Source of the DNA: an uncultured Planctomyces sp.
GTDB lineage: Bacteria > Planctomycetota > Planctomycetia > Planctomycetales > Planctomycetaceae
Assembly (NCBI GenBank): GCA_937904325.1
Contig: CALGTK010000034.1
Location: 1 to 56,979 of the forward strand
Length of the DNA: 56,979 nt
Direction: 5' to 3'
Part shown: positions 1 to 56,979 of the stretch, one piece after another
Layout of the letters: each line of letters begins with the position of its first letter
Numbering within the stretch: position 1 is the stretch's first letter
Notes under the pieces: model-generated
What the model saw: the letters and a program-made list of their open reading frames with translations, nothing else
What the model was told of the DNA's origin: nothing
Databases searched by the model: none
Made by a program: the position numbers and the translations under genes

Positions 1-675
1 CTGAGTGAACAATCGAATTCGTTGTGAAATCTCGGGGTGGTTTGTCATCACGGCTCCACCGCGACCGGATGTCATGAGCTTGCTTCCGCCGAAACTAAGC
101 ACGCCGACGTGACCGGCAGCGCCGGCTCGATGTCCGTCGAGAATTGCGCCGGTTGCCTGGCACGCGTCTTCGATCACCGAGACGTCATGCAGATCCGCCA
201 GCTCCATGACTGGTTGCATCGGCACGCAGCCGCCGTGCAGATGCGAAACAATGATCGCTTTTGTTTTGTCTGAGACGGCGGCTTCGATTTGCGATATATC
301 CATCTGCCAGCTGCCTGGGTCGATATCGACCAGGACCGGAGTCGCGCCGATCGCGAGAACATTCTGAAAGTTCGCTTTGAAGTCGTAGGCGGCAAGAATG
401 ACCTCGTCGCCGGGTTCAACACGAACGCCCCGCAACGCAAGTTCAACGGCAACGGTTCCGCTGGCACACAAAATCGTTTCTGTCACATGGTGGAACGCCT
501 TGAGTTCCTCAGTCAGCGCTCCGCAGTTCCGGCCGTGGTATTTGCCCCACGAGCCGTCACTCAGGCACGCGTTTAATGCGGCAGTGACTTCCGGCCAGTC
601 TCCCGGCCAGGCAGGGGGATCTTCCGGTCGAAGCGGAGTCCCGCCGAGGATCGCAGGGAGTTCAGACGCTGACAT
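1..675 (-). CDS. DegT/DnrJ/EryC1/StrS-family aminotransferase (partial, C-terminus beyond window)
   Basis: PLP-dependent aminotransferase of the DegT/DnrJ/EryC1/StrS family, which usually transaminates keto-sugars for surface polysaccharides or secondary metabolites. The 225 codons visible run without a stop into the left edge, so roughly the C-terminal 40% is missing. The phosphate-binding stretch ASGTVAVELALRG lies near residues 71-83. The acidic VIEDACQATGA stretch (residues 168-178) should hold the residue that contacts the PLP pyridine nitrogen. SFGGSKLMTSGRGG (194-207) carries the expected Schiff-base lysine, K199. The start at 675 is the ATG that gives a full N-terminus (MSASELPAILGG). 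The next gene downstream is outside the window and the upstream neighbour is a DUF1501 gene on the same strand. The substrate cannot be told from sequence. Confidence 0.88.
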   Translation of the reverse strand, partial: MSASELPAILGGTPLRPEDPPAWPGDWPEVTAALNACLSDGSWGKYHGRNCGALTEELKAFHHVTETILCASGTVAVELALRGVRVEPGDEVILAAYDFKANFQNVLAIGATPVLVDIDPGSWQMDISQIEAAVSDKTKAIIVSHLHGGCVPMQPVMELADLHDVSVIEDACQATGAILDGHRAGAAGHVGVLSFGGSKLMTSGRGGAVMTNHPEISQRIRLFTQ

Positions 676-759
676 CGCGGTGTGCCCGGCAGAGGTCGCA
701 ACAGTGGAAACGCGACAAATGACGCAATCCTGGACGGTGTATTTCCGTATCGGGACTTC

Positions 760-776
760 GTCAGGCGGAGCCTGAC
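760..776. repeat. Short inverted repeat at the 3' end of a DUF1501 gene
   Basis: A perfect 7-bp inverted repeat, GTCAGGC and GCCTGAC around a GGA loop, lies directly against the stop codon of the minus-strand DUF1501 gene. It is not followed by a T-run on either strand. It is either a weak transcript-end hairpin or one copy of a dispersed palindrome. Confidence 0.45.
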
Positions 777-2171
777 CTACAGGAGGCCCGGGATGGGTTG
801 CCATTCGCCGGCGACTCGCGCGACTTCCGGTGGGACCCCCTGAGCGATCCGCAGCTCGGCGACGTCGAACAAGGTGTGCATGATCGTGGCGATTAAGTTT
901 GAGTTTCGCATCGGAGTCGTCAATGGCTCGCCCGCATCGCGAGTTGACTGCCCGATCACCTGTCCCGGTTTGACTCCGCCTCCGGCCAGCATCAGTGGTG
1001 ACAGATTGCCCCAGTGGTTGCGTCCGCCATTGGCGTTGATGCGCGGCGTGCGGCCCATTTCACCACAGCAGACCAGCAGAATCTTATCGCTGAGTCCGCG
1101 TGCTTCGACATCGTCAAGGAATGCGGAGACCGCGTGGTCGAATGGCGTCCCCATGTAACGCATGCCTTCTTCGACGCCGGCGTTGTTCTGGTCGGCGTGC
1201 ATGTCCCACACAAAGTTTGTGGTGACGGTGACAAAGCCTGTGCCCGCTTCGCACAGCCGCCGCGCCATCAGCATCAGTTTGCCGAGTGCCTTGCCGTTGT
1301 CGACGTACCGTTCGTAATTATTCCAGTGGCGACTGATATCTGAAGGACGCATCAGCGGGGCAGTGTCGTAACGTGCGACCGTTGCCGGATCTTCCTTTGA
1401 CAAATCGAATGCGTCAGCGACACCACCGAGGATTGTTGAGAACGCCTGCTCGCGAACTTTCTCAATGCCGCCGGCATTGCCAACATTTTCCAGGGCCCAC
1501 TTCACCTCGTCGAGATTAGTCAGCAATGACCGTCGATCACCCATACGGTCGATCGGGAGATTCAGTTTAAGATTGTTTTGAGCGTCACCGTCGGCTCCCG
1601 GAATGAACGGCGAGTAAACGCTGCCGAAGTTGCCAACCGATTCGAACTTTCCAAAGTTCGAGATGCGCGTCATCGTGGAATCATCGACGGCTTTCGGGAA
1701 CAGAGCGACGTTGGTCGGCATGCCGTTGTCGGCACGGTTGGTCCCGGCGATGCGCGAGTAGATCGTCCCGATGTTCGCGTTGAACGAGTCCTTGCCGACG
1801 ATCGGCTTAATGTCGTGCCGGCTGTCGCCAGTCTGAAAAGACCGAACAATCGAAAACTTGTCGGCGCGCGCAGCCAGTTGCGGCATCGTTCCACCGAACG
1901 TGATGCCCGGCAATTTCGTTGAGAGTTCACCCGTAGCACTTCGAATCTCAGAAGGCGCTTCCATTTTGGGGTCGAACGTCTCGATCTGGCTCGGCCCACC
2001 GTGCATAAAGAGAAAGACAACCGATCGACCCGTTGCCAGCTGATTGCCGCCAGCAGCTTGACCATTTGCCCGCAATAGATCTGCCAGTGAAAGGCCACCC
2101 AGACCGAGGCCGCCAATACGCAGGAACTCACGTCTGCCAAATGGTTTGCTGAAATCACCAACACTAAGCAT
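777..2171 (-). CDS. DUF1501 domain-containing protein, exported
   Basis: 464-residue DUF1501 protein, a family related to the alkaline phosphatase/sulfatase fold and greatly expanded in Planctomycetes; its biochemical activity is unknown. The N-terminus has a twin-arginine-like leader, GRREFLRIGGLGLGG at residues 12-26, suggesting export by Tat. Family landmarks visible are the FLFMHGGPSQIETFDPK segment near residues 54-70, the GRTPRINANGGRNHWG segment near 370-388, and a C-terminal VIGQSTRDAGEP block. The start is supported by a GGGAG motif about 10 bases upstream. It follows the TPR/peptidase gene on the same strand after a gap of 107 bp and may share its transcript. It is one of five DUF1501 paralogues in the window. 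Length and motifs look intact. Confidence 0.93.
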   Translation of the reverse strand: MLSVGDFSKPFGRREFLRIGGLGLGGLSLADLLRANGQAAGGNQLATGRSVVFLFMHGGPSQIETFDPKMEAPSEIRSATGELSTKLPGITFGGTMPQLAARADKFSIVRSFQTGDSRHDIKPIVGKDSFNANIGTIYSRIAGTNRADNGMPTNVALFPKAVDDSTMTRISNFGKFESVGNFGSVYSPFIPGADGDAQNNLKLNLPIDRMGDRRSLLTNLDEVKWALENVGNAGGIEKVREQAFSTILGGVADAFDLSKEDPATVARYDTAPLMRPSDISRHWNNYERYVDNGKALGKLMLMARRLCEAGTGFVTVTTNFVWDMHADQNNAGVEEGMRYMGTPFDHAVSAFLDDVEARGLSDKILLVCCGEMGRTPRINANGGRNHWGNLSPLMLAGGGVKPGQVIGQSTRDAGEPLTTPMRNSNLIATIMHTLFDVAELRIAQGVPPEVARVAGEWQPIPGLL

Positions 2172-2253
2172 TTACAAAACTCCCGATAGGCCAGTGGCTG
2201 CTGCAGTCACTGCAACTACCCTTACATATTGATCGGCCACGATCCAGACAACA

Positions 2254-2268
2254 CCCAAAATATTTGGG
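2254..2268. terminator. Possible weak hairpin terminator after the TPR/peptidase gene
   Basis: A 6-bp AT-rich inverted repeat, CCCAAA and TTTGGG around ATA, lies 10 bases beyond the stop of the minus-strand gene ending at 2279. No long T-run follows, so termination is only suggested. Confidence 0.3.
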
Positions 2269-2278
2269 ACGAATACCC

Positions 2279-5098
2279 TTATTCTTCTGCAGAATCTGCC
2301 TCAAGTATTTCCGCGATCTTTCGCTCAGTTGTCGCCTTTTCATTTCGACCTTCGTGATCGTACAGCTTTGCCAGGATTCGGTGGGTTTCCGGGTCAGTCA
2401 CATCGATCTGCAGTGCTTCTTTCGCCCAGCGACCAGCTTCGACTACGTGACCTTCGTCGTCGGCGATCTGCGCCAACTTTCGTCGCACGACCGGGTTGTC
2501 ACCGTCAAGGTTGGCGATCGACTCAAGCACACCCTTCAGCTTGGCATTTTCTCCAAGTTGGATGTAGGCCGCGGCCAGACCCTTGAGCCACTCGCCCGAT
2601 TGCGGCAGGAATGCCTGGTCAATCTGGAATCTGGTCCGGCCGAGTTCGTATAGCCTTGCAGCTTCCGCCGGTTGAGCCTGCATGAGCCGAATTTTTGCCA
2701 GCAGGCCGAGCACGCGATCGTTCGGCTTTTCTTCATCAAAAGCTGCTTCCAGAAACATGACCGCCTCATCGACATCACGGCCAAGCAGTTCGAGTTCGGC
2801 GAGAACGACAGCGGCCAGGGGTTCAGCCGGATTCTGCTCGAGCGCCTGCTCAGCGAGTGCTCTCGCCTGTCGCCGACGTTTTGCTTTGAAGAGTGCGTCA
2901 GCGAAAGCGGCGATCTTGGACGGACTGTCGGGTGCGGCGTTGAATTGCTTCTCGATTTCGACGATCGATTTCGGAGCTTTAGTCGCCGAGCCGCCGAGTT
3001 CTTCCTCAACAATTCGATTCAGAAAATCTCGATAGCCGGCGTCGAACTCATCAGTCGTCATATCAAAGACCTGAACGATAGCGGCGTTCGTCCGAACGTT
3101 TTTGCGATATAGATCGAGCATGCTGCTGATCGTTTCTTTGCCAAACGTCTCGATCATGTACTGAGCGTAGAGCCGACTCTGGCAGTAAGCGAACTGCCAG
3201 TCATCGGGTGTTTCAGGGCGAACGAAGATGCCGGTCAGCTCATCGAGGCTCCACAGCTCACCGCGCGGGACTCGGTCGAGCAGCATGCGGTTCCATGCGG
3301 CCGGACGTTCGATCCCTTCGCTGGTGACGGCCAGCGCCTCGGTGAACCAGTGCGGAATGTTGAAGTGCGTTTGCTGTAAAGTAAGCACGTGAACAAACTC
3401 GTGCTTCACAACGCGAGCCCAGTTGTACGGTTGAGGCGACGCGGTCGGTGACGCCAGAGCAACCATCATTCCGGTCGACGCTCCAATGGTTTGAATCCAC
3501 GGCAGGCCGACCATTCTCGCACTGAACCATTGATGCGCGGTCAAGCCTTTCGCATTGTTGTAGATTTCGAACACGCTGCGTTGCGGTGGTTCGTAGCCGT
3601 AAAGTTCGACCAGTTCCGGGTAGACCTCTTCGAGATACTCGGCCATATACTCGCCAAGGATTTTATCGGCCTGCGAATCCACTCGGATGACGAAGTGCTC
3701 GGTCGTGATCGTTTCATACTTGCTGAGGACACCGAGCACTTTCCGCATATTGCTGACTCGGACGTGGTAGGGATCGGACTTGAAAGCTTCGTCCAGAAGT
3801 TGCTTCGCCTGATCCGACCGGCCGGTCTGCATGTAGAGCATGCCGAGTGACGTTTTTGGTTGAGAAAGTTGTGGCATGACTCGAATGGCATGCTGATAAA
3901 TTTTCTCGGCCATCACGTACTTGCGTCGTGACTCCAGTGTGTTTGCGAACGCGTTGAGAAATACTCCGGGATTCGGATTTCGAGTCGCGACATCGATCAC
4001 AAGCTGCTCTAAACGTGAAGGATTTTCGAGCGCCGATTCCTCGATGGCGTCGAGGTTTGCGAGCAATGACGTCAGTCGTTCGTCGGCTTCGCCGCCTGGT
4101 TGAACATCGAGCAGGTAATGTGCCGCTGCGAGTCGTCCGAGAGTTTTCGCGTCGAACGGGTTGATTTTTCGAGCTTCCTGCAACGCGAGCATGGCGGCAT
4201 CTGGCGAGCGTTTGTTCAACGCGATATCCGCCATCAATCGTAACGTCGGCACGTAGTTGTCCTGAACGTTAAGAGCCTGTTCGGCGTATGTCAGCGCCGC
4301 ATCGACGTCGTGTTTCTGCAAAGCGGCCTCACCAAGAGCCACGATGACGCTGACTGCTCGTGGGTTGATCTCCAGAGCTTTCTTCAGGTCGGGGATCGCC
4401 TGGGCTCGATTGTACTTTTCGAGCAGCAGTGAACCGGATGCCAGATGCGTCTGCCATGACAGCGAGTTATCTTTCAATGCATCGGAGCAAAGAGTGTTGA
4501 TGATGAAGTTGAAGATGCTGGAACTGCTGTTCCATCGAGCGTATTCGCCTGCCCCTTCGGCAATCAGTAGCAGCGTCCTGGCATCGGTCGGTTGTTTGCG
4601 ATTGTAGAAACGGACGAACCAGCGGAACGCTTCGTTGGCTTTCTTCAGGTCGCCAGCCTCCGTGCTCAACCAGGCAAGCACGAGATGCGCCAATGGCTGA
4701 TCGGCGTCAGCCTTCAACGCGGCTTCACACGAGGCGGCTGCTTCCTCAATCCGGCCGATGGTAAATTGCAGCCTGGCGGTCTCGGCAAGAATGGCCGGAG
4801 ACGACATCGCTGCATCCGTTAGTTGAGTGATCGCTTCCTTGTATTGCCCCTGGCTTTCTAGGGTTCGACTGAGGCCGATGATTGCCGGCCCTTTCGTAGC
4901 GTCTTTTGCGTTTTCGACAATTTCCGTAAACGCCTTAGCGGCCTCTTCGTAACGACCCCGTTGCAGATGCTCAGTTGCGTATCTGAAGTCAGCGGACGTG
5001 TCTTCGCACGTTACGCGGCCCGGCATGAGAAAGAGTGCAAATGCGGAAGTTATCAGCACTACTGACAAATGACTGATCTGTCGAATCCGAGATGCCAC
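2279..5098 (-). CDS. Exported TPR protein with peptidase MA-like (HExxH) domain
   Basis: 939-residue protein with an N-terminal signal peptide (hydrophobic stretch SVVLITSAFALFLMPG, residues 12-27). Tetratricopeptide repeats occupy about residues 35-460, a gluzincin-like peptidase MA segment about 500-670, and more TPRs about 690-930. The zinc-binding motif is HEFVH at residues 566-570. A likely third ligand is E587 in WFTEALAV, which gives the usual HExxH...E layout, so the catalytic residues appear complete. TPRs probably bind partner proteins or substrate, outside the cytoplasm if the signal is used. The gene is followed by a DUF1501 gene and is divergent from the cytochrome/WD40 gene. Proteins of this layout are known in Planctomycetes, but the substrate is unknown. 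Confidence 0.88.
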   Translation of the reverse strand: MASRIRQISHLSVVLITSAFALFLMPGRVTCEDTSADFRYATEHLQRGRYEEAAKAFTEIVENAKDATKGPAIIGLSRTLESQGQYKEAITQLTDAAMSSPAILAETARLQFTIGRIEEAAASCEAALKADADQPLAHLVLAWLSTEAGDLKKANEAFRWFVRFYNRKQPTDARTLLLIAEGAGEYARWNSSSSIFNFIINTLCSDALKDNSLSWQTHLASGSLLLEKYNRAQAIPDLKKALEINPRAVSVIVALGEAALQKHDVDAALTYAEQALNVQDNYVPTLRLMADIALNKRSPDAAMLALQEARKINPFDAKTLGRLAAAHYLLDVQPGGEADERLTSLLANLDAIEESALENPSRLEQLVIDVATRNPNPGVFLNAFANTLESRRKYVMAEKIYQHAIRVMPQLSQPKTSLGMLYMQTGRSDQAKQLLDEAFKSDPYHVRVSNMRKVLGVLSKYETITTEHFVIRVDSQADKILGEYMAEYLEEVYPELVELYGYEPPQRSVFEIYNNAKGLTAHQWFSARMVGLPWIQTIGASTGMMVALASPTASPQPYNWARVVKHEFVHVLTLQQTHFNIPHWFTEALAVTSEGIERPAAWNRMLLDRVPRGELWSLDELTGIFVRPETPDDWQFAYCQSRLYAQYMIETFGKETISSMLDLYRKNVRTNAAIVQVFDMTTDEFDAGYRDFLNRIVEEELGGSATKAPKSIVEIEKQFNAAPDSPSKIAAFADALFKAKRRRQARALAEQALEQNPAEPLAAVVLAELELLGRDVDEAVMFLEAAFDEEKPNDRVLGLLAKIRLMQAQPAEAARLYELGRTRFQIDQAFLPQSGEWLKGLAAAYIQLGENAKLKGVLESIANLDGDNPVVRRKLAQIADDEGHVVEAGRWAKEALQIDVTDPETHRILAKLYDHEGRNEKATTERKIAEILEADSAEE

Positions 5099-5288
5099 CG
5101 GCTGGTGCTCCGTAAGAAAGTCAAAGGGCAGTGAGCGACGAGCAAATTGTACAACGGCGGCAGAAATAATGACGCGTGAGTTATGGCCGCGAAACTGTGC
5201 TTCCGAGGGAAGTCGGATTATCCTTGTCGACGAATCCGTGGGCGGTGTCCGCAGAAGGTCTCAACAAAGAGAGTGCATAGGTTTACGA

Positions 5289-8144
5289 ATGTGCCAGCAA
5301 CACGATTTCTTCAGAGCAAACGCACGACGAACAATTCTGCTTGTTGCCTGCGCGATTGCAACAAAGACTGGCGGTATCGTTACAAACGCTGCGGATAACC
5401 TTGAGCCGGACTATGCTAAACAGATCGCTCCGATCTTTCAGAAACGCTGCGTCGGTTGTCACAACGCCGACGACGCGGAAAGCAAGCTATCTGTAGATTC
5501 GTACTCGGATCTGCAGAAAGGTGGAAAACGCGGACCGTCGTTTCAGCCGGGCGACGTTGCTTCCAGCCGTTTGCTGCAGTTTGTGACTGGAAAAGCAAAG
5601 CCCGTCATGCCGCCTGAAGATGAAGAACGACTGACGAAAGAAGAAATTGCTTTACTGACCGCGTGGATTGAAGCTGGAGCCAAAGGACCAAACGGAAAAG
5701 AACCGCCTCGCCGTACGTTGATCGTTCCAAAGATTGCAGGTTCGGCAAACGCAGATGGACCGGTCGCCGCCGTCGCCCTTTCACCAGACGGGAGTCGACT
5801 CGCCATCGCGCGATTTGCTTCTGTAGAAATTCGTGATGCGGCATCCATGAAAGTACTGCGGCGGCTGAAAGAATTTCCTGGCAAGGTGAATTCAGTTGAA
5901 TTCTCAACAGACGGTCAGCGTATCATCGCCGGATCGGGTATCGCCGGGCTCTACGGCCAGGCAAGTATTTGGACAATCGCCGATAGCAGGAAGGTGGCGA
6001 TGTTCGAAGGGCATCGTGACGTGATGTACGACGCCGTGCTGAATCGCGACCAGACTGTGCTTGCCACCGCGAGCTACGACAAGAAGATTATTCTCTGGGA
6101 TGTGGGAACCGGGAAAGAACTTCGCACACTGGCCGGTCATAACGGAGCAGTCTTTGATCTGGACTTCAGCCCGGACGGAACGATCGTTGCGTCCGCGAGT
6201 GCCGACCAGACTGTCAAGCTCTGGCAGGTATCGACGGGTGTTCGGCTCGACACGTTGAGTCAGCCGCTGAAGGATCAATACGTCGTTCGATTTTCTCCGG
6301 ATGGACGGCACGTCATCGCTGGTGGGCTCGACAATCGCATCCGAGTCTGGCAAGTCGTGTCTCGGAAGAAACCGCAGATCAATCCACTGGTCTATTCGAG
6401 AATCGCTGCCGAGGGATCGATCATCCAGCTTGGTTTTAAACCGGACGGTTCGAAGCTGGTTTCCATCGCTGACGACCAAACGATGAAACTGTGGGACACG
6501 ACGGAGTACACACAGCAGTTCGCGTTTGAAGCTCAGCCGGCCGCCGCACCAGCTCTGGATGTCGCCTCAAACGGAAAATCATTCGTCGTCGGGCGAATCG
6601 ACGGAACGTTACAGAAATACGATTTCAACATCGCGTCACGCGGTAAGACTGTGACGCAGCGCTCGCAACTCGTCACTGTATTTCCGGCATTGGACAAGCC
6701 GTCGCAGGCCGTTGATGAGTCAGAGCCAAACGATAATCCGGCTCTGGCATCTGCGGTCGAAATCCCAGCGACGATCAAGGGCATCCTTAATCCTGAAACC
6801 GGCGATTCACCGACGGCTTCGGCTGTTGACGTCGACATGTTTCGCTTCGCTGCGAACGCTGGCGAGGCGTGGGTTTTCGAAGTAAACGCAGCACGAAATA
6901 AATCGCCGCTCGATTCGAACCTCGAAATTCTTGACTCCGACGGAAACCGCATCGAACGAGTCCGTTTGCAAGCCGTTCGGGATTCATACATCACGTTTCG
7001 CGGGATCAATTCCGACACACGTGACTGCCGGCTTCATAACTGGGAAGAAATGGACGTCAATCAGTTGCTGTATCTGAACGGCGAAGTGGTGCAGCTCTGG
7101 TTGTGGCCGCGAGGTCCCGACTCCGGATTTCAGTTTTACCCGCAAACCGGAAACCGAACCGGCTTGTTCGACACGACAGCGAACTCGCACGCGTTGCAGG
7201 AGCCCTGCTATATCGTTGAGCCTCATCCACCCGGCACGAAACTCATTTCGAATGGTTTGCCAGTCTTTCCGATTTACTACGAAAACGACGACGACGCTTT
7301 GCGGCAGTTTGGTAGCGATTCGCGGCTGACATTCACGGCACCGGCAAAGGGCGATTACTTTGTCCGCGTGTCCGATGTGCGAGGGGCCAGCGGATCGGAG
7401 TTCACGTATGAACTGACCGTGCGGCCGGCAAAACCGGACTTCAATGTTCGGCTGGACGGAAACAAGCCTTCGGTACAGGCTGGCAGCGGCAAAGAATTCA
7501 AATTCGTGACCAGTCGCCTGGATGGCTTCGACGGAGCAATCAAGATCGCCATTGAGAACATGCCGGCAGGATTTCAGGTGTCACAACCGCTGATCATCGA
7601 AGCCGGTCAGTTCATCACGTATGCGTCGATCAATGCGGCGTTTGATGCCAAAGCGCCGACGCCGGAAGATGTGAAGAAGATCAAAGTCACCGCGACAGCA
7701 ATGGTTCGCGGGAAAGAAGTATCGAAAGATGTCGGTAGCTTTGCAGAACTGAAACTAGCAGCGGCTCCGAAAATTCTTGTGGCGATCGGGCCTGATGCAG
7801 GTGACTCGATGAAAGTTAATGCTCCGAATTTCGGCCAGACGAATCCACTGGAATTGACCATCGCTCCTGGTGAGACAATCACGGCTCGAGTCCACATTCA
7901 GCGAAACAACGATTTCAACGGTCGAATTGGTTTCGAAGCGATCGCTCACAACCTTCCGCACGGAATTATTGTCGACAACGTGGGCTTGAGCGGGCTGCTG
8001 ATTGTCGAGGGAAAGAGCCAGAGAAAATTCTTCCTGACAGCCGCAGATTGGGTTCCCGAGCAGACTCGAGTGTTTCATCTCCGCAGCAAAGAAGAGGGCG
8101 GGCAGACATCCTGGCCGATCATTCTGCAAGTGCGAAACAAGTAA
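5289..8144 (+). CDS. c-type cytochrome / WD40 repeat / PPC-domain protein
   Basis: Large exported protein of planctomycete type. From this start (951 residues) there is a signal-like hydrophobic stretch at residues 13-25. A planctomycete cytochrome C domain follows with a haem motif CVGCH near residue 54 and the downstream PVMPPEDEERL ligand region. Six to seven WD40 blades span about 156-447 and a PPC-type beta domain about 476-710. More beta-rich sequence reaches the C-terminus. The reading frame stays open to an upstream ATG at 5169. I prefer 5289 because it puts the hydrophobic segment at the N-terminus as a leader; the 40 residues lost are polar and charged. The role is probably periplasmic electron transfer or scaffolding, but this is inferred. 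The stop is 3 bp before the HD-domain gene, so the two are likely cotranscribed. Confidence 0.9.
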   Translation: MCQQHDFFRANARRTILLVACAIATKTGGIVTNAADNLEPDYAKQIAPIFQKRCVGCHNADDAESKLSVDSYSDLQKGGKRGPSFQPGDVASSRLLQFVTGKAKPVMPPEDEERLTKEEIALLTAWIEAGAKGPNGKEPPRRTLIVPKIAGSANADGPVAAVALSPDGSRLAIARFASVEIRDAASMKVLRRLKEFPGKVNSVEFSTDGQRIIAGSGIAGLYGQASIWTIADSRKVAMFEGHRDVMYDAVLNRDQTVLATASYDKKIILWDVGTGKELRTLAGHNGAVFDLDFSPDGTIVASASADQTVKLWQVSTGVRLDTLSQPLKDQYVVRFSPDGRHVIAGGLDNRIRVWQVVSRKKPQINPLVYSRIAAEGSIIQLGFKPDGSKLVSIADDQTMKLWDTTEYTQQFAFEAQPAAAPALDVASNGKSFVVGRIDGTLQKYDFNIASRGKTVTQRSQLVTVFPALDKPSQAVDESEPNDNPALASAVEIPATIKGILNPETGDSPTASAVDVDMFRFAANAGEAWVFEVNAARNKSPLDSNLEILDSDGNRIERVRLQAVRDSYITFRGINSDTRDCRLHNWEEMDVNQLLYLNGEVVQLWLWPRGPDSGFQFYPQTGNRTGLFDTTANSHALQEPCYIVEPHPPGTKLISNGLPVFPIYYENDDDALRQFGSDSRLTFTAPAKGDYFVRVSDVRGASGSEFTYELTVRPAKPDFNVRLDGNKPSVQAGSGKEFKFVTSRLDGFDGAIKIAIENMPAGFQVSQPLIIEAGQFITYASINAAFDAKAPTPEDVKKIKVTATAMVRGKEVSKDVGSFAELKLAAAPKILVAIGPDAGDSMKVNAPNFGQTNPLELTIAPGETITARVHIQRNNDFNGRIGFEAIAHNLPHGIIVDNVGLSGLLIVEGKSQRKFFLTAADWVPEQTRVFHLRSKEEGGQTSWPIILQVRNK

Positions 8145-8147
8145 CGA

Positions 8148-8831
8148 ATGGATTCGTTGATGGCAGACCTTACCGACGAGCAGCAACAGATTATTGACCG
8201 GACCGCCGACTTCGTTCGCAACCAGATGGAAGGCGATTCGTCCGGTCACGACTGGTGGCATGTCTGGCGAGTCTGGCAGAACTCACTGGTTATCTCGCGG
8301 AACGAAAAGGCCAATCGGTTTGTGACAGAGCTCGCCGCGTTACTGCACGATATCGCCGACTGGAAGTTTCACGACGGTGACGAGTCTGCTGGTCCGAAAG
8401 CAGCTCGAGCCTGGTTGTCAGAACAGTCGCTTGGTGAATCAGTGATCGAGCACGTTTGCGATATTGTCGCAACGGTGTCATTCAAAGGGGCGGGTGTTGA
8501 GACACCGATGGCAACACTCGAAGGGAAGATCGTCCAGGATGCCGACCGACTGGAAGCCATCGGAGCCATCGGTATTGCCCGGTGTTTCGCTTTCGGCGGT
8601 GCGAAAGGTCGGTTAATGCACGACCCTGAGGATCCACCGGAACTGCACGCATCGTTCGACGACTACAAAAATAAATCCGGACCCTCGATCAACCACTTCT
8701 ACGAAAAATTGCTGCTGCTCAAAGACCGGATGAATACGAAAACCGGTCTTAAAATTGCGGCTCAGCGCCACAAAGTGCTGGAAGATTTTCTTGTGCAATT
8801 CCACGCAGAATGGAATATCACCTCCACTTGA
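8148..8831 (+). CDS. HD-domain phosphohydrolase
   Basis: 227-residue HD-superfamily metal-dependent phosphohydrolase resembling the YpgQ/YedJ type, some members of which hydrolyse nucleotides. Visible metal-binding residues are H38 in HDWWHVWRVW, the H67-D68 doublet in ALLHDIADWKFHD, and an aspartate in the QDADRLEAIGAIGIAR stretch (about residues 130-145). The ATG at 8148 lies 3 bp after the cytochrome/WD40 stop; M5 at 8160 is an alternative start. No membrane segment or signal peptide is seen, so the enzyme is expected in the cytoplasm. That is odd for a gene so closely coupled to an exported cytochrome. The substrate is unknown. It converges with the kinase gene, with 3 bp between the stops. 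Confidence 0.9.
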   Translation: MDSLMADLTDEQQQIIDRTADFVRNQMEGDSSGHDWWHVWRVWQNSLVISRNEKANRFVTELAALLHDIADWKFHDGDESAGPKAARAWLSEQSLGESVIEHVCDIVATVSFKGAGVETPMATLEGKIVQDADRLEAIGAIGIARCFAFGGAKGRLMHDPEDPPELHASFDDYKNKSGPSINHFYEKLLLLKDRMNTKTGLKIAAQRHKVLEDFLVQFHAEWNITST

Positions 8832-8834
8832 TGC

Positions 8835-10991
8835 TCACCTGCTGCCAAGTTGTTTCCTGACTTCGTCAAATCGTTTTTTAAGTTGCGATGCCATCTTCGC
8901 AATCTGCCTGGACTCGGCCACTTTGATAACCGTGCCGGGGCCGTTTTTCGGATCGCCAATGCACAGCCCGTCACATTCCTCGTACTGAAGCGGTCCACTA
9001 ATCGTTTTTTTAGTGACGATCGATTGGGCATGCCCCATCCCGACGATCGAGCCGTGCATCGCCAGCGTCTTACGAAGTTGCTGCTGCAGTTGCTTTCCGG
9101 GCTGAGTTTCTCCGGTCATCAGTACGATCGAGAAGTAGTCTCCAGCACTGGTGTCCGCCAGTGACTGCTTGATATCGACGTGCCCGTCGTTGCCTGACTT
9201 GTTATGTCGTGAATGCAGTTTGCCTCTACGGTCAGCTGTAACAATTGGCTCGAAGCCGTGCATCTTGAGATGCCTGAGCATGAGATTGAGTTCATGCTGG
9301 TCGTAACTCTCGTCCGCGAGAACGACGAGTGCCTTCTTTGGCAAAACGTTACGACGGCCGACGTCACTCACTGAGCGGTATCCTGTTTTAGATTTAGATC
9401 CTTGTTCGTCGCCTGCAAGTAACGCTTTCCCAATCCCAATGACTCCTCCTGCAAATTTTCCGATATTTTCGTCGGTGGCGTCTATTTCAGTTATGGTTTC
9501 GGAGGCCGCTTCCGGTGACGCTGCTAGTTCAGTCACCGCTGCGTGGACTGCAAGCCCCAGCAACAGGACTGCCGCAGCAGGAATAGAGGCGAGAGCCGGC
9601 TTCGCTTTGACTCGTTCAACCAGGTCGGGCCAGGGAGCGGCCAGTGCCGACGGTCGTCGCCCGGCAATGCACGCATCCAGATCTTCGCCTAAGTGCTTCA
9701 TCGTTTGATAACGATTGTCCGGATTTCTGGCGACCATCTTCTGGAAGATGGCGTCGAGTCCTGTCGACAATTCTGAAACTTGCTCGCGCAGACTCGGCAC
9801 GGGTTGCTCACGATGTGCAATAATCTTTTCCATTAAGGTCTCGCCGGCAAACATCGTCTTACCGGTCAACAGGAAATACATCGTACAACCAAGACTGTAG
9901 ATGTCCGATCGAGCGTCCGCGTTCTTACTGTTCAGTGCCTGCTCCGGAGACATGTAGTCGACCGTGCCCATAATCACACCGCTGGCTGTCATCGAAGCTC
10001 GTGTGGTTGAGTCGGTCGGACCGTCGAGCAGAGGTTCGAATCGGGCAAGCCCCATGTCCAGAACTTTGACCTGACCAGCGTCGTCACCGGATTCAGCAAC
10101 CAGCAGGTTATGCGGCTTAATGTCTCGATGCGTTACACCCTGATCATGGGCGTATTCCAAAGCAGTAGCCGTCTGCCGTAAAACCGACAGCGCTTCGTCG
10201 ATCGGTGCAGGGCCGTCGTCTTTGACTCGCCTTGATAAATCACGACCATCGATAAACTCCATGACTAGAAACTGGATTCCTTCTGCTTCGTCCGCATCGT
10301 GGGCCACGACAAAGTTAGGATGGTTGAGAGCTGAATGCGTCTTAATTTCCCGACGAAATCTCTCGACGACTTCCGGCGACCGTCGGCCGACCGAACGGAG
10401 CACCTTCAAGCAAACCGTTCGGCTCATGCGGTCATGACGAGCTTTATAAACCTGCCCCATGCCACCCTTGCCGAGTTTCTCGACGATGACATAGTTACCA
10501 AGAACCAGGCCCTTCCACCGACCTCGTGAAAGTGCTCGTGCCTGGTAAATTGTAAGCGTGTCATGCTCGATCAATTCCTGCGCGAAAGAATCCGCATCTT
10601 CGGCAGCGCTGGTTACGACGAGGCGATGCAGTTCCTTCTCGTCGACCAGACCGCTCTTGCGGAGACCGGCGATAAAGGATTCCAGGTCCTTTCGCTTTGG
10701 TTTCGATCGGAGTTTTGATTCGTCGGGCGATGCATCGGAGGGATCAGTACCGGCATGCAGAGCTTCTGTAATCAGTCGCGCGAGTTGCGGTTCGTCATTC
10801 TTCGAAGCAGCGACGGCACCACGGCGGACGGCTCCAATCAGGCCGTCAGTTTCGCTGGCCATTTCATCAGAACGCTGCTGGCAGTGGTCGCAAGCTGCAA
10901 GGTGTTCAGCGATCTCTTCCGCTTTGGACTCTTCCAGAGCTCCGGAGACATAGTGATTCAGGGTGATGACATTGGGACAGGCGGGCCTCAT
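8835..10991 (-). CDS. Zinc-finger Ser/Thr protein kinase with DJ-1/PfpI-like C-terminal domain
   Basis: 718-residue membrane kinase. Domains in order: an anti-sigma-type zinc finger (C5, H30, C34-DHC-C37 region); a linker ending in LTIYQARALSRGRWKG, a motif I associate with planctomycete kinases; and a kinase domain about 166-440. The kinase has a G-loop (GKGGMG 174-179), K196, HRD 288-290, DMG 312-314 and SPE 348-350, so it looks catalytically complete. A single membrane helix follows at about 466-488, then a Rossmann-like domain about 551-700 that resembles DJ-1/PfpI. In that domain the usual nucleophile Cys position reads Gly (GMGH, 651-654), so I expect binding rather than catalysis. The frame extends upstream to 11201. 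The start at 10991 is preferred because it has a GGGGAAAG ribosome-binding site and begins directly at the zinc finger. Confidence 0.92.
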   Translation of the reverse strand: MRPACPNVITLNHYVSGALEESKAEEIAEHLAACDHCQQRSDEMASETDGLIGAVRRGAVAASKNDEPQLARLITEALHAGTDPSDASPDESKLRSKPKRKDLESFIAGLRKSGLVDEKELHRLVVTSAAEDADSFAQELIEHDTLTIYQARALSRGRWKGLVLGNYVIVEKLGKGGMGQVYKARHDRMSRTVCLKVLRSVGRRSPEVVERFRREIKTHSALNHPNFVVAHDADEAEGIQFLVMEFIDGRDLSRRVKDDGPAPIDEALSVLRQTATALEYAHDQGVTHRDIKPHNLLVAESGDDAGQVKVLDMGLARFEPLLDGPTDSTTRASMTASGVIMGTVDYMSPEQALNSKNADARSDIYSLGCTMYFLLTGKTMFAGETLMEKIIAHREQPVPSLREQVSELSTGLDAIFQKMVARNPDNRYQTMKHLGEDLDACIAGRRPSALAAPWPDLVERVKAKPALASIPAAAVLLLGLAVHAAVTELAASPEAASETITEIDATDENIGKFAGGVIGIGKALLAGDEQGSKSKTGYRSVSDVGRRNVLPKKALVVLADESYDQHELNLMLRHLKMHGFEPIVTADRRGKLHSRHNKSGNDGHVDIKQSLADTSAGDYFSIVLMTGETQPGKQLQQQLRKTLAMHGSIVGMGHAQSIVTKKTISGPLQYEECDGLCIGDPKNGPGTVIKVAESRQIAKMASQLKKRFDEVRKQLGSR

Positions 10992-11440
10992 GGAGACTTT
11001 CCCCTGATACGACGATGGCGTGTGGTCACAATCAGAATGGCACTCGTGACTTACAAACGCAACGCTATAACGCCAAACGAACGCGGTTGGTCGTGCCACG
11101 ACGCTGCCTGAATCAGCATGTGTCGGTTTTCGCGAATCGACTACTGACTTTTTACAATCAACCGTCAAAAAACAGAAAAATCGTGACGATCGGGTGAGCA
11201 TCGATTTCGTTGAGTACCCTCACATCAGCCATAAAAAGGCGCTTTCAGCTATCGGAAGTGATGGACTGATTCGGCTATCAACAACTTCGAGACAGGCTTC
11301 TCGAACACCTCATAAGTCCTTAATCGCGGACTCGATACACCCCCCTAAATCGAGTCAAATAAGCTAACGTGGGGTGATTCGTTGAGAAATCCACTGTACT
11401 CTGCCCACGTTTTCACGGGTCACCGGCACGGAGCGTTTCA
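10992..11440. other. Intergenic region, no gene supported
   Basis: About 450 bp between the divergent kinase and the decayed DUF1559 gene. Part of it is open on the minus strand as an upstream extension of the kinase frame, but it lacks family similarity. It should hold the kinase promoter. I see no clear promoter boxes or RNA gene. Confidence 0.5.
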
Positions 11441-11940
11441 ATGTCAAAGCTACGTTCGAGCAATCGCCGTGGTTTTACTCTCGTTGAACTTCTGGTCGTC
11501 GTTGCGGTGCAGGTGGCACTGCAGTCGTTCATCGAGCAGGGATGTCTGTTTGGCGAATTGAGCGACACTGCCGTCGGTGGAGTCGGGAACACTGACATCG
11601 CAGCCAACGTCAACGGACAGGTTTTTGATGGGCAACAAGTGAATGTACTAAGCTGTCCGGCGTCTCCGCTGCCGCAGATGTCAAACCCACTGACGACGAC
11701 ACCTCAAGGCGTAATGATGCCGACGCATATCGGAATCTCCGAGGCAGCAACACGGGGCGGTGGTCCAAATCCGGATGCTGAGCCAACCGTCCGTTCCAGT
11801 CCATTCACACAGACGGAGCCAACGTTGCCGTCACTGACGGAAGCGTTCGGTTCGTCGGTGAATCGGTCGACTACACATTGCTGACCAACCTTGCGAACAG
11901 CCATGATGGCAATGAGATCAGCGCTTTTTTTACAAGTTAG
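11441..11940 (+). pseudogene. Decayed DUF1559 prepilin-type protein
   Basis: The 5' end encodes a perfect type IV prepilin-like N-terminus, RRGFTLVELLVVVAV, as in planctomycete DUF1559 proteins, with a good GGAG ribosome-binding site. Two lesions are visible. First, the sequence jumps from VVVAV directly to LQSFIEQG, losing the 60-80 residues that normally follow the helix. Second, the frame in use ends at 11884. The typical DUF1559 ending, HTDGANVAVTDGSVRFVGES and on to FFTS and a stop at 11938-11940, is encoded from 11806 in another frame. So there is an internal deletion plus a frameshift between about 11782 and 11805. DUF1559 proteins are expected to be processed by a prepilin peptidase at the G-F bond. 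Intact family members are usually about 300 residues or more. Confidence 0.85.
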
Positions 11941-11961
11941 ATAGCAAAGGAAGGCTGTCAA

Positions 11962-13017
11962 TTGGGAATCGTCATCGGGATGGACGAAGCGGGGTACGGA
12001 CCTAATCTTGGCCCGCTTGTGATCACCGCAACTGTGTGGCACGTGCCAGCCGATCCGCGAAAGACCGATTTCTGGGCGTTGTTCGAAACTGTCGTCAGTC
12101 AGTCTGCGACCAAAGACGCTGACAGAATCCACGTTGCAGATTCGAAAGATGTCTACTCGCCATCACGAGGTCTGCTGCCTCTTGAAAGGTCGATTCAAGC
12201 GATCTTCGGTCTTGCGCCATGCAACACTTCGTCATTTCGCAGTCTTTGCGACTGGTTGATGACTTCTGATGTCGCGAGGTTACCGTCAGGCGAATTTCCT
12301 GAGTTGCTGTCGAGGCCGCCAGCGAAATCCGTCATGGATGCTCCGTCTGCAAATAACTCTGCCGACACGGCGCTGATCTCGTCGTTTCTCGACGTCGAAC
12401 CCTGGTTTCAGCAAGCTGACCTGACGCTGCCGGTTTCCAATAAGCAAAGCGAAATTGAACTTCTTAGTGGTCGACTGAAATCATCCTGCGACGATTCAGG
12501 CATCCGACTTCTCGGAATTAGCAGCGACATCGTCCTGACGGAGCGATTTAATTCTGTGTCAGAATTCTATCAAAGCAAAGGAGCGGCATTGTCTCGCTTT
12601 ACGCTTGGACTGTTGCGCAGCGTCTGGGAACCTGACACTGAAGAGCCAACCCTGATCATCGGAGACAAACACGGCGGTCGCAATCGCTACGATGAACTGA
12701 TCGATGAGCAACTCGACGGGCAGATGATTTTTCGTCTTCAGGAAAGCCGGCAGAAAAGCAGTTACCGAATTGGGGCATCGGAGATCGACTTTCAGACAAA
12801 GGCCGAAGAGCACTTTCCCGTGGCAGTGGCCTCGATGGTTTGCAAGTACGTTCGCGAATTGTCGATGGAATTGTTCAACAGTTTCTGGAAGCAGCACCTT
12901 CCAGACATCAAGCCGACGAAAGGGTACCCCCAGGATGCCAAGCGGTTTCGCAAAGACATTGAAACTGTCCAACAGCAGTTCAATATTTCAGACTCGACGC
13001 TCTGGCGAGCACGCTGA
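11962..13017 (+). CDS. Ribonuclease HII-like protein, divergent and enlarged
   Basis: 351-residue protein with an RNase H type 2-like core. IGMDEAGYGPNLGPLV (residues 5-20) matches the RNase HII DEAG signature with D8 and E9. HVADSKDVYS (57-66) matches the second acidic DSK motif, with D60. C-terminally, AVASMVCKYVRE and a GYPQDAKRF segment recall the family's AAAS.xAK and GYPT motifs. Ordinary RNase HII is about 200 residues, so roughly 150 residues are inserted in the middle. The start is TTG at 11962: AAAGGAAGG lies 7 bases before it and the motif begins at once. Expected to act on RNA-DNA hybrids in the cytoplasm, but the activity of this variant is not assured. It ends at a hairpin shared with msrA on the other strand. 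Confidence 0.8.
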   Translation: MGIVIGMDEAGYGPNLGPLVITATVWHVPADPRKTDFWALFETVVSQSATKDADRIHVADSKDVYSPSRGLLPLERSIQAIFGLAPCNTSSFRSLCDWLMTSDVARLPSGEFPELLSRPPAKSVMDAPSANNSADTALISSFLDVEPWFQQADLTLPVSNKQSEIELLSGRLKSSCDDSGIRLLGISSDIVLTERFNSVSEFYQSKGAALSRFTLGLLRSVWEPDTEEPTLIIGDKHGGRNRYDELIDEQLDGQMIFRLQESRQKSSYRIGASEIDFQTKAEEHFPVAVASMVCKYVRELSMELFNSFWKQHLPDIKPTKGYPQDAKRFRKDIETVQQQFNISDSTLWRAR

Positions 13018-13031
13018 CGGCGTGTCAGCGT
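13011..13031. terminator. Bidirectional hairpin between convergent genes
   Basis: An 8-bp perfect stem, ACGCTGAC and GTCAGCGT with a GGCGT loop, overlaps the stop codons of both the RNase HII-like gene and msrA. The position suggests a shared transcript end. T-runs are short (TTT on the plus strand). Confidence 0.5.
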
Positions 13032-13561
13032 TTCAGCAGGTCAGGTAGCTCTTCCTGGAATTTTGACAACTTCGGTGCGATAACGGCCTGACAATAAGCT
13101 TGCGCGGCGTTCTGCTCGAAGTAGCTCTGGTGATACCCTTCCGCCGAAAAGAATTCTTCTGCGGGGCTGATCTCAGTCACGATCGGCGACGGGAAAACAC
13201 CAGCTTCGTTGAGTTGGTCACGGTATGTCTGGGCGAGTTTGCGTTGAGTTTCGTCGTGAAAGTAGATCACCGATCGGTACTGCGTTCCCCGGTCGGCTCC
13301 CTGCTGATTCAACGTTGTCGGATCGTGAGTTTTGAAGAAGGCGTTGAGCAGTTCCTGATAAGAAACGATGTCCGGATCAAACGTCACTTGCACGCACTCG
13401 GCGTGCCCCGTCGTTCCGGTGCAAACCGCTTTGTAAGTGGGCGGCGACATCTCACCTCCGGAATAACCGGAAACCACTTTCGCCACACCTCGAACGTACT
13501 GAAAGACGGCTTCCGTACACCAGAAGCAGCCGGAGCCGAATGTTGCCAGTGACGTCGCCAT
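13025..13561 (-). CDS. msrA: Peptide-methionine (S)-S-oxide reductase MsrA
   Basis: 178-residue methionine sulfoxide reductase A, which reduces the S-epimer of methionine sulfoxide in proteins. The catalytic motif GCFWC is at residues 11-15 with C12 as nucleophile. Other family motifs are visible, such as VSGYSGGEMSPPTYKAVCTG, GHAECVQVTFDP, FFKTHDPTTLNQQG and DRGTQYRSVIYF. The frame is open upstream to 13684, but the extra 41 residues have no family match and overlap the neighbouring gene, so I start at 13561 (MATSLATFGSG). It lies 11 bp after the four-helix membrane protein gene and probably shares its transcript. No signal peptide is seen, so cytoplasmic. A normal single-domain MsrA, not fused to MsrB. 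Confidence 0.96.
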   Translation of the reverse strand: MATSLATFGSGCFWCTEAVFQYVRGVAKVVSGYSGGEMSPPTYKAVCTGTTGHAECVQVTFDPDIVSYQELLNAFFKTHDPTTLNQQGADRGTQYRSVIYFHDETQRKLAQTYRDQLNEAGVFPSPIVTEISPAEEFFSAEGYHQSYFEQNAAQAYCQAVIAPKLSKFQEELPDLLKR

Positions 13562-13572
13562 TTGAGTATCTT

Positions 13573-14061
13573 TCAGGAGTCCGAAGTTGAATTGCTGACT
13601 GACGACGATCTGGCTGGGCAAGCCGCAACGAAACTGGCAATGAGACACGCACCAACTGAAATACAATTGATGTATTTCGACCATCGGTGATACGTGAAAA
13701 ATTCGGGATCCAACCGGCCTTCCGGTTCGAGCATCATGATTTCAAGAGGTTGGTAAATAAACAGATGGTCCAGGTACATCACGACGAGAGAGAAAACTAA
13801 CAACGACAGAACAACAATCTTTCGACGACGGGTTTCTTTGTTAATCAGAATCAGACTAAAGGTAGAAATCGCTGAAACGACGACGAGCGTGAAACCAAAC
13901 GCGTAGTACGCCGGAAAACGCGTTACGGCTAGTACGTTCTTTGTTGCGGCGTCGAAGTCGGTCATCGTGACTTCACGCACTCCGTTTACAACGAACAGTG
14001 CCGCAGCACCAACCCACGCACACAACGAAAACCGAAGCACGGTCCAAAGAAATCGGTTCAT
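13573..14061 (-). CDS. Small integral membrane protein, function unknown
   Basis: 162-residue protein with four predicted membrane helices, roughly residues 9-27, 50-73, 84-101 and 132-148. A conserved-looking YHRWSKYIN segment precedes the last helix. I do not recognise the family with confidence; the layout recalls small DUF4149/TMEM205-like proteins, but this is weak. It sits between the NfeD-type gene (58 bp upstream) and msrA (11 bp downstream) on the same strand, so it is probably part of a three-gene operon. No strong ribosome-binding site is visible before the ATG. The tail is Ser-rich. Confidence 0.75.
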   Translation of the reverse strand: MNRFLWTVLRFSLCAWVGAAALFVVNGVREVTMTDFDAATKNVLAVTRFPAYYAFGFTLVVVSAISTFSLILINKETRRRKIVVLSLLVFSLVVMYLDHLFIYQPLEIMMLEPEGRLDPEFFTYHRWSKYINCISVGACLIASFVAACPARSSSVSNSTSDS

Positions 14062-14119
14062 CAGAGGGGGGGTCTTTCGTCACTTGCGGGTGAATCTACG
14101 AAGGAATGAAGTCGACAGC

Positions 14120-16438
14120 TTATGTGATGGCTCGGACGACGACCCGGTTGCCGGCAACTTCGACGACTTCAATCGGTGTACCGGTATCAATGAAGGCACC
14201 ATCGCTGACAACATTGATCAGCTGGCCGTTGATCTGAGCCTTGCCTGACGGTCGCAACGTCGAAAACGTTGTCCCAACCTGGCTGAGCAAACCTGCGTCC
14301 TCGCCGATTTGCAACGTCTGTGAAGGCTCACCGGTCACGTCGGGATTGAGCTGTGGACCACCATCGTTAACAGTGCCGGGTGCTGCCAGCACGAAGCCTC
14401 GCAAACCGGGAATTCTGGGCATGAAATGGCTGATCACTGCGCCGACCGTGGCCACCGCCACGATCGAACTGCTGAGAGTGCCAATCGTCCAACTGAACTG
14501 GTCGAACTCCGCGTTTGTCGATGGAATGACGAATGTCTGGCTGGCAAGAATCAACGAGGCGATGACGGCAAGGCCTCCAGAAAGTCCAAACACACCGAAG
14601 CCGGGAATTACGAAGATCTCCATTGCGATGAGCGCGATACCAAAAATGAACAGTGTCACTTCCAGCCAACCGGCTGTGCCGCCGAGAAATCGACTCCAGA
14701 AGAAGATCGCGAAGCACAACGCGCCGCCAATCCCGAAGAAGCCGCTGACAGTGTAGACCTCAAGGTAAATGCAGATCAGGCCGACCATGAACAGCAGAAA
14801 CGTAACTCCCGGCGACTTCAGAATTGTGATCATCGTATCGACCCACGTTTGCTCTGATACTGGCACGACGGCACTGGCGGGAATCCCGAGTCGCTGCTTC
14901 AGTTCGCCCATATCGTGGACTGGATCGTTGGCCAGTTTCAGTTCGTGAGCTCGTCGGCCGGTGACTGTCAGCAGGTTATCTTCGCGAGACTCGGCTACGA
15001 GCGGGCCTTTGATCCATTCACCGCCCGATGCTTCGATGTTCGCCTCAGACGCGTACGACTTGCGTCCGGTCTGGCTGTGGGTGACTTCGTAGACACGCAG
15101 GTCTTTGTCCGCCATTGCTTCCAGCAGCGCTGGTGGTCGACCTTTTCGCTCTCCAAGAACTTTCAACGTTTCACGAAGCGGGCTGAGGACTTTTTCCGGA
15201 GCTCGTTCGAACTGCTCACCTGGACGAACTTCGATTGGCGCGGCGTCGCCGATTTTTGCGTCGGGATGCATGTAAATTTCGTCACAGCCCATCGAAATAA
15301 TCGCGGCCCCGCTGTAAGCGTACTCCGGGATGTAGGCAACTGTGCGATGTTTCTTACCTTCGAGCTGTGAAATCCGATCAGCCAGTTGTTCGCTATCGAG
15401 CAGATAACCGCCCGGAGATTCGATCTGGAAGATAATGAGGTTCGCATCTTCGGCCACAGCCCGACGGATTTCTCTTTCAACATACTCATGAAGAATTGGA
15501 TCAATGACTCCGTCGATTCTGATGATCCTTGCTCGTGGTGGTTTGTCACTGGAAATACTTTCACGCAGATATCGGCGATCGAACTCGTACAGGTCTGCAA
15601 GATCGACACGGTCTTCGGCGGTCTGCATGACCAGTACGTCGAGTTGCCTCGCACGCTTACCGGAAAGTAACAGGACATCGCCTTTCTCTTTGATCGTGAT
15701 GACATCGGGAATGGCGACATCGGTATCTTGAAGTCGCTGCATTTCCTCGCTGGTGACCACTCGAGTTTCGGTAACGCGATTTGCACCTTCGCCCGAGATG
15801 ATTTTGATCTTGAGCACAGTCCGTGATGGTTCGACAAATCCGGCAGCCAACGCACCGTTGACCTTGGTGTTGTATCGCTTCTCAACGAGATTGATGATCG
15901 ACAGTTGCTCGTCATCATCCAGGGCCGTGCCGCGGCCGATGTCGCCGATTTCGGCGTCGGGGTGCATGACGATTTCGCGACAGGCTAGAGGAATGATTGC
16001 CGTGTAGCCTGTCAGCGGTTTGTTTGATTCGTCTTTCGGGATCCAAGCGATAGTTCGGACCCGCGGGTACTTCGCAGAAGTCAGCTCTTTCGCCAAATCG
16101 CTGACCTGTCCAAACGTGCTCGATCCGCGTTCAATTTCGAGAATCAGAATGGTGTCTCGATCTTCCTCGTCGGCCTGATGCTGCAACTCGACCAGCGCGT
16201 TTCGGATTCTGGAAAAGACGAGCTCTCCTGCAGGATTCGTGACGGTGATGTAGCGCGCGACTGTCCCTCCCGCCTGTGCTTCGGGCTCGGCTACTTCTTC
16301 TTTTGGAACATCCTTCGGCGTGTCGGCGGTTTCTTTCGGAGACGCTTCAGTTGCTTCATCCTGAGCACACAATTGCCCTGCGGACAATACCGCGAAACCG
16401 GCAGCTACCAAGAGCAGAAGAATCAATCGTTTAGCCAT
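14120..16438 (-). CDS. NfeD-type membrane serine protease with two ClpP-like domains
   Basis: 772-residue protein with a signal peptide (residues 1-25), an acidic linker and two ClpP/SppA-like domains at about 60-230 and 300-460. Several membrane helices follow at about 560-690 and an NfeD OB-fold at about 712-770. The second ClpP-like domain keeps a plausible Ser-Lys dyad, S376 in AYSGAAI and K395 in MHPDAKIGD. In the first domain the matching positions are G144 and E163 (GYTAII, MHPDAEIGD), so it has lost both catalytic residues. Long NfeD proteins act with stomatin-like partners in membrane quality control in other prokaryotes, but no stomatin gene is visible here. It is the first gene of a likely operon with a membrane protein and msrA. 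Confidence 0.92.
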   Translation of the reverse strand: MAKRLILLLLVAAGFAVLSAGQLCAQDEATEASPKETADTPKDVPKEEVAEPEAQAGGTVARYITVTNPAGELVFSRIRNALVELQHQADEEDRDTILILEIERGSSTFGQVSDLAKELTSAKYPRVRTIAWIPKDESNKPLTGYTAIIPLACREIVMHPDAEIGDIGRGTALDDDEQLSIINLVEKRYNTKVNGALAAGFVEPSRTVLKIKIISGEGANRVTETRVVTSEEMQRLQDTDVAIPDVITIKEKGDVLLLSGKRARQLDVLVMQTAEDRVDLADLYEFDRRYLRESISSDKPPRARIIRIDGVIDPILHEYVEREIRRAVAEDANLIIFQIESPGGYLLDSEQLADRISQLEGKKHRTVAYIPEYAYSGAAIISMGCDEIYMHPDAKIGDAAPIEVRPGEQFERAPEKVLSPLRETLKVLGERKGRPPALLEAMADKDLRVYEVTHSQTGRKSYASEANIEASGGEWIKGPLVAESREDNLLTVTGRRAHELKLANDPVHDMGELKQRLGIPASAVVPVSEQTWVDTMITILKSPGVTFLLFMVGLICIYLEVYTVSGFFGIGGALCFAIFFWSRFLGGTAGWLEVTLFIFGIALIAMEIFVIPGFGVFGLSGGLAVIASLILASQTFVIPSTNAEFDQFSWTIGTLSSSIVAVATVGAVISHFMPRIPGLRGFVLAAPGTVNDGGPQLNPDVTGEPSQTLQIGEDAGLLSQVGTTFSTLRPSGKAQINGQLINVVSDGAFIDTGTPIEVVEVAGNRVVVRAIT

Positions 16439-16626
16439 GAGAACCCCTCAAACGTATAGGTCGGTGGTTGCAGAGTTCCGCAACGCCCAACACGCAGAAC
16501 GGATCAGCACTCGCTGAGATCAGTCCGCATTATTTCGTGCAGAATCAGGGCATTGCAAGCCGTGCCCGCTGACTCGGCGAAGAGCCTCGGTATCCGCCTC
16601 GGCTTCCTGCGATTTCGGGGAAAATG

Positions 16627-16654
16627 AGAGCTATCTCTCGAAAGAGATAGCTCT
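16627..16654. promoter_or_regulatory. Perfect 12-bp inverted repeat, possible operator
   Basis: AGAGCTATCTCT and AGAGATAGCTCT flank a CGAA tetraloop or spacer. The TATCTC hexamer recurs at 16683-16688. The repeat lies 60-75 bp before the start of a decayed ribbon-helix-helix gene. It could be an operator for such a regulator or an RNA hairpin; no T-run marks it as a terminator on the plus strand. Confidence 0.45.
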
Positions 16655-16730
16655 TTCACCCGTGGCCTGCCGTTCTAATAGATATCTCACTCAAGGATGG
16701 AATCATTGACGGATGAAAACAGGAGCTGTC

Positions 16731-17023
16731 ATGGAAGAAAGCCGACGCGGCCACAGAGACCGTACTCGTTCCAAAGTTGATTCGCTGGCCGCAGGACTGG
16801 GTCGAGCGGGTTGATCAGGTTCGAGGTGAACAATCTTTCAGCGATTTCGTACGTACCGCCGTACACATGCTGATCGACAATGGAGAGCTCTCAGTTCCGT
16901 CGGCAGGGGGCTCCGAAGATCGTCTCACTAGAAGACATCATCAAGCAGATTCGGCAAGCAACGGACGAAGAGCTCAACAACACCGTAGCGGCGGATTCAA
17001 CAACTAAGAAACGCAGCGTCTGA
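16731..17023 (+). pseudogene. Frameshifted ribbon-helix-helix regulator-like gene
   Basis: Two coherent protein pieces lie in successive frames. In the frame opened by a TTG at 16777, the product has KLIRWPQDWVERVDQVRG followed by SFSDFVRTAVHMLIDNGEL. This fits a ribbon-helix-helix (CopG/Arc-like) fold: a basic beta strand, then two helices with the S.F.R turn. From 16910 another frame gives GAPKIVSLEDIIKQIRQATD and ends cleanly with TTKKRSV and a stop at 17021-17023. An ATG at 16731 opens a third frame that joins just upstream. The pieces would form one protein of about 95 residues if one or two frameshifts were restored. Either it is decayed or there is a sequencing error. Confidence 0.5.
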
Positions 17024-17474
17024 TTGGCGACGAGACATGTCTGCTCGTTCCAACTCTCGCTGCCAGATCGACAACGAGAATCGGATCGAATTCAGTCAGC
17101 TTCTAGAATGACTTTCGGGCAAAGTAGACTTCACGAATCCGAAGCAGCCGCCTTCGCCCGGAAAGTGGAATGCGGTCGAGATGTCTTTAAAAGCGAGTAC
17201 GGCCAGAGATACTACGACGGCTGCGCAGACGCGATTTGAGGAACTGTCGAACTGGTCGAATGCGTGATTGAATCAGATCGAAAGAGAGATGAATGGCTCG
17301 AACACAACCGGGGGCGCTGTCGGCAGCCCGCAGGGCCAACTCCCAGAGTCGTTCGAACAAAGCTCTCCAACGTTGCCACGATGAATCGCAAACAAACCTG
17401 AAACGGTCTGCAGCGACGCACCATCAAACGCAAATGTGCGTCAAGACGCACCCTGCGACTGAGCAATCACTAAC

Positions 17475-17512
17475 GAAGAAAGCTCGCCCCATTTCCCGGG
17501 CGAGCTTTCTTT
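17475..17512 (-). terminator. Intrinsic terminator of ilvNC
   Basis: Strong stem: GAAAGCTCGCCC (17478-17489) pairs with GGGCGAGCTTTC (17498-17509) around an 8-base loop, extended by two A-T pairs and a G-T pair outside. It lies about 35 bp beyond the ilvC stop on the minus strand. The flanks are T-rich when read on the plus strand and A/T-mixed on the minus strand. Confidence 0.75.
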
Positions 17513-17546
17513 TGTTACTGCTGTCGGTTGTCAGCTTTGGTTTGGC

Positions 17547-18551
17547 TCAGGCTTCTTTCGAGTCGATCCAGGTCATCATGCTGCGGAGCTGTTTGCCGAC
17601 TTCTTCGATCTGGTGAGTTCGTTCTCGCCGACGAGTTGCTCCGAAGGAAGCCTGGTTGACTTTGTTTTCAAGCAACCAGTCACGAGCGAACTCACCGCTC
17701 TGAATTTCGTCGAGAATCTTCTTCATTTCGACTTTGACTTCCGGGCCAACGATGCGTGGGCCACGAGTGTAGTCGCCGTACTCGGCCGTATTTGAAACGC
17801 TGTACCGCATGTAGTTCAGACCGCCCTGGTAGAACAGATCGACAATCAGCTTCAGTTCGTGCATACACTCGAAGTAAGCCATTTCCGGCTGGTAGCCAGC
17901 TTCTACGAGCGTTTCGAATCCGGCTTTCACCAGAGCACTGACGCCGCCACAAAGAACGACCTGTTCGCCGAAGAGGTCCGTTTCGGTTTCTTCCGCGAAA
18001 GTAGTTTCAATGACGCCGCCACGCGTTCCACCGATACCCTTGGCATAGGCCAGAGCGAGCTGCTTCGAGCTGTCAGACGAACCGGGGTACATGGCGATGA
18101 GTGAAGGAACTCCGCCACCTTTTTCGTATTCAGAGCGGACGAGGTGACCTGGACCCTTCGGAGCGACGAGTGCTGCGTCGACGCCTTCCGGAGGAGTGAT
18201 CTGTCCGAAGTGAACGTTGAATCCGTGCGAGCACATCAGCAGGTTGGCGGGCTCAAGGTTTGGCAGAACGTCAGCTTTGAAGACGTCTCCCTGAACTTCG
18301 TCCGGAAGCAGGATGTTGATCAGATCGCCAGCTTTGGCGGCATCTGCGGCGGTCATCGGATCGAAGCCGTGGCTGACTGCCAGATCGTAGTTTGCACTGC
18401 CTTTACGCTGACCGACGACGACGTTGCAACCGCTGTCTTTGAGGTTTTGAGCCTGAGCGTGTCCCTGGCTGCCGTATCCAAGAATCGCAACAGTCTTGTC
18501 TTTAAGGAGTGACAGGTCGGCATCATCGTCGTAGTAAATCGTAACTGGCAT
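17547..18551 (-). CDS. ilvC: Ketol-acid reductoisomerase
   Basis: 334-residue class I ketol-acid reductoisomerase. It catalyses alkyl migration and NADPH-dependent reduction of acetolactate or acetohydroxybutyrate in valine, leucine and isoleucine synthesis. The dinucleotide-binding motif is GYGSQG at residues 25-30, followed by GQRKGS. Other family blocks are seen, such as [19 protein letters not shown]-like sequence with the catalytic His, [12 protein letters not shown], and a C-terminal [18 protein letters not shown]. The frame is open upstream to 18737, but those 62 residues overlap ilvN and lack family similarity. The start at 18551 ([13 protein letters not shown]) matches the family. 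It is downstream of ilvN (gap 158 bp) and ends at a strong hairpin. The acetolactate synthase large subunit is not in the window. Confidence 0.97.
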
Positions 18552-18709
18552 GGCTTGGGTCTTTCGGACGTGGTTTAAGTATACCTCGCTCCAGGTTAAG
18601 GAACGGGGAGCAGGCTTCGTACCTGCTGAAATCTGAAACCGTCGTGCTAACGGTTGTGTGGTTGTCGGTGGGCTGACGTCCGCCCGACTCGTACTCGACA
18701 GGCGAGTGT

Positions 18710-19243
18710 TCAACAGGCGGCGGTCGGATCCTCGCAAGCTGCCCGTTCGTCGACGTCGACGTTTTCCTCGTTTGAACGCAGCAGAGCGATTCTGCCCGTA
18801 CGAACCAGTTCGAGGATGTCGAAAGGTCGCATCAGATCGATGAACGCCTCCAGCTTTTTTTCCGGGCCGGAGATTTCAATCATCACATGGCCAGGGCTGA
18901 CATCCACCAGACTTCCACGGAAGATATCGACCAGTTCTTTGACCTCGCTGCGGTTGCTGCCAGACGCGGCAACTTTCATCAGCATCAGATCACGTTCAAC
19001 GAATTCTTTGCCGGAGAAATCGATCACTCGGACTATCGTGACAATCTTTTCAAGCTGCTTACGGATCTGATCAAGAACTTTTTCGTCGCCGCTGACGACA
19101 AACGTGATCCGCGAGAACTCCGGATTTTCGGTTTCACCGACTGCAAGGCTCTCAATATTGAAGGCGCGCGAGGCCATCATCCCCGAAACATGTGCCAGGA
19201 CACCTGGCTGATTGACAACGACTGCTGAGAGAACGTGTTTCAT
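18710..19243 (-). CDS. ilvN: Acetolactate synthase small (regulatory) subunit
   Basis: 177-residue regulatory subunit of acetolactate synthase, which stabilises the catalytic subunit and mediates feedback by valine. The N-terminal ACT domain begins at once: [20 protein letters not shown], then [14 protein letters not shown]. The C-terminal half (about 85-160) has the usual [23 protein letters not shown] and a [16 protein letters not shown] block. The frame opens 12 codons earlier at 19279, but the ACT fold starts at the ATG at 19243. The tail after residue 160 is short, acidic and Cys-containing. Position before ilvC on the same strand is the classical order. The long ilvN-ilvC gap has a weak hairpin near 18612-18630 (AGCAGG and CCTGCT), perhaps for partial read-through. 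Confidence 0.96.
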
Positions 19244-19770
19244 TACAATACTCGGTTGAAATCTGCCGAAATTGTCCAAACTGATCGCACAAACTCGGCG
19301 TCGGAAAACAAGTTGGCCAGTCTACCCCTGCCAACAACGAATCACAACGATTGCCGAGTCACCCGAACAAGTGCCCCGATTTTGCCACAAGTCGTTTCGC
19401 CTTGGCAGGTTAGTCGGTTTAGCCACGATGATTTGAATTCGAATTTAACTCGTCGGGCCAGAGGAAGGATGACCGCTCGACACTTCAACCAAAGCCGACA
19501 AATCATTGTATTCGGTGGAAACCAGGAGCATTTTTTGCGATCGAGAGAGAACCTGGGTGTCGAAGAATGTGTAGATCGCTCAAGATGACGCACGACTCGG
19601 CAGGGAAATTGTCGAGTCGCGTTGCTCTCAGAACAGCCCCTCCGATCGACATCCGAGCCGCGACAGCCGCAGAACACAATCGCGGGAGATGGTTCTCCGT
19701 GATAACCGATCTTTGCCGTTCAGTCTGACCTTGATGGCAGACGGCTGGACCGATCGAGAGTGAGGATGCG
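19244..19770. other. Intergenic region between ilvN and a small acidic protein gene
   Basis: About 530 bp separating divergent genes. Open frames on both strands are short or overlap, with no recognisable family. It should carry the ilvNC promoter. I find no convincing promoter boxes, leader peptide with branched-chain codons, or T-box-like structure. Confidence 0.5.
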
Positions 19771-20127
19771 ATGAGTGGAATTGGATCTGCCGGCTTCGGG
19801 CCCGGTGTCAACCCGTACGCGGGCAACGTCAACAGCACCAAAGGAACCGACGCCGCACGTGCGGATTCCTCAGACCGTTCCACTGCCGCCGACCGGTCAT
19901 CGTTTTCCCAGAACCTGAACGGTGCCGGCGAAACTGAACGCTCCGACGATCGTGACGCCGACGCTTTCTTCACGGCGAACGGCGAAAACGGCGATCAGAA
20001 GGAAGAGTCAGAACAGCAGCCTGAATCCACGGAAGACTCGACGTCAACCGGTCCAACGTCCGGTCCGTCAGCAATCGACCAACCGCTCGACGACCACCGA
20101 GGCAACATGATCAACTTCGACGCCTGA
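19771..20127 (+). CDS. Small acidic, disordered protein
   Basis: 118 residues beginning MSGIGSAGFGPGVNPYAG. The composition is rich in Ser, Thr, Asp, Glu and Gly, with no hydrophobic helix and no signal peptide, so it should be intrinsically disordered. The SDDRDADAFF segment and the short acidic end (MINFDA) recall small conserved planctomycete proteins I have seen, but I cannot attach a function. The ATG at 19771 follows a GAGAGTGAGG ribosome-binding site at good spacing, which is the main support for translation. A minus-strand frame overlapping it has no coding character. It converges with the DUF1549 gene. Confidence 0.7.
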   Translation: MSGIGSAGFGPGVNPYAGNVNSTKGTDAARADSSDRSTAADRSSFSQNLNGAGETERSDDRDADAFFTANGENGDQKEESEQQPESTEDSTSTGPTSGPSAIDQPLDDHRGNMINFDA

Positions 20128-20174
20128 GAGTTTCGTCGCGTGGGGTTGTACGTTTCCGATGCCGGAGGCGACTG

Positions 20175-22613
20175 TTAATGCCGCAACAGGAACTCGTTCG
20201 AATTCAGCAGCGCGAATTGCAGGTCAAACAGCCCGGCTCGGATATCAGGCATCGACTTAAAATAATTATCGATCAGTTCGCGTTCCTGAGTAGTGGGTCG
20301 GCGATTGACTGTTGTCAGATAAATCAGTTCGACCATCTGGTCCGCAGCCTTGCCAGCAGCCAGCCATTTGCTGATTCGACCTTCCGGCGACTTGATGTTG
20401 TTCACAATGGCCGGGTTATTGAGCATCTGAATGACTTGGCTCAACGACGGCTCTGGATCGCGAGCGCACTCGCACGTTGCATCCCGCACCGGTTTTGAAA
20501 ACGCCATCAGGAATGAATGGTCGACCGTGCCGCTTGCCAGTTCGATCGCCCGCGTACCGGGTGGGAAACCTGGGAAGTGTTCGGCGATACCAGTGACCGC
20601 CGAGATCGCATCAAGAATCTGCTCAGCCTGCAACATCTGAATCTGTGCGTGAGCAAAGTAACGATCCGGTGCGGCAGCCTGCAACGACTGTTGTTTCACC
20701 GGTTCAGCACTTAGCTGGTACGTGCTTGAATTCAAAATGACTCTCAGCACGGGTTTAATACGAAACCCGTTGGCAACGAATGCAGCAGCCAGTTGATCAA
20801 GCAGTTCGGCATTGGAGGGCGGGTTCGTATCGCGAAAATCGTCGACTGGATCGACGATGCCTTTACCTATCAAATGAAACCAGAGCCGATTCACAATCGA
20901 CCGCGCGAAGTACGGATTGTCGGGTTTCAACAGCCACTCGACGAGCTTCTTACGACGGTCATCATCCGGGCTCAGTTCGCCCGGAGACTCGCCAAAAGCA
21001 ACCGGCTCGACATTCTTACCGGTGATCGGATGCCGTACTTCAGTTCGTCGATCCAGATATACAATCTCGTCATCTCGCATAAACTGCTGCCCTTTGAATT
21101 TCACGCGAGAGAAGTAGGCCGCGAATCCGTAATAGTCGTCCTGAGCGATCGCTTCAAAGGGATGGTTGTGACATTTCGCACAACCGATACGAACACCCAG
21201 AAAGAGTTGCGACATTGCCTCAGCCGCGTCTTCGGGAGTGCGTGCGACGCGATGGAAGTTAGCCGCCGGTCGATTCAATGTGTTACCCAGGCTGGTAAGC
21301 GTTTCGCGAGTAAACTCGTCGAATGGTCGATCGTGCTGAAAACGGTCGACCAGGTAGCGATGAAAGCTGTGCACCCCGCGTTTGCTGATCGTGACGTCGC
21401 TGCCGCGCATCACGTCAGCCCATTTCATCGCCCAGAAAACGGCGAACTCGTCCCGCTGAAGCAGTTGGTCAATCAGCAGGTTCCGTTTGTCTGGCTCTAT
21501 CGAATCAAGAAACGCAACTGCCTCTTCAGCGGTCGGCACGGTACCAATCGTGTCAAGGAACGCACGCCGAAGAAATACTTCGTCAGTCGCGAGTTCAGCT
21601 GGCAGGATCTGCAGTTGTCGCTGATGATCAAAGACGCTCTTGTCGACAAAGTTGTTGACCCGCGGAGAGCGATACTTGAACTGCTCGTCCGGCTGCACGC
21701 ACGTCAGCCGTGCGCCAACGATCTGACCGAGATAACGCACCAGAAAAGTGGCTTCAGCAGTTCCAGAGAACTCAACGAGTCCGGACGTCGACACTGAAGC
21801 TTCAGCATCGTCGTTGGATGTAAACACGGCGAGGTCCGTGACGTCTCGTGTCGAGCCATCGTCGAAGTGCGCGATCGCGATCAGTTGCTGTGTTGGATGT
21901 TCGGCCGCGAGACGACGCTGTTTCGGGATGACTTCCAGACGCTGGAGTGTTCGTTCCGTCGCGCTGGGCAGACAACCTTCAGAGATCCACATCCGCAGTG
22001 CCTGGTACGTTGTGTCTGCCGAGAGAAATCGGATCCCACCCTGGTGCGGAATTTGTCCCAGCCCCTTCCGCAAGATGAGACTGTCGTCTGGAGCCTGGGG
22101 ATTGGTTCGGCGACCAAACGTCTCTCGCGCCAGAGTGGTGAAGTCGAGCGTCGGATCAAAACCGCGCAAGCTGAGTCGGAACCCATTCTTCCCCTGCGGA
22201 GATCCATGGCAGGCTCCGGAGTTGCAGCCCGCTCGGCTCAGTGCCGCAAGTACGTCTGTGTTGAAATCGATCGGGTCCGCCGTTCCGAAGTTTCTTACCG
22301 TCACGGTCGCAATGACTTCAACTCCACTGTGCCGGGCGACGATTTCCGCGGTGCCGAAACCTCGCGGCAGAACAAGCCCGTCCGAAGTGACGACGGCGAT
22401 GTTCGGTGATCGGCTCTCAAAGCGGACTTCTCGAGTCAGGTCGAATTGTTCGACGCGGTCGGAGAAATGTCCGGTAGCCAGCAACTGCTGCTGAGCTCGC
22501 GAGCCGACGAGTTCAAACTTTGTCGGTTCCACAGAGATTCTCGCAAGAGGTAACGCTGCATTCACCGTTGGAGCGGCTATCAGCAAAGCAATGAAGACAA
22601 GGGCCGTTTTCAT
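20175..22613 (-). CDS. DUF1549/DUF1553 protein with bacterial Ig-like N-terminus
   Basis: 812 residues. There is a signal peptide (1-19), a bacterial Ig-like domain (about 22-108) and a cytochrome-like segment with GCNSGACHG (CX4CH). DUF1549 follows at about 320-510, including a second motif CAKCHNHPFE (CxxCH), and DUF1553 at about 555-800 (ARSIVNRLWFHLIGKGIVDP and NSSTYQLS). DUF1549/DUF1553 proteins are typical of Planctomycetes and usually sit beside DUF1501 genes; their reaction is unknown. The start codon overlaps the stop of the upstream PPC-domain gene by 4 bp (ATGA), so translation is coupled. A DUF1501 gene lies on the far side of that partner, divergently transcribed. Exported, probably haem-binding. 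Confidence 0.92.
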   Translation of the reverse strand: MKTALVFIALLIAAPTVNAALPLARISVEPTKFELVGSRAQQQLLATGHFSDRVEQFDLTREVRFESRSPNIAVVTSDGLVLPRGFGTAEIVARHSGVEVIATVTVRNFGTADPIDFNTDVLAALSRAGCNSGACHGSPQGKNGFRLSLRGFDPTLDFTTLARETFGRRTNPQAPDDSLILRKGLGQIPHQGGIRFLSADTTYQALRMWISEGCLPSATERTLQRLEVIPKQRRLAAEHPTQQLIAIAHFDDGSTRDVTDLAVFTSNDDAEASVSTSGLVEFSGTAEATFLVRYLGQIVGARLTCVQPDEQFKYRSPRVNNFVDKSVFDHQRQLQILPAELATDEVFLRRAFLDTIGTVPTAEEAVAFLDSIEPDKRNLLIDQLLQRDEFAVFWAMKWADVMRGSDVTISKRGVHSFHRYLVDRFQHDRPFDEFTRETLTSLGNTLNRPAANFHRVARTPEDAAEAMSQLFLGVRIGCAKCHNHPFEAIAQDDYYGFAAYFSRVKFKGQQFMRDDEIVYLDRRTEVRHPITGKNVEPVAFGESPGELSPDDDRRKKLVEWLLKPDNPYFARSIVNRLWFHLIGKGIVDPVDDFRDTNPPSNAELLDQLAAAFVANGFRIKPVLRVILNSSTYQLSAEPVKQQSLQAAAPDRYFAHAQIQMLQAEQILDAISAVTGIAEHFPGFPPGTRAIELASGTVDHSFLMAFSKPVRDATCECARDPEPSLSQVIQMLNNPAIVNNIKSPEGRISKWLAAGKAADQMVELIYLTTVNRRPTTQERELIDNYFKSMPDIRAGLFDLQFALLNSNEFLLRH

Positions 22614-25012
22614 TCTGGTTTCTTCTCTTCTGGTTTCTTGACGTCGATCGAGAAATTCGGTTCGCGAAGGTGTTCTTCGTAACGACCGACGTTACCGGTT
22701 GATTCACAGCGAATATTGATCCGTCCGGGTCTTCGATCCGCCGGGATCGGGATGTCAAGTTCCACAAATGGCTTGCCTGCCGAGATCACAATCTTCTCGG
22801 GCAGCTCCAGTCCGTAACTCAGTGACGGCACAATCGTGACCTCACCGTTGTAAGTCGCAGTTCGGTTGGCGAGAACTTTGAACTTCGCCACGCCACCGGG
22901 TACGACGGTTTCTGACGTCAACTCGAACGTCGGCTTGAACGCGCTGCGCAGGTCGAGATCGAACGTTCTGAAAAGCGTCACTTCATGCCCACCGAATTCG
23001 GCAGTCGCACTTAGATCTACACGTTTTTTTTCGTAACGCGTGTTGATGCGATTGTAGAAAATGCCCTCGACGTTTGGCCCAGCAATCGTTGCATCGGGAA
23101 TGTGTGCAAAGACGTTGTCGCGTTCCTGTTCCTCGACCCCGATCTGACCGCCGGTCGCTCGAAAGATGATCGGAGCATCGAATCCGACATTGGCAGTTCG
23201 CTGTGTCGTGATCGGAAAACTGGCCGTCTGGTACTTCGTCAGAACAATCAATTCCTTGGCGGGACCAACCGAGAACGGCGCCGGCGGTGTGATCATTAAT
23301 GAAAAGCGTGAAGTCAGCGATGGCGGTAGCCTCAACTGGTTATCACGCAACGAGTAGTATCGCCGGTCCTTGTCGATCTGCTGACGATCAATCATCGGAT
23401 GCACCGAGACGATTGCTTCGGCGTTATCCATGCCGTCTTCGGATTTCCAACGGCCAACGATTTCGAGCGTCGAGATCCCCAGCGGTGCTTCTCCAGTCGC
23501 CACTAGACGGCAAATGGTTTCCGGCACGGCGGCGGGAATGGTCGATGGCTGAAGCGAAATGCCGGTCGGAGCACCAATCAGCTCCAATTCAATCGGTCCA
23601 CTGAGGCGTTCGCGCGTCACCTTGATCGGTATCGGTTGCCACGACTTCTGAGGAATCGTCAGACGGCTGACATCCGCGGCCAGCGTGAATTTTGGCTCGG
23701 GTTCGGCGATATCTATGCGGTACGCGAAAGATGGACCACCGTCTGCGGCAACTTCGCTGACCATCAGCCAATGCTGGCCATCGGTTCTCGCTCCAAAGGT
23801 GAAGCGAGCTTCAAGCGGCACCGTCTGTTGCTTGAACACGTAAGACGCATCGTCGTTCCGTTGAACCTCTCGACCGTCGGGTTGGTAAAGCACGAGTTCG
23901 AGGTCAGCAGCGGATCCGATTTCTCTTGACTCCGCAGTGATATTGATGGTCTGTCCTTTCGTCAGGTGGAAAGCGAAGCAGTCTCGATCATCAGGTGCGT
24001 TGATGATTCCACTGAGCATTCCCGGGATGGACACAACTGTTGCGGTTTCGTCGGGATCGTCATTCGGTTCCGATTCGAACGAGTGCTTCGTCAGCGAAGT
24101 CGATTGCAACGGGATCCACGTCGCGACGGTACGGGATGACGATCGAACTTCCTGAAAGAACGATCGCATTCGCGGCCGGGCGGCCACGGTAACTTCGAAC
24201 GGATCGTCAGAAATTTCCGGGAGCCACAACGAAGCCTTCGAGCCTGGCATGGCAACGGACGGAATCGCGACGTTCGCCGCCGGGAAATCTCCCATGCGCA
24301 GGACATAGTTCCATGCCTTGTTGCCTTCGTAACGCGACTCTCTAACTTCGACGATGAACCGTCCCGAAGTTTCGAACGTGTGTGCGAAGCGGCAGTCGTA
24401 AAACAGTCCGGGGTCGTTGTCCCGCTGCGCGACGATGCTGCCGGATTCGTCGCGGACGGTGATCAGCGGGTCGTAGTTCTTGCCGAATCGGCTGCCGACG
24501 ACTTCAAACGCGACAGACTGACCAGTGGCGACGTGGATGCCGTATTGATCGATAGCTGCCGGTCGGCACGACGCCACCAGGCAGCAAGGCAGGTCGACGT
24601 CGATCGACTGGCCGGCAACCTTCACTTCACCGGGTGCCGGAGTCAGCGGCAGTTCGTCGATCAGTACGATGTGGACATTGCTCAGTCCGCTTTGCGTAGC
24701 CAGACGGAGACCATGCAGCCCCAGTTGCGCATCGTCGGGCACGGTGATATCGAGCGTGACTTCGTTCTGATTGTTCGTGGTGATGATTGAACTCGAAACG
24801 GGTGACGTCGGCAAGGAAGCCCAGACTCCGACGGCCTGACGCAGGTCGTGACCTCGCAGCGTGACACGAGTCACCGCTCCGCGTTGCAGGACCGGCGGAT
24901 CGACCTCTTCAATAAACGGTGCCGCACATGCCGAACTGCTCAATACAACGAGTGCCGCAATGAACTGGGGTATGTTGATTATGCTGGGGAATAAAGGTTT
25001 TCGGATGGCCAT
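22610..25012 (-). CDS. Exported PPC-domain (pre-peptidase C-terminal) beta protein
   Basis: 800-residue exported protein with a signal peptide (hydrophobic stretch about 14-30, ending SSACAAP). An IPT/TIG-like beta domain comes first (VDPPVLQRGAVTRVTLRGHD). PPC-type domains follow, recognisable by FEVVGSRFGKNYDPLITVRD-like and DCFAFHLTKGQTINITAES-like strands (about 150-235 and 320-430). The remaining 350 residues are further beta-rich repeats. The C-terminus is lysine and glutamate rich (VKKPEEKKPE). No enzymatic motif is seen; the protein is probably a binding or scaffold partner of the translationally coupled DUF1549/DUF1553 protein. It is divergent from the DUF1501 gene at 25180, with a shared 167-bp promoter region. 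Confidence 0.88.
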   Translation of the reverse strand: MAIRKPLFPSIINIPQFIAALVVLSSSACAAPFIEEVDPPVLQRGAVTRVTLRGHDLRQAVGVWASLPTSPVSSSIITTNNQNEVTLDITVPDDAQLGLHGLRLATQSGLSNVHIVLIDELPLTPAPGEVKVAGQSIDVDLPCCLVASCRPAAIDQYGIHVATGQSVAFEVVGSRFGKNYDPLITVRDESGSIVAQRDNDPGLFYDCRFAHTFETSGRFIVEVRESRYEGNKAWNYVLRMGDFPAANVAIPSVAMPGSKASLWLPEISDDPFEVTVAARPRMRSFFQEVRSSSRTVATWIPLQSTSLTKHSFESEPNDDPDETATVVSIPGMLSGIINAPDDRDCFAFHLTKGQTINITAESREIGSAADLELVLYQPDGREVQRNDDASYVFKQQTVPLEARFTFGARTDGQHWLMVSEVAADGGPSFAYRIDIAEPEPKFTLAADVSRLTIPQKSWQPIPIKVTRERLSGPIELELIGAPTGISLQPSTIPAAVPETICRLVATGEAPLGISTLEIVGRWKSEDGMDNAEAIVSVHPMIDRQQIDKDRRYYSLRDNQLRLPPSLTSRFSLMITPPAPFSVGPAKELIVLTKYQTASFPITTQRTANVGFDAPIIFRATGGQIGVEEQERDNVFAHIPDATIAGPNVEGIFYNRINTRYEKKRVDLSATAEFGGHEVTLFRTFDLDLRSAFKPTFELTSETVVPGGVAKFKVLANRTATYNGEVTIVPSLSYGLELPEKIVISAGKPFVELDIPIPADRRPGRINIRCESTGNVGRYEEHLREPNFSIDVKKPEEKKPE

Positions 25013-25179
25013 ATAGAGATGCCGGTTAGGGATTGGGGCTTAACTGACTCTTGCAGTTTGATTATGTTGACGTATCAGCATCCTTTTATCGATAGCATAA
25101 GGCGGTATCTACTTCACCTTTTCTGTCGTCTCGAACGATTTGAAATTAAACGCGTGGCATTCGCCACTACGGAGAAAAA
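25013..25179. promoter_or_regulatory. Divergent promoter region of a DUF1501 / PPC-DUF1549 pair
   Basis: AT-rich 167 bp between divergently transcribed genes that belong to one functional module. TTGACG at 25067-25072 resembles a -35 box, but the nearest -10-like element (TAGCAT at 25093) is 20 bases away, so the exact promoter is uncertain. GGAG at about 25171 serves the DUF1501 start. Confidence 0.4.
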
Positions 25180-26574
25180 ATGCTCAATCTGTTCGGACCA
25201 GGCCTGAGAACCGGGATTGATCGACGAGAACTGTTACAGATTGGCAGCCTCGCAATGGGTGGTGTTTCGTTGCCCGGCCTGATGCGTCAGTCCGTGGCTG
25301 CCGAAACCTCAAAGGGTCACGGTCCGGGATTCGGCCGCGCGAAGAACTGTATCATCCTCTACTTATCCGGCGCAAATCCACAACACGACATGTATGACCC
25401 GAAACCGGACACCCCGCCGGAAATCCGCGGTGAGTTCGGTACGATCGCCACCTCGACTCCGACAATCCGGTTCGGTGAACACTGTCAGGGCGCCGCAAAG
25501 TTAATGAATCGAACGGCGCTCGTCCGGTCGATGCACCATGATCATAACGACCACGCGCGCGGCTCTTACCAGATGTTTACGGGAACTCGGTACGCCGGCA
25601 GCGTGCCAGATGCCAACAACATGTCGCGTCAGGACATGCCGCATTTGGGCTCGTGCGTCGCGAAGCTGGCTCCGGGCAAAGGTCCGATGTTTCCCTTCGT
25701 GATCGTGCCACACCGCATGGATGTCGCGGGTGGACGCCGAGTCGGGCAGTTCGCCGGGATGCTGGGCGGCAAATACGACCCCATGCTGACGGCCGGCAAT
25801 CCGAACGACGACAACTTCCGACTCGACCATCTGCCGCTGCGGCCGCTGGAAAAGCCGGAAGCCATCAGACGCAGGCTAACCCTGGTCGACCAGTTGAACG
25901 GCCAGACGGAATATCTGCGCGATGGCAATCTTGCTCAGTCGATCAGTCAGGCACAGACGAAAGCGGTTGAGGTCATCAGTTCACAGAAAGTTCGCGACGC
26001 TGTCGATCTGTCATCGGTCGATCCGGTCGAGCGGGCACGCTACGGCCGCAACCTGTTCGGACAGTCGGTAATGCTGGGGCGACGGTTGCTCGAAGCGGGC
26101 TCGCGACTCGTGCAGTGCAACTGGCAGCGAACTCAGGGCAAGAATGGTTTCGCCTGGGACACGCACTGGAACAATTTCTCGGCGTTGAAAGAAGAACTCA
26201 TTCCGGCGCAGGACAAGGCGTTGTACGCACTTGTTACGGATTTGGAGAAGACTGGTCAGCTTGATGAAACACTGGTCGTCGTCGCCGCCGAGTTCGGACG
26301 CTCGCCCAAAGTCACACTGAAAAACGGCGGCCGCGAACACTGGCCCGACGTCTACACGGTCAGCTTTATCGGAGCAGGCATCAAAGGCGGTCAGGTCTAC
26401 GGATCGTCTGACAAAATGGGAGCCTATCCCGCCGACGACCCGACCACACCGGCCGACTTCGTCGCGACGATTTATCACTTTCTGGGCATCGATCCTCACC
26501 AGGAAGCCCACGATCAGCAAAGCCGACCATTCACACTTTCAAAGGGCAAACCGATTTCACTGGAAGTCGGTTAG
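25180..26574 (+). CDS. DUF1501 domain-containing protein, exported
   Basis: 464-residue DUF1501 protein with a twin-arginine-like leader (DRRELLQIGSLAMGGVSLPG, residues 15-34). Family blocks visible are CIILYLSGANPQHDMYDPKP, HHDHNDHARGSYQMFTGTRY and VVVAAEFGRSPKVTLKNGG followed by REHWPDVYTVSF. Histidines and aspartates in these blocks resemble metal positions of alkaline phosphatase-like folds, but activity is unproven. Good ribosome-binding site (GGAGAAAAA just before the ATG). Divergent from the PPC/DUF1549 operon, so it is probably coregulated with it. It converges with xerC, leaving 74 bp. Intact. Confidence 0.93.
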   Translation: MLNLFGPGLRTGIDRRELLQIGSLAMGGVSLPGLMRQSVAAETSKGHGPGFGRAKNCIILYLSGANPQHDMYDPKPDTPPEIRGEFGTIATSTPTIRFGEHCQGAAKLMNRTALVRSMHHDHNDHARGSYQMFTGTRYAGSVPDANNMSRQDMPHLGSCVAKLAPGKGPMFPFVIVPHRMDVAGGRRVGQFAGMLGGKYDPMLTAGNPNDDNFRLDHLPLRPLEKPEAIRRRLTLVDQLNGQTEYLRDGNLAQSISQAQTKAVEVISSQKVRDAVDLSSVDPVERARYGRNLFGQSVMLGRRLLEAGSRLVQCNWQRTQGKNGFAWDTHWNNFSALKEELIPAQDKALYALVTDLEKTGQLDETLVVVAAEFGRSPKVTLKNGGREHWPDVYTVSFIGAGIKGGQVYGSSDKMGAYPADDPTTPADFVATIYHFLGIDPHQEAHDQQSRPFTLSKGKPISLEVG

Positions 26575-26648
26575 GAGCGAGAAAGTAACGTGAGGCAGGT
26601 TTTTAACTTGTCGAGACAGAGTGCAGTCCTGCCCACGGTCAACCCATT

Positions 26649-27560
26649 CTAACCCCCACCGCCGTTCTTTGCCGAATGCGGGTGAGCCTGCTCGTAGGTT
26701 TCCTGCATGCGGCGTGTACTGACGTGCGTATAGATTTGCGTCGTCGTCAGGCTCTTGTGGCCCAGAAGTTCCTGGACGCTTCGCAGATCCGCGCCCCCAT
26801 CGAGCAGGTGCGTTGCGAAGCTGTGCCGCAGAGAGTGCGGTGTCGATTGTCGGTCGAGGCCGGTCAGCATCAAATATTTATCCAGCATCCGCCCGATGCT
26901 GCGCGTCGTGAGCCGTTTGCCGAACTTATTCAGGAAAAGAGGATTGCCATCCTTGTTCTGAAGGTTTGGCTGCCGAACTTCCAGCCATTCGTTGAGCGCT
27001 TTAACCGCGTACTTGCCCAGTGGGCTGATGCGTTCTTTACGACCCTTTCCGATGACTCGTAAAACGTCCGAGTCACGATCCCAACTCCCGACATCCAGGC
27101 TGACGACTTCCGCGACTCGAAGCCCGGCCGAGTACGTTGTCTCAAGGATTGCGCGGTCGCGAAGCCCCATTGGCTCATTCGCCGGTGGAGCTTCCAGCAG
27201 TGTCGCCAGTTGATCGATCGTCAACAGGTTAGGAAGCTTGCGACCAGTCCTCGGGGTTCTCAACGCTTGCGCAGGATTCGACGTCGTCATCCCTTCGCGC
27301 TGACAGAAACGGAACAGACTTCTCAGGCATGCAAGTCGGCGGGCGACCGTCGTCTTCGCGTAGTCACATTCATGAAGATACGCGACGTACGCTCGCAACA
27401 TGCCTACGCTGACTTGCTTCGCTTCCGGGATATAGCCAACTCGATCCTGGAAATAGTCGATCAAACTGGCGACGTCCTCAGCGTACGATTTCACTGTGAG
27501 TGGCGACGAGTTTTTCTCGATCTTCAGGTGCCGAAGAAATCCGTCGATTGCCTGTTCCAT
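26649..27560 (-). CDS. xerC: Tyrosine recombinase XerC
   Basis: 303-residue tyrosine recombinase, most like XerC, which with XerD resolves chromosome dimers at dif. The N-terminal core-binding SAM-like domain covers about residues 1-90 and the catalytic domain about 110-290. The catalytic residues are all present: R148 (YSAGLRVAE), K172 (GKGRKER), H242 and R245 ([13 protein letters not shown]), H268 (LLGHKS) and Y277 (QIYTHV). Normal length with no truncation, and no flanking repeats or cargo that would suggest an integrase of a mobile element. The next gene upstream on the same strand is a small conserved protein gene 119 bp away. The start lacks a strong ribosome-binding site. Confidence 0.93.
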
Positions 27561-27679
27561 GAGCCGTCAGCCATCTCGTTCGGCGGGAGTGTCCACAAAA
27601 AATGCCAGCAGGAGTTCTTATCGGGAACCACCGGCTGGCATTTCAGTATTTTGACTTCAGGCGCACTCACCGGCCTGTC

Positions 27680-27913
27680 TTACCAGGCTGTTTCCGGGAG
27701 TCGATTGCTTTGTTCTTCAGACTCAGCTTCCTGACGGAGTTTACGAACCTTCTGGCTCAAAACTGCCGCATCGTACCAGGTAAAACTGAGGTCCTTATCA
27801 GCCGCATGCTTCCCCAGAGTTTGAAGAAGTGAGGCTGCGCTGTCTTCATCGTAAAGAAAGACGTAGCGTTCTGAATCCTTCACCAGTGCAAGTACATTCA
27901 TGCTTCGCTGCAT
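27680..27913 (-). CDS. Small conserved protein of unknown function next to xerC
   Basis: 77-residue soluble protein beginning MQRSMNVLALVKDSERYVFL. It predicts as a short beta-alpha fold with a helical, charged C-terminus (AVLSQKVRKLRQEAESEEQ). The FTWYDAAVLSQK segment looks conserved. I do not know its function. The frame is open upstream to 28126, but I place the start at 27913. A strong GAGGAG ribosome-binding site lies 5-6 bases before this ATG, and the upstream extension is low-complexity. Same strand as xerC, 119 bp upstream of it. I recall similar small genes near xerC in other Planctomycetes, from memory only. Confidence 0.75.
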   Translation of the reverse strand: MQRSMNVLALVKDSERYVFLYDEDSAASLLQTLGKHAADKDLSFTWYDAAVLSQKVRKLRQEAESEEQSNRLPETAW

Positions 27914-28159
27914 GATTTCTCCTCGGTGCGTCGTCGCTGGCTTCCCTGCTGCGTCCGTCACGGCCGTCTGCGACGGCACTGGAATGACTGCTCCGTAGCT
28001 ACGTTTGGTCGTGGCTGTGGTGAGTTCAGCTGGTCCTTTCCGAGCGTAGCCTGAACCGCCTGAAACACCGCTTCCGTGAAGTCTTCCTTCGACGATTCCG
28101 ATCGTGATGCTTGAGTCTGGTTCCATCAGCTACGGTGGTTGGACGGATCGTTTATTTGT

Positions 28160-29710
28160 TTACCGGTATTTTCGTGGTTTCAGGACAAGTTGCCGCCGCG
28201 CTTCGCCTCCGTGAAGCTGCAACATCTCCGAAATCATTACATGCGCCGTGAACTTGCGAAAAAACTCGCTCCGCTTCATGTAAGCCTCAAGATCTCCACT
28301 GCGAAGTTGCCCGGTCAGTTCGAGATAGTCCGACAGCCGAGCAATCAGCCGGCGATCCGTCGCGTCGAACATACGAACGTACGCCATCAGTGGCTCGGTC
28401 GGCTCGAAGTCCGACGGTGCGACAACAACGTGCTCGTCATATACGAGCGCCGGAACGGTCGACTGCGGCACCGGCATCGGCGAAAGATTCATTTCTGGAT
28501 GCTGGATCGGAAACAGCGGAGTCTTCATTACTGGTGGTATTGCCGCTGGTGGAGATTGAGGTTTCACCTGGTCAGGCTGAGGTGGAACCTGTTGATCAAG
28601 GCCACGACGAACGTTGACACCATTCGACGCACCGGGAATGTGTCTGTTAAACGGATTCTCAATTGCTGGCTGAGCCACCGCCGGCGGCTGTGCTAAAGGA
28701 GCTGCATCCACTTGCGGAGCTTCTAGCTGTGGCACGGGCTTTGGGGAAACGTCGCTCAACGCTGTGCCAGGCACCGCTGGCTCTGTTGGAAGAATTGGCT
28801 GCGCGGTGAGCGGCGGAACAAAGTCGACAGGCGGAGTGGAATCCGCATTTTGCACAGGAATAATTTCATCGACAGGCGGTGCTTGAAACGGCTCGCTGGA
28901 CGTGGCGGATTTCTGATAATTGATTGGAATCGTCTGAGACTGCCACTCATCTTCCAAAGCCGTCTCTACCGGATCCGGCGATGGCAACGTTGGGAAAGTA
29001 GCATCGGCAACCGGTACGAGTAACGAAGTTCCGTCCGGCAGGAACGGCTGAAGCTGTGGCAGTTCGGCCTGAGCGAGCAACGTTTCAGCAATAGAAGCCG
29101 ACTGCTCGCCAACGGATTCCCAGCTGCCGTCTTCGACTACCAGGGCTGGATCAAATGGTGGTTGGGAATCGGCGGACAGCCACTCGCCAGAATCATCCGG
29201 CGATTGAGCTCGAGCGGTGTCGTACTTTGGTCGCCCCGGCCCTTTCACAGGTGCGTCAGCCGAGCGGTTGAAGAACGGAACGGTCGGGTCTTCATTCGGC
29301 AGAAACAGAAACTGCTGAGGTGAGTACCAGGCGACTTTCAAACCAATCCGAGGATTGTACGGGTCGTAGTCGGTGACCGCTCCAACGACGACGGCATCGA
29401 CGTCAAGAATCACGGCCAGTCGAACGGCATCGTGTGGACTAGTCAGCGAGATTCCGTTTTCAACCATCGCCCGCTCGGTCACTCCGACCGGCAGAACTTC
29501 GAAACCGGGAACCTTCTGCAGTTCGGAATAATAATCGAGGGCAAACTCACGCCCGTCGACCGTTCGTTCCTGGCTGAGATTGAAGAACGGAGCAATCGCG
29601 ACGGTCTCCAGGCCGACGACCGGATTCCGCATCCCGACCTCGACAATGGCACAGCCAGAGCCAGCCAGAGGCAGAGCGAGGCAGATTGTCAGGGCGAGAG
29701 CTCGAAACAT
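28160..29710 (-). CDS. Lipoprotein with CsgG/FlgT-like N-terminal domain and Pro-rich middle
   Basis: 516 residues. The N-terminus is a lipoprotein signal with lipobox LAGSGC (cysteine at residue 20). An alpha/beta domain follows (about 25-130: VAIAPFFNLSQERTVDGREF, a VLPVGVTERAM block and VVVGAVTDYDPYNPRIGL). It resembles CsgG/FlgT-type or LpoB-like outer-membrane lipoproteins that gather at the cell envelope. About 150-400 is a low-complexity Pro/Gln/Ala-rich linker. The last 100 residues form a conserved-looking helical domain (MAYVRMFDATDRRLIARLS and on to LKPRKYR). Function unknown; envelope anchoring is inferred from the lipobox. Same strand as the small gene and xerC, 246 bp upstream. 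Confidence 0.82.
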   Translation of the reverse strand: MFRALALTICLALPLAGSGCAIVEVGMRNPVVGLETVAIAPFFNLSQERTVDGREFALDYYSELQKVPGFEVLPVGVTERAMVENGISLTSPHDAVRLAVILDVDAVVVGAVTDYDPYNPRIGLKVAWYSPQQFLFLPNEDPTVPFFNRSADAPVKGPGRPKYDTARAQSPDDSGEWLSADSQPPFDPALVVEDGSWESVGEQSASIAETLLAQAELPQLQPFLPDGTSLLVPVADATFPTLPSPDPVETALEDEWQSQTIPINYQKSATSSEPFQAPPVDEIIPVQNADSTPPVDFVPPLTAQPILPTEPAVPGTALSDVSPKPVPQLEAPQVDAAPLAQPPAVAQPAIENPFNRHIPGASNGVNVRRGLDQQVPPQPDQVKPQSPPAAIPPVMKTPLFPIQHPEMNLSPMPVPQSTVPALVYDEHVVVAPSDFEPTEPLMAYVRMFDATDRRLIARLSDYLELTGQLRSGDLEAYMKRSEFFRKFTAHVMISEMLQLHGGEARRQLVLKPRKYR

Positions 29711-30036
29711 GTGTCAGCCGCAACCACAAAAGGCGCTGGACGACTGACTTTGACAGCCAGGCATCACAATTCAGGCGGCCTCACGAACGGACCGTCGTCT
29801 TTCGTTAGTATCGGCCCATCCGGCAAACTCTCTTTAATCGGAATATCTTAACAAGCCATCCCACGACGAAAGTCGCCAGTTCAGCCATTCACTCTTCCTC
29901 TGAGAGGGTCGAGCGTTAGCGAGGGGCTGGTTTCGTCCATCTTTCCCCTCTGCGACCTCTGCGTTAAAACGTTAGCCTGATTACAGTACGCGGACGCATT
30001 CCTTCGCCGCTCATAGCCCTTAACGAACGAAATCAA
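29711..30036. other. Intergenic region, no gene supported
   Basis: Divergent spacer between the lipoprotein and the Rieske-PSP1 gene, holding promoters for both. It contains a dispersed CTCTGCG-type repeat, listed separately. No RNA gene or clear promoter boxes are seen. Confidence 0.5.
29947..29971. repeat. Dispersed CTCTGCG/TTTGCG-type intergenic repeat, copy 1
   Basis: CCTCTGCGACCTCTGCGTTA followed by AAACG. It consists of two imperfect copies of CTCTGCG and resembles the element at 38874-38912. Confidence 0.55.
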
Positions 30037-30909
30037 ATGCCAGACTGGGTTTCCATCGCCGAAGAATCAGCCGTCCCTGCCGACGCGGGGGCCACATTTT
30101 TCGTGGACGACATTGAAGTCGCCGTGTTTCGGTCCGAGGGCTATTTGTTTGCCATCGAGGGCAAGTGCCCCCACAAGGGAGCGTCCCTGGGTAATGGATC
30201 GATCGATGGCTGCGCGGTGGTGTGCCCGTGGCACGACTGGAAGTTCGATCTGAAGACAGGCGCAGGCCTGACAAATTCTTCGTCAGCCGTCGCCCCCATC
30301 GGGGTCCAGGTCACCGACGGTTCGATCGAAATCGATCGTGAAACTCTCCCCCTGAAAAACGCCGCCTCGGCAAACAGCGATGACGGCATCCATCGATACC
30401 TCGTCCGCTACGGATCGCTCGGCTGGGTCGGAGTCTTTGGCAACGTCGACAAAGTTGAATGTCAGCATCGTGACCGAGTCATCCTGCAGACTCACCGCGG
30501 TCAGGAGTTCGGCGAAGTGCTCTCCATTCCAGAAGACCTCGCCGCCCAAAACAACAGCGACAAGCCTGGTGGAGAAGTCGTCCGCGTAGCAACACCCGAC
30601 GAAGTGACGAAGCATGCACCTCGGTCAAAAAATCTCACGCTTCGCCTGATTGAAGAATGCAGCGCCGTCCTGGCCGAGTCTGACATCGACCTGGCCATCG
30701 TCGACGGCGAAGTCCTGTTCGACGATGAATCCGCAGTACTCTACTTCCTGGGCGACTCCAATCTCGACGCCGGCCCGCTCGTCACTGACATCGCCAAACT
30801 CCACAACCTGGAGCGCATCGAACTTTACCCATTCATCGATCCCCCCGAACCCGAGGGCGGAGGCGGCTGCGGCAAAGAGGGCTGCGGAGGCGGCGGTTGC
30901 CATTCCTGA
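30037..30909 (+). CDS. Rieske [2Fe-2S] domain fused to a PSP1 (RicT/YaaT-like) domain
   Basis: 290 residues with two recognisable domains. Residues 4-100 form a Rieske ferredoxin-type domain with both cluster motifs, CPHKG (C44, H46) and CPWHDW (C63, H66). Residues about 120-267 resemble the PSP1 C-terminal domain of RicT/YaaT: HRDRVILQTHRGQEFGEVL, a VVRVATPDE segment, DIDLAIVDGEVLFDDESAVL and a LERIELYPF end. PSP1 proteins of the Ric complex are tied to RNA maturation and Fe-S clusters in Bacillus. The C-terminus is glycine-rich with CX4CX4CH (C278, C283, C288). No signal peptide, so cytoplasmic. Divergent from the lipoprotein gene. The domain pair suggests a redox-sensing regulator, but this is inferred. 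Confidence 0.85.
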   Translation: MPDWVSIAEESAVPADAGATFFVDDIEVAVFRSEGYLFAIEGKCPHKGASLGNGSIDGCAVVCPWHDWKFDLKTGAGLTNSSSAVAPIGVQVTDGSIEIDRETLPLKNAASANSDDGIHRYLVRYGSLGWVGVFGNVDKVECQHRDRVILQTHRGQEFGEVLSIPEDLAAQNNSDKPGGEVVRVATPDEVTKHAPRSKNLTLRLIEECSAVLAESDIDLAIVDGEVLFDDESAVLYFLGDSNLDAGPLVTDIAKLHNLERIELYPFIDPPEPEGGGGCGKEGCGGGGCHS

Positions 30910-31211
30910 CCCAATTGCAATATGTGACTGCCAGAGTAAACCCAAGTTCCGATTTGTGAATGTTTCTATATCCTGCCGTGTGTCGGAATGAGTCTGGAAC
31001 CCAGCGACACTTCTGCGATATTTGGAACGGACAACTGCCAGCCAACGGCGTCAAAAGGTGGCCAGTTCCAGAACCTGATTGTCATGTGGCAAATACCCAG
31101 ATGCGGGATCACCGGCGAATCACTGTACGGGCTGGTTAAACCACAGCCTGGACATATAACTGTTGGAATTCCGGCTGTATCGAGAAAGGTGATAATGGCC
31201 TCTGACAGAGC
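30910..31211. other. Intergenic region, nothing recognised
   Basis: Spacer between the Rieske-PSP1 gene and the convergent hypothetical gene. No terminator hairpin, RNA or repeat stands out. Confidence 0.45.
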
Positions 31212-31613
31212 TCAGGAAACGTCATTGACCTCGAATTGCTCACGGCATTGGGGGCCGGTTGTGCTTGCGAAGACAATTAATCTGAAGTCGTTGATCCACT
31301 TGCCAGAAATAAACTCGACACTGCACACCGTGTATTCCCAATAGGGGATTTCCGGTGGCAGATCAGGTCCACGCTGATCAAATCGACAGGCGGTTGTCAG
31401 GAGTGGCCCTGGAAGACGGGCTTCGCCGCCATAACTGACGTCACCGGATGTTTCTGTGAAGATGAGCCCCGCTTCAATGAAGAACTCACGAATGGTCGAG
31501 GCACGGTCTTCGACAGCGGCAGGTGTCGCGAAAAGATCAACAAGTGCTCGGTAATCATCACTTGTCTGATAACTGAATTTCGGATTCAGATCACATCGAT
31601 GGACGAACCACAT
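31212..31613 (-). CDS. Hypothetical protein overlapping the aquaporin 3' end
   Basis: 133-residue product with ordinary protein composition (VHRCDLNPKFSYQTSDDY, then TIREFFIEAGLIFTETSG and SVEFISGKWINDFRLIVFAS). No signal peptide or membrane helix and no family I recognise. Its start overlaps the last 28 bp of the aquaporin gene on the same strand in another frame, which suggests translational coupling. Other in-frame starts are possible further in. There is no strong ribosome-binding site. It may be a true partner of the channel or a leftover gene. Confidence 0.55.
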   Translation of the reverse strand: MWFVHRCDLNPKFSYQTSDDYRALVDLFATPAAVEDRASTIREFFIEAGLIFTETSGDVSYGGEARLPGPLLTTACRFDQRGPDLPPEIPYWEYTVCSVEFISGKWINDFRLIVFASTTGPQCREQFEVNDVS

Positions 31614-32281
31614 TCAGCAGGCTCGTTAGAGCAGCAGCCGGGCTCCTGCGTGCAGCGACAGCCGGGAACGGCGAGCAGGGCGCCGATTGTTGGAGCTGTC
31701 AGGTAGATCCAAAGATAGCTGAGTTCGCCGCTCATGATTGCGGGGGAGAGGGACCGGGCGGGGTTCATGGATGCTCCGCAGATTGGTCCGGCAAACATCG
31801 CTTCGAAGGCCACGACGCTACCGATCGCGGCTCCGGCCATGATGCCCTTTTCTTTCGCGCCGATTGAGACGTTCAAGATCACATACATCAGCATAAACGT
31901 CAGCACGACTTCGAAAATAAAAGACTGCCACCAGTCACCTTCCGGAAGCGTTGCTCCCAGATTCGGATGTTCGAGAAACATCACTCGCAAGAGACCACTG
32001 GCAGCAAACGCTCCGACACACTGGCTGACGATGTACGGGACGACCTGCTTGCCTTCGAACCGCCCGGCTACCCAGAACGCGATTGTGACGGCCGGATTGA
32101 TGTGGCATCCCGACACGTCGCCAATGGCATAAATCATTGCCATCACGACCAGGCCAAAAGTCAGCGCGATACCGACGTGTGTAATCGCCTGATCGCTGAC
32201 ATCATTAACGACGATCGCTCCCGTCCCGGCGAAGAGCAGGCAGAATGTACCGATGGCCTCGGCTGCGTATTTCTGATTCAT
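31586..32281 (-). CDS. MIP-family aquaporin/aquaglyceroporin with Cys-rich C-terminus
   Basis: 231-residue six-helix channel of the major intrinsic protein family, passing water or small neutral solutes across the inner membrane. Both pore motifs are present: NPA at 62-64 (HINPAVTIAF) and NPA at 173-175 (SMNPARSLSP), with the selectivity Arg at 176. Aligning backwards from the second NPA, the helix-5 filter position that is His in AqpZ appears to be Ala here. That points to a wider, glycerol- or metalloid-type pore (inference). The last helix is cut short and replaced by a tail with five cysteines (208, 210, 216, 217, 224), unusual for the family. Its 3' end overlaps a small hypothetical gene. 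Confidence 0.92.
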   Translation of the reverse strand: MNQKYAAEAIGTFCLLFAGTGAIVVNDVSDQAITHVGIALTFGLVVMAMIYAIGDVSGCHINPAVTIAFWVAGRFEGKQVVPYIVSQCVGAFAASGLLRVMFLEHPNLGATLPEGDWWQSFIFEVVLTFMLMYVILNVSIGAKEKGIMAGAAIGSVVAFEAMFAGPICGASMNPARSLSPAIMSGELSYLWIYLTAPTIGALLAVPGCRCTQEPGCCSNEPAECGSSIDVI

Positions 32282-32366
32282 GAGTGATGATCGATATTGT
32301 TTACAATTAGTAATTGAAACTTCGTCACTCTCGCGCAGGCAGGAAAACAGTCCAGGTTTCAGTGGT

Positions 32367-32384
32367 ACGCGACATCAGTCGCGT
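32367..32384. repeat. Hairpin repeat after a DUF1501 operon
   Basis: ACGCGAC and GTCGCGT pair perfectly around ATCA. It lies in the 169-bp gap after the minus-strand DUF1501 gene. The 13-mer TACGCGACATCAG (32366-32378) recurs at 37240-37252 on the other side of the same operon. Confidence 0.5.
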
Positions 32385-32450
32385 CAGCCCTGTAATAATT
32401 TACCGCACGGAGTGCCGAGCCAAGATGGAGAAGTAATCTCAGAAACGATC

Positions 32451-33911
32451 CTAAGCAAGGATCTCGCTCACGACGCGAGACGGTTCGACGCCTGTCAGTC
32501 GTTGATCGAGTCCCTGGTACCTGAACGTCAGCCGATTGTGATCGACGCCAAGCTGATTCAGGATTGTGGCGTTCATGTCGCGAATGTGAACCGGGTTTTC
32601 AAGAATGTTGTACGACCAGTTGTCAGTCTTCCCAAATTCGAATCCGCGTTTGATACCGGCTCCGGCCATCCACATCGTGAATGCTCGACCGTGATGATCG
32701 CGTCCGTGGTTGTCGGCGGTGAGCTTACCTTGCGAATAAATCGTGCGGCCAAATTCGCCGCCCCACACAACCAGCGTGTCATCAAACATGCCTCGCATTT
32801 TCAGATCGCTAATCAAACCCGCCACCGGATGGTCGATCGAATCGCATTGCCCGCGAAGCAGCTTCGGCAAACTTCCGTGTTGATCCCAGCCTCGATGGAA
32901 AAGCTGAATAAACGGAACACCCTGCTCGGCCAGCTTGCGGGCGACGATGCAGTTTCTAGCGAACGTGCCTGGCTTCTCAGCTTCGGAACCGTAGAGTTCC
33001 ATCGTCTCTTTGGTCTCGCTGCCAACGTCCATGATCTCGGGCACGGACATCTGCATGCGAAATGCCATTTCGTACTGAGCGATCCGAGTCTGCGTCTCCG
33101 GATCCCCAAACTCGTCGTAATGCTCGCCGTTGATTTTCGCGATGCGGTCGAGCATTCGTCGTCGCATGCCTCGGTCGATGCCGGCCGGGTTTTCCAGATA
33201 CAGCACAGGATCGGTGCCGGATCGCAGTTTGACTCCCTGGTGCCGCGAGGGCAGAAATCCGCTGCCCCACAGCCGTGAATACAACGCCTGCTTCTGCCCT
33301 GGCCCTCGCGAGATCATCACGATGTATGCCGGCAGGTTCTTGTTGAAACTTCCGAGGCCGTAGCTGACCCACGCTCCCATGCTGGCCTTGCCTGGCTGCT
33401 GGACGCCAGTATTGATGAATGTGATGGCCGGGTCGTGGTTGATGGCTTCGGTATGGACAGACTTCACGACGGAAATGTCATCCACAATTCCAGCCGTCTT
33501 CGGCAGAATTTCGCTGACCCACGTTCCGTTCTGGCCATGCTGACTGAATTTGAACATCGGAGCGACGACCGGGAACGACTTCTGCCCGGATGTCATTCCA
33601 GTCAATCGTTGCCCCTGTCGGACGGATTCAGGAAGTTCCTGCCCGTGCAGCTTGCGGACTTCAGGATGATGATCCCACGTGTCGATGTGCGACGGTCCTC
33701 CAGCCATGAAGAGGTAAATCACCCGCTTCGCCGACGGAGCGAAGTGCGGCAGCCCAGGCAGCCCACCTCGACCATTACCCGTGGCTGCGACCGCGGAGCT
33801 TGCTGACTCATTAACAAGAGATGCCAAAGCCGCAGCACCAACAGCTCGCGACGAGTTGTTCAGCAGGTCCCGGCGGGTTGTCCGAAGTTGGTAATCAGTA
33901 AAAGGATTCAT
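32451..33911 (-). CDS. DUF1501 domain-containing protein, exported
   Basis: 486-residue DUF1501 protein. The leader has a twin-arginine-like start ([20 protein letters not shown], about residues 11-30). Family blocks visible are [36 protein letters not shown] and [19 protein letters not shown]. The open frame begins at 34022. I start at 33911 (MNPFTDYQ) because a strong CAGGAGG ribosome-binding site precedes that ATG and it places the arginine pair near the N-terminus. It follows the cytochrome/DUF1549/DUF1553 gene with a gap of 143 bp on the same strand, the common planctomycete pairing. The two exported products probably act together, but the reaction is unknown. Confidence 0.93.
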
Positions 33912-34054
33912 TGATTGCCTCCTGGGAATTTTGCAAATATGTCGGACGGGCAACTCAACACATGACACTTCTTTGGTTGAATGCTGGTAACCCTCTGTGG
34001 CAGCAAGGGATGAGTCCCTCACTTACGTTTCGAGTTACGAGCTTCTGCTGCTTG

Positions 34055-37198
<3,144 letters not shown>

Positions 37199-37512
37199 AG
37201 CAATACCGGATCAACTTTAGGGATAAGATTTCGGCAGGATACGCGACATCAGCGATGTACGTTGGGGTGTGGATCAGCCAGTCTACGTTGATCTGGAAAC
37301 TATTTCAGCTACTCGTACCAGTCAGGCCATCCGAATAACGGAACAACGGATTACCGCTTCAACGTAGCAGGCAACGCGTCGCAAATCAGACAACCGGGCG
37401 AATTGATGCAACTGGAATCGGCTCCAGTTCGAAATCACCGCTGTGACACTCGAAAAAACAAGGTAGTATCGCAGCGGAATGATGATCACGATCCTGCAGC
37501 CGTTTTTCCGCC
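37199..37512. other. Intergenic region with second copy of a 13-mer repeat
   Basis: Divergent spacer of 314 bp. TACGCGACATCAG at 37240-37252 matches the repeat at 32366. Here the right arm is changed, so the hairpin is imperfect (ACATC and GATGT around AGC). No other structure is recognised. Confidence 0.45.
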
Positions 37513-38142
37513 ATGAGACCTTCAGTGTTCAACATCCGACCTGTTCCGGGACCACGCAGGCGAATCGTGCTGCTTGCCGGCGGCGCTGTAACGCTGGTGG
37601 GTATTGCAGTTCTCTGGTGGCTGGTATTCGCCAAACGCCCTTTCGACCAGGTGCTGAAGGATGCTCAGACAGCGTTTGCGCAAGGTGACTTTCAAACAGC
37701 TCTTCGGTTGGCTAATGACCTGCGGAGGCGGACTCCCGATTCACCGGCAGCCCTTCTGGTCAGCGGGAAGGCATCGATTGAGCTGGGTCGTTGCACCGAC
37801 GGCGAACAGCTTCTTCGACGTGTCCTGCAGCAGGACGACACAAACATCGAAGCTCATTTGACGCTGGTGCGACTGCTGAAAATTGAAGGCCGATTCCGGG
37901 ATTTGCTACCGCATGCACGATCGCTCTTTCTATCGGGTAATACCGGCGGCGAATTCCTGATTCCGCTAGCCGCGCCCGACGGCATTAAATTGAGCGAGGG
38001 TGAGCTGAAACTTGCGGAATTGTTCGGCGAAGTTCCAGGCAGCGGACTTCGCCTGGCCAATTTTCAGGCTCAGGCGGCAGTGATCGTCGCAAAGCGTTTT
38101 CGCAGCGGCACTTTCAGATATCTGACGCCGCTTGTGTCATAA
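37513..38142 (+). CDS. Membrane-anchored TPR protein, probably truncated
   Basis: 209 residues. The cytoplasmic N-terminus is basic (PRRRIVLLAGG), followed by one membrane helix at about 18-40. TPR-like helices are then seen at about 45-130 (AFAQGDFQTALRLANDLRRR and a GRCTDGEQLLRRVLQQ block). TPR proteins with this N-terminus in Planctomycetes are usually much longer. Here the last 24 codons are the antisense of the convergent gene at 38070, so the original C-terminus has probably been lost at a rearrangement point near 38060-38140. Translation of the remaining part may still occur; the function is unknown. Confidence 0.65.
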   Translation: MRPSVFNIRPVPGPRRRIVLLAGGAVTLVGIAVLWWLVFAKRPFDQVLKDAQTAFAQGDFQTALRLANDLRRRTPDSPAALLVSGKASIELGRCTDGEQLLRRVLQQDDTNIEAHLTLVRLLKIEGRFRDLLPHARSLFLSGNTGGEFLIPLAAPDGIKLSEGELKLAELFGEVPGSGLRLANFQAQAAVIVAKRFRSGTFRYLTPLVS

Positions 38143-38378
38143 AAGTAAAGCAAATTTCGATCCGCAGCCCACACCGCCGATAGCCGCACCTGCCGGGGGC
38201 CATGAATCGTGAATTGGATGCCACAATGCCGGCCGCTCTTCGTCAACTCGCGTTCGATCATTTTGAACTGATCCGAGACGAGATTTTCTTTCGAGCACAA
38301 AGTCGCGTGAACAAATTTGCGCAGATCTTCGATGGTCGAAATGTCGGACGGTGCAATTCCGGCGGCAGCATTGCTCAT
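38070..38378 (-). CDS. Small conserved planctomycete-type protein, function unknown
   Basis: 102-residue protein beginning MSNAAAGIAPSDISTIEDL. It predicts as alpha/beta, with a central SGRHCGIQFTIHGPRQVRLS strand pair and a YFYDTSGVRYLKVPL ending. No signal peptide or membrane helix. I recognise this as a recurring small planctomycete protein type but know no function. The frame is open to 38411; the ATG at 38378 fits the conserved N-terminus. Its 3' end overlaps the convergent TPR gene by 73 bp, which is abnormal and supports truncation of the TPR gene rather than of this one. Confidence 0.7.
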   Translation of the reverse strand: MSNAAAGIAPSDISTIEDLRKFVHATLCSKENLVSDQFKMIERELTKSGRHCGIQFTIHGPRQVRLSAVWAADRNLLYFYDTSGVRYLKVPLRKRFATITAA

Positions 38379-38963
38379 GGACAGCCTCGTTGTTCGGGGG
38401 AACGTGCGCATGAACCTTTGCGGCGACGAAGCGAATCTTTCCGCAGGAATGTTCTTAGAAATTCACGAATGCAAAAGTCTCAGAACTCGCCGACTTTCAT
38501 AAGATGGATGGTCCGTGCACGAAATTCTGTCGTCAATCTTTAGTGAGATATGTCAGTTCTCCCGGCCGCTGTCGTCCTTACCATTAGTAGCTGCTCTTCC
38601 TGACTGGTCTGAACCAGGCAGCCGTTGCGGTCGGCTCAGAAGGTATCGGCGGTGTGGATCCAAAAGTGTCCTGTGACCGGAGACCGCTTTGCGACCAGCA
38701 GGACGCGTCAAGACTGACCAGGTTCACCATCTTCCATAACTCGAACCGACGGTACGACCGGTCCAGAAAATCGATCCGATCGCCGCTTGTATTGCAGAAT
38801 TACTGAAGTGCTTGCAGAAAGTCGTGCGTCAGACACCAATGTCGCCAATGTTTACTCTGAGTTTTGTACTGAGATTCTTTGCGTTCCTTTGCGTCTTCGC
38901 GACTTTGCGTCAGATTATGTGGAGTCTCACATTCGAATTATATTTCTCCTGAGGAGTTAAGCT
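38379..38963. other. Intergenic region with a dispersed repeat
   Basis: About 585 bp with no supported gene. It contains a small hairpin (CTGGT and ACCAG around CTGA) near 38606-38619 and the TTTGCG-type repeat just before the dehydrogenase gene. No RNA gene is seen. Confidence 0.5.
38874..38912. repeat. Dispersed TTTGCG-type intergenic repeat, copy 2
   Basis: Four imperfect units of the TTTGCGT/CTTCGCG kind in a row, related to the element at 29947-29971. It sits 50-90 bp before the Ldh_2 dehydrogenase start, so it could affect its leader. Confidence 0.55.
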
Positions 38964-40019
38964 GTGCCGATTTTGACGGAAACGCAATTGCAGGAATTTG
39001 GAGTCGCTCTACTGGCCGCCGGTGGAGCGAACGAATCTGAGGCTCTGATCGTGGGTCGTAGCCTGGTTCAGGCAAACCTGCGAGGACACGATTCTCACGG
39101 AGTCATGCGGATCCCGTTCTACGTCAAGCAGGTACAGGACGGGAAACTCAACGCCGGATCTGACTTGAATGTTGTGCAGGAAACTTCAGGCACGGTCGTC
39201 GGCGACGGAAACTGGGGCTTCGGGCAGGTGCTGTCGCGACAGCTCATGGAAAAGCTGATGGACAAGGCTTCGACGGCCGGCATTGCGTCGGGCTCGCTGC
39301 GACAGTCAGCTCATATCGGTCGACTCGGCGAATACGCTGAAATGGCCGCTGCAAAAAACATGTCGGCGATCATCTGCGCGAACACTCACGGAGCTGCGCA
39401 GCGAGTCGCCCCTGTCGGCGGCAAACGTCCACGACTCGGCACTAACCCGCTGTGCATCGGCATGCCTGGCGGCAAGAACGGACCGTTCGTACTGGACTTT
39501 GGGACCAGCGCGACAGCGGAAGGCAAAGTCCGAGTCAAAAAGATTGCTGGTGAAAAAGTTCCCGACGGCTGGGTACTCGATCCGGAAGGCAATCCGACCA
39601 ACGATCCGCACCAACTCTACGGTGATCCTCCAGGAACGATTCTCCCGATGGGCGGCGATCAGGCATATAAAGGCTTCGGTCTGTCCTTCATGATCGAAAT
39701 GCTCTGCGGAGCTTTGTCCGGCGGTCAATGCGCGTATCCCAATCCGCCCGCACCAGTCGGTAACGCTGCATTCTTCATCGTAATCAATCCGTCACAGTAC
39801 GCCGGCTTCGAGCATCTGCAGTCTGAAGTTTCATCGCTCGAAGAATACGTTCGCACGGTCCCACGCATCGACGGCGTCGCAGAAATCTTTCTCCCAGGCG
39901 ACCCTGAACAACGAACACTGGCCAAACGCTCCGCCGAAGGAATCCCCCTCGACGACGGAAACTGGAACGCTCTGTTAAAACTTGCTGAAGAACTTGGCGT
40001 CTCACCACCAGCCGCTTGA
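38964..40019 (+). CDS. Ldh_2-family malate/L-lactate/ureidoglycolate-type dehydrogenase
   Basis: 351-residue NAD(P)-dependent oxidoreductase of the Ldh_2 (malate/L-sulfolactate/ureidoglycolate dehydrogenase) family. Family marks are NLRGHDSHGVMRIPFYVKQ at about 38-56 with the catalytic His (DSHG), the SAHIGRLGEYAEMAA block at about 114-128, and GTNPLCIGMPGG with FVLDFGTSATAEGKV at about 158-187. A glycine-rich QAYKGFGLSFMIEMLCGALSG segment follows. The exact substrate (malate, lactate or sulfolactate) cannot be told. The start is GTG at 38964, with a GAGGAG ribosome-binding site 7 bases before it. Cytoplasmic. No obvious pathway partner beside it. Confidence 0.93.
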   Translation: MPILTETQLQEFGVALLAAGGANESEALIVGRSLVQANLRGHDSHGVMRIPFYVKQVQDGKLNAGSDLNVVQETSGTVVGDGNWGFGQVLSRQLMEKLMDKASTAGIASGSLRQSAHIGRLGEYAEMAAAKNMSAIICANTHGAAQRVAPVGGKRPRLGTNPLCIGMPGGKNGPFVLDFGTSATAEGKVRVKKIAGEKVPDGWVLDPEGNPTNDPHQLYGDPPGTILPMGGDQAYKGFGLSFMIEMLCGALSGGQCAYPNPPAPVGNAAFFIVINPSQYAGFEHLQSEVSSLEEYVRTVPRIDGVAEIFLPGDPEQRTLAKRSAEGIPLDDGNWNALLKLAEELGVSPPAA

Positions 40020-40600
40020 AAGCGTCGGGACGTTCAGGTGCCACTTGACGAGATCTCCGACGCCGGCTTCCATGTCATCCGACCAGTGTGCCGGTCGAGT
40101 GGCGTTACCTGCCACTGACTGGTACGGCATCGGTACTAAAGATGAATCGTCAAATTCGGCACCACACAACAAGGCCGTCCGGGCTGGACGGTGTATCGCG
40201 TGGAGCTATCGCTTTGAACACCCATACGCTCTCCGCGAAGCCGAATAAGTCGCACGACTACAAGGGGAGCACCATGACAAATCGGTGAAATGCTTCCAGC
40301 CCGGCTTCAAGGAAGGAGAACGCTGGAGATGCCAAACGAGGCAAGTCGAATTCGCGAGCGGCTCGACGGTTTACAGGAAGCAGGTGGCTCGTAGCATTGC
40401 CAACGCACGACGTTCTGCCTGCCCTGGTTCAAACACGATGTGAAAGCAGGTCGCAACGGCCGAGGCCTTCAGTATTGACGCGTCAACTGACAGAAGACAT
40501 GCTGAAAAACAACTGCTGATCACGAGTCTGTCGTTCTCAACTCGCACGGCACCAATCTTTCGTCCGAGCGTTGCCGTCCTCAAGCTGCAGGAAGATTTAA
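40020..40600. other. Intergenic region, no gene supported
   Basis: About 580 bp between the dehydrogenase and a DUF1501 gene, both on the plus strand. A 21-codon frame at 40329-40394 follows a GGAG motif but is too short and unrecognised. The rest has stops in all frames; it may be worn-out sequence. Confidence 0.5.
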
Positions 40601-41980
40601 GTGCTGTCGATTCATGGTAAATCGAACGGATCGTTCTGCGATGGTATTTCCCGTCGTCGGTTTCTGTCAGCGGGCAGCCTGGCGTTGGGCGGCTTGTCGC
40701 TGCCTGAGATTCTGAGAGCCGAGTCGGCCAGCTCTTCGGCACGCGATCATTCCGTCGTGATGATCTATTTGCCCGGAGGACCAACTCAGCATGAGACGTT
40801 CGATCCAAAGCCAAACTCGCCTGTTGAGATTCGTGGAGCGTTCTCGCCGATCAGCACGTCTCTGCCCGGTGTTCAGTTCTGCGAACTACTTCCGAAGCTG
40901 TCGCGCATGGCCGAACGCTTTTCGATTGTGCGAACCCTGGTCGGAATGAAGAACCGGCACGAATCCTTCCAGTGTTACACCGGGCGGGCGGCTGGCCGCA
41001 GCGAAGACGTAGAACCTTCCGGCGGCTGGCCAACGCTTGGCTCATGCGCCTCACACATTCTTGGTCTGGGCTCTTCCGGCATGATTCCCTACGTCGATGC
41101 CGCGCCAAAAATGAGCTACCGGCCGTACAACAATCAGGGGATTCATGACCCGTCCGGAAAGAGCTCATGGCCAGGCTTCACCGGCCAGGCACACGTCCCA
41201 TTTACACTGGCCGGCGATGTGAAGTCAGATCTCGTACTGAACGGCATTAATCTGGACAGGCTGGGGGACCGCAAGACGCTGCTCAGCTTGCTGGCACAAG
41301 TCGAGCAACAAGCGTCAGAGAGCGGCCTCGACAGCTTCCAGAAACAAGCCTTCGGATTGCTTGGCTCGAGCCGTCTTGCCGAAGCATTGGATCTTGAATC
41401 TGAAGACCCGAAAGTTCGAGAGCGTTACGGCAAAGTTCAAAAGACAGATCCAAGCTTCGGTGGAGCGCCGCAAAGTCCCGAGCATCTGTTGCTGGCACGA
41501 CGTCTCGTCGAAGCCGGAGTGCGTTGCGTGACTGTCGCCTTTGGAGCGTGGGACTGGCACTCGAATCGCGAAGGCCCAATCGAACAGCTTTCACGAAAGT
41601 ATCTGCCAGTTTTTGATCACGCGTTGGCGACGTTTCTACAGGATCTCGGCGAACGAGGTCTGCTCGAAACAACTTCGGTTGTCGTGTGGGGAGAATTTGG
41701 CAGGACACCTCGCATCAACGCAAAAGGTGGCCGCGATCACTGGCCGTCGACACAGTCTGTTCTGCTGGCCGGCGGCGGGCTTCGCAGCGGCCAGATCCTC
41801 GGAGAAACCGATCGAACTGGAGGCGTCCCGATCTCACGTCCGATCCACGTTCAGGAAGTCTTCGCCACGCTTTACCGAACACTAGGCATCGACGTCAACG
41901 CAATCAAGATTCCAGATTTCAACGGCCGGCCGAGATACCTCGTCGACGAAAACCGACAACCGATTCCAGAACTGATCTGA
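40601..41980 (+). CDS. DUF1501 domain-containing protein, exported
   Basis: 459-residue DUF1501 protein with a twin-arginine-like leader (ISRRRFLSAGSLALGGLSLP, about 16-35). Family blocks visible are VVMIYLPGGPTQHETFDPKP, VVWGEFGRTPRINAKGG followed by RDHWP, and a C-terminal QILGETDRTGG block. The start is GTG at 40601, about 7 bases after a CAGGAAG ribosome-binding site. It is followed on the same strand by a second DUF1501 gene after 146 bp. Neither has a DUF1549/DUF1553 partner within reach, unlike the pairs at 20-26 kb and 32-37 kb. Intact; function unknown. Confidence 0.93.
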   Translation: MLSIHGKSNGSFCDGISRRRFLSAGSLALGGLSLPEILRAESASSSARDHSVVMIYLPGGPTQHETFDPKPNSPVEIRGAFSPISTSLPGVQFCELLPKLSRMAERFSIVRTLVGMKNRHESFQCYTGRAAGRSEDVEPSGGWPTLGSCASHILGLGSSGMIPYVDAAPKMSYRPYNNQGIHDPSGKSSWPGFTGQAHVPFTLAGDVKSDLVLNGINLDRLGDRKTLLSLLAQVEQQASESGLDSFQKQAFGLLGSSRLAEALDLESEDPKVRERYGKVQKTDPSFGGAPQSPEHLLLARRLVEAGVRCVTVAFGAWDWHSNREGPIEQLSRKYLPVFDHALATFLQDLGERGLLETTSVVVWGEFGRTPRINAKGGRDHWPSTQSVLLAGGGLRSGQILGETDRTGGVPISRPIHVQEVFATLYRTLGIDVNAIKIPDFNGRPRYLVDENRQPIPELI

Positions 41981-42126
41981 GCCACAGACAATTCATCGCT
42001 ACTTTTTCAAAGTGCGTTATCGCCGTTCGAGTTTGGTGTAATGATCGGGTTTGCTCAGCTCCGATTAGAAGGTAGGCTAATTGCCCGACGTTCCTCGCGG
42101 TTCTATCGTACTAAACGGTGCATTGC

Positions 42127-43623
42127 ATGCTTCGTGTTCTTGGCTCTAATCGTAAACTCTGTAACGGTATTGGCCGGCGGGACTTTCTGCAGGCGGGAAG
42201 CCTGGGGGTCGCCGGGCTTGGGGTGTCGGATTTGCTTGTCGCGGAAGCGCAGGCAACCAACGAGGTCGTTGACCGCTCGTTTGGCCGGGCGAAGCATTGC
42301 ATCCTGCTCTTTCTGTATGGATCGCCGAGTCAGCTCGAAACATTCGATATGAAGCCGGACGCGCCGGCTGAAATACGCGGCACAATGGAGCCGATTGCTT
42401 CGTCCGTGCCCGGCCTCGACGTTTGCGAGTTGCTGCCCGAAACATCGAAGATCATGGACCGAACTACGGTCGTTCGCTCAATGACACATCCCTATCCAAT
42501 TCACGGTGTGGCTTATGCCATGACCGGAATTCCGACGATCGATGTCGCGATGGAACTGGCGCCGCACGATCCTCGGCACCATCCGTGGTTCGGATCGGTC
42601 GTCGAGTACATCGATCGTCATCGCCGCGGCTCAGCCAGCGAGTTTGTTCAGAACGTCGCGCTGCCGTTTCACTTCAGCAGCCAGCGGACCGACCAGCCAT
42701 TTCGATCGGGGCCGTACGGCGCGTTTCTCGGTTCCGGTTTCAATCCGACGTGGACTGAGTTCAACGGCAAGGGCACGGTTCAGATTGAAAAGGACCGAGG
42801 AGGCGGGTTTTCGTACAGCGGTCCGGAGCCGTACCTTGGCTGCTCACGCGACACCCATTTTCAAATCTCATCAACTAAACCGTTACCCGGTGTCACGCTG
42901 GACCGGCTTGATCGCCGCAAGAGTCTGCTTGAACAGTTCGATGATTCGCGACGATACTTTGATCAGACCGAGGTTGGCGCGTCGCTTGACAAATTTCAGC
43001 AGCAGGCGTTCTCGCTGGTCAGTTCGCCGAGCGTGTCGCAAGCGCTGGACACTCGGCAGGAATCAACCGCTACGCGCGACCGATATGGGATGACATTGTT
43101 CGGACAGGGCTGTCTGGCGGCTCGACGACTCGTTGAATCCGGCACTCGGCTGGCGACAGTTTTCTGGGATGAGTACGGCCTGGCGGGCGATGCCTGGGAT
43201 ACTCATTTCAAACACTACCCACGTATGAAGGATCAGCTGATGCCGAACTTTGATCAGGCCTACTCCGGCTTGATCCTTGATCTGGAACAGCGAGGTATGC
43301 TCGACGACACGCTGGTCGTCTGTTTGAGCGAACACGGGCGCACGCCAAAGATCAATAAGGCCGTCGGTGGCGGGCGTGACCATTGGTCGAAGGCTTACTC
43401 AGCAATTTTCGCCGGAGGCGGTATCGCAAGAGGCAACGTCATCGGAGCAACGGATCGTCACGCGGGAGAAGTTTTGTCGCGACCGGTGTCTCCGAAAGAC
43501 GCGTTGGCGACAATGTACCACCTGCTGGGAATTCATCCTCACACGCTGTTGCATGACCGCGGCAATCGCCCAGTGCCGCTCGTTCCTGAGAACAACGACG
43601 TCGTCCAGGAGATGCTGGCCTGA
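42127..43623 (+). CDS. DUF1501 domain-containing protein, exported (tandem copy)
   Basis: 498-residue DUF1501 protein with leader IGRRDFLQAGSLGVAGLGVS (about 16-35). Family blocks visible are CILLFLYGSPSQLETFDMKP, VVCLSEHGRTPKINKAVGG followed by GRDHWSKAYSAIFAGG, and a VIGATDRHAGEVL block. A GTG three codons upstream (42118) is an alternative start. The ATG at 42127 is chosen because it is the first ATG before the leader; ribosome-binding support is weak for both. It lies 146 bp after another DUF1501 gene. The two differ enough to be old paralogues, not a recent duplication. Confidence 0.92.
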   Translation: MLRVLGSNRKLCNGIGRRDFLQAGSLGVAGLGVSDLLVAEAQATNEVVDRSFGRAKHCILLFLYGSPSQLETFDMKPDAPAEIRGTMEPIASSVPGLDVCELLPETSKIMDRTTVVRSMTHPYPIHGVAYAMTGIPTIDVAMELAPHDPRHHPWFGSVVEYIDRHRRGSASEFVQNVALPFHFSSQRTDQPFRSGPYGAFLGSGFNPTWTEFNGKGTVQIEKDRGGGFSYSGPEPYLGCSRDTHFQISSTKPLPGVTLDRLDRRKSLLEQFDDSRRYFDQTEVGASLDKFQQQAFSLVSSPSVSQALDTRQESTATRDRYGMTLFGQGCLAARRLVESGTRLATVFWDEYGLAGDAWDTHFKHYPRMKDQLMPNFDQAYSGLILDLEQRGMLDDTLVVCLSEHGRTPKINKAVGGGRDHWSKAYSAIFAGGGIARGNVIGATDRHAGEVLSRPVSPKDALATMYHLLGIHPHTLLHDRGNRPVPLVPENNDVVQEMLA

Positions 43624-43809
43624 CCTGAATCGTGTTTCGCAATCGTCGACCAGCATTGCGGAAAACCGACAGGAACGGACTGCTGGAGTTGCCACGTTTG
43701 TCTGTACCTGTCCGCTTCCAACTTAACGACTGCCCGAAACTCATGCTCGTTTGCAGTTTTGTGAAGAAACCGAATAACCTGGGAGGAATACCACACACCA
43801 CAGATAGTT

Positions 43810-45096
43810 TTGCCAAAGACCGGCGACGTGCCGAAAGGGCCAAGCGTGTTCGAACTGGTAGCAATTTCGCGCGAACACAGAAAACAGCGACGACAGAGGA
43901 TCAACAACGGCGATGTCATTCGCGTTGGTCGACAACCCGCTGATGGTTTTGCAGTTCCGTGGGACAAACTAATTTCCCGTGAGCACGTCGAGCTTGTCAT
44001 CAAGAGTGGCAAGGTTGTCGTCAAGAAACTTACCACCGCACAGAACAGCGTTCACTTTAACGGTAAGGCTCAGCAGAAATTCAAGCTGAAACCGGGCGAC
44101 CAGTTCCGCATCGGAGTCACGACTTTTCAGTTCAAGGAACAGAGCGAAGCCGACAGCATGGTCGGCGAGAACTTTGGTGACTTCGTATTGAACAAGCTGC
44201 TCGACAACGGATCGCTCGGAGTTTTGTACGGCGCATCTAAACGCACGTCTCGCCATCAAGTGGCACTCCGCGTTCTGGAGCCGTGCCTGGTCAATACGCC
44301 CTCCATGACCGAGCAATTTCTTAATCAAGGTCGTTGTTTATGCGAAGCTCAACCGGGCGGCATCGCATCGTATCTTGTCGCTGAACAGAACGGACCGCAG
44401 TGGTACACCGTTCGCGAATATGTCCAGGGCATGAGCCTTGCGCAGCTGATTGAAAAGAACGAAGTAATTCCTGCACAGCGAGCGTTTGAAATCGTTCAGC
44501 AAATCGCGCGACAACTAACGACGCTGCACGAACTGCAACTCTGTCACGGAAACCTGAAACCGTCCAACGTTATCTATCGAATCGGAATGTCGCGACTGGT
44601 CGACCTCGCATTTGGAACTCCGATCGCGCGGCGAATTACGGACCCGCAGACGCCGGACAGTTGTCGAGCATTTGCAGACTACGTTGCACCAGAAGTCGTC
44701 GAAGCAGGCGGCACGACCGACATTCGCAGCGATCTGTACTCGCTGGGCTGCATCTGGTTCGAACTGACGACCGGGCAACCGGTATTCCCGGTGACCGACG
44801 CGCCAACCAAGTTAAGTTCTCACCAGTCAGTCAAACCCGATTGGAGCAGACTCCTCGACGTCGGTCTCAATCAGACGTCGGTCGGAGTTATTCAGCAGCT
44901 TCTGTCGAAGTCACCGCGTGATCGCCACGAAACTCCGGCAACACTTCTGTCCGAGTTGAATAGTACCGAGGTCGCCGGTTCGTTCATTCAATGTGAAGGT
45001 TGCGACAAGCGATATCGAATCCACTCAGAGCAAGCCGGCCGCAAGCTCAAGTGCAAAGAGTGTGGCTCGACAATCGTCGTGCCATACTCGCTATGA
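43810..45096 (+). CDS. FHA domain - pseudokinase - zinc ribbon protein
   Basis: 428 residues in three parts. An FHA domain at about 12-110 has the phosphothreonine-binding signatures VGRQ (39-42), SREHV (56-60) and N84. A kinase-like domain at about 120-385 has lost key catalytic residues: the VAIK Lys is R154 (VALRVL), HRD reads HGN (246-248) and DFG reads DLA (265-267). The APE motif (293-295) and the DLYSLGCIWFELTTG helix are kept, so the fold is probably intact. A C-terminal zinc ribbon has CEGC (395-398) and CKEC (415-418). The likely role is a phospho-dependent scaffold or adaptor. The start is uncertain: TTG at 43810 is first, GTG at 43828 is possible, and a GGAGGAAT lies too far upstream (43782). 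Confidence 0.85.
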   Translation: MPKTGDVPKGPSVFELVAISREHRKQRRQRINNGDVIRVGRQPADGFAVPWDKLISREHVELVIKSGKVVVKKLTTAQNSVHFNGKAQQKFKLKPGDQFRIGVTTFQFKEQSEADSMVGENFGDFVLNKLLDNGSLGVLYGASKRTSRHQVALRVLEPCLVNTPSMTEQFLNQGRCLCEAQPGGIASYLVAEQNGPQWYTVREYVQGMSLAQLIEKNEVIPAQRAFEIVQQIARQLTTLHELQLCHGNLKPSNVIYRIGMSRLVDLAFGTPIARRITDPQTPDSCRAFADYVAPEVVEAGGTTDIRSDLYSLGCIWFELTTGQPVFPVTDAPTKLSSHQSVKPDWSRLLDVGLNQTSVGVIQQLLSKSPRDRHETPATLLSELNSTEVAGSFIQCEGCDKRYRIHSEQAGRKLKCKECGSTIVVPYSL

Positions 45097-45200
45097 CTGC
45101 CGGGAAACTTTCTGATTCGACGACGGCGTTGAAACGCCAGTCCGACGTGTGCCAGTGGCGCCGCAAGAAGAAATATTGATAGCCAGTACGGACTTTTGCG

Positions 45201-46520
45201 CTAATCCGCGACTGGCATGCGGATGTGTGGGGCGTGGACTGTGGAGAGTTTGTCCAGCGCGGATTCGGCTGCGCGGATGCGGCCTTCGGTTGTGCGATGG
45301 GTCATGATGACAAGCGGGACGATTGGGGTTCCGGTGTTTCCGGCATCTTCAACCTCGGGAGCTTCGTGCTGGATGATTGATGCCAGGCTGATTTCATTGC
45401 GGCCAAGAATATCAGCGACGTCAGCGATGACTCGTGGCTTGTCTTCGACGTTGAAGCGGAGAAAGTAACGTCTTTGGATCTGGTCAGCCGGCATGACCGA
45501 TAGGCCGGAGTCGTCCTGCCAGAGATTGAGTTGCGGGAACGTATGCTGAGCCCGGCCAATTGCCACTTCCACGAGGTCGGCGACAACGGCGGATGCAGTC
45601 GGCATCTGGCCCGCACCGGCTCCGGACAGGATGAGTGGGCCGACTGCGTCGCCGTGGAATTCGACGATATTTAATGCTCCGTCCGTTTGGGCAATTGCTC
45701 GTTCGAGGCGAAGGAGAGTTGGCTCAACGTGCATTTCCAGTTGGTCGCCGACGACGCGTGTGACACCGAGCAGTTTGACTCGGTAGCCGAGTTCCTCGGC
45801 GTACAGCATGTCAGCGAGTTCGAGTGTGTTAATACCCTGTCGCGGAAATTCGTTGAGTTCGACTTTCTTACCCAAAGCCAGTTGTGTCAGCAGAATGAGT
45901 TTCTGGGCGGCGTCCGTCCCGTCGACATCCATTGCGGGGTCGGATTCGGCGTAGCCCAGATCCTGAGCTTCCGATAGGACGTCGTCGTACTGCCGTTGCT
46001 CACCCAGCATTCCGCTCAGGATAAAGTTGCTTGTACCGTTGAGGATGGCTTCGATCGAAACAACTCGGTTGCCGGTCATCGAACAGCCCATCGTCGCGAT
46101 GATGGGAATTCCGCCAGCGACGGCGGCTTCGTAAGCAACGCAGACTCCGCTTTCACGAGCGGCAACGAAAACTTCGTCGCCGTGTTCGGCAAGCAAGGCT
46201 TTGTTGGCAGTGACGACGTGCTTGCCAGCGGCGATCGCAGCTAGCACAGCGTCACGAGCGGTCGTCGTTCCGCCCATCAGCTCAAGAACGACGTCCACTT
46301 CCGGATCGGAAACGGCAGCGTTCCAGTCAGTCGTGATCCGGTCGGCGGGAATATCCACGTCGCGAGACTTCGATACGTCTCGAACGACGACGTGCCGGAT
46401 GTCGAAAGTGCGGCCCGCTCGGCGACTCACGGGTGAATCGGGGCCGGTCAGAATTCGAACAACTCCGGATGCAACGGTTCCCAGACCAAGAATCGACAGA
46501 CGAAGAGCAGGTTCAGACAT
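45201..46520 (-). CDS. hom: Homoserine dehydrogenase
   Basis: 439-residue homoserine dehydrogenase, reducing aspartate semialdehyde to homoserine for threonine and methionine. The N-terminal dinucleotide fold has ILGLGTVASGV (residues 10-20). The catalytic domain has YAESDPAMDVDGTDAAQKL with conserved acidic and lysine residues, then LTQLALGKKV. A C-terminal ACT domain at about 355-430 (RFNVEDKPRVIADVADILG) should give feedback control by threonine. No aspartokinase is fused or adjacent. Divergent from mqnA. Weak ribosome-binding site before the ATG at 46520. Normal length for a monofunctional enzyme with ACT. Confidence 0.96.
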   Translation of the reverse strand: MSEPALRLSILGLGTVASGVVRILTGPDSPVSRRAGRTFDIRHVVVRDVSKSRDVDIPADRITTDWNAAVSDPEVDVVLELMGGTTTARDAVLAAIAAGKHVVTANKALLAEHGDEVFVAARESGVCVAYEAAVAGGIPIIATMGCSMTGNRVVSIEAILNGTSNFILSGMLGEQRQYDDVLSEAQDLGYAESDPAMDVDGTDAAQKLILLTQLALGKKVELNEFPRQGINTLELADMLYAEELGYRVKLLGVTRVVGDQLEMHVEPTLLRLERAIAQTDGALNIVEFHGDAVGPLILSGAGAGQMPTASAVVADLVEVAIGRAQHTFPQLNLWQDDSGLSVMPADQIQRRYFLRFNVEDKPRVIADVADILGRNEISLASIIQHEAPEVEDAGNTGTPIVPLVIMTHRTTEGRIRAAESALDKLSTVHAPHIRMPVAD

Positions 46521-46716
46521 CGTTTAATCAGCTTTCGAAATCAGTCGCTGCGGGCTCAAAAGTTGTGTTAACACCTGCAATCCGGTGCGGTTGCCTCGGT
46601 ATGAGTCCGCGAATCCTACCGCGTCGGCGAACGGAATTCTCCCAACGCCGGGACGAACTTACCGCGATATTCGGTGTAGCGGTACGGGCAGCTTCAGACG
46701 CCGACATCGAGGCCGA

Positions 46717-46744
46717 TTGCGAGTACGGGCTGCGGTCCTATAAT
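46717..46744 (+). promoter_or_regulatory. Sigma-70-like promoter of mqnAC
   Basis: TTGCGA (46717-46722) and a consensus TATAAT (46739-46744) are 16 bases apart. A start site near 46751 would leave a leader of about 22 bases before the mqnA ATG at 46773. Confidence 0.5.
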
Positions 46745-46772
46745 TGTCAAATTAGATGACTCGAGACATCCA

Positions 46773-47649
46773 ATGAATCAACAGCTTCTGGCAACAGAAT
46801 CCAAAATATCCGTGTCTGAACTCCCAAATTCACCGCACGTAACCGACGAATCGTCGGCGAATTCGTTGTCGCCCGGCGCGATTGTTCGTGTCGGAGCGGT
46901 CAGCTATTTGAACTCCAAACCGCTGATCGAGGACCTGCCGGGGTTGCTTCCCGAAGCAAACGTCAGTCTCGATTACCCAAGCCGCCTTGCCGATCAACTG
47001 TCGGCGGGGGATTTGGACGTCGCGCTGATTCCATCGGTCGAGTACATGCGCGGGGCCGATTACGAAATTATTTCCGATGCCTGTGTGGCAACTCGTGGAC
47101 CGGTGCTGAGCGTCAAGCTTTACAGCCGAGTTGATCCCGGAGCGATTCAGACACTCGCGTTGGATGAGGGTTCTCGCACCAGCGCAACGCTCGCTCGAAT
47201 CATGCTGCTGGAGCGCTACGGTGTTGACCCTGCTCGTAAACCACTGCCGATCGAGATGTCGGTTCAGCACACCGATGCCGACGCCGTGCTGGTCATCGGC
47301 GACCGGGCTATGCACGCTCCGACGGAAGAATTTCACACGGTGTGGGATCTCGGCGAAGAGTGGCTTGCCTGGACGGGGTTGCCGTTTGTGTTCGCGATGT
47401 GGGTCGCTCGACGCGGCGTTGCTTCTTCGCATGTTGAGCAGATGTTGAGTGAATCTCGCGATCGCGGTGTTACTCGGATTCCTGACATCGCTCAGCGCGA
47501 AGCATCCAAACTGAACATCTCGGTGAAAAACGCCGAACGATACCTGACTGATAATCTTTTCTTCCGCCTGACATCTGCTGAACGAAGCGGCTTGCGGCTG
47601 TTTCAACAACTGGCTGTGCAGGCAGAACTGGCTCCTGAAGGAGTGGACC

Positions 47650-47666
<17 letters not shown>
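46773..47666 (+). CDS. mqnA: Chorismate dehydratase MqnA (futalosine pathway)
   Basis: 297-residue MqnA, which converts chorismate to 3-enolpyruvylbenzoate, the first step of the futalosine route to menaquinone. The periplasmic-binding-like fold starts with VRVGAVSYLNSKPLIEDL (about residues 30-47). Further blocks are LDVALIPSVEYMRG, DEGSRTSATLARIML, DAVLVIGDRAMH and GLPFVFAMWVARRG. The first 28 residues look like a low-complexity lead, so the true start may be further in, but the ATG at 46773 lies just after a promoter. It overlaps mqnC by 17 bp, so translation is coupled. Cytoplasmic. Confidence 0.95.
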
Positions 47667-48822
<1,156 letters not shown>

Positions 48823-48827
48823 TGGAA

Positions 48828-48842
48828 CTCGCCCGGCGAGTG
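48828..48842. terminator. Possible hairpin after mqnC
   Basis: ACTCGC and GCGAGT pair around CCG, starting 5 bases beyond the mqnC stop. Only a short T-run (TTT) follows. A second hairpin (CCTCGC and GCGAGG, 48924-48940) lies in the leader of the ABC ATPase gene. Confidence 0.35.
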
Positions 48843-48979
48843 ATTTCGAACGCCCAAATGCCATTGCCCTGAGTGTAAAGTCTCGGCAGGGAACTCCACA
48901 GAGGGTGCGGTATACCCCTTCCACCTCGCAACTCGCGAGGACTCATAAAGGCCGAAACACCTGACAATCGAGCATCACG

Positions 48980-49735
48980 ATGATTGAGGTCAGCGAGCTG
49001 ACAAAATGCTTTTCCGATCCGAAGCGAGGCATCGTCTCGGCATTGGGCGGGGTAAGCTTCGAAGTAAAGCCGGGCGAAGTCTTCGGGCTCCTTGGCCCGA
49101 ACGGCGCCGGTAAGACAACATGTCTGCGAATCCTGAGCACCGTGCTGCGTCCCACGAGCGGCCGCACGATCATCTCGGGCTACGACGTCGCAAACTACCC
49201 GGAGCAGGTTCGATCTCGCATCGGATTCATGTCGAACAACACCGGCATCTACGATCGCATGACCGCTTGGGAAATGGTCGAGTACTTCGGCAGGCTGTAC
49301 GGACTAACCGGCGACAAACTCACCCACCGCATGGATGAAGTTTTCACCATGCTGCAAATGCACGAGTTCAAAGACATTCTCGGCTCGAAAATGTCGACCG
49401 GTATGAGACAGAAAGTTTCGATCGCCCGCACGATCGTTCATGACCCGCCAGTTTTGATCTTCGACGAACCGACATCCGGGCTGGATGTTCTGGTCGCTCG
49501 AAACGTGATCAAAGCCATTACTCAACTTCGCGATGCCGGCAAGTCGATCATCTACTCAACACACATCATGTCCGAAGTCGAACGGCTTTGTGACCGCGTC
49601 GCGGTGATTCATAAAGGCCAGATTCTAGCAATCGGCACTCGACAGGAACTCTGCGAACAACACGGATCCGAGTCGATGGAAGACCTGTTCTTCGCTCTGA
49701 TTGATCGCTACGACGAAACCGCTGTCACCGTTTGA
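48980..49735 (+). CDS. ABC transporter ATP-binding protein, NatA-like
   Basis: 251-residue ABC ATPase. Walker A is GPNGAGKTT (about residues 38-46), the signature reads [12 protein letters not shown] (about 138-149), Walker B is [12 protein letters not shown] and the H-loop is in [10 protein letters not shown]. It resembles NatA of sodium-export ABC systems, but the transported substrate is not certain. Gap to the permease/protease gene is 78 bp on the same strand, so the two very likely form one transporter. A short hairpin (48924-48940) is in the leader. Confidence 0.94.
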
Positions 49736-49813
49736 TCGGCGACAACTGAACCAAAAACAAACTCACAACCTGGACACTGGCAGGAACGATCTTCCTGACT
49801 GGAGCCCGAAATT

Positions 49814-52330
49814 ATGGAAGTTACCTGGAAAAACGTCTGGCTGATTCTTCATCGCGAGGTGCGGGATCAATTGCGAGATCGCCGGACGCTGTTCATGGTC
49901 CTCGTACTACCCATCATGCTGTACCCTGGCCTCGGGATTGGCATGCTGCAGATGACGATGTACTTTACAGAGCAGCCTCGACAGGTTGTCATCCTCAACG
50001 CTGGCGAACTGCCCGACCCGCCGCTCGTTAAAGATGGAGTGTTCCCGACTCGCTGGTTCCGGTCCGCAGAAACATCGTCCAAGCTTCGAGTCCTGACTGA
50101 TGCGTCCGACGACGAAGCAAGGCTGCCGAACGTCACCGCCGAAGAGCAAAAACAGTTGCTCGCAGACGCCGCTCGTATTCGAGAACTGATCGAGCAGCGA
50201 AACAAGCTCGTCGCACAGCTTGCTCCCTGGAATTCAGACTTCGCCGACGAACTGTCCGGAGTCCAGTCTGCAAAATTACGAAACGCGATTCAAAGTGGCG
50301 AAACCCCCGAGCAGCCGGATAACTATGAGGCTTTGGTCGACGAATATCTGGAACTAAAAAAAACGATCGGCGAGCAGTTTGCAAACAGCAAGCTGCAAGT
50401 GCTGATGATTGTTCCCGAGGGCTTCGGCAAGAATCTCAAAACGGTCAATGACTTACTCGTCAGCCGCGACAACGACAAGCTGATGACGCTACCGCTGCTA
50501 CGGCCGATCCTCGTCCGCAACCGCGCCGACGAGAAATCAGATGTCGCTTACCGTCGAGTTCGAGAAGCTATCGACAAGTGGGAAAGGCAACTTTTGAAAG
50601 AGCGGCTCGAACTGGCACAGCTTCCCGAAACTGTTCCAGATCCCGTCAGCCTGCTTTCGATTGATGTCGCCAATGAGGACGAAATTGCTGCCAGCATGTG
50701 GGGAAAAATCTTCCCGGCACTGCTGATTATCATGGCTCTGACGGGAGCGTTCTATCCGGCGATCGATGTCGCGGCTGGCGAGAAAGAACGCGGCACGATG
50801 GAAACCCTGCTGATCTGCCCGGCAACACGCTCTGAAATTGTGGTCGGAAAATTTCTGACTGTCCTGCTGTTCAGCATGGCGACGACAATGCTCAACCTGA
50901 TCAGTATGGGCTTTACCGGTAAGTACATCGTTTCCATGACCGCCGGTGTCTCCGGATCCGGAATGGGAGCCGTTCCGCTGCCGACGCCACTGGCTCTGTT
51001 CTGGCTGGTGATCCTGCTAATTCCGTTGGCCGCATTCTTCAGCGCATTATGCCTGTCACTGGCTACGTTTGCTCGTAGCAACAAAGAAGGGCAGTACTAC
51101 CTGACGCCGCTCTTCATGATCACGATGGGCATGACGATGTTCTCGATGTCGCCATCGATCGAGCTGACAGCCACCGGCGGTGCATCGTTGTTCTATTGTG
51201 CGATGCCGATCGTTGGCCCGGCGTTGTTGCTTAAAGCGTTGCTCATGAATCCGGGTAATACCGAAGTACTTGTATTCGCGCTGCCGGTTCTGATGTCGAG
51301 CATTGGATACAGCGCGATCGCATTGTGGTGGGCCGTTGAACAATTCAAGAGCGAAGACGTTCTGTTCCGCGAAGCCGAGCAGTTCGATCTGAAGCTCTGG
51401 TTGCGACAACTACTTCGTGACAAAGCTCCACTGCCTACATTCGCTCAGGCTGCTATCTGCTTCATGCTGATGATGTTTCTGCAGTTCCTGACGATCAAGC
51501 TCTTAACCGGATCAATGGTCGGAGTCGCAGCGGAAGACATCGGCCGAAAAATGATGGAACTGGCAGTCGTTCAACAAATGGCTCTGATCGCTGCACCCGC
51601 GATCTTAATGGCAATTCTACTGACATCGAGCGTTCGCAAGACCCTACGACTGAAAATGCCGAGTGGCCGGATGCTGGCCGTAGCGATAGCGCTGCCTTTC
51701 GTGCTTCACCCATTAGCAATCGAGCTGCTGGCCAGCCTGCAGAGTTTCTTCCCGCAACTACCAGACAGTGCAAAGGCGGCGTTCGCAGCAATGTCAGATG
51801 AAACGCTGCCGCTTTATGTGGTCATCGGAGTTTTCGCATTAACGCCCGCCTTGTGCGAGGAAGTCGCCTTCCGAGGATTCATTCTGTCCGGCTTCGGAAG
51901 CGGTGGCCGCACGGGCATCGCGATCATTCTATCGAGTATCACGTTCGGCTTGATCCACATGGTCCCTCAGCAGGTCTTCAATGCATCGCTGCTGGGCATG
52001 GTCCTGGGACTGATAGCCGTTCGAAGCAACAGCCTGCTACCAGGCGTCGCCTTCCACTTGTGCTTCAACAGCCTCGCCGTCTTTCACGGTCAGGTAAGCG
52101 CCAGCTTCTCTGAATCAAAGCCCGATTGGCTCGATAAAGACCTTATCTCATGGTTCGTGTCCTGCCCGAACGACACACTGCGGTACAACTTCCTGACGTT
52201 GATGACCTGCGCCGGAGCCACGTTCCTGATGATCCGTTGGTTGATCAATGAGGGAGAATCCCGCGAGGATCCAAACGCCATCCCACGAATTCAGCCCGAA
52301 GCCGTCACTCTGACCGGCTCCGCGACGTAA
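49814..52330 (+). CDS. ABC-2 permease fused to CPBP (CAAX-like) intramembrane protease
   Basis: 838-residue inner-membrane protein. The N-terminal half is an ABC-2/NatB-type permease: a first helix at about 29-50, a large extracytoplasmic segment at about 60-290, then a cluster of helices (PALLIIMALTGAFYPAIDVA and an EKERGTMETLLICP block). The C-terminal part (about 620-800) is a CPBP family intramembrane protease with EEVAFRG (E682, E683, R687), H715 in FGLIHMV and a later FHLCFN His, so catalytic residues are present. GGAG lies 10-13 bases before the ATG. The preceding gene encodes its ATPase. Such fusions are known in Planctomycetes; whether the protease acts on the transported substrate is not known. 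Confidence 0.92.
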   Translation: MEVTWKNVWLILHREVRDQLRDRRTLFMVLVLPIMLYPGLGIGMLQMTMYFTEQPRQVVILNAGELPDPPLVKDGVFPTRWFRSAETSSKLRVLTDASDDEARLPNVTAEEQKQLLADAARIRELIEQRNKLVAQLAPWNSDFADELSGVQSAKLRNAIQSGETPEQPDNYEALVDEYLELKKTIGEQFANSKLQVLMIVPEGFGKNLKTVNDLLVSRDNDKLMTLPLLRPILVRNRADEKSDVAYRRVREAIDKWERQLLKERLELAQLPETVPDPVSLLSIDVANEDEIAASMWGKIFPALLIIMALTGAFYPAIDVAAGEKERGTMETLLICPATRSEIVVGKFLTVLLFSMATTMLNLISMGFTGKYIVSMTAGVSGSGMGAVPLPTPLALFWLVILLIPLAAFFSALCLSLATFARSNKEGQYYLTPLFMITMGMTMFSMSPSIELTATGGASLFYCAMPIVGPALLLKALLMNPGNTEVLVFALPVLMSSIGYSAIALWWAVEQFKSEDVLFREAEQFDLKLWLRQLLRDKAPLPTFAQAAICFMLMMFLQFLTIKLLTGSMVGVAAEDIGRKMMELAVVQQMALIAAPAILMAILLTSSVRKTLRLKMPSGRMLAVAIALPFVLHPLAIELLASLQSFFPQLPDSAKAAFAAMSDETLPLYVVIGVFALTPALCEEVAFRGFILSGFGSGGRTGIAIILSSITFGLIHMVPQQVFNASLLGMVLGLIAVRSNSLLPGVAFHLCFNSLAVFHGQVSASFSESKPDWLDKDLISWFVSCPNDTLRYNFLTLMTCAGATFLMIRWLINEGESREDPNAIPRIQPEAVTLTGSAT

Positions 52331-52465
52331 TCGTCCAGACGTACAGCCAGCCAGTCAAAATCAATGGCGCGCCTGTCGCACTTCGACCATTGAGTAATCT
52401 CGCCGCCTTGTTCCGCTGGGACAGATTGCTAGCATCCTCGCAACCTACCCAAAGTGGAGATGCAC

Positions 52466-53656
52466 ATGGCCGACGATCGAGCTCAGTTGAATATCCGCGT
52501 GCCACAGTCGATCCACAGTTGGGTCCAGCGAGCGTCGAAACGTAAGGGGTTGTCACAGAAAGCATTCATCGTCTCTCTGATTGAAGAGGCGATGGATCGA
52601 TCGAAAGGCCCTTCACTGTTCGACAAGCCGGAAGAGCCTCCGGCCGCCTCACAGTTCAATGGCACAATGCCGTTTCGATTTATCGATCTGTTTGCCGGAA
52701 TCGGCGGTCTGCGAATCGGTCTGCAAAGAGCAGGAGGGCATTGCGTATTCTCGAGCGAGATCGATCCGTACGCTCAAAAGACCTACCGGGCATGGTTTGG
52801 CGAAGAACCTGCCGGTGACATTCAGGATTTTGTTTCCGGTGAAGGCATTCCTGAACATCATCTGTTGTCTGCAGGTTTTCCATGTCAGCCGTTTTCGATT
52901 GCCGGAGTCTCCAAGAAGAAAAGCCTGGGGCGGGACCACGGATTCAAAGACAAAGCTCAAGGGACGTTGTTCTTCCAATTGGCTGAAATCATCGACAGCA
53001 AACAGCCGGAAGTCCTGCTTCTGGAAAACGTCAAGAATTTGCGATCACATAACAAAGGCGACACCTGGCGAACAATTCGTGGGCGTCTGACTGATCTCGG
53101 CTACGCGATCTTCGATCAAACAATCGACGCCGCCAACTACGTCCCTCAGCATCGCGAACGCATCTTTATTGTTGGATTCCGCCGCGACGTCTACGGCGAC
53201 AATCCGCCGTTCGAGTTTCCAGATGTCCCGGAGGGGCCGCGGCCAAAATTTCGAGACATTCTTGAACCGACGAAGAACGTTCCGGCAAAGTACACGCTCA
53301 GCGACAAGCTGTGGAACTACCTGCAGGAATACAAGAAGAAGCACGCCGCCAAAGGAAATGGATTCGGGTTCGGCATGACCGACCTCGACGGAATCAGCCG
53401 AACACTCAGCGCTCGCTACTACAAAGACGGAGCTGAAATTCTGATTCCGCAAAGAAGACGAGGCCCACGACGCCTGATGCCCTTAGAAGCCGCACGGCTG
53501 ATGGGCTTCCCGCCGGAGTACGTTGACAACCAGGTCGTCTCAGACACACGTGCCTACAAGCAGTATGGCAATGCAGTAGTCCCGCTAGTCGCTGAGGCGG
53601 TTGCAAAGCAAATCGTCAAAGTCATGAAATGGCAGCGGGTAAACTCACCAGACTGA
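52466..53656 (+). CDS. DNA (cytosine-5) methyltransferase, Dcm-like, with N-terminal RHH segment
   Basis: 396-residue C5-methyltransferase with the family motifs in order: motif I FIDLFAGIGG (72-81), the catalytic PCQ (C140 in AGFPCQPFSIAG), the ENV motif LLLENVKNL, and a late GNAVVP motif. The target-recognition part (GNGFGFGM and TLSARYYKDGAEIL segments) resembles E. coli Dcm, so CCWGG is the predicted site (inference). The first 45 residues (LNIRVPQSIHSWVQRASKRK, then a SQKAFIVSLIEEAMDR helix) look like a ribbon-helix-helix DNA-binding segment, absent from ordinary Dcm. The frame opens at GTG 52454; ATG 52466 has GGAG at the right distance. No restriction endonuclease gene is adjacent. Confidence 0.93.
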   Translation: MADDRAQLNIRVPQSIHSWVQRASKRKGLSQKAFIVSLIEEAMDRSKGPSLFDKPEEPPAASQFNGTMPFRFIDLFAGIGGLRIGLQRAGGHCVFSSEIDPYAQKTYRAWFGEEPAGDIQDFVSGEGIPEHHLLSAGFPCQPFSIAGVSKKKSLGRDHGFKDKAQGTLFFQLAEIIDSKQPEVLLLENVKNLRSHNKGDTWRTIRGRLTDLGYAIFDQTIDAANYVPQHRERIFIVGFRRDVYGDNPPFEFPDVPEGPRPKFRDILEPTKNVPAKYTLSDKLWNYLQEYKKKHAAKGNGFGFGMTDLDGISRTLSARYYKDGAEILIPQRRRGPRRLMPLEAARLMGFPPEYVDNQVVSDTRAYKQYGNAVVPLVAEAVAKQIVKVMKWQRVNSPD

Positions 53657-53672
53657 TTCGCCACGGCGCGGC

Positions 53673-54488
53673 TTATTCTTCAATTTCTGGTCGACGCGAG
53701 CGACCGCTGTCTAATTCGTTTCCGTCTGCTCCGCCGGAACCAAAGCCGCCGGAACCAAAGCCGCCGGAACCAAAGCCGCCTGATTCGAAACCGCCGCCTC
53801 GTCGGCCCAAACCGTCGGGATCGAATTCTTCAGGCGTAAGTTCTCCGTCACCGTTGCTGTCGAGAGATTCCAGTACGGCGACCGCACCTTCGATTTCTTC
53901 CGCTGAAATTTCTCCATCGCTGTCAGCGTCGAGACTTGAAAACAACAGATCCGGTGGTGGTTGAAATTCTCCGCCGCTGGACCAATTCCCGTCTTCACCC
54001 GAAAGTCCGCCTCCGGAATAGCCTCCATCTGAGTAGTCTTCCAATTCAGGCATCTCATCCTCGGATGGGACATACCTGGTCAGAGCCAAACCAGACTCTG
54101 GAGCCGCTGACGTCGCGAAGCTGATCACCTCGGAACTGTCTTTCGACACCCTCAATGTGATCTCGTACTCGCCCGACTTAAACAGGCTGAACCATGAAAA
54201 CTGGTAGTAGTCCATGAGCCCACTGGCATCTGCATCTTTAACTTCCACTGGTGAGAGCGTCATCAACTTTCGAGCATCGGCGAGATCAATCTGCACTTCC
54301 TCAGTATCAGCAAACGCCGCTTGCACCGCGTCCAGCGAATTTGCATAGCCTTGCTGCGCCCGAGCTTCGATCCCCACGGTAACAAGCAACGCGCCAATCA
54401 AGCCCCAGACGATTACCCGTTCCACAGGATTCCTCGACGGCTTGTCCGCTGGTTCGATAGCCTTTGATTCTGTTGAATCTGCCGGCAT
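53673..54488 (-). CDS. EF-hand membrane-anchored protein with Gly-Ser tail
   Basis: 271 residues with one membrane helix (about 24-42, VIVWGLIGALLVTVGIE), an extracytoplasmic domain of unknown fold at about 45-140, and an acidic Gly-rich linker. Two EF-hand loops follow at about 185-196 (DADSDGEISAEE) and 207-218 (DSNGDGELTPEE), both with good calcium ligands. The tail is three perfect and one degenerate GFGSGG-type units coded by a 15-bp tandem repeat. The frame starts at 54512, but the ATG at 54488 (MPADSTESK) has a GGAAAGG ribosome-binding site. It converges with the methyltransferase gene, 16 bp apart. Calcium binding is well supported; the role is unknown. Confidence 0.8.
   Translation of the reverse strand: MPADSTESKAIEPADKPSRNPVERVIVWGLIGALLVTVGIEARAQQGYANSLDAVQAAFADTEEVQIDLADARKLMTLSPVEVKDADASGLMDYYQFSWFSLFKSGEYEITLRVSKDSSEVISFATSAAPESGLALTRYVPSEDEMPELEDYSDGGYSGGGLSGEDGNWSSGGEFQPPPDLLFSSLDADSDGEISAEEIEGAVAVLESLDSNGDGELTPEEFDPDGLGRRGGGFESGGFGSGGFGSGGFGSGGADGNELDSGRSRRPEIEE
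53731..53775. repeat. 15-bp tandem repeat inside EF-hand gene
   Basis: Three perfect units of CCGCCGGAACCAAAG followed by a degenerate fourth at 53776-53790. In frame, so copy-number changes would only lengthen or shorten the Gly-Ser tail. Confidence 0.9.
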
Positions 54489-54697
54489 AACATCTGCCTT
54501 TCCGAAATTCACGATGCAACTTCACAAACGCAGCAGTGATACTGCTGCTACTGGACAGCAGTTTTATCCGGAATAACTGAGACAAGCCAGAAGCTGGCCG
54601 ATTCTGTGGATCGGAGGCCGTTTCGTCACAGCAGGATTCAATCAATCCTGAGACTTTGCTCATTGCCAGGAAGTGCTGCTGCATCGAGTGACACAAC

Positions 54698-55450
54698 CTA
54701 GCGGGTCACCATGATGAACGAACAACTGTCCGCGGATGCGGTTTTTGCTGGTGAATCTTTCATGACTTCGAGCAGGACCGATGTCCTATTCAGAAACTGA
54801 AGAAGGAGAGTGAGGACAGGTTCGGCATTCGCTCCGGCAAGCTCTCGACAATCAGTGCACCACCGAACAGCCTTGCCGTCTCCTGACACGACAGGCTGAA
54901 GGTTCAACATCCCACACCCACTTGCTTCATCGTCAAAACGAAGCTGTGATTTTGGATCGTTAAAAAGAGTCACCCGTGGCAGGCTTTGTCGCCCGCACCG
55001 CGTAGCTCCGTTGCCTGTTCTCTTGTGAGAATGGTAAACCGCTGCTCATTGGGCTTGCTCAACGTTTTGAACTTCAGATCTTCCAGGAAGCCTGAAGACA
55101 AATTCATCGATGCCATCGCCACGACGACCTGAAGATCCTGAAGCCGCAGCATTTGGCCGAGCAGGTCACTGATTTTTTTCGATGCACTTCCTCAGTCTGA
55201 CGAACCACCAGACGCAGCGTCGTTTCGTTCGTACGAATCGTCCCTCACGCACCGAATTCCTGCCACGAGTCTGGCTCGACGGCCTGGTGAATAATATCGA
55301 CCAATTGATCGAATTCGAGTGCACCGTCTGACGGTATTTTCAACAACTCGGCTGTGGGCTACTCACTTGAGCTACGCCGAATCGTCATCATGCCAGGCCG
55401 AAGAACGACCAGATCGACAACGGGGCAGGCTGCGGTAATCATTTTTTCAT
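54698..55450 (-). pseudogene. Decayed secretin-like (type II/III secretion GspD-family) gene
   Basis: Pieces of one protein can be read in order on the minus strand in several frames. Near 55400 is PVVDLVVLRPG. At about 55245-55330 is EFDQLVDIIHQAVEPDSWQE followed by a stop, then GTIRTNETTLRLVVRQTEEV. At about 55120-55190 is KKISDLLGQMLRLQDLQVVV. From 55060 to 54970 is FTILTREQATEL, and from 54973 VTLFNDPKSQLRF and MLNLQPVVSGDG. This order and these motifs match planctomycete secretin-like proteins as I remember them (D.L...I....P.SW, L.V.QT..VH, LR.LQDLQV, TLFN). At least two stops and three frame changes interrupt it. It is almost certainly not functional. Confidence 0.75.
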
Positions 55451-55602
55451 TTCCCCCCTTTGAAACGGCTGGCCGCTCCGGCATCGTGTCGACTCCTTTG
55501 CTTCGCGTACATCCGTAATTGTACGAGGCAATGACGTACGTGTAACTAAGTCAACAGCGACTGTAAGCCGACAGTGCTAGCCGCGGGCCTTGCACCTGTT
55601 CC

Positions 55603-56499
55603 TCAGTCAGCAACCGTGGTTGCGACTCGGGAAGAAACTTCAAGGTACAGCTCGGCGGGCAGCGCTCCGGACTCCGCAGAGGCAAGGTTCTCGACAAGAT
55701 GCTCCGTATTGCATGTTCCCACAATCGTCGTATGGCAATGAGGATGCGACAGCGTGTAACGCAGAATCAGTTCGGCTCGCGACATCCCTGCGGGCAGGAC
55801 TTCGTCAAGGCCGGCCCGCGTCCAAATCTCATTAAGAGACTCCCGTTGAATCTCCGCGTCCGGACCGCCCTGCGCGACACCTCCACGGATGATGATTCCC
55901 GCTCCGGTTTCTGCAGCTTTCGTAATGAGATCGTGATGCTTCGGTGCGAGACATGAATACGGAATCTGAAATGCGTCAAACACTCCCAGATCGATCATGC
56001 CGGGCAGGTTTGGCAACGAGCTGGACGATCCGATAAAGCGGATCATACTTTGGTCACGAAACTCCATCAGTGTTTCAATCAAACCGGCACATTGCAGAGA
56101 CTCAGCATCGCCTCCATGAAACTGGAGGATGTCAATGCAGTCTGTCTGAAGCCGCTGAAGGCTCGTCTCAAGGTTTCTCGCAACGATATCACGATCCCAG
56201 ACGTGATCAATCTCAAGGTGATCCTCGTGCTGCGTGTAAACACATCCGCACTTTGTCGCGAGGTAGAATTCGCTTCTTCGACCGCTGATGTACCGGCCGA
56301 TCCGCTCCTCGCTGATGCCGTAATCTGGTGACGTATCGATAAAGTTAATTCCGGCGTCGAGCACGGAATTCAGAAACATGTCGGCAGCATCTTCGCTGAC
56401 AACACGCACACCCCAGGTCTTCGGGCCGCGCAACCCCATACTTCCGTAACCAAGCTGAGTGACTTCAAGTCCGGTGCGTCCCAGAGTTCTCTTAAGCAT
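55603..56499 (-). CDS. Aldo/keto reductase
   Basis: 298-residue aldo/keto reductase, a TIM-barrel NAD(P)H oxidoreductase acting on aldehydes and sugars. The catalytic tetrad is visible: D55 and Y60 (NFIDTSPDYG), K83 (LATKCG) and H128 (ILQFHGGD). C-terminal blocks are GAGIIIRGGVAQGG and HTTIVGTCNTEHL. The frame opens at 56541, but family members start at the LKRTLGRTGLEVT stretch, so I use the ATG at 56499. Soluble, no signal peptide. Substrate unknown. It stands alone between a decayed gene and a small helical protein gene on the same strand. Confidence 0.93.
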   Translation of the reverse strand: MLKRTLGRTGLEVTQLGYGSMGLRGPKTWGVRVVSEDAADMFLNSVLDAGINFIDTSPDYGISEERIGRYISGRRSEFYLATKCGCVYTQHEDHLEIDHVWDRDIVARNLETSLQRLQTDCIDILQFHGGDAESLQCAGLIETLMEFRDQSMIRFIGSSSSLPNLPGMIDLGVFDAFQIPYSCLAPKHHDLITKAAETGAGIIIRGGVAQGGPDAEIQRESLNEIWTRAGLDEVLPAGMSRAELILRYTLSHPHCHTTIVGTCNTEHLVENLASAESGALPAELYLEVSSRVATTVAD

Positions 56500-56632
56500 G
56501 TGAGCCGATTTTCCGTTAAGCAGGTAACCGCATGTCGTCACCGGCCCGTCAGTCGAGCGAGCGACGCATAACGTACCGTCTGCGACTCGGAAATTCAGTC
56601 TCTCAGGGCGTGTAGAAATGCCATCGACTCAC

Positions 56633-56962
56633 TCACAGACGCTTACCGCGACGGGGTGGTTCATCGGAATCTTTGTCGATGCGGCCGATCAGCCGTTCGT
56701 AAGCCTTCAGAGAATCTTCGAGCCGCTTCTGCAGTTTTCGCATGTCAAGACTCTGAGCACTCGTTGCCCGGTGAATCGGTTCCAGCCATGCCCGCATCAA
56801 GTCAAACTGCTCACGCAAGACATTTGTAAATGCCTTGGGCAGCCTGTTAACAACGGTAATCCGGTTATCAGCTGGTTCGTTTACTTCCGGACTGGCGGGT
56901 GCATCTGCGGGCGACGCTGGCTTTGTCGGTATGGCTGCTGCTGGTGGCGCAGTTGCGGACAT
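56633..56962 (-). CDS. Small helical protein, function unknown
   Basis: 109-residue protein. The N-terminal 30 residues are Ala/Pro-rich and disordered; residues about 38-100 form a long amphipathic, likely coiled-coil helix (FTNVLREQFDLMRAWLEPIH, then DMRKLQKRLEDSLKAYERLI). The C-terminus is basic (PPRRGKRL). No family recognised. The ATG at 56962 is preceded by an in-frame TTG at 56965. Only 17 bases lie between it and the window edge, so any upstream operon partner is not visible. Coding character is reasonable but unproven. Confidence 0.6.
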   Translation of the reverse strand: MSATAPPAAAIPTKPASPADAPASPEVNEPADNRITVVNRLPKAFTNVLREQFDLMRAWLEPIHRATSAQSLDMRKLQKRLEDSLKAYERLIGRIDKDSDEPPRRGKRL

Positions 56963-56979
56963 CAATAACTGTGTCAGGT

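Follow-up and report, generated by a model that had tools for sequence, protein, structure and literature searches.

A Rieske ferredoxin domain fused to a paralog of RicT in planctomycetes, with a possible place beside RNase Y

A described relative of the protein reported here is RicT (YaaT) of the Bacillus Ric complex, a factor that assists the RNA-cleaving enzyme RNase Y. Bacillus RicT, which has the six-cysteine signature CX4CCX30CX4CC, binds one [4Fe-4S] cluster on C161, C166, C198 and C203, and a second cluster is held by RicT C167 together with two C-terminal cysteines of RicF and one of RicA (PMC6751060). The Bacillus authors suggest a structural or signalling role for the Fe-S clusters of the Ric complex (PMC10470536), and the complex is reported to target ribosomes (PMC13230545). 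In trypanosomatids, mRNA binding has been associated with the PSP1 domains of certain proteins, with the domain itself in doubt (PMC6907760). RNA decay in the planctomycete phylum appears hardly studied in the literature that we found. The papers searched gave no relevant description of PSP1 or YaaT combined with a Rieske domain, in agreement with the initial annotation of this DNA, which knew of no system of the fused form.

The window (the whole analysed stretch of 56,979 nucleotides) holds a gene that joins these two domains in one chain. The Rieske-PSP1 fusion is real and conserved, and its architecture is apparently undescribed. In the reading that we favor, tentatively and with close to an even chance of being correct, its product is an additional RicT-type subunit, here called RicT2, in an RNase Y specificity module of planctomycetes that operates in the absence of RicA and RicF, and it has a low-potential Rieske [2Fe-2S] ferredoxin domain at its N terminus.

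The gene and its two domains

The gene and the parts of its product are as follows.

30037-30909, + strand: complete gene, 290 amino acids, ATG to stop (ORF call and translation)
30037-30336, + strand: Rieske ferredoxin-type domain, residues 1-100 (PF00355; AlphaFold2 pLDDT mostly >90)
30166-30174, + strand: first Rieske ligand pair, C44-x-H46 (kept in all fused homologs read)
30223-30234, + strand: second Rieske ligand pair, C63-x2-H66 (kept in all fused homologs read)
30337-30387, + strand: linker, residues 101-117 (pLDDT low at 109-113; highest dN/dS, 0.23)
30388-30846, + strand: PSP1 domain of RicT-paralog type, residues 118-270 (PF04468; hhalign; AlphaFold2 pLDDT mostly >90)
30847-30906, + strand: Gly/Cys tail, residues 271-290, CX4CX4CH with C278, C283, C288 and H289 (pLDDT <50, predicted disordered)

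The protein begins with MPDW, the same start as in its homologs, and its C-terminal end reads CGKEGCGGGGCHS. An AlphaFold2 model (mean pLDDT 87.6) has two confident domains joined by a short flexible linker and followed by a disordered tail. No same-strand operon partner accompanies the gene, the flanking genes (28160-29710 and 31212-31613) lying on the opposite strand; the upstream one (28160-29710, - strand) encodes a proline-rich, lipoprotein-like protein of 516 amino acids that has no Pfam match. Promoter, terminator and Rfam scans returned nothing of use.

The initial annotation had described a complete Rieske site (C44/H46 and C63/H66), and the ligands stand as it stated them within a PF00355 match over residues 4-77 (E 2.7e-17, 62.9 bits against a cut-off of 20.3). 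The modeled Rieske half superimposes on the naphthalene dioxygenase ferredoxin 2qpz over 102 residues (VIA-align Z 18.8, rmsd 1.3 Å). It is missing the extra disulfide cysteines of bc1-type Rieske proteins, a feature that suggests a low redox potential for the predicted [2Fe-2S] ferredoxin domain.

The Rieske domain finds its best matches among dioxygenase ferredoxins and NirD. A second observation of this kind comes from another locus (L196, G028:C55, at ~212.7 kb), where a nitrite-reductase-like protein with a ferredoxin-reductase-like end contains an internal Rieske domain that is placed near the fused Rieske domains in the tree. Both would suit a protein that serves an oxygenase or nitrite-reductase electron chain through its Rieske domain, with PSP1 as a binding adaptor unrelated to RNA. 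However, neither enzyme adjoins the gene or is conserved near the fused copies, and the PSP1 half follows RicT and RNase Y (see below), and we consider this explanation highly improbable.

The PSP1 domain proposed for the second half was likewise recovered: PF04468 matches residues 180-263 (E 2.9e-8; 34.4 bits, above the gathering threshold of 27). The refuting outcome named in the initial annotation, a missing PSP1 profile match, did not occur. When family profiles are used, the region widens to residues ~118-265 and aligns to canonical RicT by hhalign with probability 99.8 (E 1.3e-28). On the NCBIfam RicT model (NF041131) the fused protein scores 45.8 bits, under the cut-off of 70, and is therefore a PSP1-domain paralog of RicT rather than RicT. 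The six-cysteine RicT signature is likewise incomplete in it, with C167 and the second CX4CC motif missing. The same genome keeps a separate canonical RicT (L120:1688-2641, G000:C51) that scores 246 bits on this model and has the CX4CCX30CX4CC signature. The fused protein is therefore an additional subunit, paralogous to this RicT. The relation to Ric proteins proposed in the initial annotation stands, with the refinement that the protein is a RicT paralog.

In a tree of PSP1 domains, a canonical RicT clade (SH-aLRT 99) lies apart from a paralog clade (99) that contains both fused and standalone forms. In most genomes of the family, the one canonical RicT is accompanied by a single other PSP1 protein, which is usually standalone, ~180-200 amino acids long, and ends in a Gly/Cys tail. 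At 16 loci (L074:2887-4050 and 15 similar ones), the gene directly downstream of the standalone paralog encodes a member of a 387-aa protein family without a Pfam match.

Assignment of the PSP1 half to some other known family was ruled out: Foldseek returned only weak matches, none at E <=0.001. The best of these was RbfA/KH-like (E 0.06, prob 0.99; VIA Z 8.4 over 79 residues), weakly hinting at an RNA-binding fold in the modeled domain. Such a likeness would fit a role in RNA binding and the ribosome targeting reported for the Bacillus complex, and proves neither. A sequence search found no solved PSP1 or RicT structure.

Conservation of the fusion and of the cysteine tail

Elsewhere in the genus, five genomes contain full-length homologs with 80-92% identity to the protein, and fused homologs occur in 11 further genera at 31-56% identity. 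The genome count proposed in the initial annotation came to at least 45 of the 170 genomes of the family (from the family homolog search plus G140), spread over 12 genera and including some complete chromosomes. An assembly or MAG chimera was ruled out, as six genomes of the genus have the fused gene and, in genus g56, it occurs in genomes that consist of a single contig. All fused proteins read retain C-x-H ... C-x2-H. Within the genus, the median dN/dS is lowest in the tail (0.06), close to equal in PSP1 (0.11) and the Rieske domain (0.12), and highest in the linker (0.23); the fused gene is under purifying selection. A search of 392 genomes of the phylum at E 1e-20, a threshold at which very distant copies could be missed, turned up no fused copy outside the family, and a plasmid search gave no fused match.

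A single origin of the fusion is not rejected by the Rieske tree (AU p 0.503). The PSP1 tree needs four changes of fusion state, including losses, and some of these come from rows cut at contig ends. One such row is L163 (G112:C263), which looks standalone in a genus where the other copies are fused; its 5' end is the contig end, and its Rieske half is probably just cut off there. Another locus, L160 (G168:C24), encodes a fused protein with a six-cysteine tail resembling that of family f5 paralogs; the other member of its genus (G060, genus g52) has a standalone paralog, and transfer or deep paralogy is possible at this locus.

The CX4CX4CH tail described in the initial annotation is present (C278, C283, C288 and H289). 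By profile-profile alignment (E 1.3e-28), its first CX4C lines up with C161-X4-C166 of RicT, two of the published ligand positions (PMC6751060). A cysteine tail is common to the whole paralog family, fused or standalone. In the family of the window (f1), it nearly always has three cysteines, and the seven two-cysteine tails all contain a histidine; in the other families of the class that were read, the paralog has longer cysteine-rich tails.

The spacing of this tail is highly variable (CX2CXC, CX4CXC, CX4CX4C and CX6CC). The tail is predicted to be disordered and could bind zinc or nothing. These properties suit a metal-binding or structural tail (zinc or a soft metal), with the Rieske domain an independent ferredoxin that gained only a location or a dosage partner. 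Against this stand the register of the first CX4C with RicT cluster ligands, a dN/dS that is the lowest in the protein, and the persistence of the fused form over 12 genera. We regard this combined reading of tail and Rieske domain as quite unlikely and favor a tail that would supply cluster ligands within an RNase Y module.

RicT, RNase Y and the absence of RicA and RicF

RicA and RicF (Com_YlbF, PF06133) were found in none of the 54 genomes of the class that were searched (0 of 20 and 0 of 34), and the B. subtilis controls were detected. Judged by these partner genes, the protein does not belong to a RicAFT (Y-) complex. The initial annotation had asked whether genomes with the fusion lack separate ricA and ricF. 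They do, but the two genes are missing from all genomes searched in the class, with or without the fusion, and on the ground of this class-wide absence we ruled out the fusion as an explanation of the loss. Planctomycete RicT keeps all six cysteines despite the missing RicA and RicF. In the genome of the window, the L120 RicT has all six intact, including C167, the ligand of the second cluster in Bacillus.

The paralog is inherited together with RicT. With a sensitive profile, 70 of 88 genomes of the class have RicT and the paralog, 15 have neither, three (all from one family) have RicT only, and none has the paralog only (Fisher 2.6e-14, ignoring shared ancestry). For this count, two PSP1 matches in a genome were scored as one RicT and one paralog, and the scoring was checked by reading 50 paralog loci and the extents of the matches. 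Outside the class, all but one of the PSP1-positive planctomycete genomes have just one PSP1 match; the duplication therefore belongs to Planctomycetia, and RicT can manage without the paralog, since many planctomycetes outside the class have only one PSP1 protein.

RNase Y follows the pair. Genomes with both RicT and the paralog have it in 34 of 35 cases and those without the pair in 9 of 18, kinship among genomes being uncorrected, and its N-domain was found in G000, the genome of the fused gene. In family f2, the corresponding counts are 6 of 6 and 1 of 9 (p 0.0014, ignoring kinship). The three genes (for RicT, the tail paralog and RNase Y) occur jointly there in G587, G576, G570, G557, G046 and G058, and are jointly missing in G037, G052, G055, G559, G561, G564, G579 and G582. 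Even within a single genus (g33), G587 has all three and G037 has none. Among gene clusters shared between loci, none suggests RNA decay, and the neighbors conserved beyond the genus are only protein families common in planctomycetes.

A proposed RicT2 module and its relation to known systems

RicT keeps its six cysteines in genomes without RicA and RicF, and the paralog has a flexible tail with three or more cysteines or histidines that, by analogy, could donate ligands in the way RicA and RicF do. We therefore propose that the paralog joins RicT in a module free of RicA and RicF, where it may complete a cluster. The membership of RicT2 in this module is a candidate one, drawn from its co-inheritance with RicT and RNase Y. 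In the proposed mechanism, RicT2 would act alongside RicT at RNase Y without RicA or RicF. Cysteines and histidines of its flexible tail would serve as ligands for an Fe-S cluster, which may correspond to the cluster that RicT C167 holds in Bacillus together with the C-terminal tails of RicF and RicA. Where the fusion is present, the Rieske domain would give one electron to the center at the tail, or take one from it, or would report the redox state, and RNA processing would thereby become responsive to redox conditions. We infer the cluster content, the contact with RicT and the redox regulation of the fused protein from these comparisons; electron transfer and an effect on RNA processing would likewise be predicted consequences.

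Most RicT2 proteins have no Rieske domain, and redox input through it is therefore not a general need of the module. The domain is missing in most genera of the class and is thus a modifier of the module rather than an essential part. This distribution also bears on a rival role for the Rieske half, that of a dedicated electron donor for assembly or repair of an Fe-S cluster carried by RicT or by the tail, which would keep an oxygen-sensitive RNA-processing factor active with no regulation involved. The Rieske half does resemble a plain soluble ferredoxin, as such a donor might, but the standalone RicT2 of most genera manages without one, and we judge a repair donor unlikely. A bolder form of the module that we propose would be that Planctomycetia swapped RicA and RicF for a RicT paralog whose three-ligand tail completes the shared RicT cluster, and that one lineage then added a Rieske domain, so that one-electron redox chemistry would switch the RNase Y specificity complex. 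This version is rather unlikely as a whole. Given the conserved fusion by itself, RNA processing in these planctomycetes may take a direct input from the redox state of the cell.

Co-inheritance of RicT and RicT2 with RNase Y, in genomes without RicA and RicF, points to an RNase Y specificity complex that is built differently from that of Bacillus. As a natural variant in which a RicT-type subunit has gained a redox carrier, the fusion makes the idea of Fe-S signalling directly testable. We class it with the RicT/RNase Y systems, as a variant whose proposed redox role is open to experiment.

Three known groups of proteins are close to parts of this one. The Rieske-type ferredoxins of aromatic dioxygenases (2qpz and 1fqt) and NirD share with it the fold, the C-x-H ... 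C-x2-H ligands and the missing bc1-type disulfide cysteines. Unlike them, the Rieske domain in the window is joined to PSP1 and has no oxygenase or reductase partner nearby, and the fused Rieske domains group separately from the free ferredoxins of the same genomes. The standalone RicT2-type PSP1 proteins of Planctomycetia belong to the same paralog clade, have the Gly/Cys tail and occur once per genome beside RicT; they differ in being without a Rieske domain. B. subtilis RicT (YaaT) has in common with the fused protein the PSP1 domain, a first CX4C in register and a presence that follows RNase Y. Unlike B. subtilis RicT, the fused protein is without C167 and the second CX4CC and falls under the NCBIfam RicT cut-off; it carries a Rieske domain at its N terminus and sits beside a canonical RicT in a genome without RicA and RicF.

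Follow-up and report, generated by a model that had tools for sequence, protein, structure and literature searches.

One known form of autorepression in C5-methyltransferases uses an N-terminal helix-turn-helix (HTH) domain at an operator that overlaps the promoter (PMC3874152, PMC3978073), and for M.EcoRII the repression takes place only when its sites are methylated (PMC12707154). In a 2013 review the restriction-modification and toxin-antitoxin systems were described as alike in behaviour, with no homology detected between them (PMC3874152). In Caulobacter the solitary methyltransferase ScmA is accompanied by an unlinked mismatch endonuclease, VsrA, which makes loss of the methylase costly; when Vsr was absent, ScmA methylation left expression unchanged (PMC12907096).

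The window considered here, i.e., the whole analysed stretch of 56,979 nucleotides from an uncultured Planctomyces sp., encodes a C5-methyltransferase that starts with a ribbon-helix-helix (RHH) domain. Taken as a whole, it is considered likely that this FitA/Arc-like RHH makes the enzyme its own transcriptional repressor, and that the gene originated in an EcoRII-type operon and has been kept together with Vsr.

The methyltransferase core and its N-terminal domain

The gene occupies positions 52466..53656 of the forward strand, to which its promoter elements and domains are also assigned, and encodes 396 amino acids from an ATG start. A putative Shine-Dalgarno sequence GGAG (52456..52459) lies 6 nt before the ATG at 52466, and an alternative in-frame ATG at 52460 would abut it. 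The catalytic domain (residues 70–385; 52673..53620) matches PF00145 over this range with E 1.3e-77 and contains the PCQ motif with C140, ENV at 187–189, and QHRER at 228–232, all conserved; no other PF00145 protein is encoded in this planctomycete genome of 7.97 Mb. The closest solved structure is Shigella Dcm (3lx6, also 3me5; E 3e-84), and the alignment with it runs through the target-recognition stretch KGNGFGFG...ARYYKDGAEILI (residues 296–327; 53351..53446). With the PF00145 core, the three motifs, and Dcm-type target recognition the protein is assigned, on sequence grounds, to the Dcm/EcoRII subfamily of C5-methyltransferases, in agreement with the preliminary description of the locus, where the core was called Dcm-like including its target-recognition stretch; its expected specificity would be CCWGG. 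The dN/dS of the catalytic part against near kin is 0.03–0.05. In a comparison of three methyltransferase-bearing with three methyltransferase-less genomes the CCWGG composition gave no consistent signal and no clear methylation footprint.

The best PADLOC match of the protein was DrmMII (E 5e-129), which would make it the methyltransferase of a DISARM defence system. This assignment is extremely improbable: no helicase/DrmA, DrmB, or DrmC gene is adjacent, the neighbours encode an MqnC-type radical SAM enzyme, ABC/CAAX proteins, an EF-hand protein, and an aldo-keto reductase, and the DrmMII match reflects general Dcm-type similarity.

Ahead of the core, residues 7–45 (52484..52600) comprise a strand QLNIRV and helices 14–27 and 31–45, followed by a linker (residues 46–67; 52601..52666) that is poorly conserved except for a G-P-x-LF motif common to relatives. 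Window residues 1–58 alone match RHH proteins weakly, with E 0.13 for Arc over 40 ungapped residues and, as the best Pfam-type score of the N-terminus, E 0.009 for TacA1, which is under every Pfam cut-off. The profile obtained from the aligned N-termini of nine relatives found antitoxin 7e4j (E 0.002) and Arc (E 0.005) as its best PDB matches; the Pfam family FitA-like_RHH was matched by 5 of the 9 N-termini with the best E of 1.6e-8, and one relative (L004) exceeds the cut-off of this family (34.6 versus 27 bits). In AF2 monomer models, built for the full protein as well as for residues 1–55, the two helices follow an extended stretch with pLDDT mostly >80. Foldseek of the RHH model ranked Arc first and placed CopG, MatP, TacA1, AmrZ, and further RHH proteins among the top matches with target TM-scores up to 0.87, the E-values being >0.05 because the domain is tiny. 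Judged by these profiles and models, residues 7–45 are an RHH. The preliminary description had suggested an RHH of about 45 residues ahead of the core, and structure prediction of the N-terminus bore this out, returning the RHH and not an unrelated fold.

Arc reads bases with Gln, Asn, and Arg of its N-terminal strand. The window strand QLNIRVP aligns with QFNLRWP of Arc, and its Q-N-R spacing is the same as in the base-reading strand of Arc. Compared with near kin the RHH has a dN/dS of 0.03–0.12, and the domain is therefore under purifying selection; it would be expected to dimerise the enzyme and to bind DNA.

The promoter palindrome and its distribution among relatives

The region upstream of the gene contains a -35-like hexamer TTGTTC (52408..52413) placed 16 nt before TAGCAT and an extended -10-like element TGC-TAGCAT (TGCTAGCAT; 52427..52435). 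At the -35 position most RHH relatives have TTGNNN, and two of them (L060 and L121) have TTGACA at spacing 18; a sigma70 consensus scan at default stringency returned no promoter in the upstream region of the window gene. The -10-like element is situated inside a palindrome, CTGGGACAGATTGC-TAGCATCCTC-GCAACCTACCCA (52416..52451), which is the candidate operator and overlaps the promoter; this designation is based on sequence conservation and on the co-loss described below. Its left half corresponds exactly to CTGGGA-N5-TGMTAKCAT, and its right half is an imperfect inverted copy with 6 of 8 inner pairs. In three near-kin genes (L032–L034) all 8 inner pairs are formed and the inverted arms around the -10 element read CAGGTTGC-N10-GCAACCTG, the window carrying two substitutions; the distance between the arms varies among relatives from about 12 to 16 nt. 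The 52-nt block 52408–52459 differs between the window and L032–L034 at about 2–5 positions, while the remaining intergenic region has diverged and the synonymous divergence in the catalytic part reaches dS of about 0.6–1.4. Across the 7.97-Mb genome an exact match to the element is found at a single place, 52416–52451, which therefore appears to be a dedicated self-control site. Control by promoter methylation of the CfrBI/AhdI-like type was considered separately and rejected as unlikely, since the promoter of the window gene contains no CCWGG.

The same layout, CTGGGA-N5-TGMTAKCAT and then an inverted right half that in the best copies ends with TCCCAG, is present upstream of the other RHH-methyltransferase genes, including genes of viral contigs and of other families of the phylum whose products are 53–58% identical to that of the window; perfect arms of 12–14 bp are found in L007/L059, L008/L060, L095, and L117. 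When up to 3 mismatches were permitted, the element was detected in 19/19 RHH genes (11 with none) versus 4/105 others, and the reversed pattern used as control matched in no gene of these sets. Because the RHH genes used for the count had in part also served to define the motif, the value of 19/19 is partly circular, and the stronger evidence comes from the co-loss inside the clade. A scan of viral contigs with the left half-motif matched about 40 loci, among which only the three that had the right half too were RHH-methyltransferases; in a large database, a match to the left half-motif by itself therefore does not identify such a gene.

A tree built from 121 catalytic domains groups every one of the 19 FitA-type RHH proteins in one 36-member clade (SH-aLRT 100), whose remaining members are 7 with a degenerate RHH and 10 without one; this composition fits a single gain of the RHH and several losses. 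Within the clade the element accompanies 19 of the 19 RHH-bearing genes versus none of the 17 in which the RHH was lost or degraded, and all 7 supported independent pairs agree on the co-occurrence of RHH and element (p = 0.016). RHH-less genes with 71–75% identity to the window gene are without the element, while RHH genes with 54% identity possess it. In seven solitary methyltransferases of genus g11 and its neighbour (L201–L207) the RHH is degenerate, with the helices recognisable and both the base-reading strand and the operator gone.

RHH folds also serve as dimerisation modules, and an extended -10 promoter accounts for part of the element, so it may be argued that the palindrome serves a different host regulator as operator, or forms a promoter or mRNA structure, and that the RHH only dimerises the enzyme or helps to hold DNA during methylation. 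However, the element has been lost exactly where the RHH was lost or degraded, it is present once in the window genome, and it stays with the gene in viral contigs as well as in other families of the phylum, where a shared host regulator is not expected; this explanation is thus unlikely.

A second type of RHH, the CopG/NikA-like head, was found on Dcm/EcoRII methyltransferases of a viral contig (L126; 719–1864) and of a Levilactobacillus brevis plasmid (L339; 1351–2511, WP_139566225.1), each of which adjoins an EcoRII-like nuclease. These CopG/NikA-like RHH methyltransferases of Firmicutes resemble the window protein in the RHH-like N-terminus and the Dcm/EcoRII core but differ in the RHH family. 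In the tree L126 is placed apart from the 36-member clade, which suggests that its head is probably a second, independent RHH capture. Upstream of L126 the palindrome TTGTATA...TATACAA surrounds TATAAT, and outer GGGA...TCCC boxes are also present. Such boxes, equally spaced, occupy the same promoter position in some HTH-type relatives, with both halves in L131, L148, and L190 and the left one in L149, L171, and L172, and upstream of M.EcoRII (L338) the outer box has the form TGGGT...ACCCA. The inner half-sites differ with the head, being TGATATCA-like with the FitA-type RHH, TGTCA-like with some HTH types, and TTGTATA...TATACAA with the CopG-type head of L126, while the outer CTGGGA/TCCCAG boxes are one base off CCWGG on both sides. 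From these few cases it might be proposed, though rather doubtfully, that the operator is modular and two-layered, with inner half-sites that follow the N-terminal head and outer boxes that are read by the catalytic domain. If true, the promoter would be a built-in sensor of the remaining methylatable sites, on which antitoxin or phage-type repressor heads could be swapped.

Kinship with EcoRII-type operons and the presence of Vsr

In other genera and families (L055, L056, L057, and L060) the RHH-methyltransferase gene is directly followed by an EcoRII-like nuclease gene and then by a Vsr sequence. The nuclease matches PF09019 in all of these loci and additionally PF09217 in three; Vsr was recognised by PF03852 in L055 and L056 and by profile matches in L057 (six-frame) and L060. 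The same order of RHH-methyltransferase, EcoRII, and Vsr was observed in viral contigs L117, L119, and L123. In near-kin genomes (L032–L035) EcoRII is absent and one unlinked Vsr is present in each, and no EcoRII-C protein was detected in the window genome by the search that finds one in each of G315, G233, G169, and G358. As judged from these sequences, the window gene is a solitary derivative of an EcoRII-type operon from which the EcoRII gene has gone; for EcoRII presence versus RHH presence there is 1 supported independent pair.

The methyltransferase gene is immediately flanked by genes for an ABC/CAAX-protease protein and an EF-hand protein, so that the absence of an adjacent endonuclease, noted previously, holds, and the neighbours are the same as in L032 and L033. 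At 49814–52330, immediately following an ABC ATPase gene, the window encodes an ABC-2 permease joined to a CAAX (Rce1-like) protease domain, and the EF-hand gene on the reverse strand (53673–54512) includes a 15-bp tandem repeat CCGCCGGAACCAAAG at 53731–53796.

The only Vsr gene over the cut-off in the window genome (L069; G000 contig 60, 1867–2271; E 5e-30) is unlinked to the methyltransferase and, with flanks named by eye, is located between histidinol-phosphate-aminotransferase-like and isochorismatase-like genes. Among 170 genomes of the family Vsr was present in 43/45 genomes with such a methyltransferase versus 29/125 without, as raw counts with kinship ignored, and this points to a maintained m5C/Vsr pair, not to gene regulation. 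By analogy, the regular occurrence of Vsr suggests a pair comparable to ScmA/VsrA of Caulobacter, and coupling of the solitary methyltransferase to Vsr would be the better guess. The observed/expected ratio of CTWGG+CCWAG was 0.75–0.77 in three methyltransferase-bearing genomes versus 0.85–0.94 in three without, with differing base compositions; the lower values are in the direction expected of Vsr, but three genomes a side do not constitute evidence.

In the preliminary description the lack of an adjacent endonuclease was taken to mean that the role may be epigenetic. Regulation of host genes by a solitary methyltransferase would agree with a single C5-methyltransferase kept vertically in the genus with the same neighbours and with the low dN/dS of its catalytic part; no target genes are indicated, however, the kin are restriction operons, and coupling to Vsr explains the selection equally well, as in Caulobacter (PMC12907096). 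Since the RHH-methyltransferases belong to EcoRII-type operons and the window gene is derived from them, the epigenetic role is not supported and is regarded as quite unlikely. The other part of the same interpretation, the RHH standing where the autorepressor HTH sits, is supported, and this RHH travels with the promoter palindrome.

The loss of EcoRII, together with the loss of RHH and operator in several sister lineages, could also mean that the gene is a remnant of the lost EcoRII system with no present function and is drifting towards loss. This is very unlikely in view of the intact catalytic motifs, the purifying selection on both core and RHH, the conserved promoter block, and the retention of Vsr in nearly all genomes with such a methyltransferase.

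Proposed self-control and comparison with known systems

The palindrome overlaps the promoter of an RHH-headed methyltransferase, and the enzyme therefore probably lowers the expression of its own gene. In the proposed mechanism two methyltransferase subunits would pair their RHH strands, and the paired RHHs would bind the palindrome, covering the -10 element and the transcription start. Unmethylated sites would titrate the enzyme, and the promoter would be shut once enough enzyme is free, i.e., when the genomic CCWGG sites are methylated. The RHH fusion may have arisen in, or been mostly kept by, EcoRII-type operons, in which the amounts of methyltransferase, EcoRII, and Vsr would be fixed by a single promoter. 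In the genus of the window the nuclease would then have been lost and the self-controlled methyltransferase kept, probably as an enzyme that works with, and is made necessary by, the Vsr mismatch endonuclease encoded elsewhere.

The locus shows that the regulatory head of a restriction-modification methyltransferase has been exchanged in nature, antitoxin-type RHH for HTH, with a promoter element that is gained and lost together with the head. Against the picture given in the 2013 review (PMC3874152), a modification enzyme here has a FitA-antitoxin-type domain. The solitary descendants, some with and some without the operator and almost all with Vsr, make it testable why self-control outlives the nuclease and why Vsr and solitary Dcm enzymes remain together. 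No description of an RHH-headed methyltransferase was found in open-licence papers, which is weak evidence of novelty.

Many Dcm/EcoRII-subfamily methyltransferases examined have an HTH ahead of the core, and the two that were checked with Pfam are HTH_31 and HTH_3. Among the other members examined that extend at the N-terminus, most bear an HTH-like domain at this position. By analogy with autorepression of C5-methyltransferases through an N-terminal HTH, which is the known kind, the best-supported reading is that an RHH occupies that place here and would act as autorepressor, and this is what is new. M.EcoRII of IncN plasmids is of the same catalytic subfamily, and the kin of the window gene adjoin EcoRII-type nucleases; it likewise carries an additional domain at the N-terminus and is a repressor of its own gene (PMC12707154, PMC3978073), as the window enzyme is proposed to be, but that domain is DNA_meth_N (PF18284) and not an RHH. 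The R and M genes of EcoRII face each other, whereas M, R, and Vsr are co-directional in the window kin and R is missing in the window.

M.SsoII/M.Ecl18kI share the arrangement of an N-terminal DNA-binding domain (residues 1–55), a flexible linker, and a catalytic core, and they repress themselves through an operator that overlaps the promoter (PMC3978073, PMC3874152), as the candidate operator of the window does; the difference is a 434-repressor-type HTH in place of the RHH and an additional influence on the divergent R gene. FitA-like, Arc, and CopG repressors have the same fold and the N-terminal strand LxIRxVP and repress their own operons, but they are free proteins or antitoxins, while in the window the RHH is fused to a methyltransferase. 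The Dcm-Vsr pair of E. coli is similar in the solitary Dcm-type methyltransferase with Vsr in the genome, and differs from the window genome, where Vsr is unlinked. Caulobacter ScmA/VsrA combines a solitary C5-methyltransferase with an unlinked Vsr that is proposed to keep the methyltransferase in the genome, although the target motif of ScmA is YGCCGGCR (PMC12907096).
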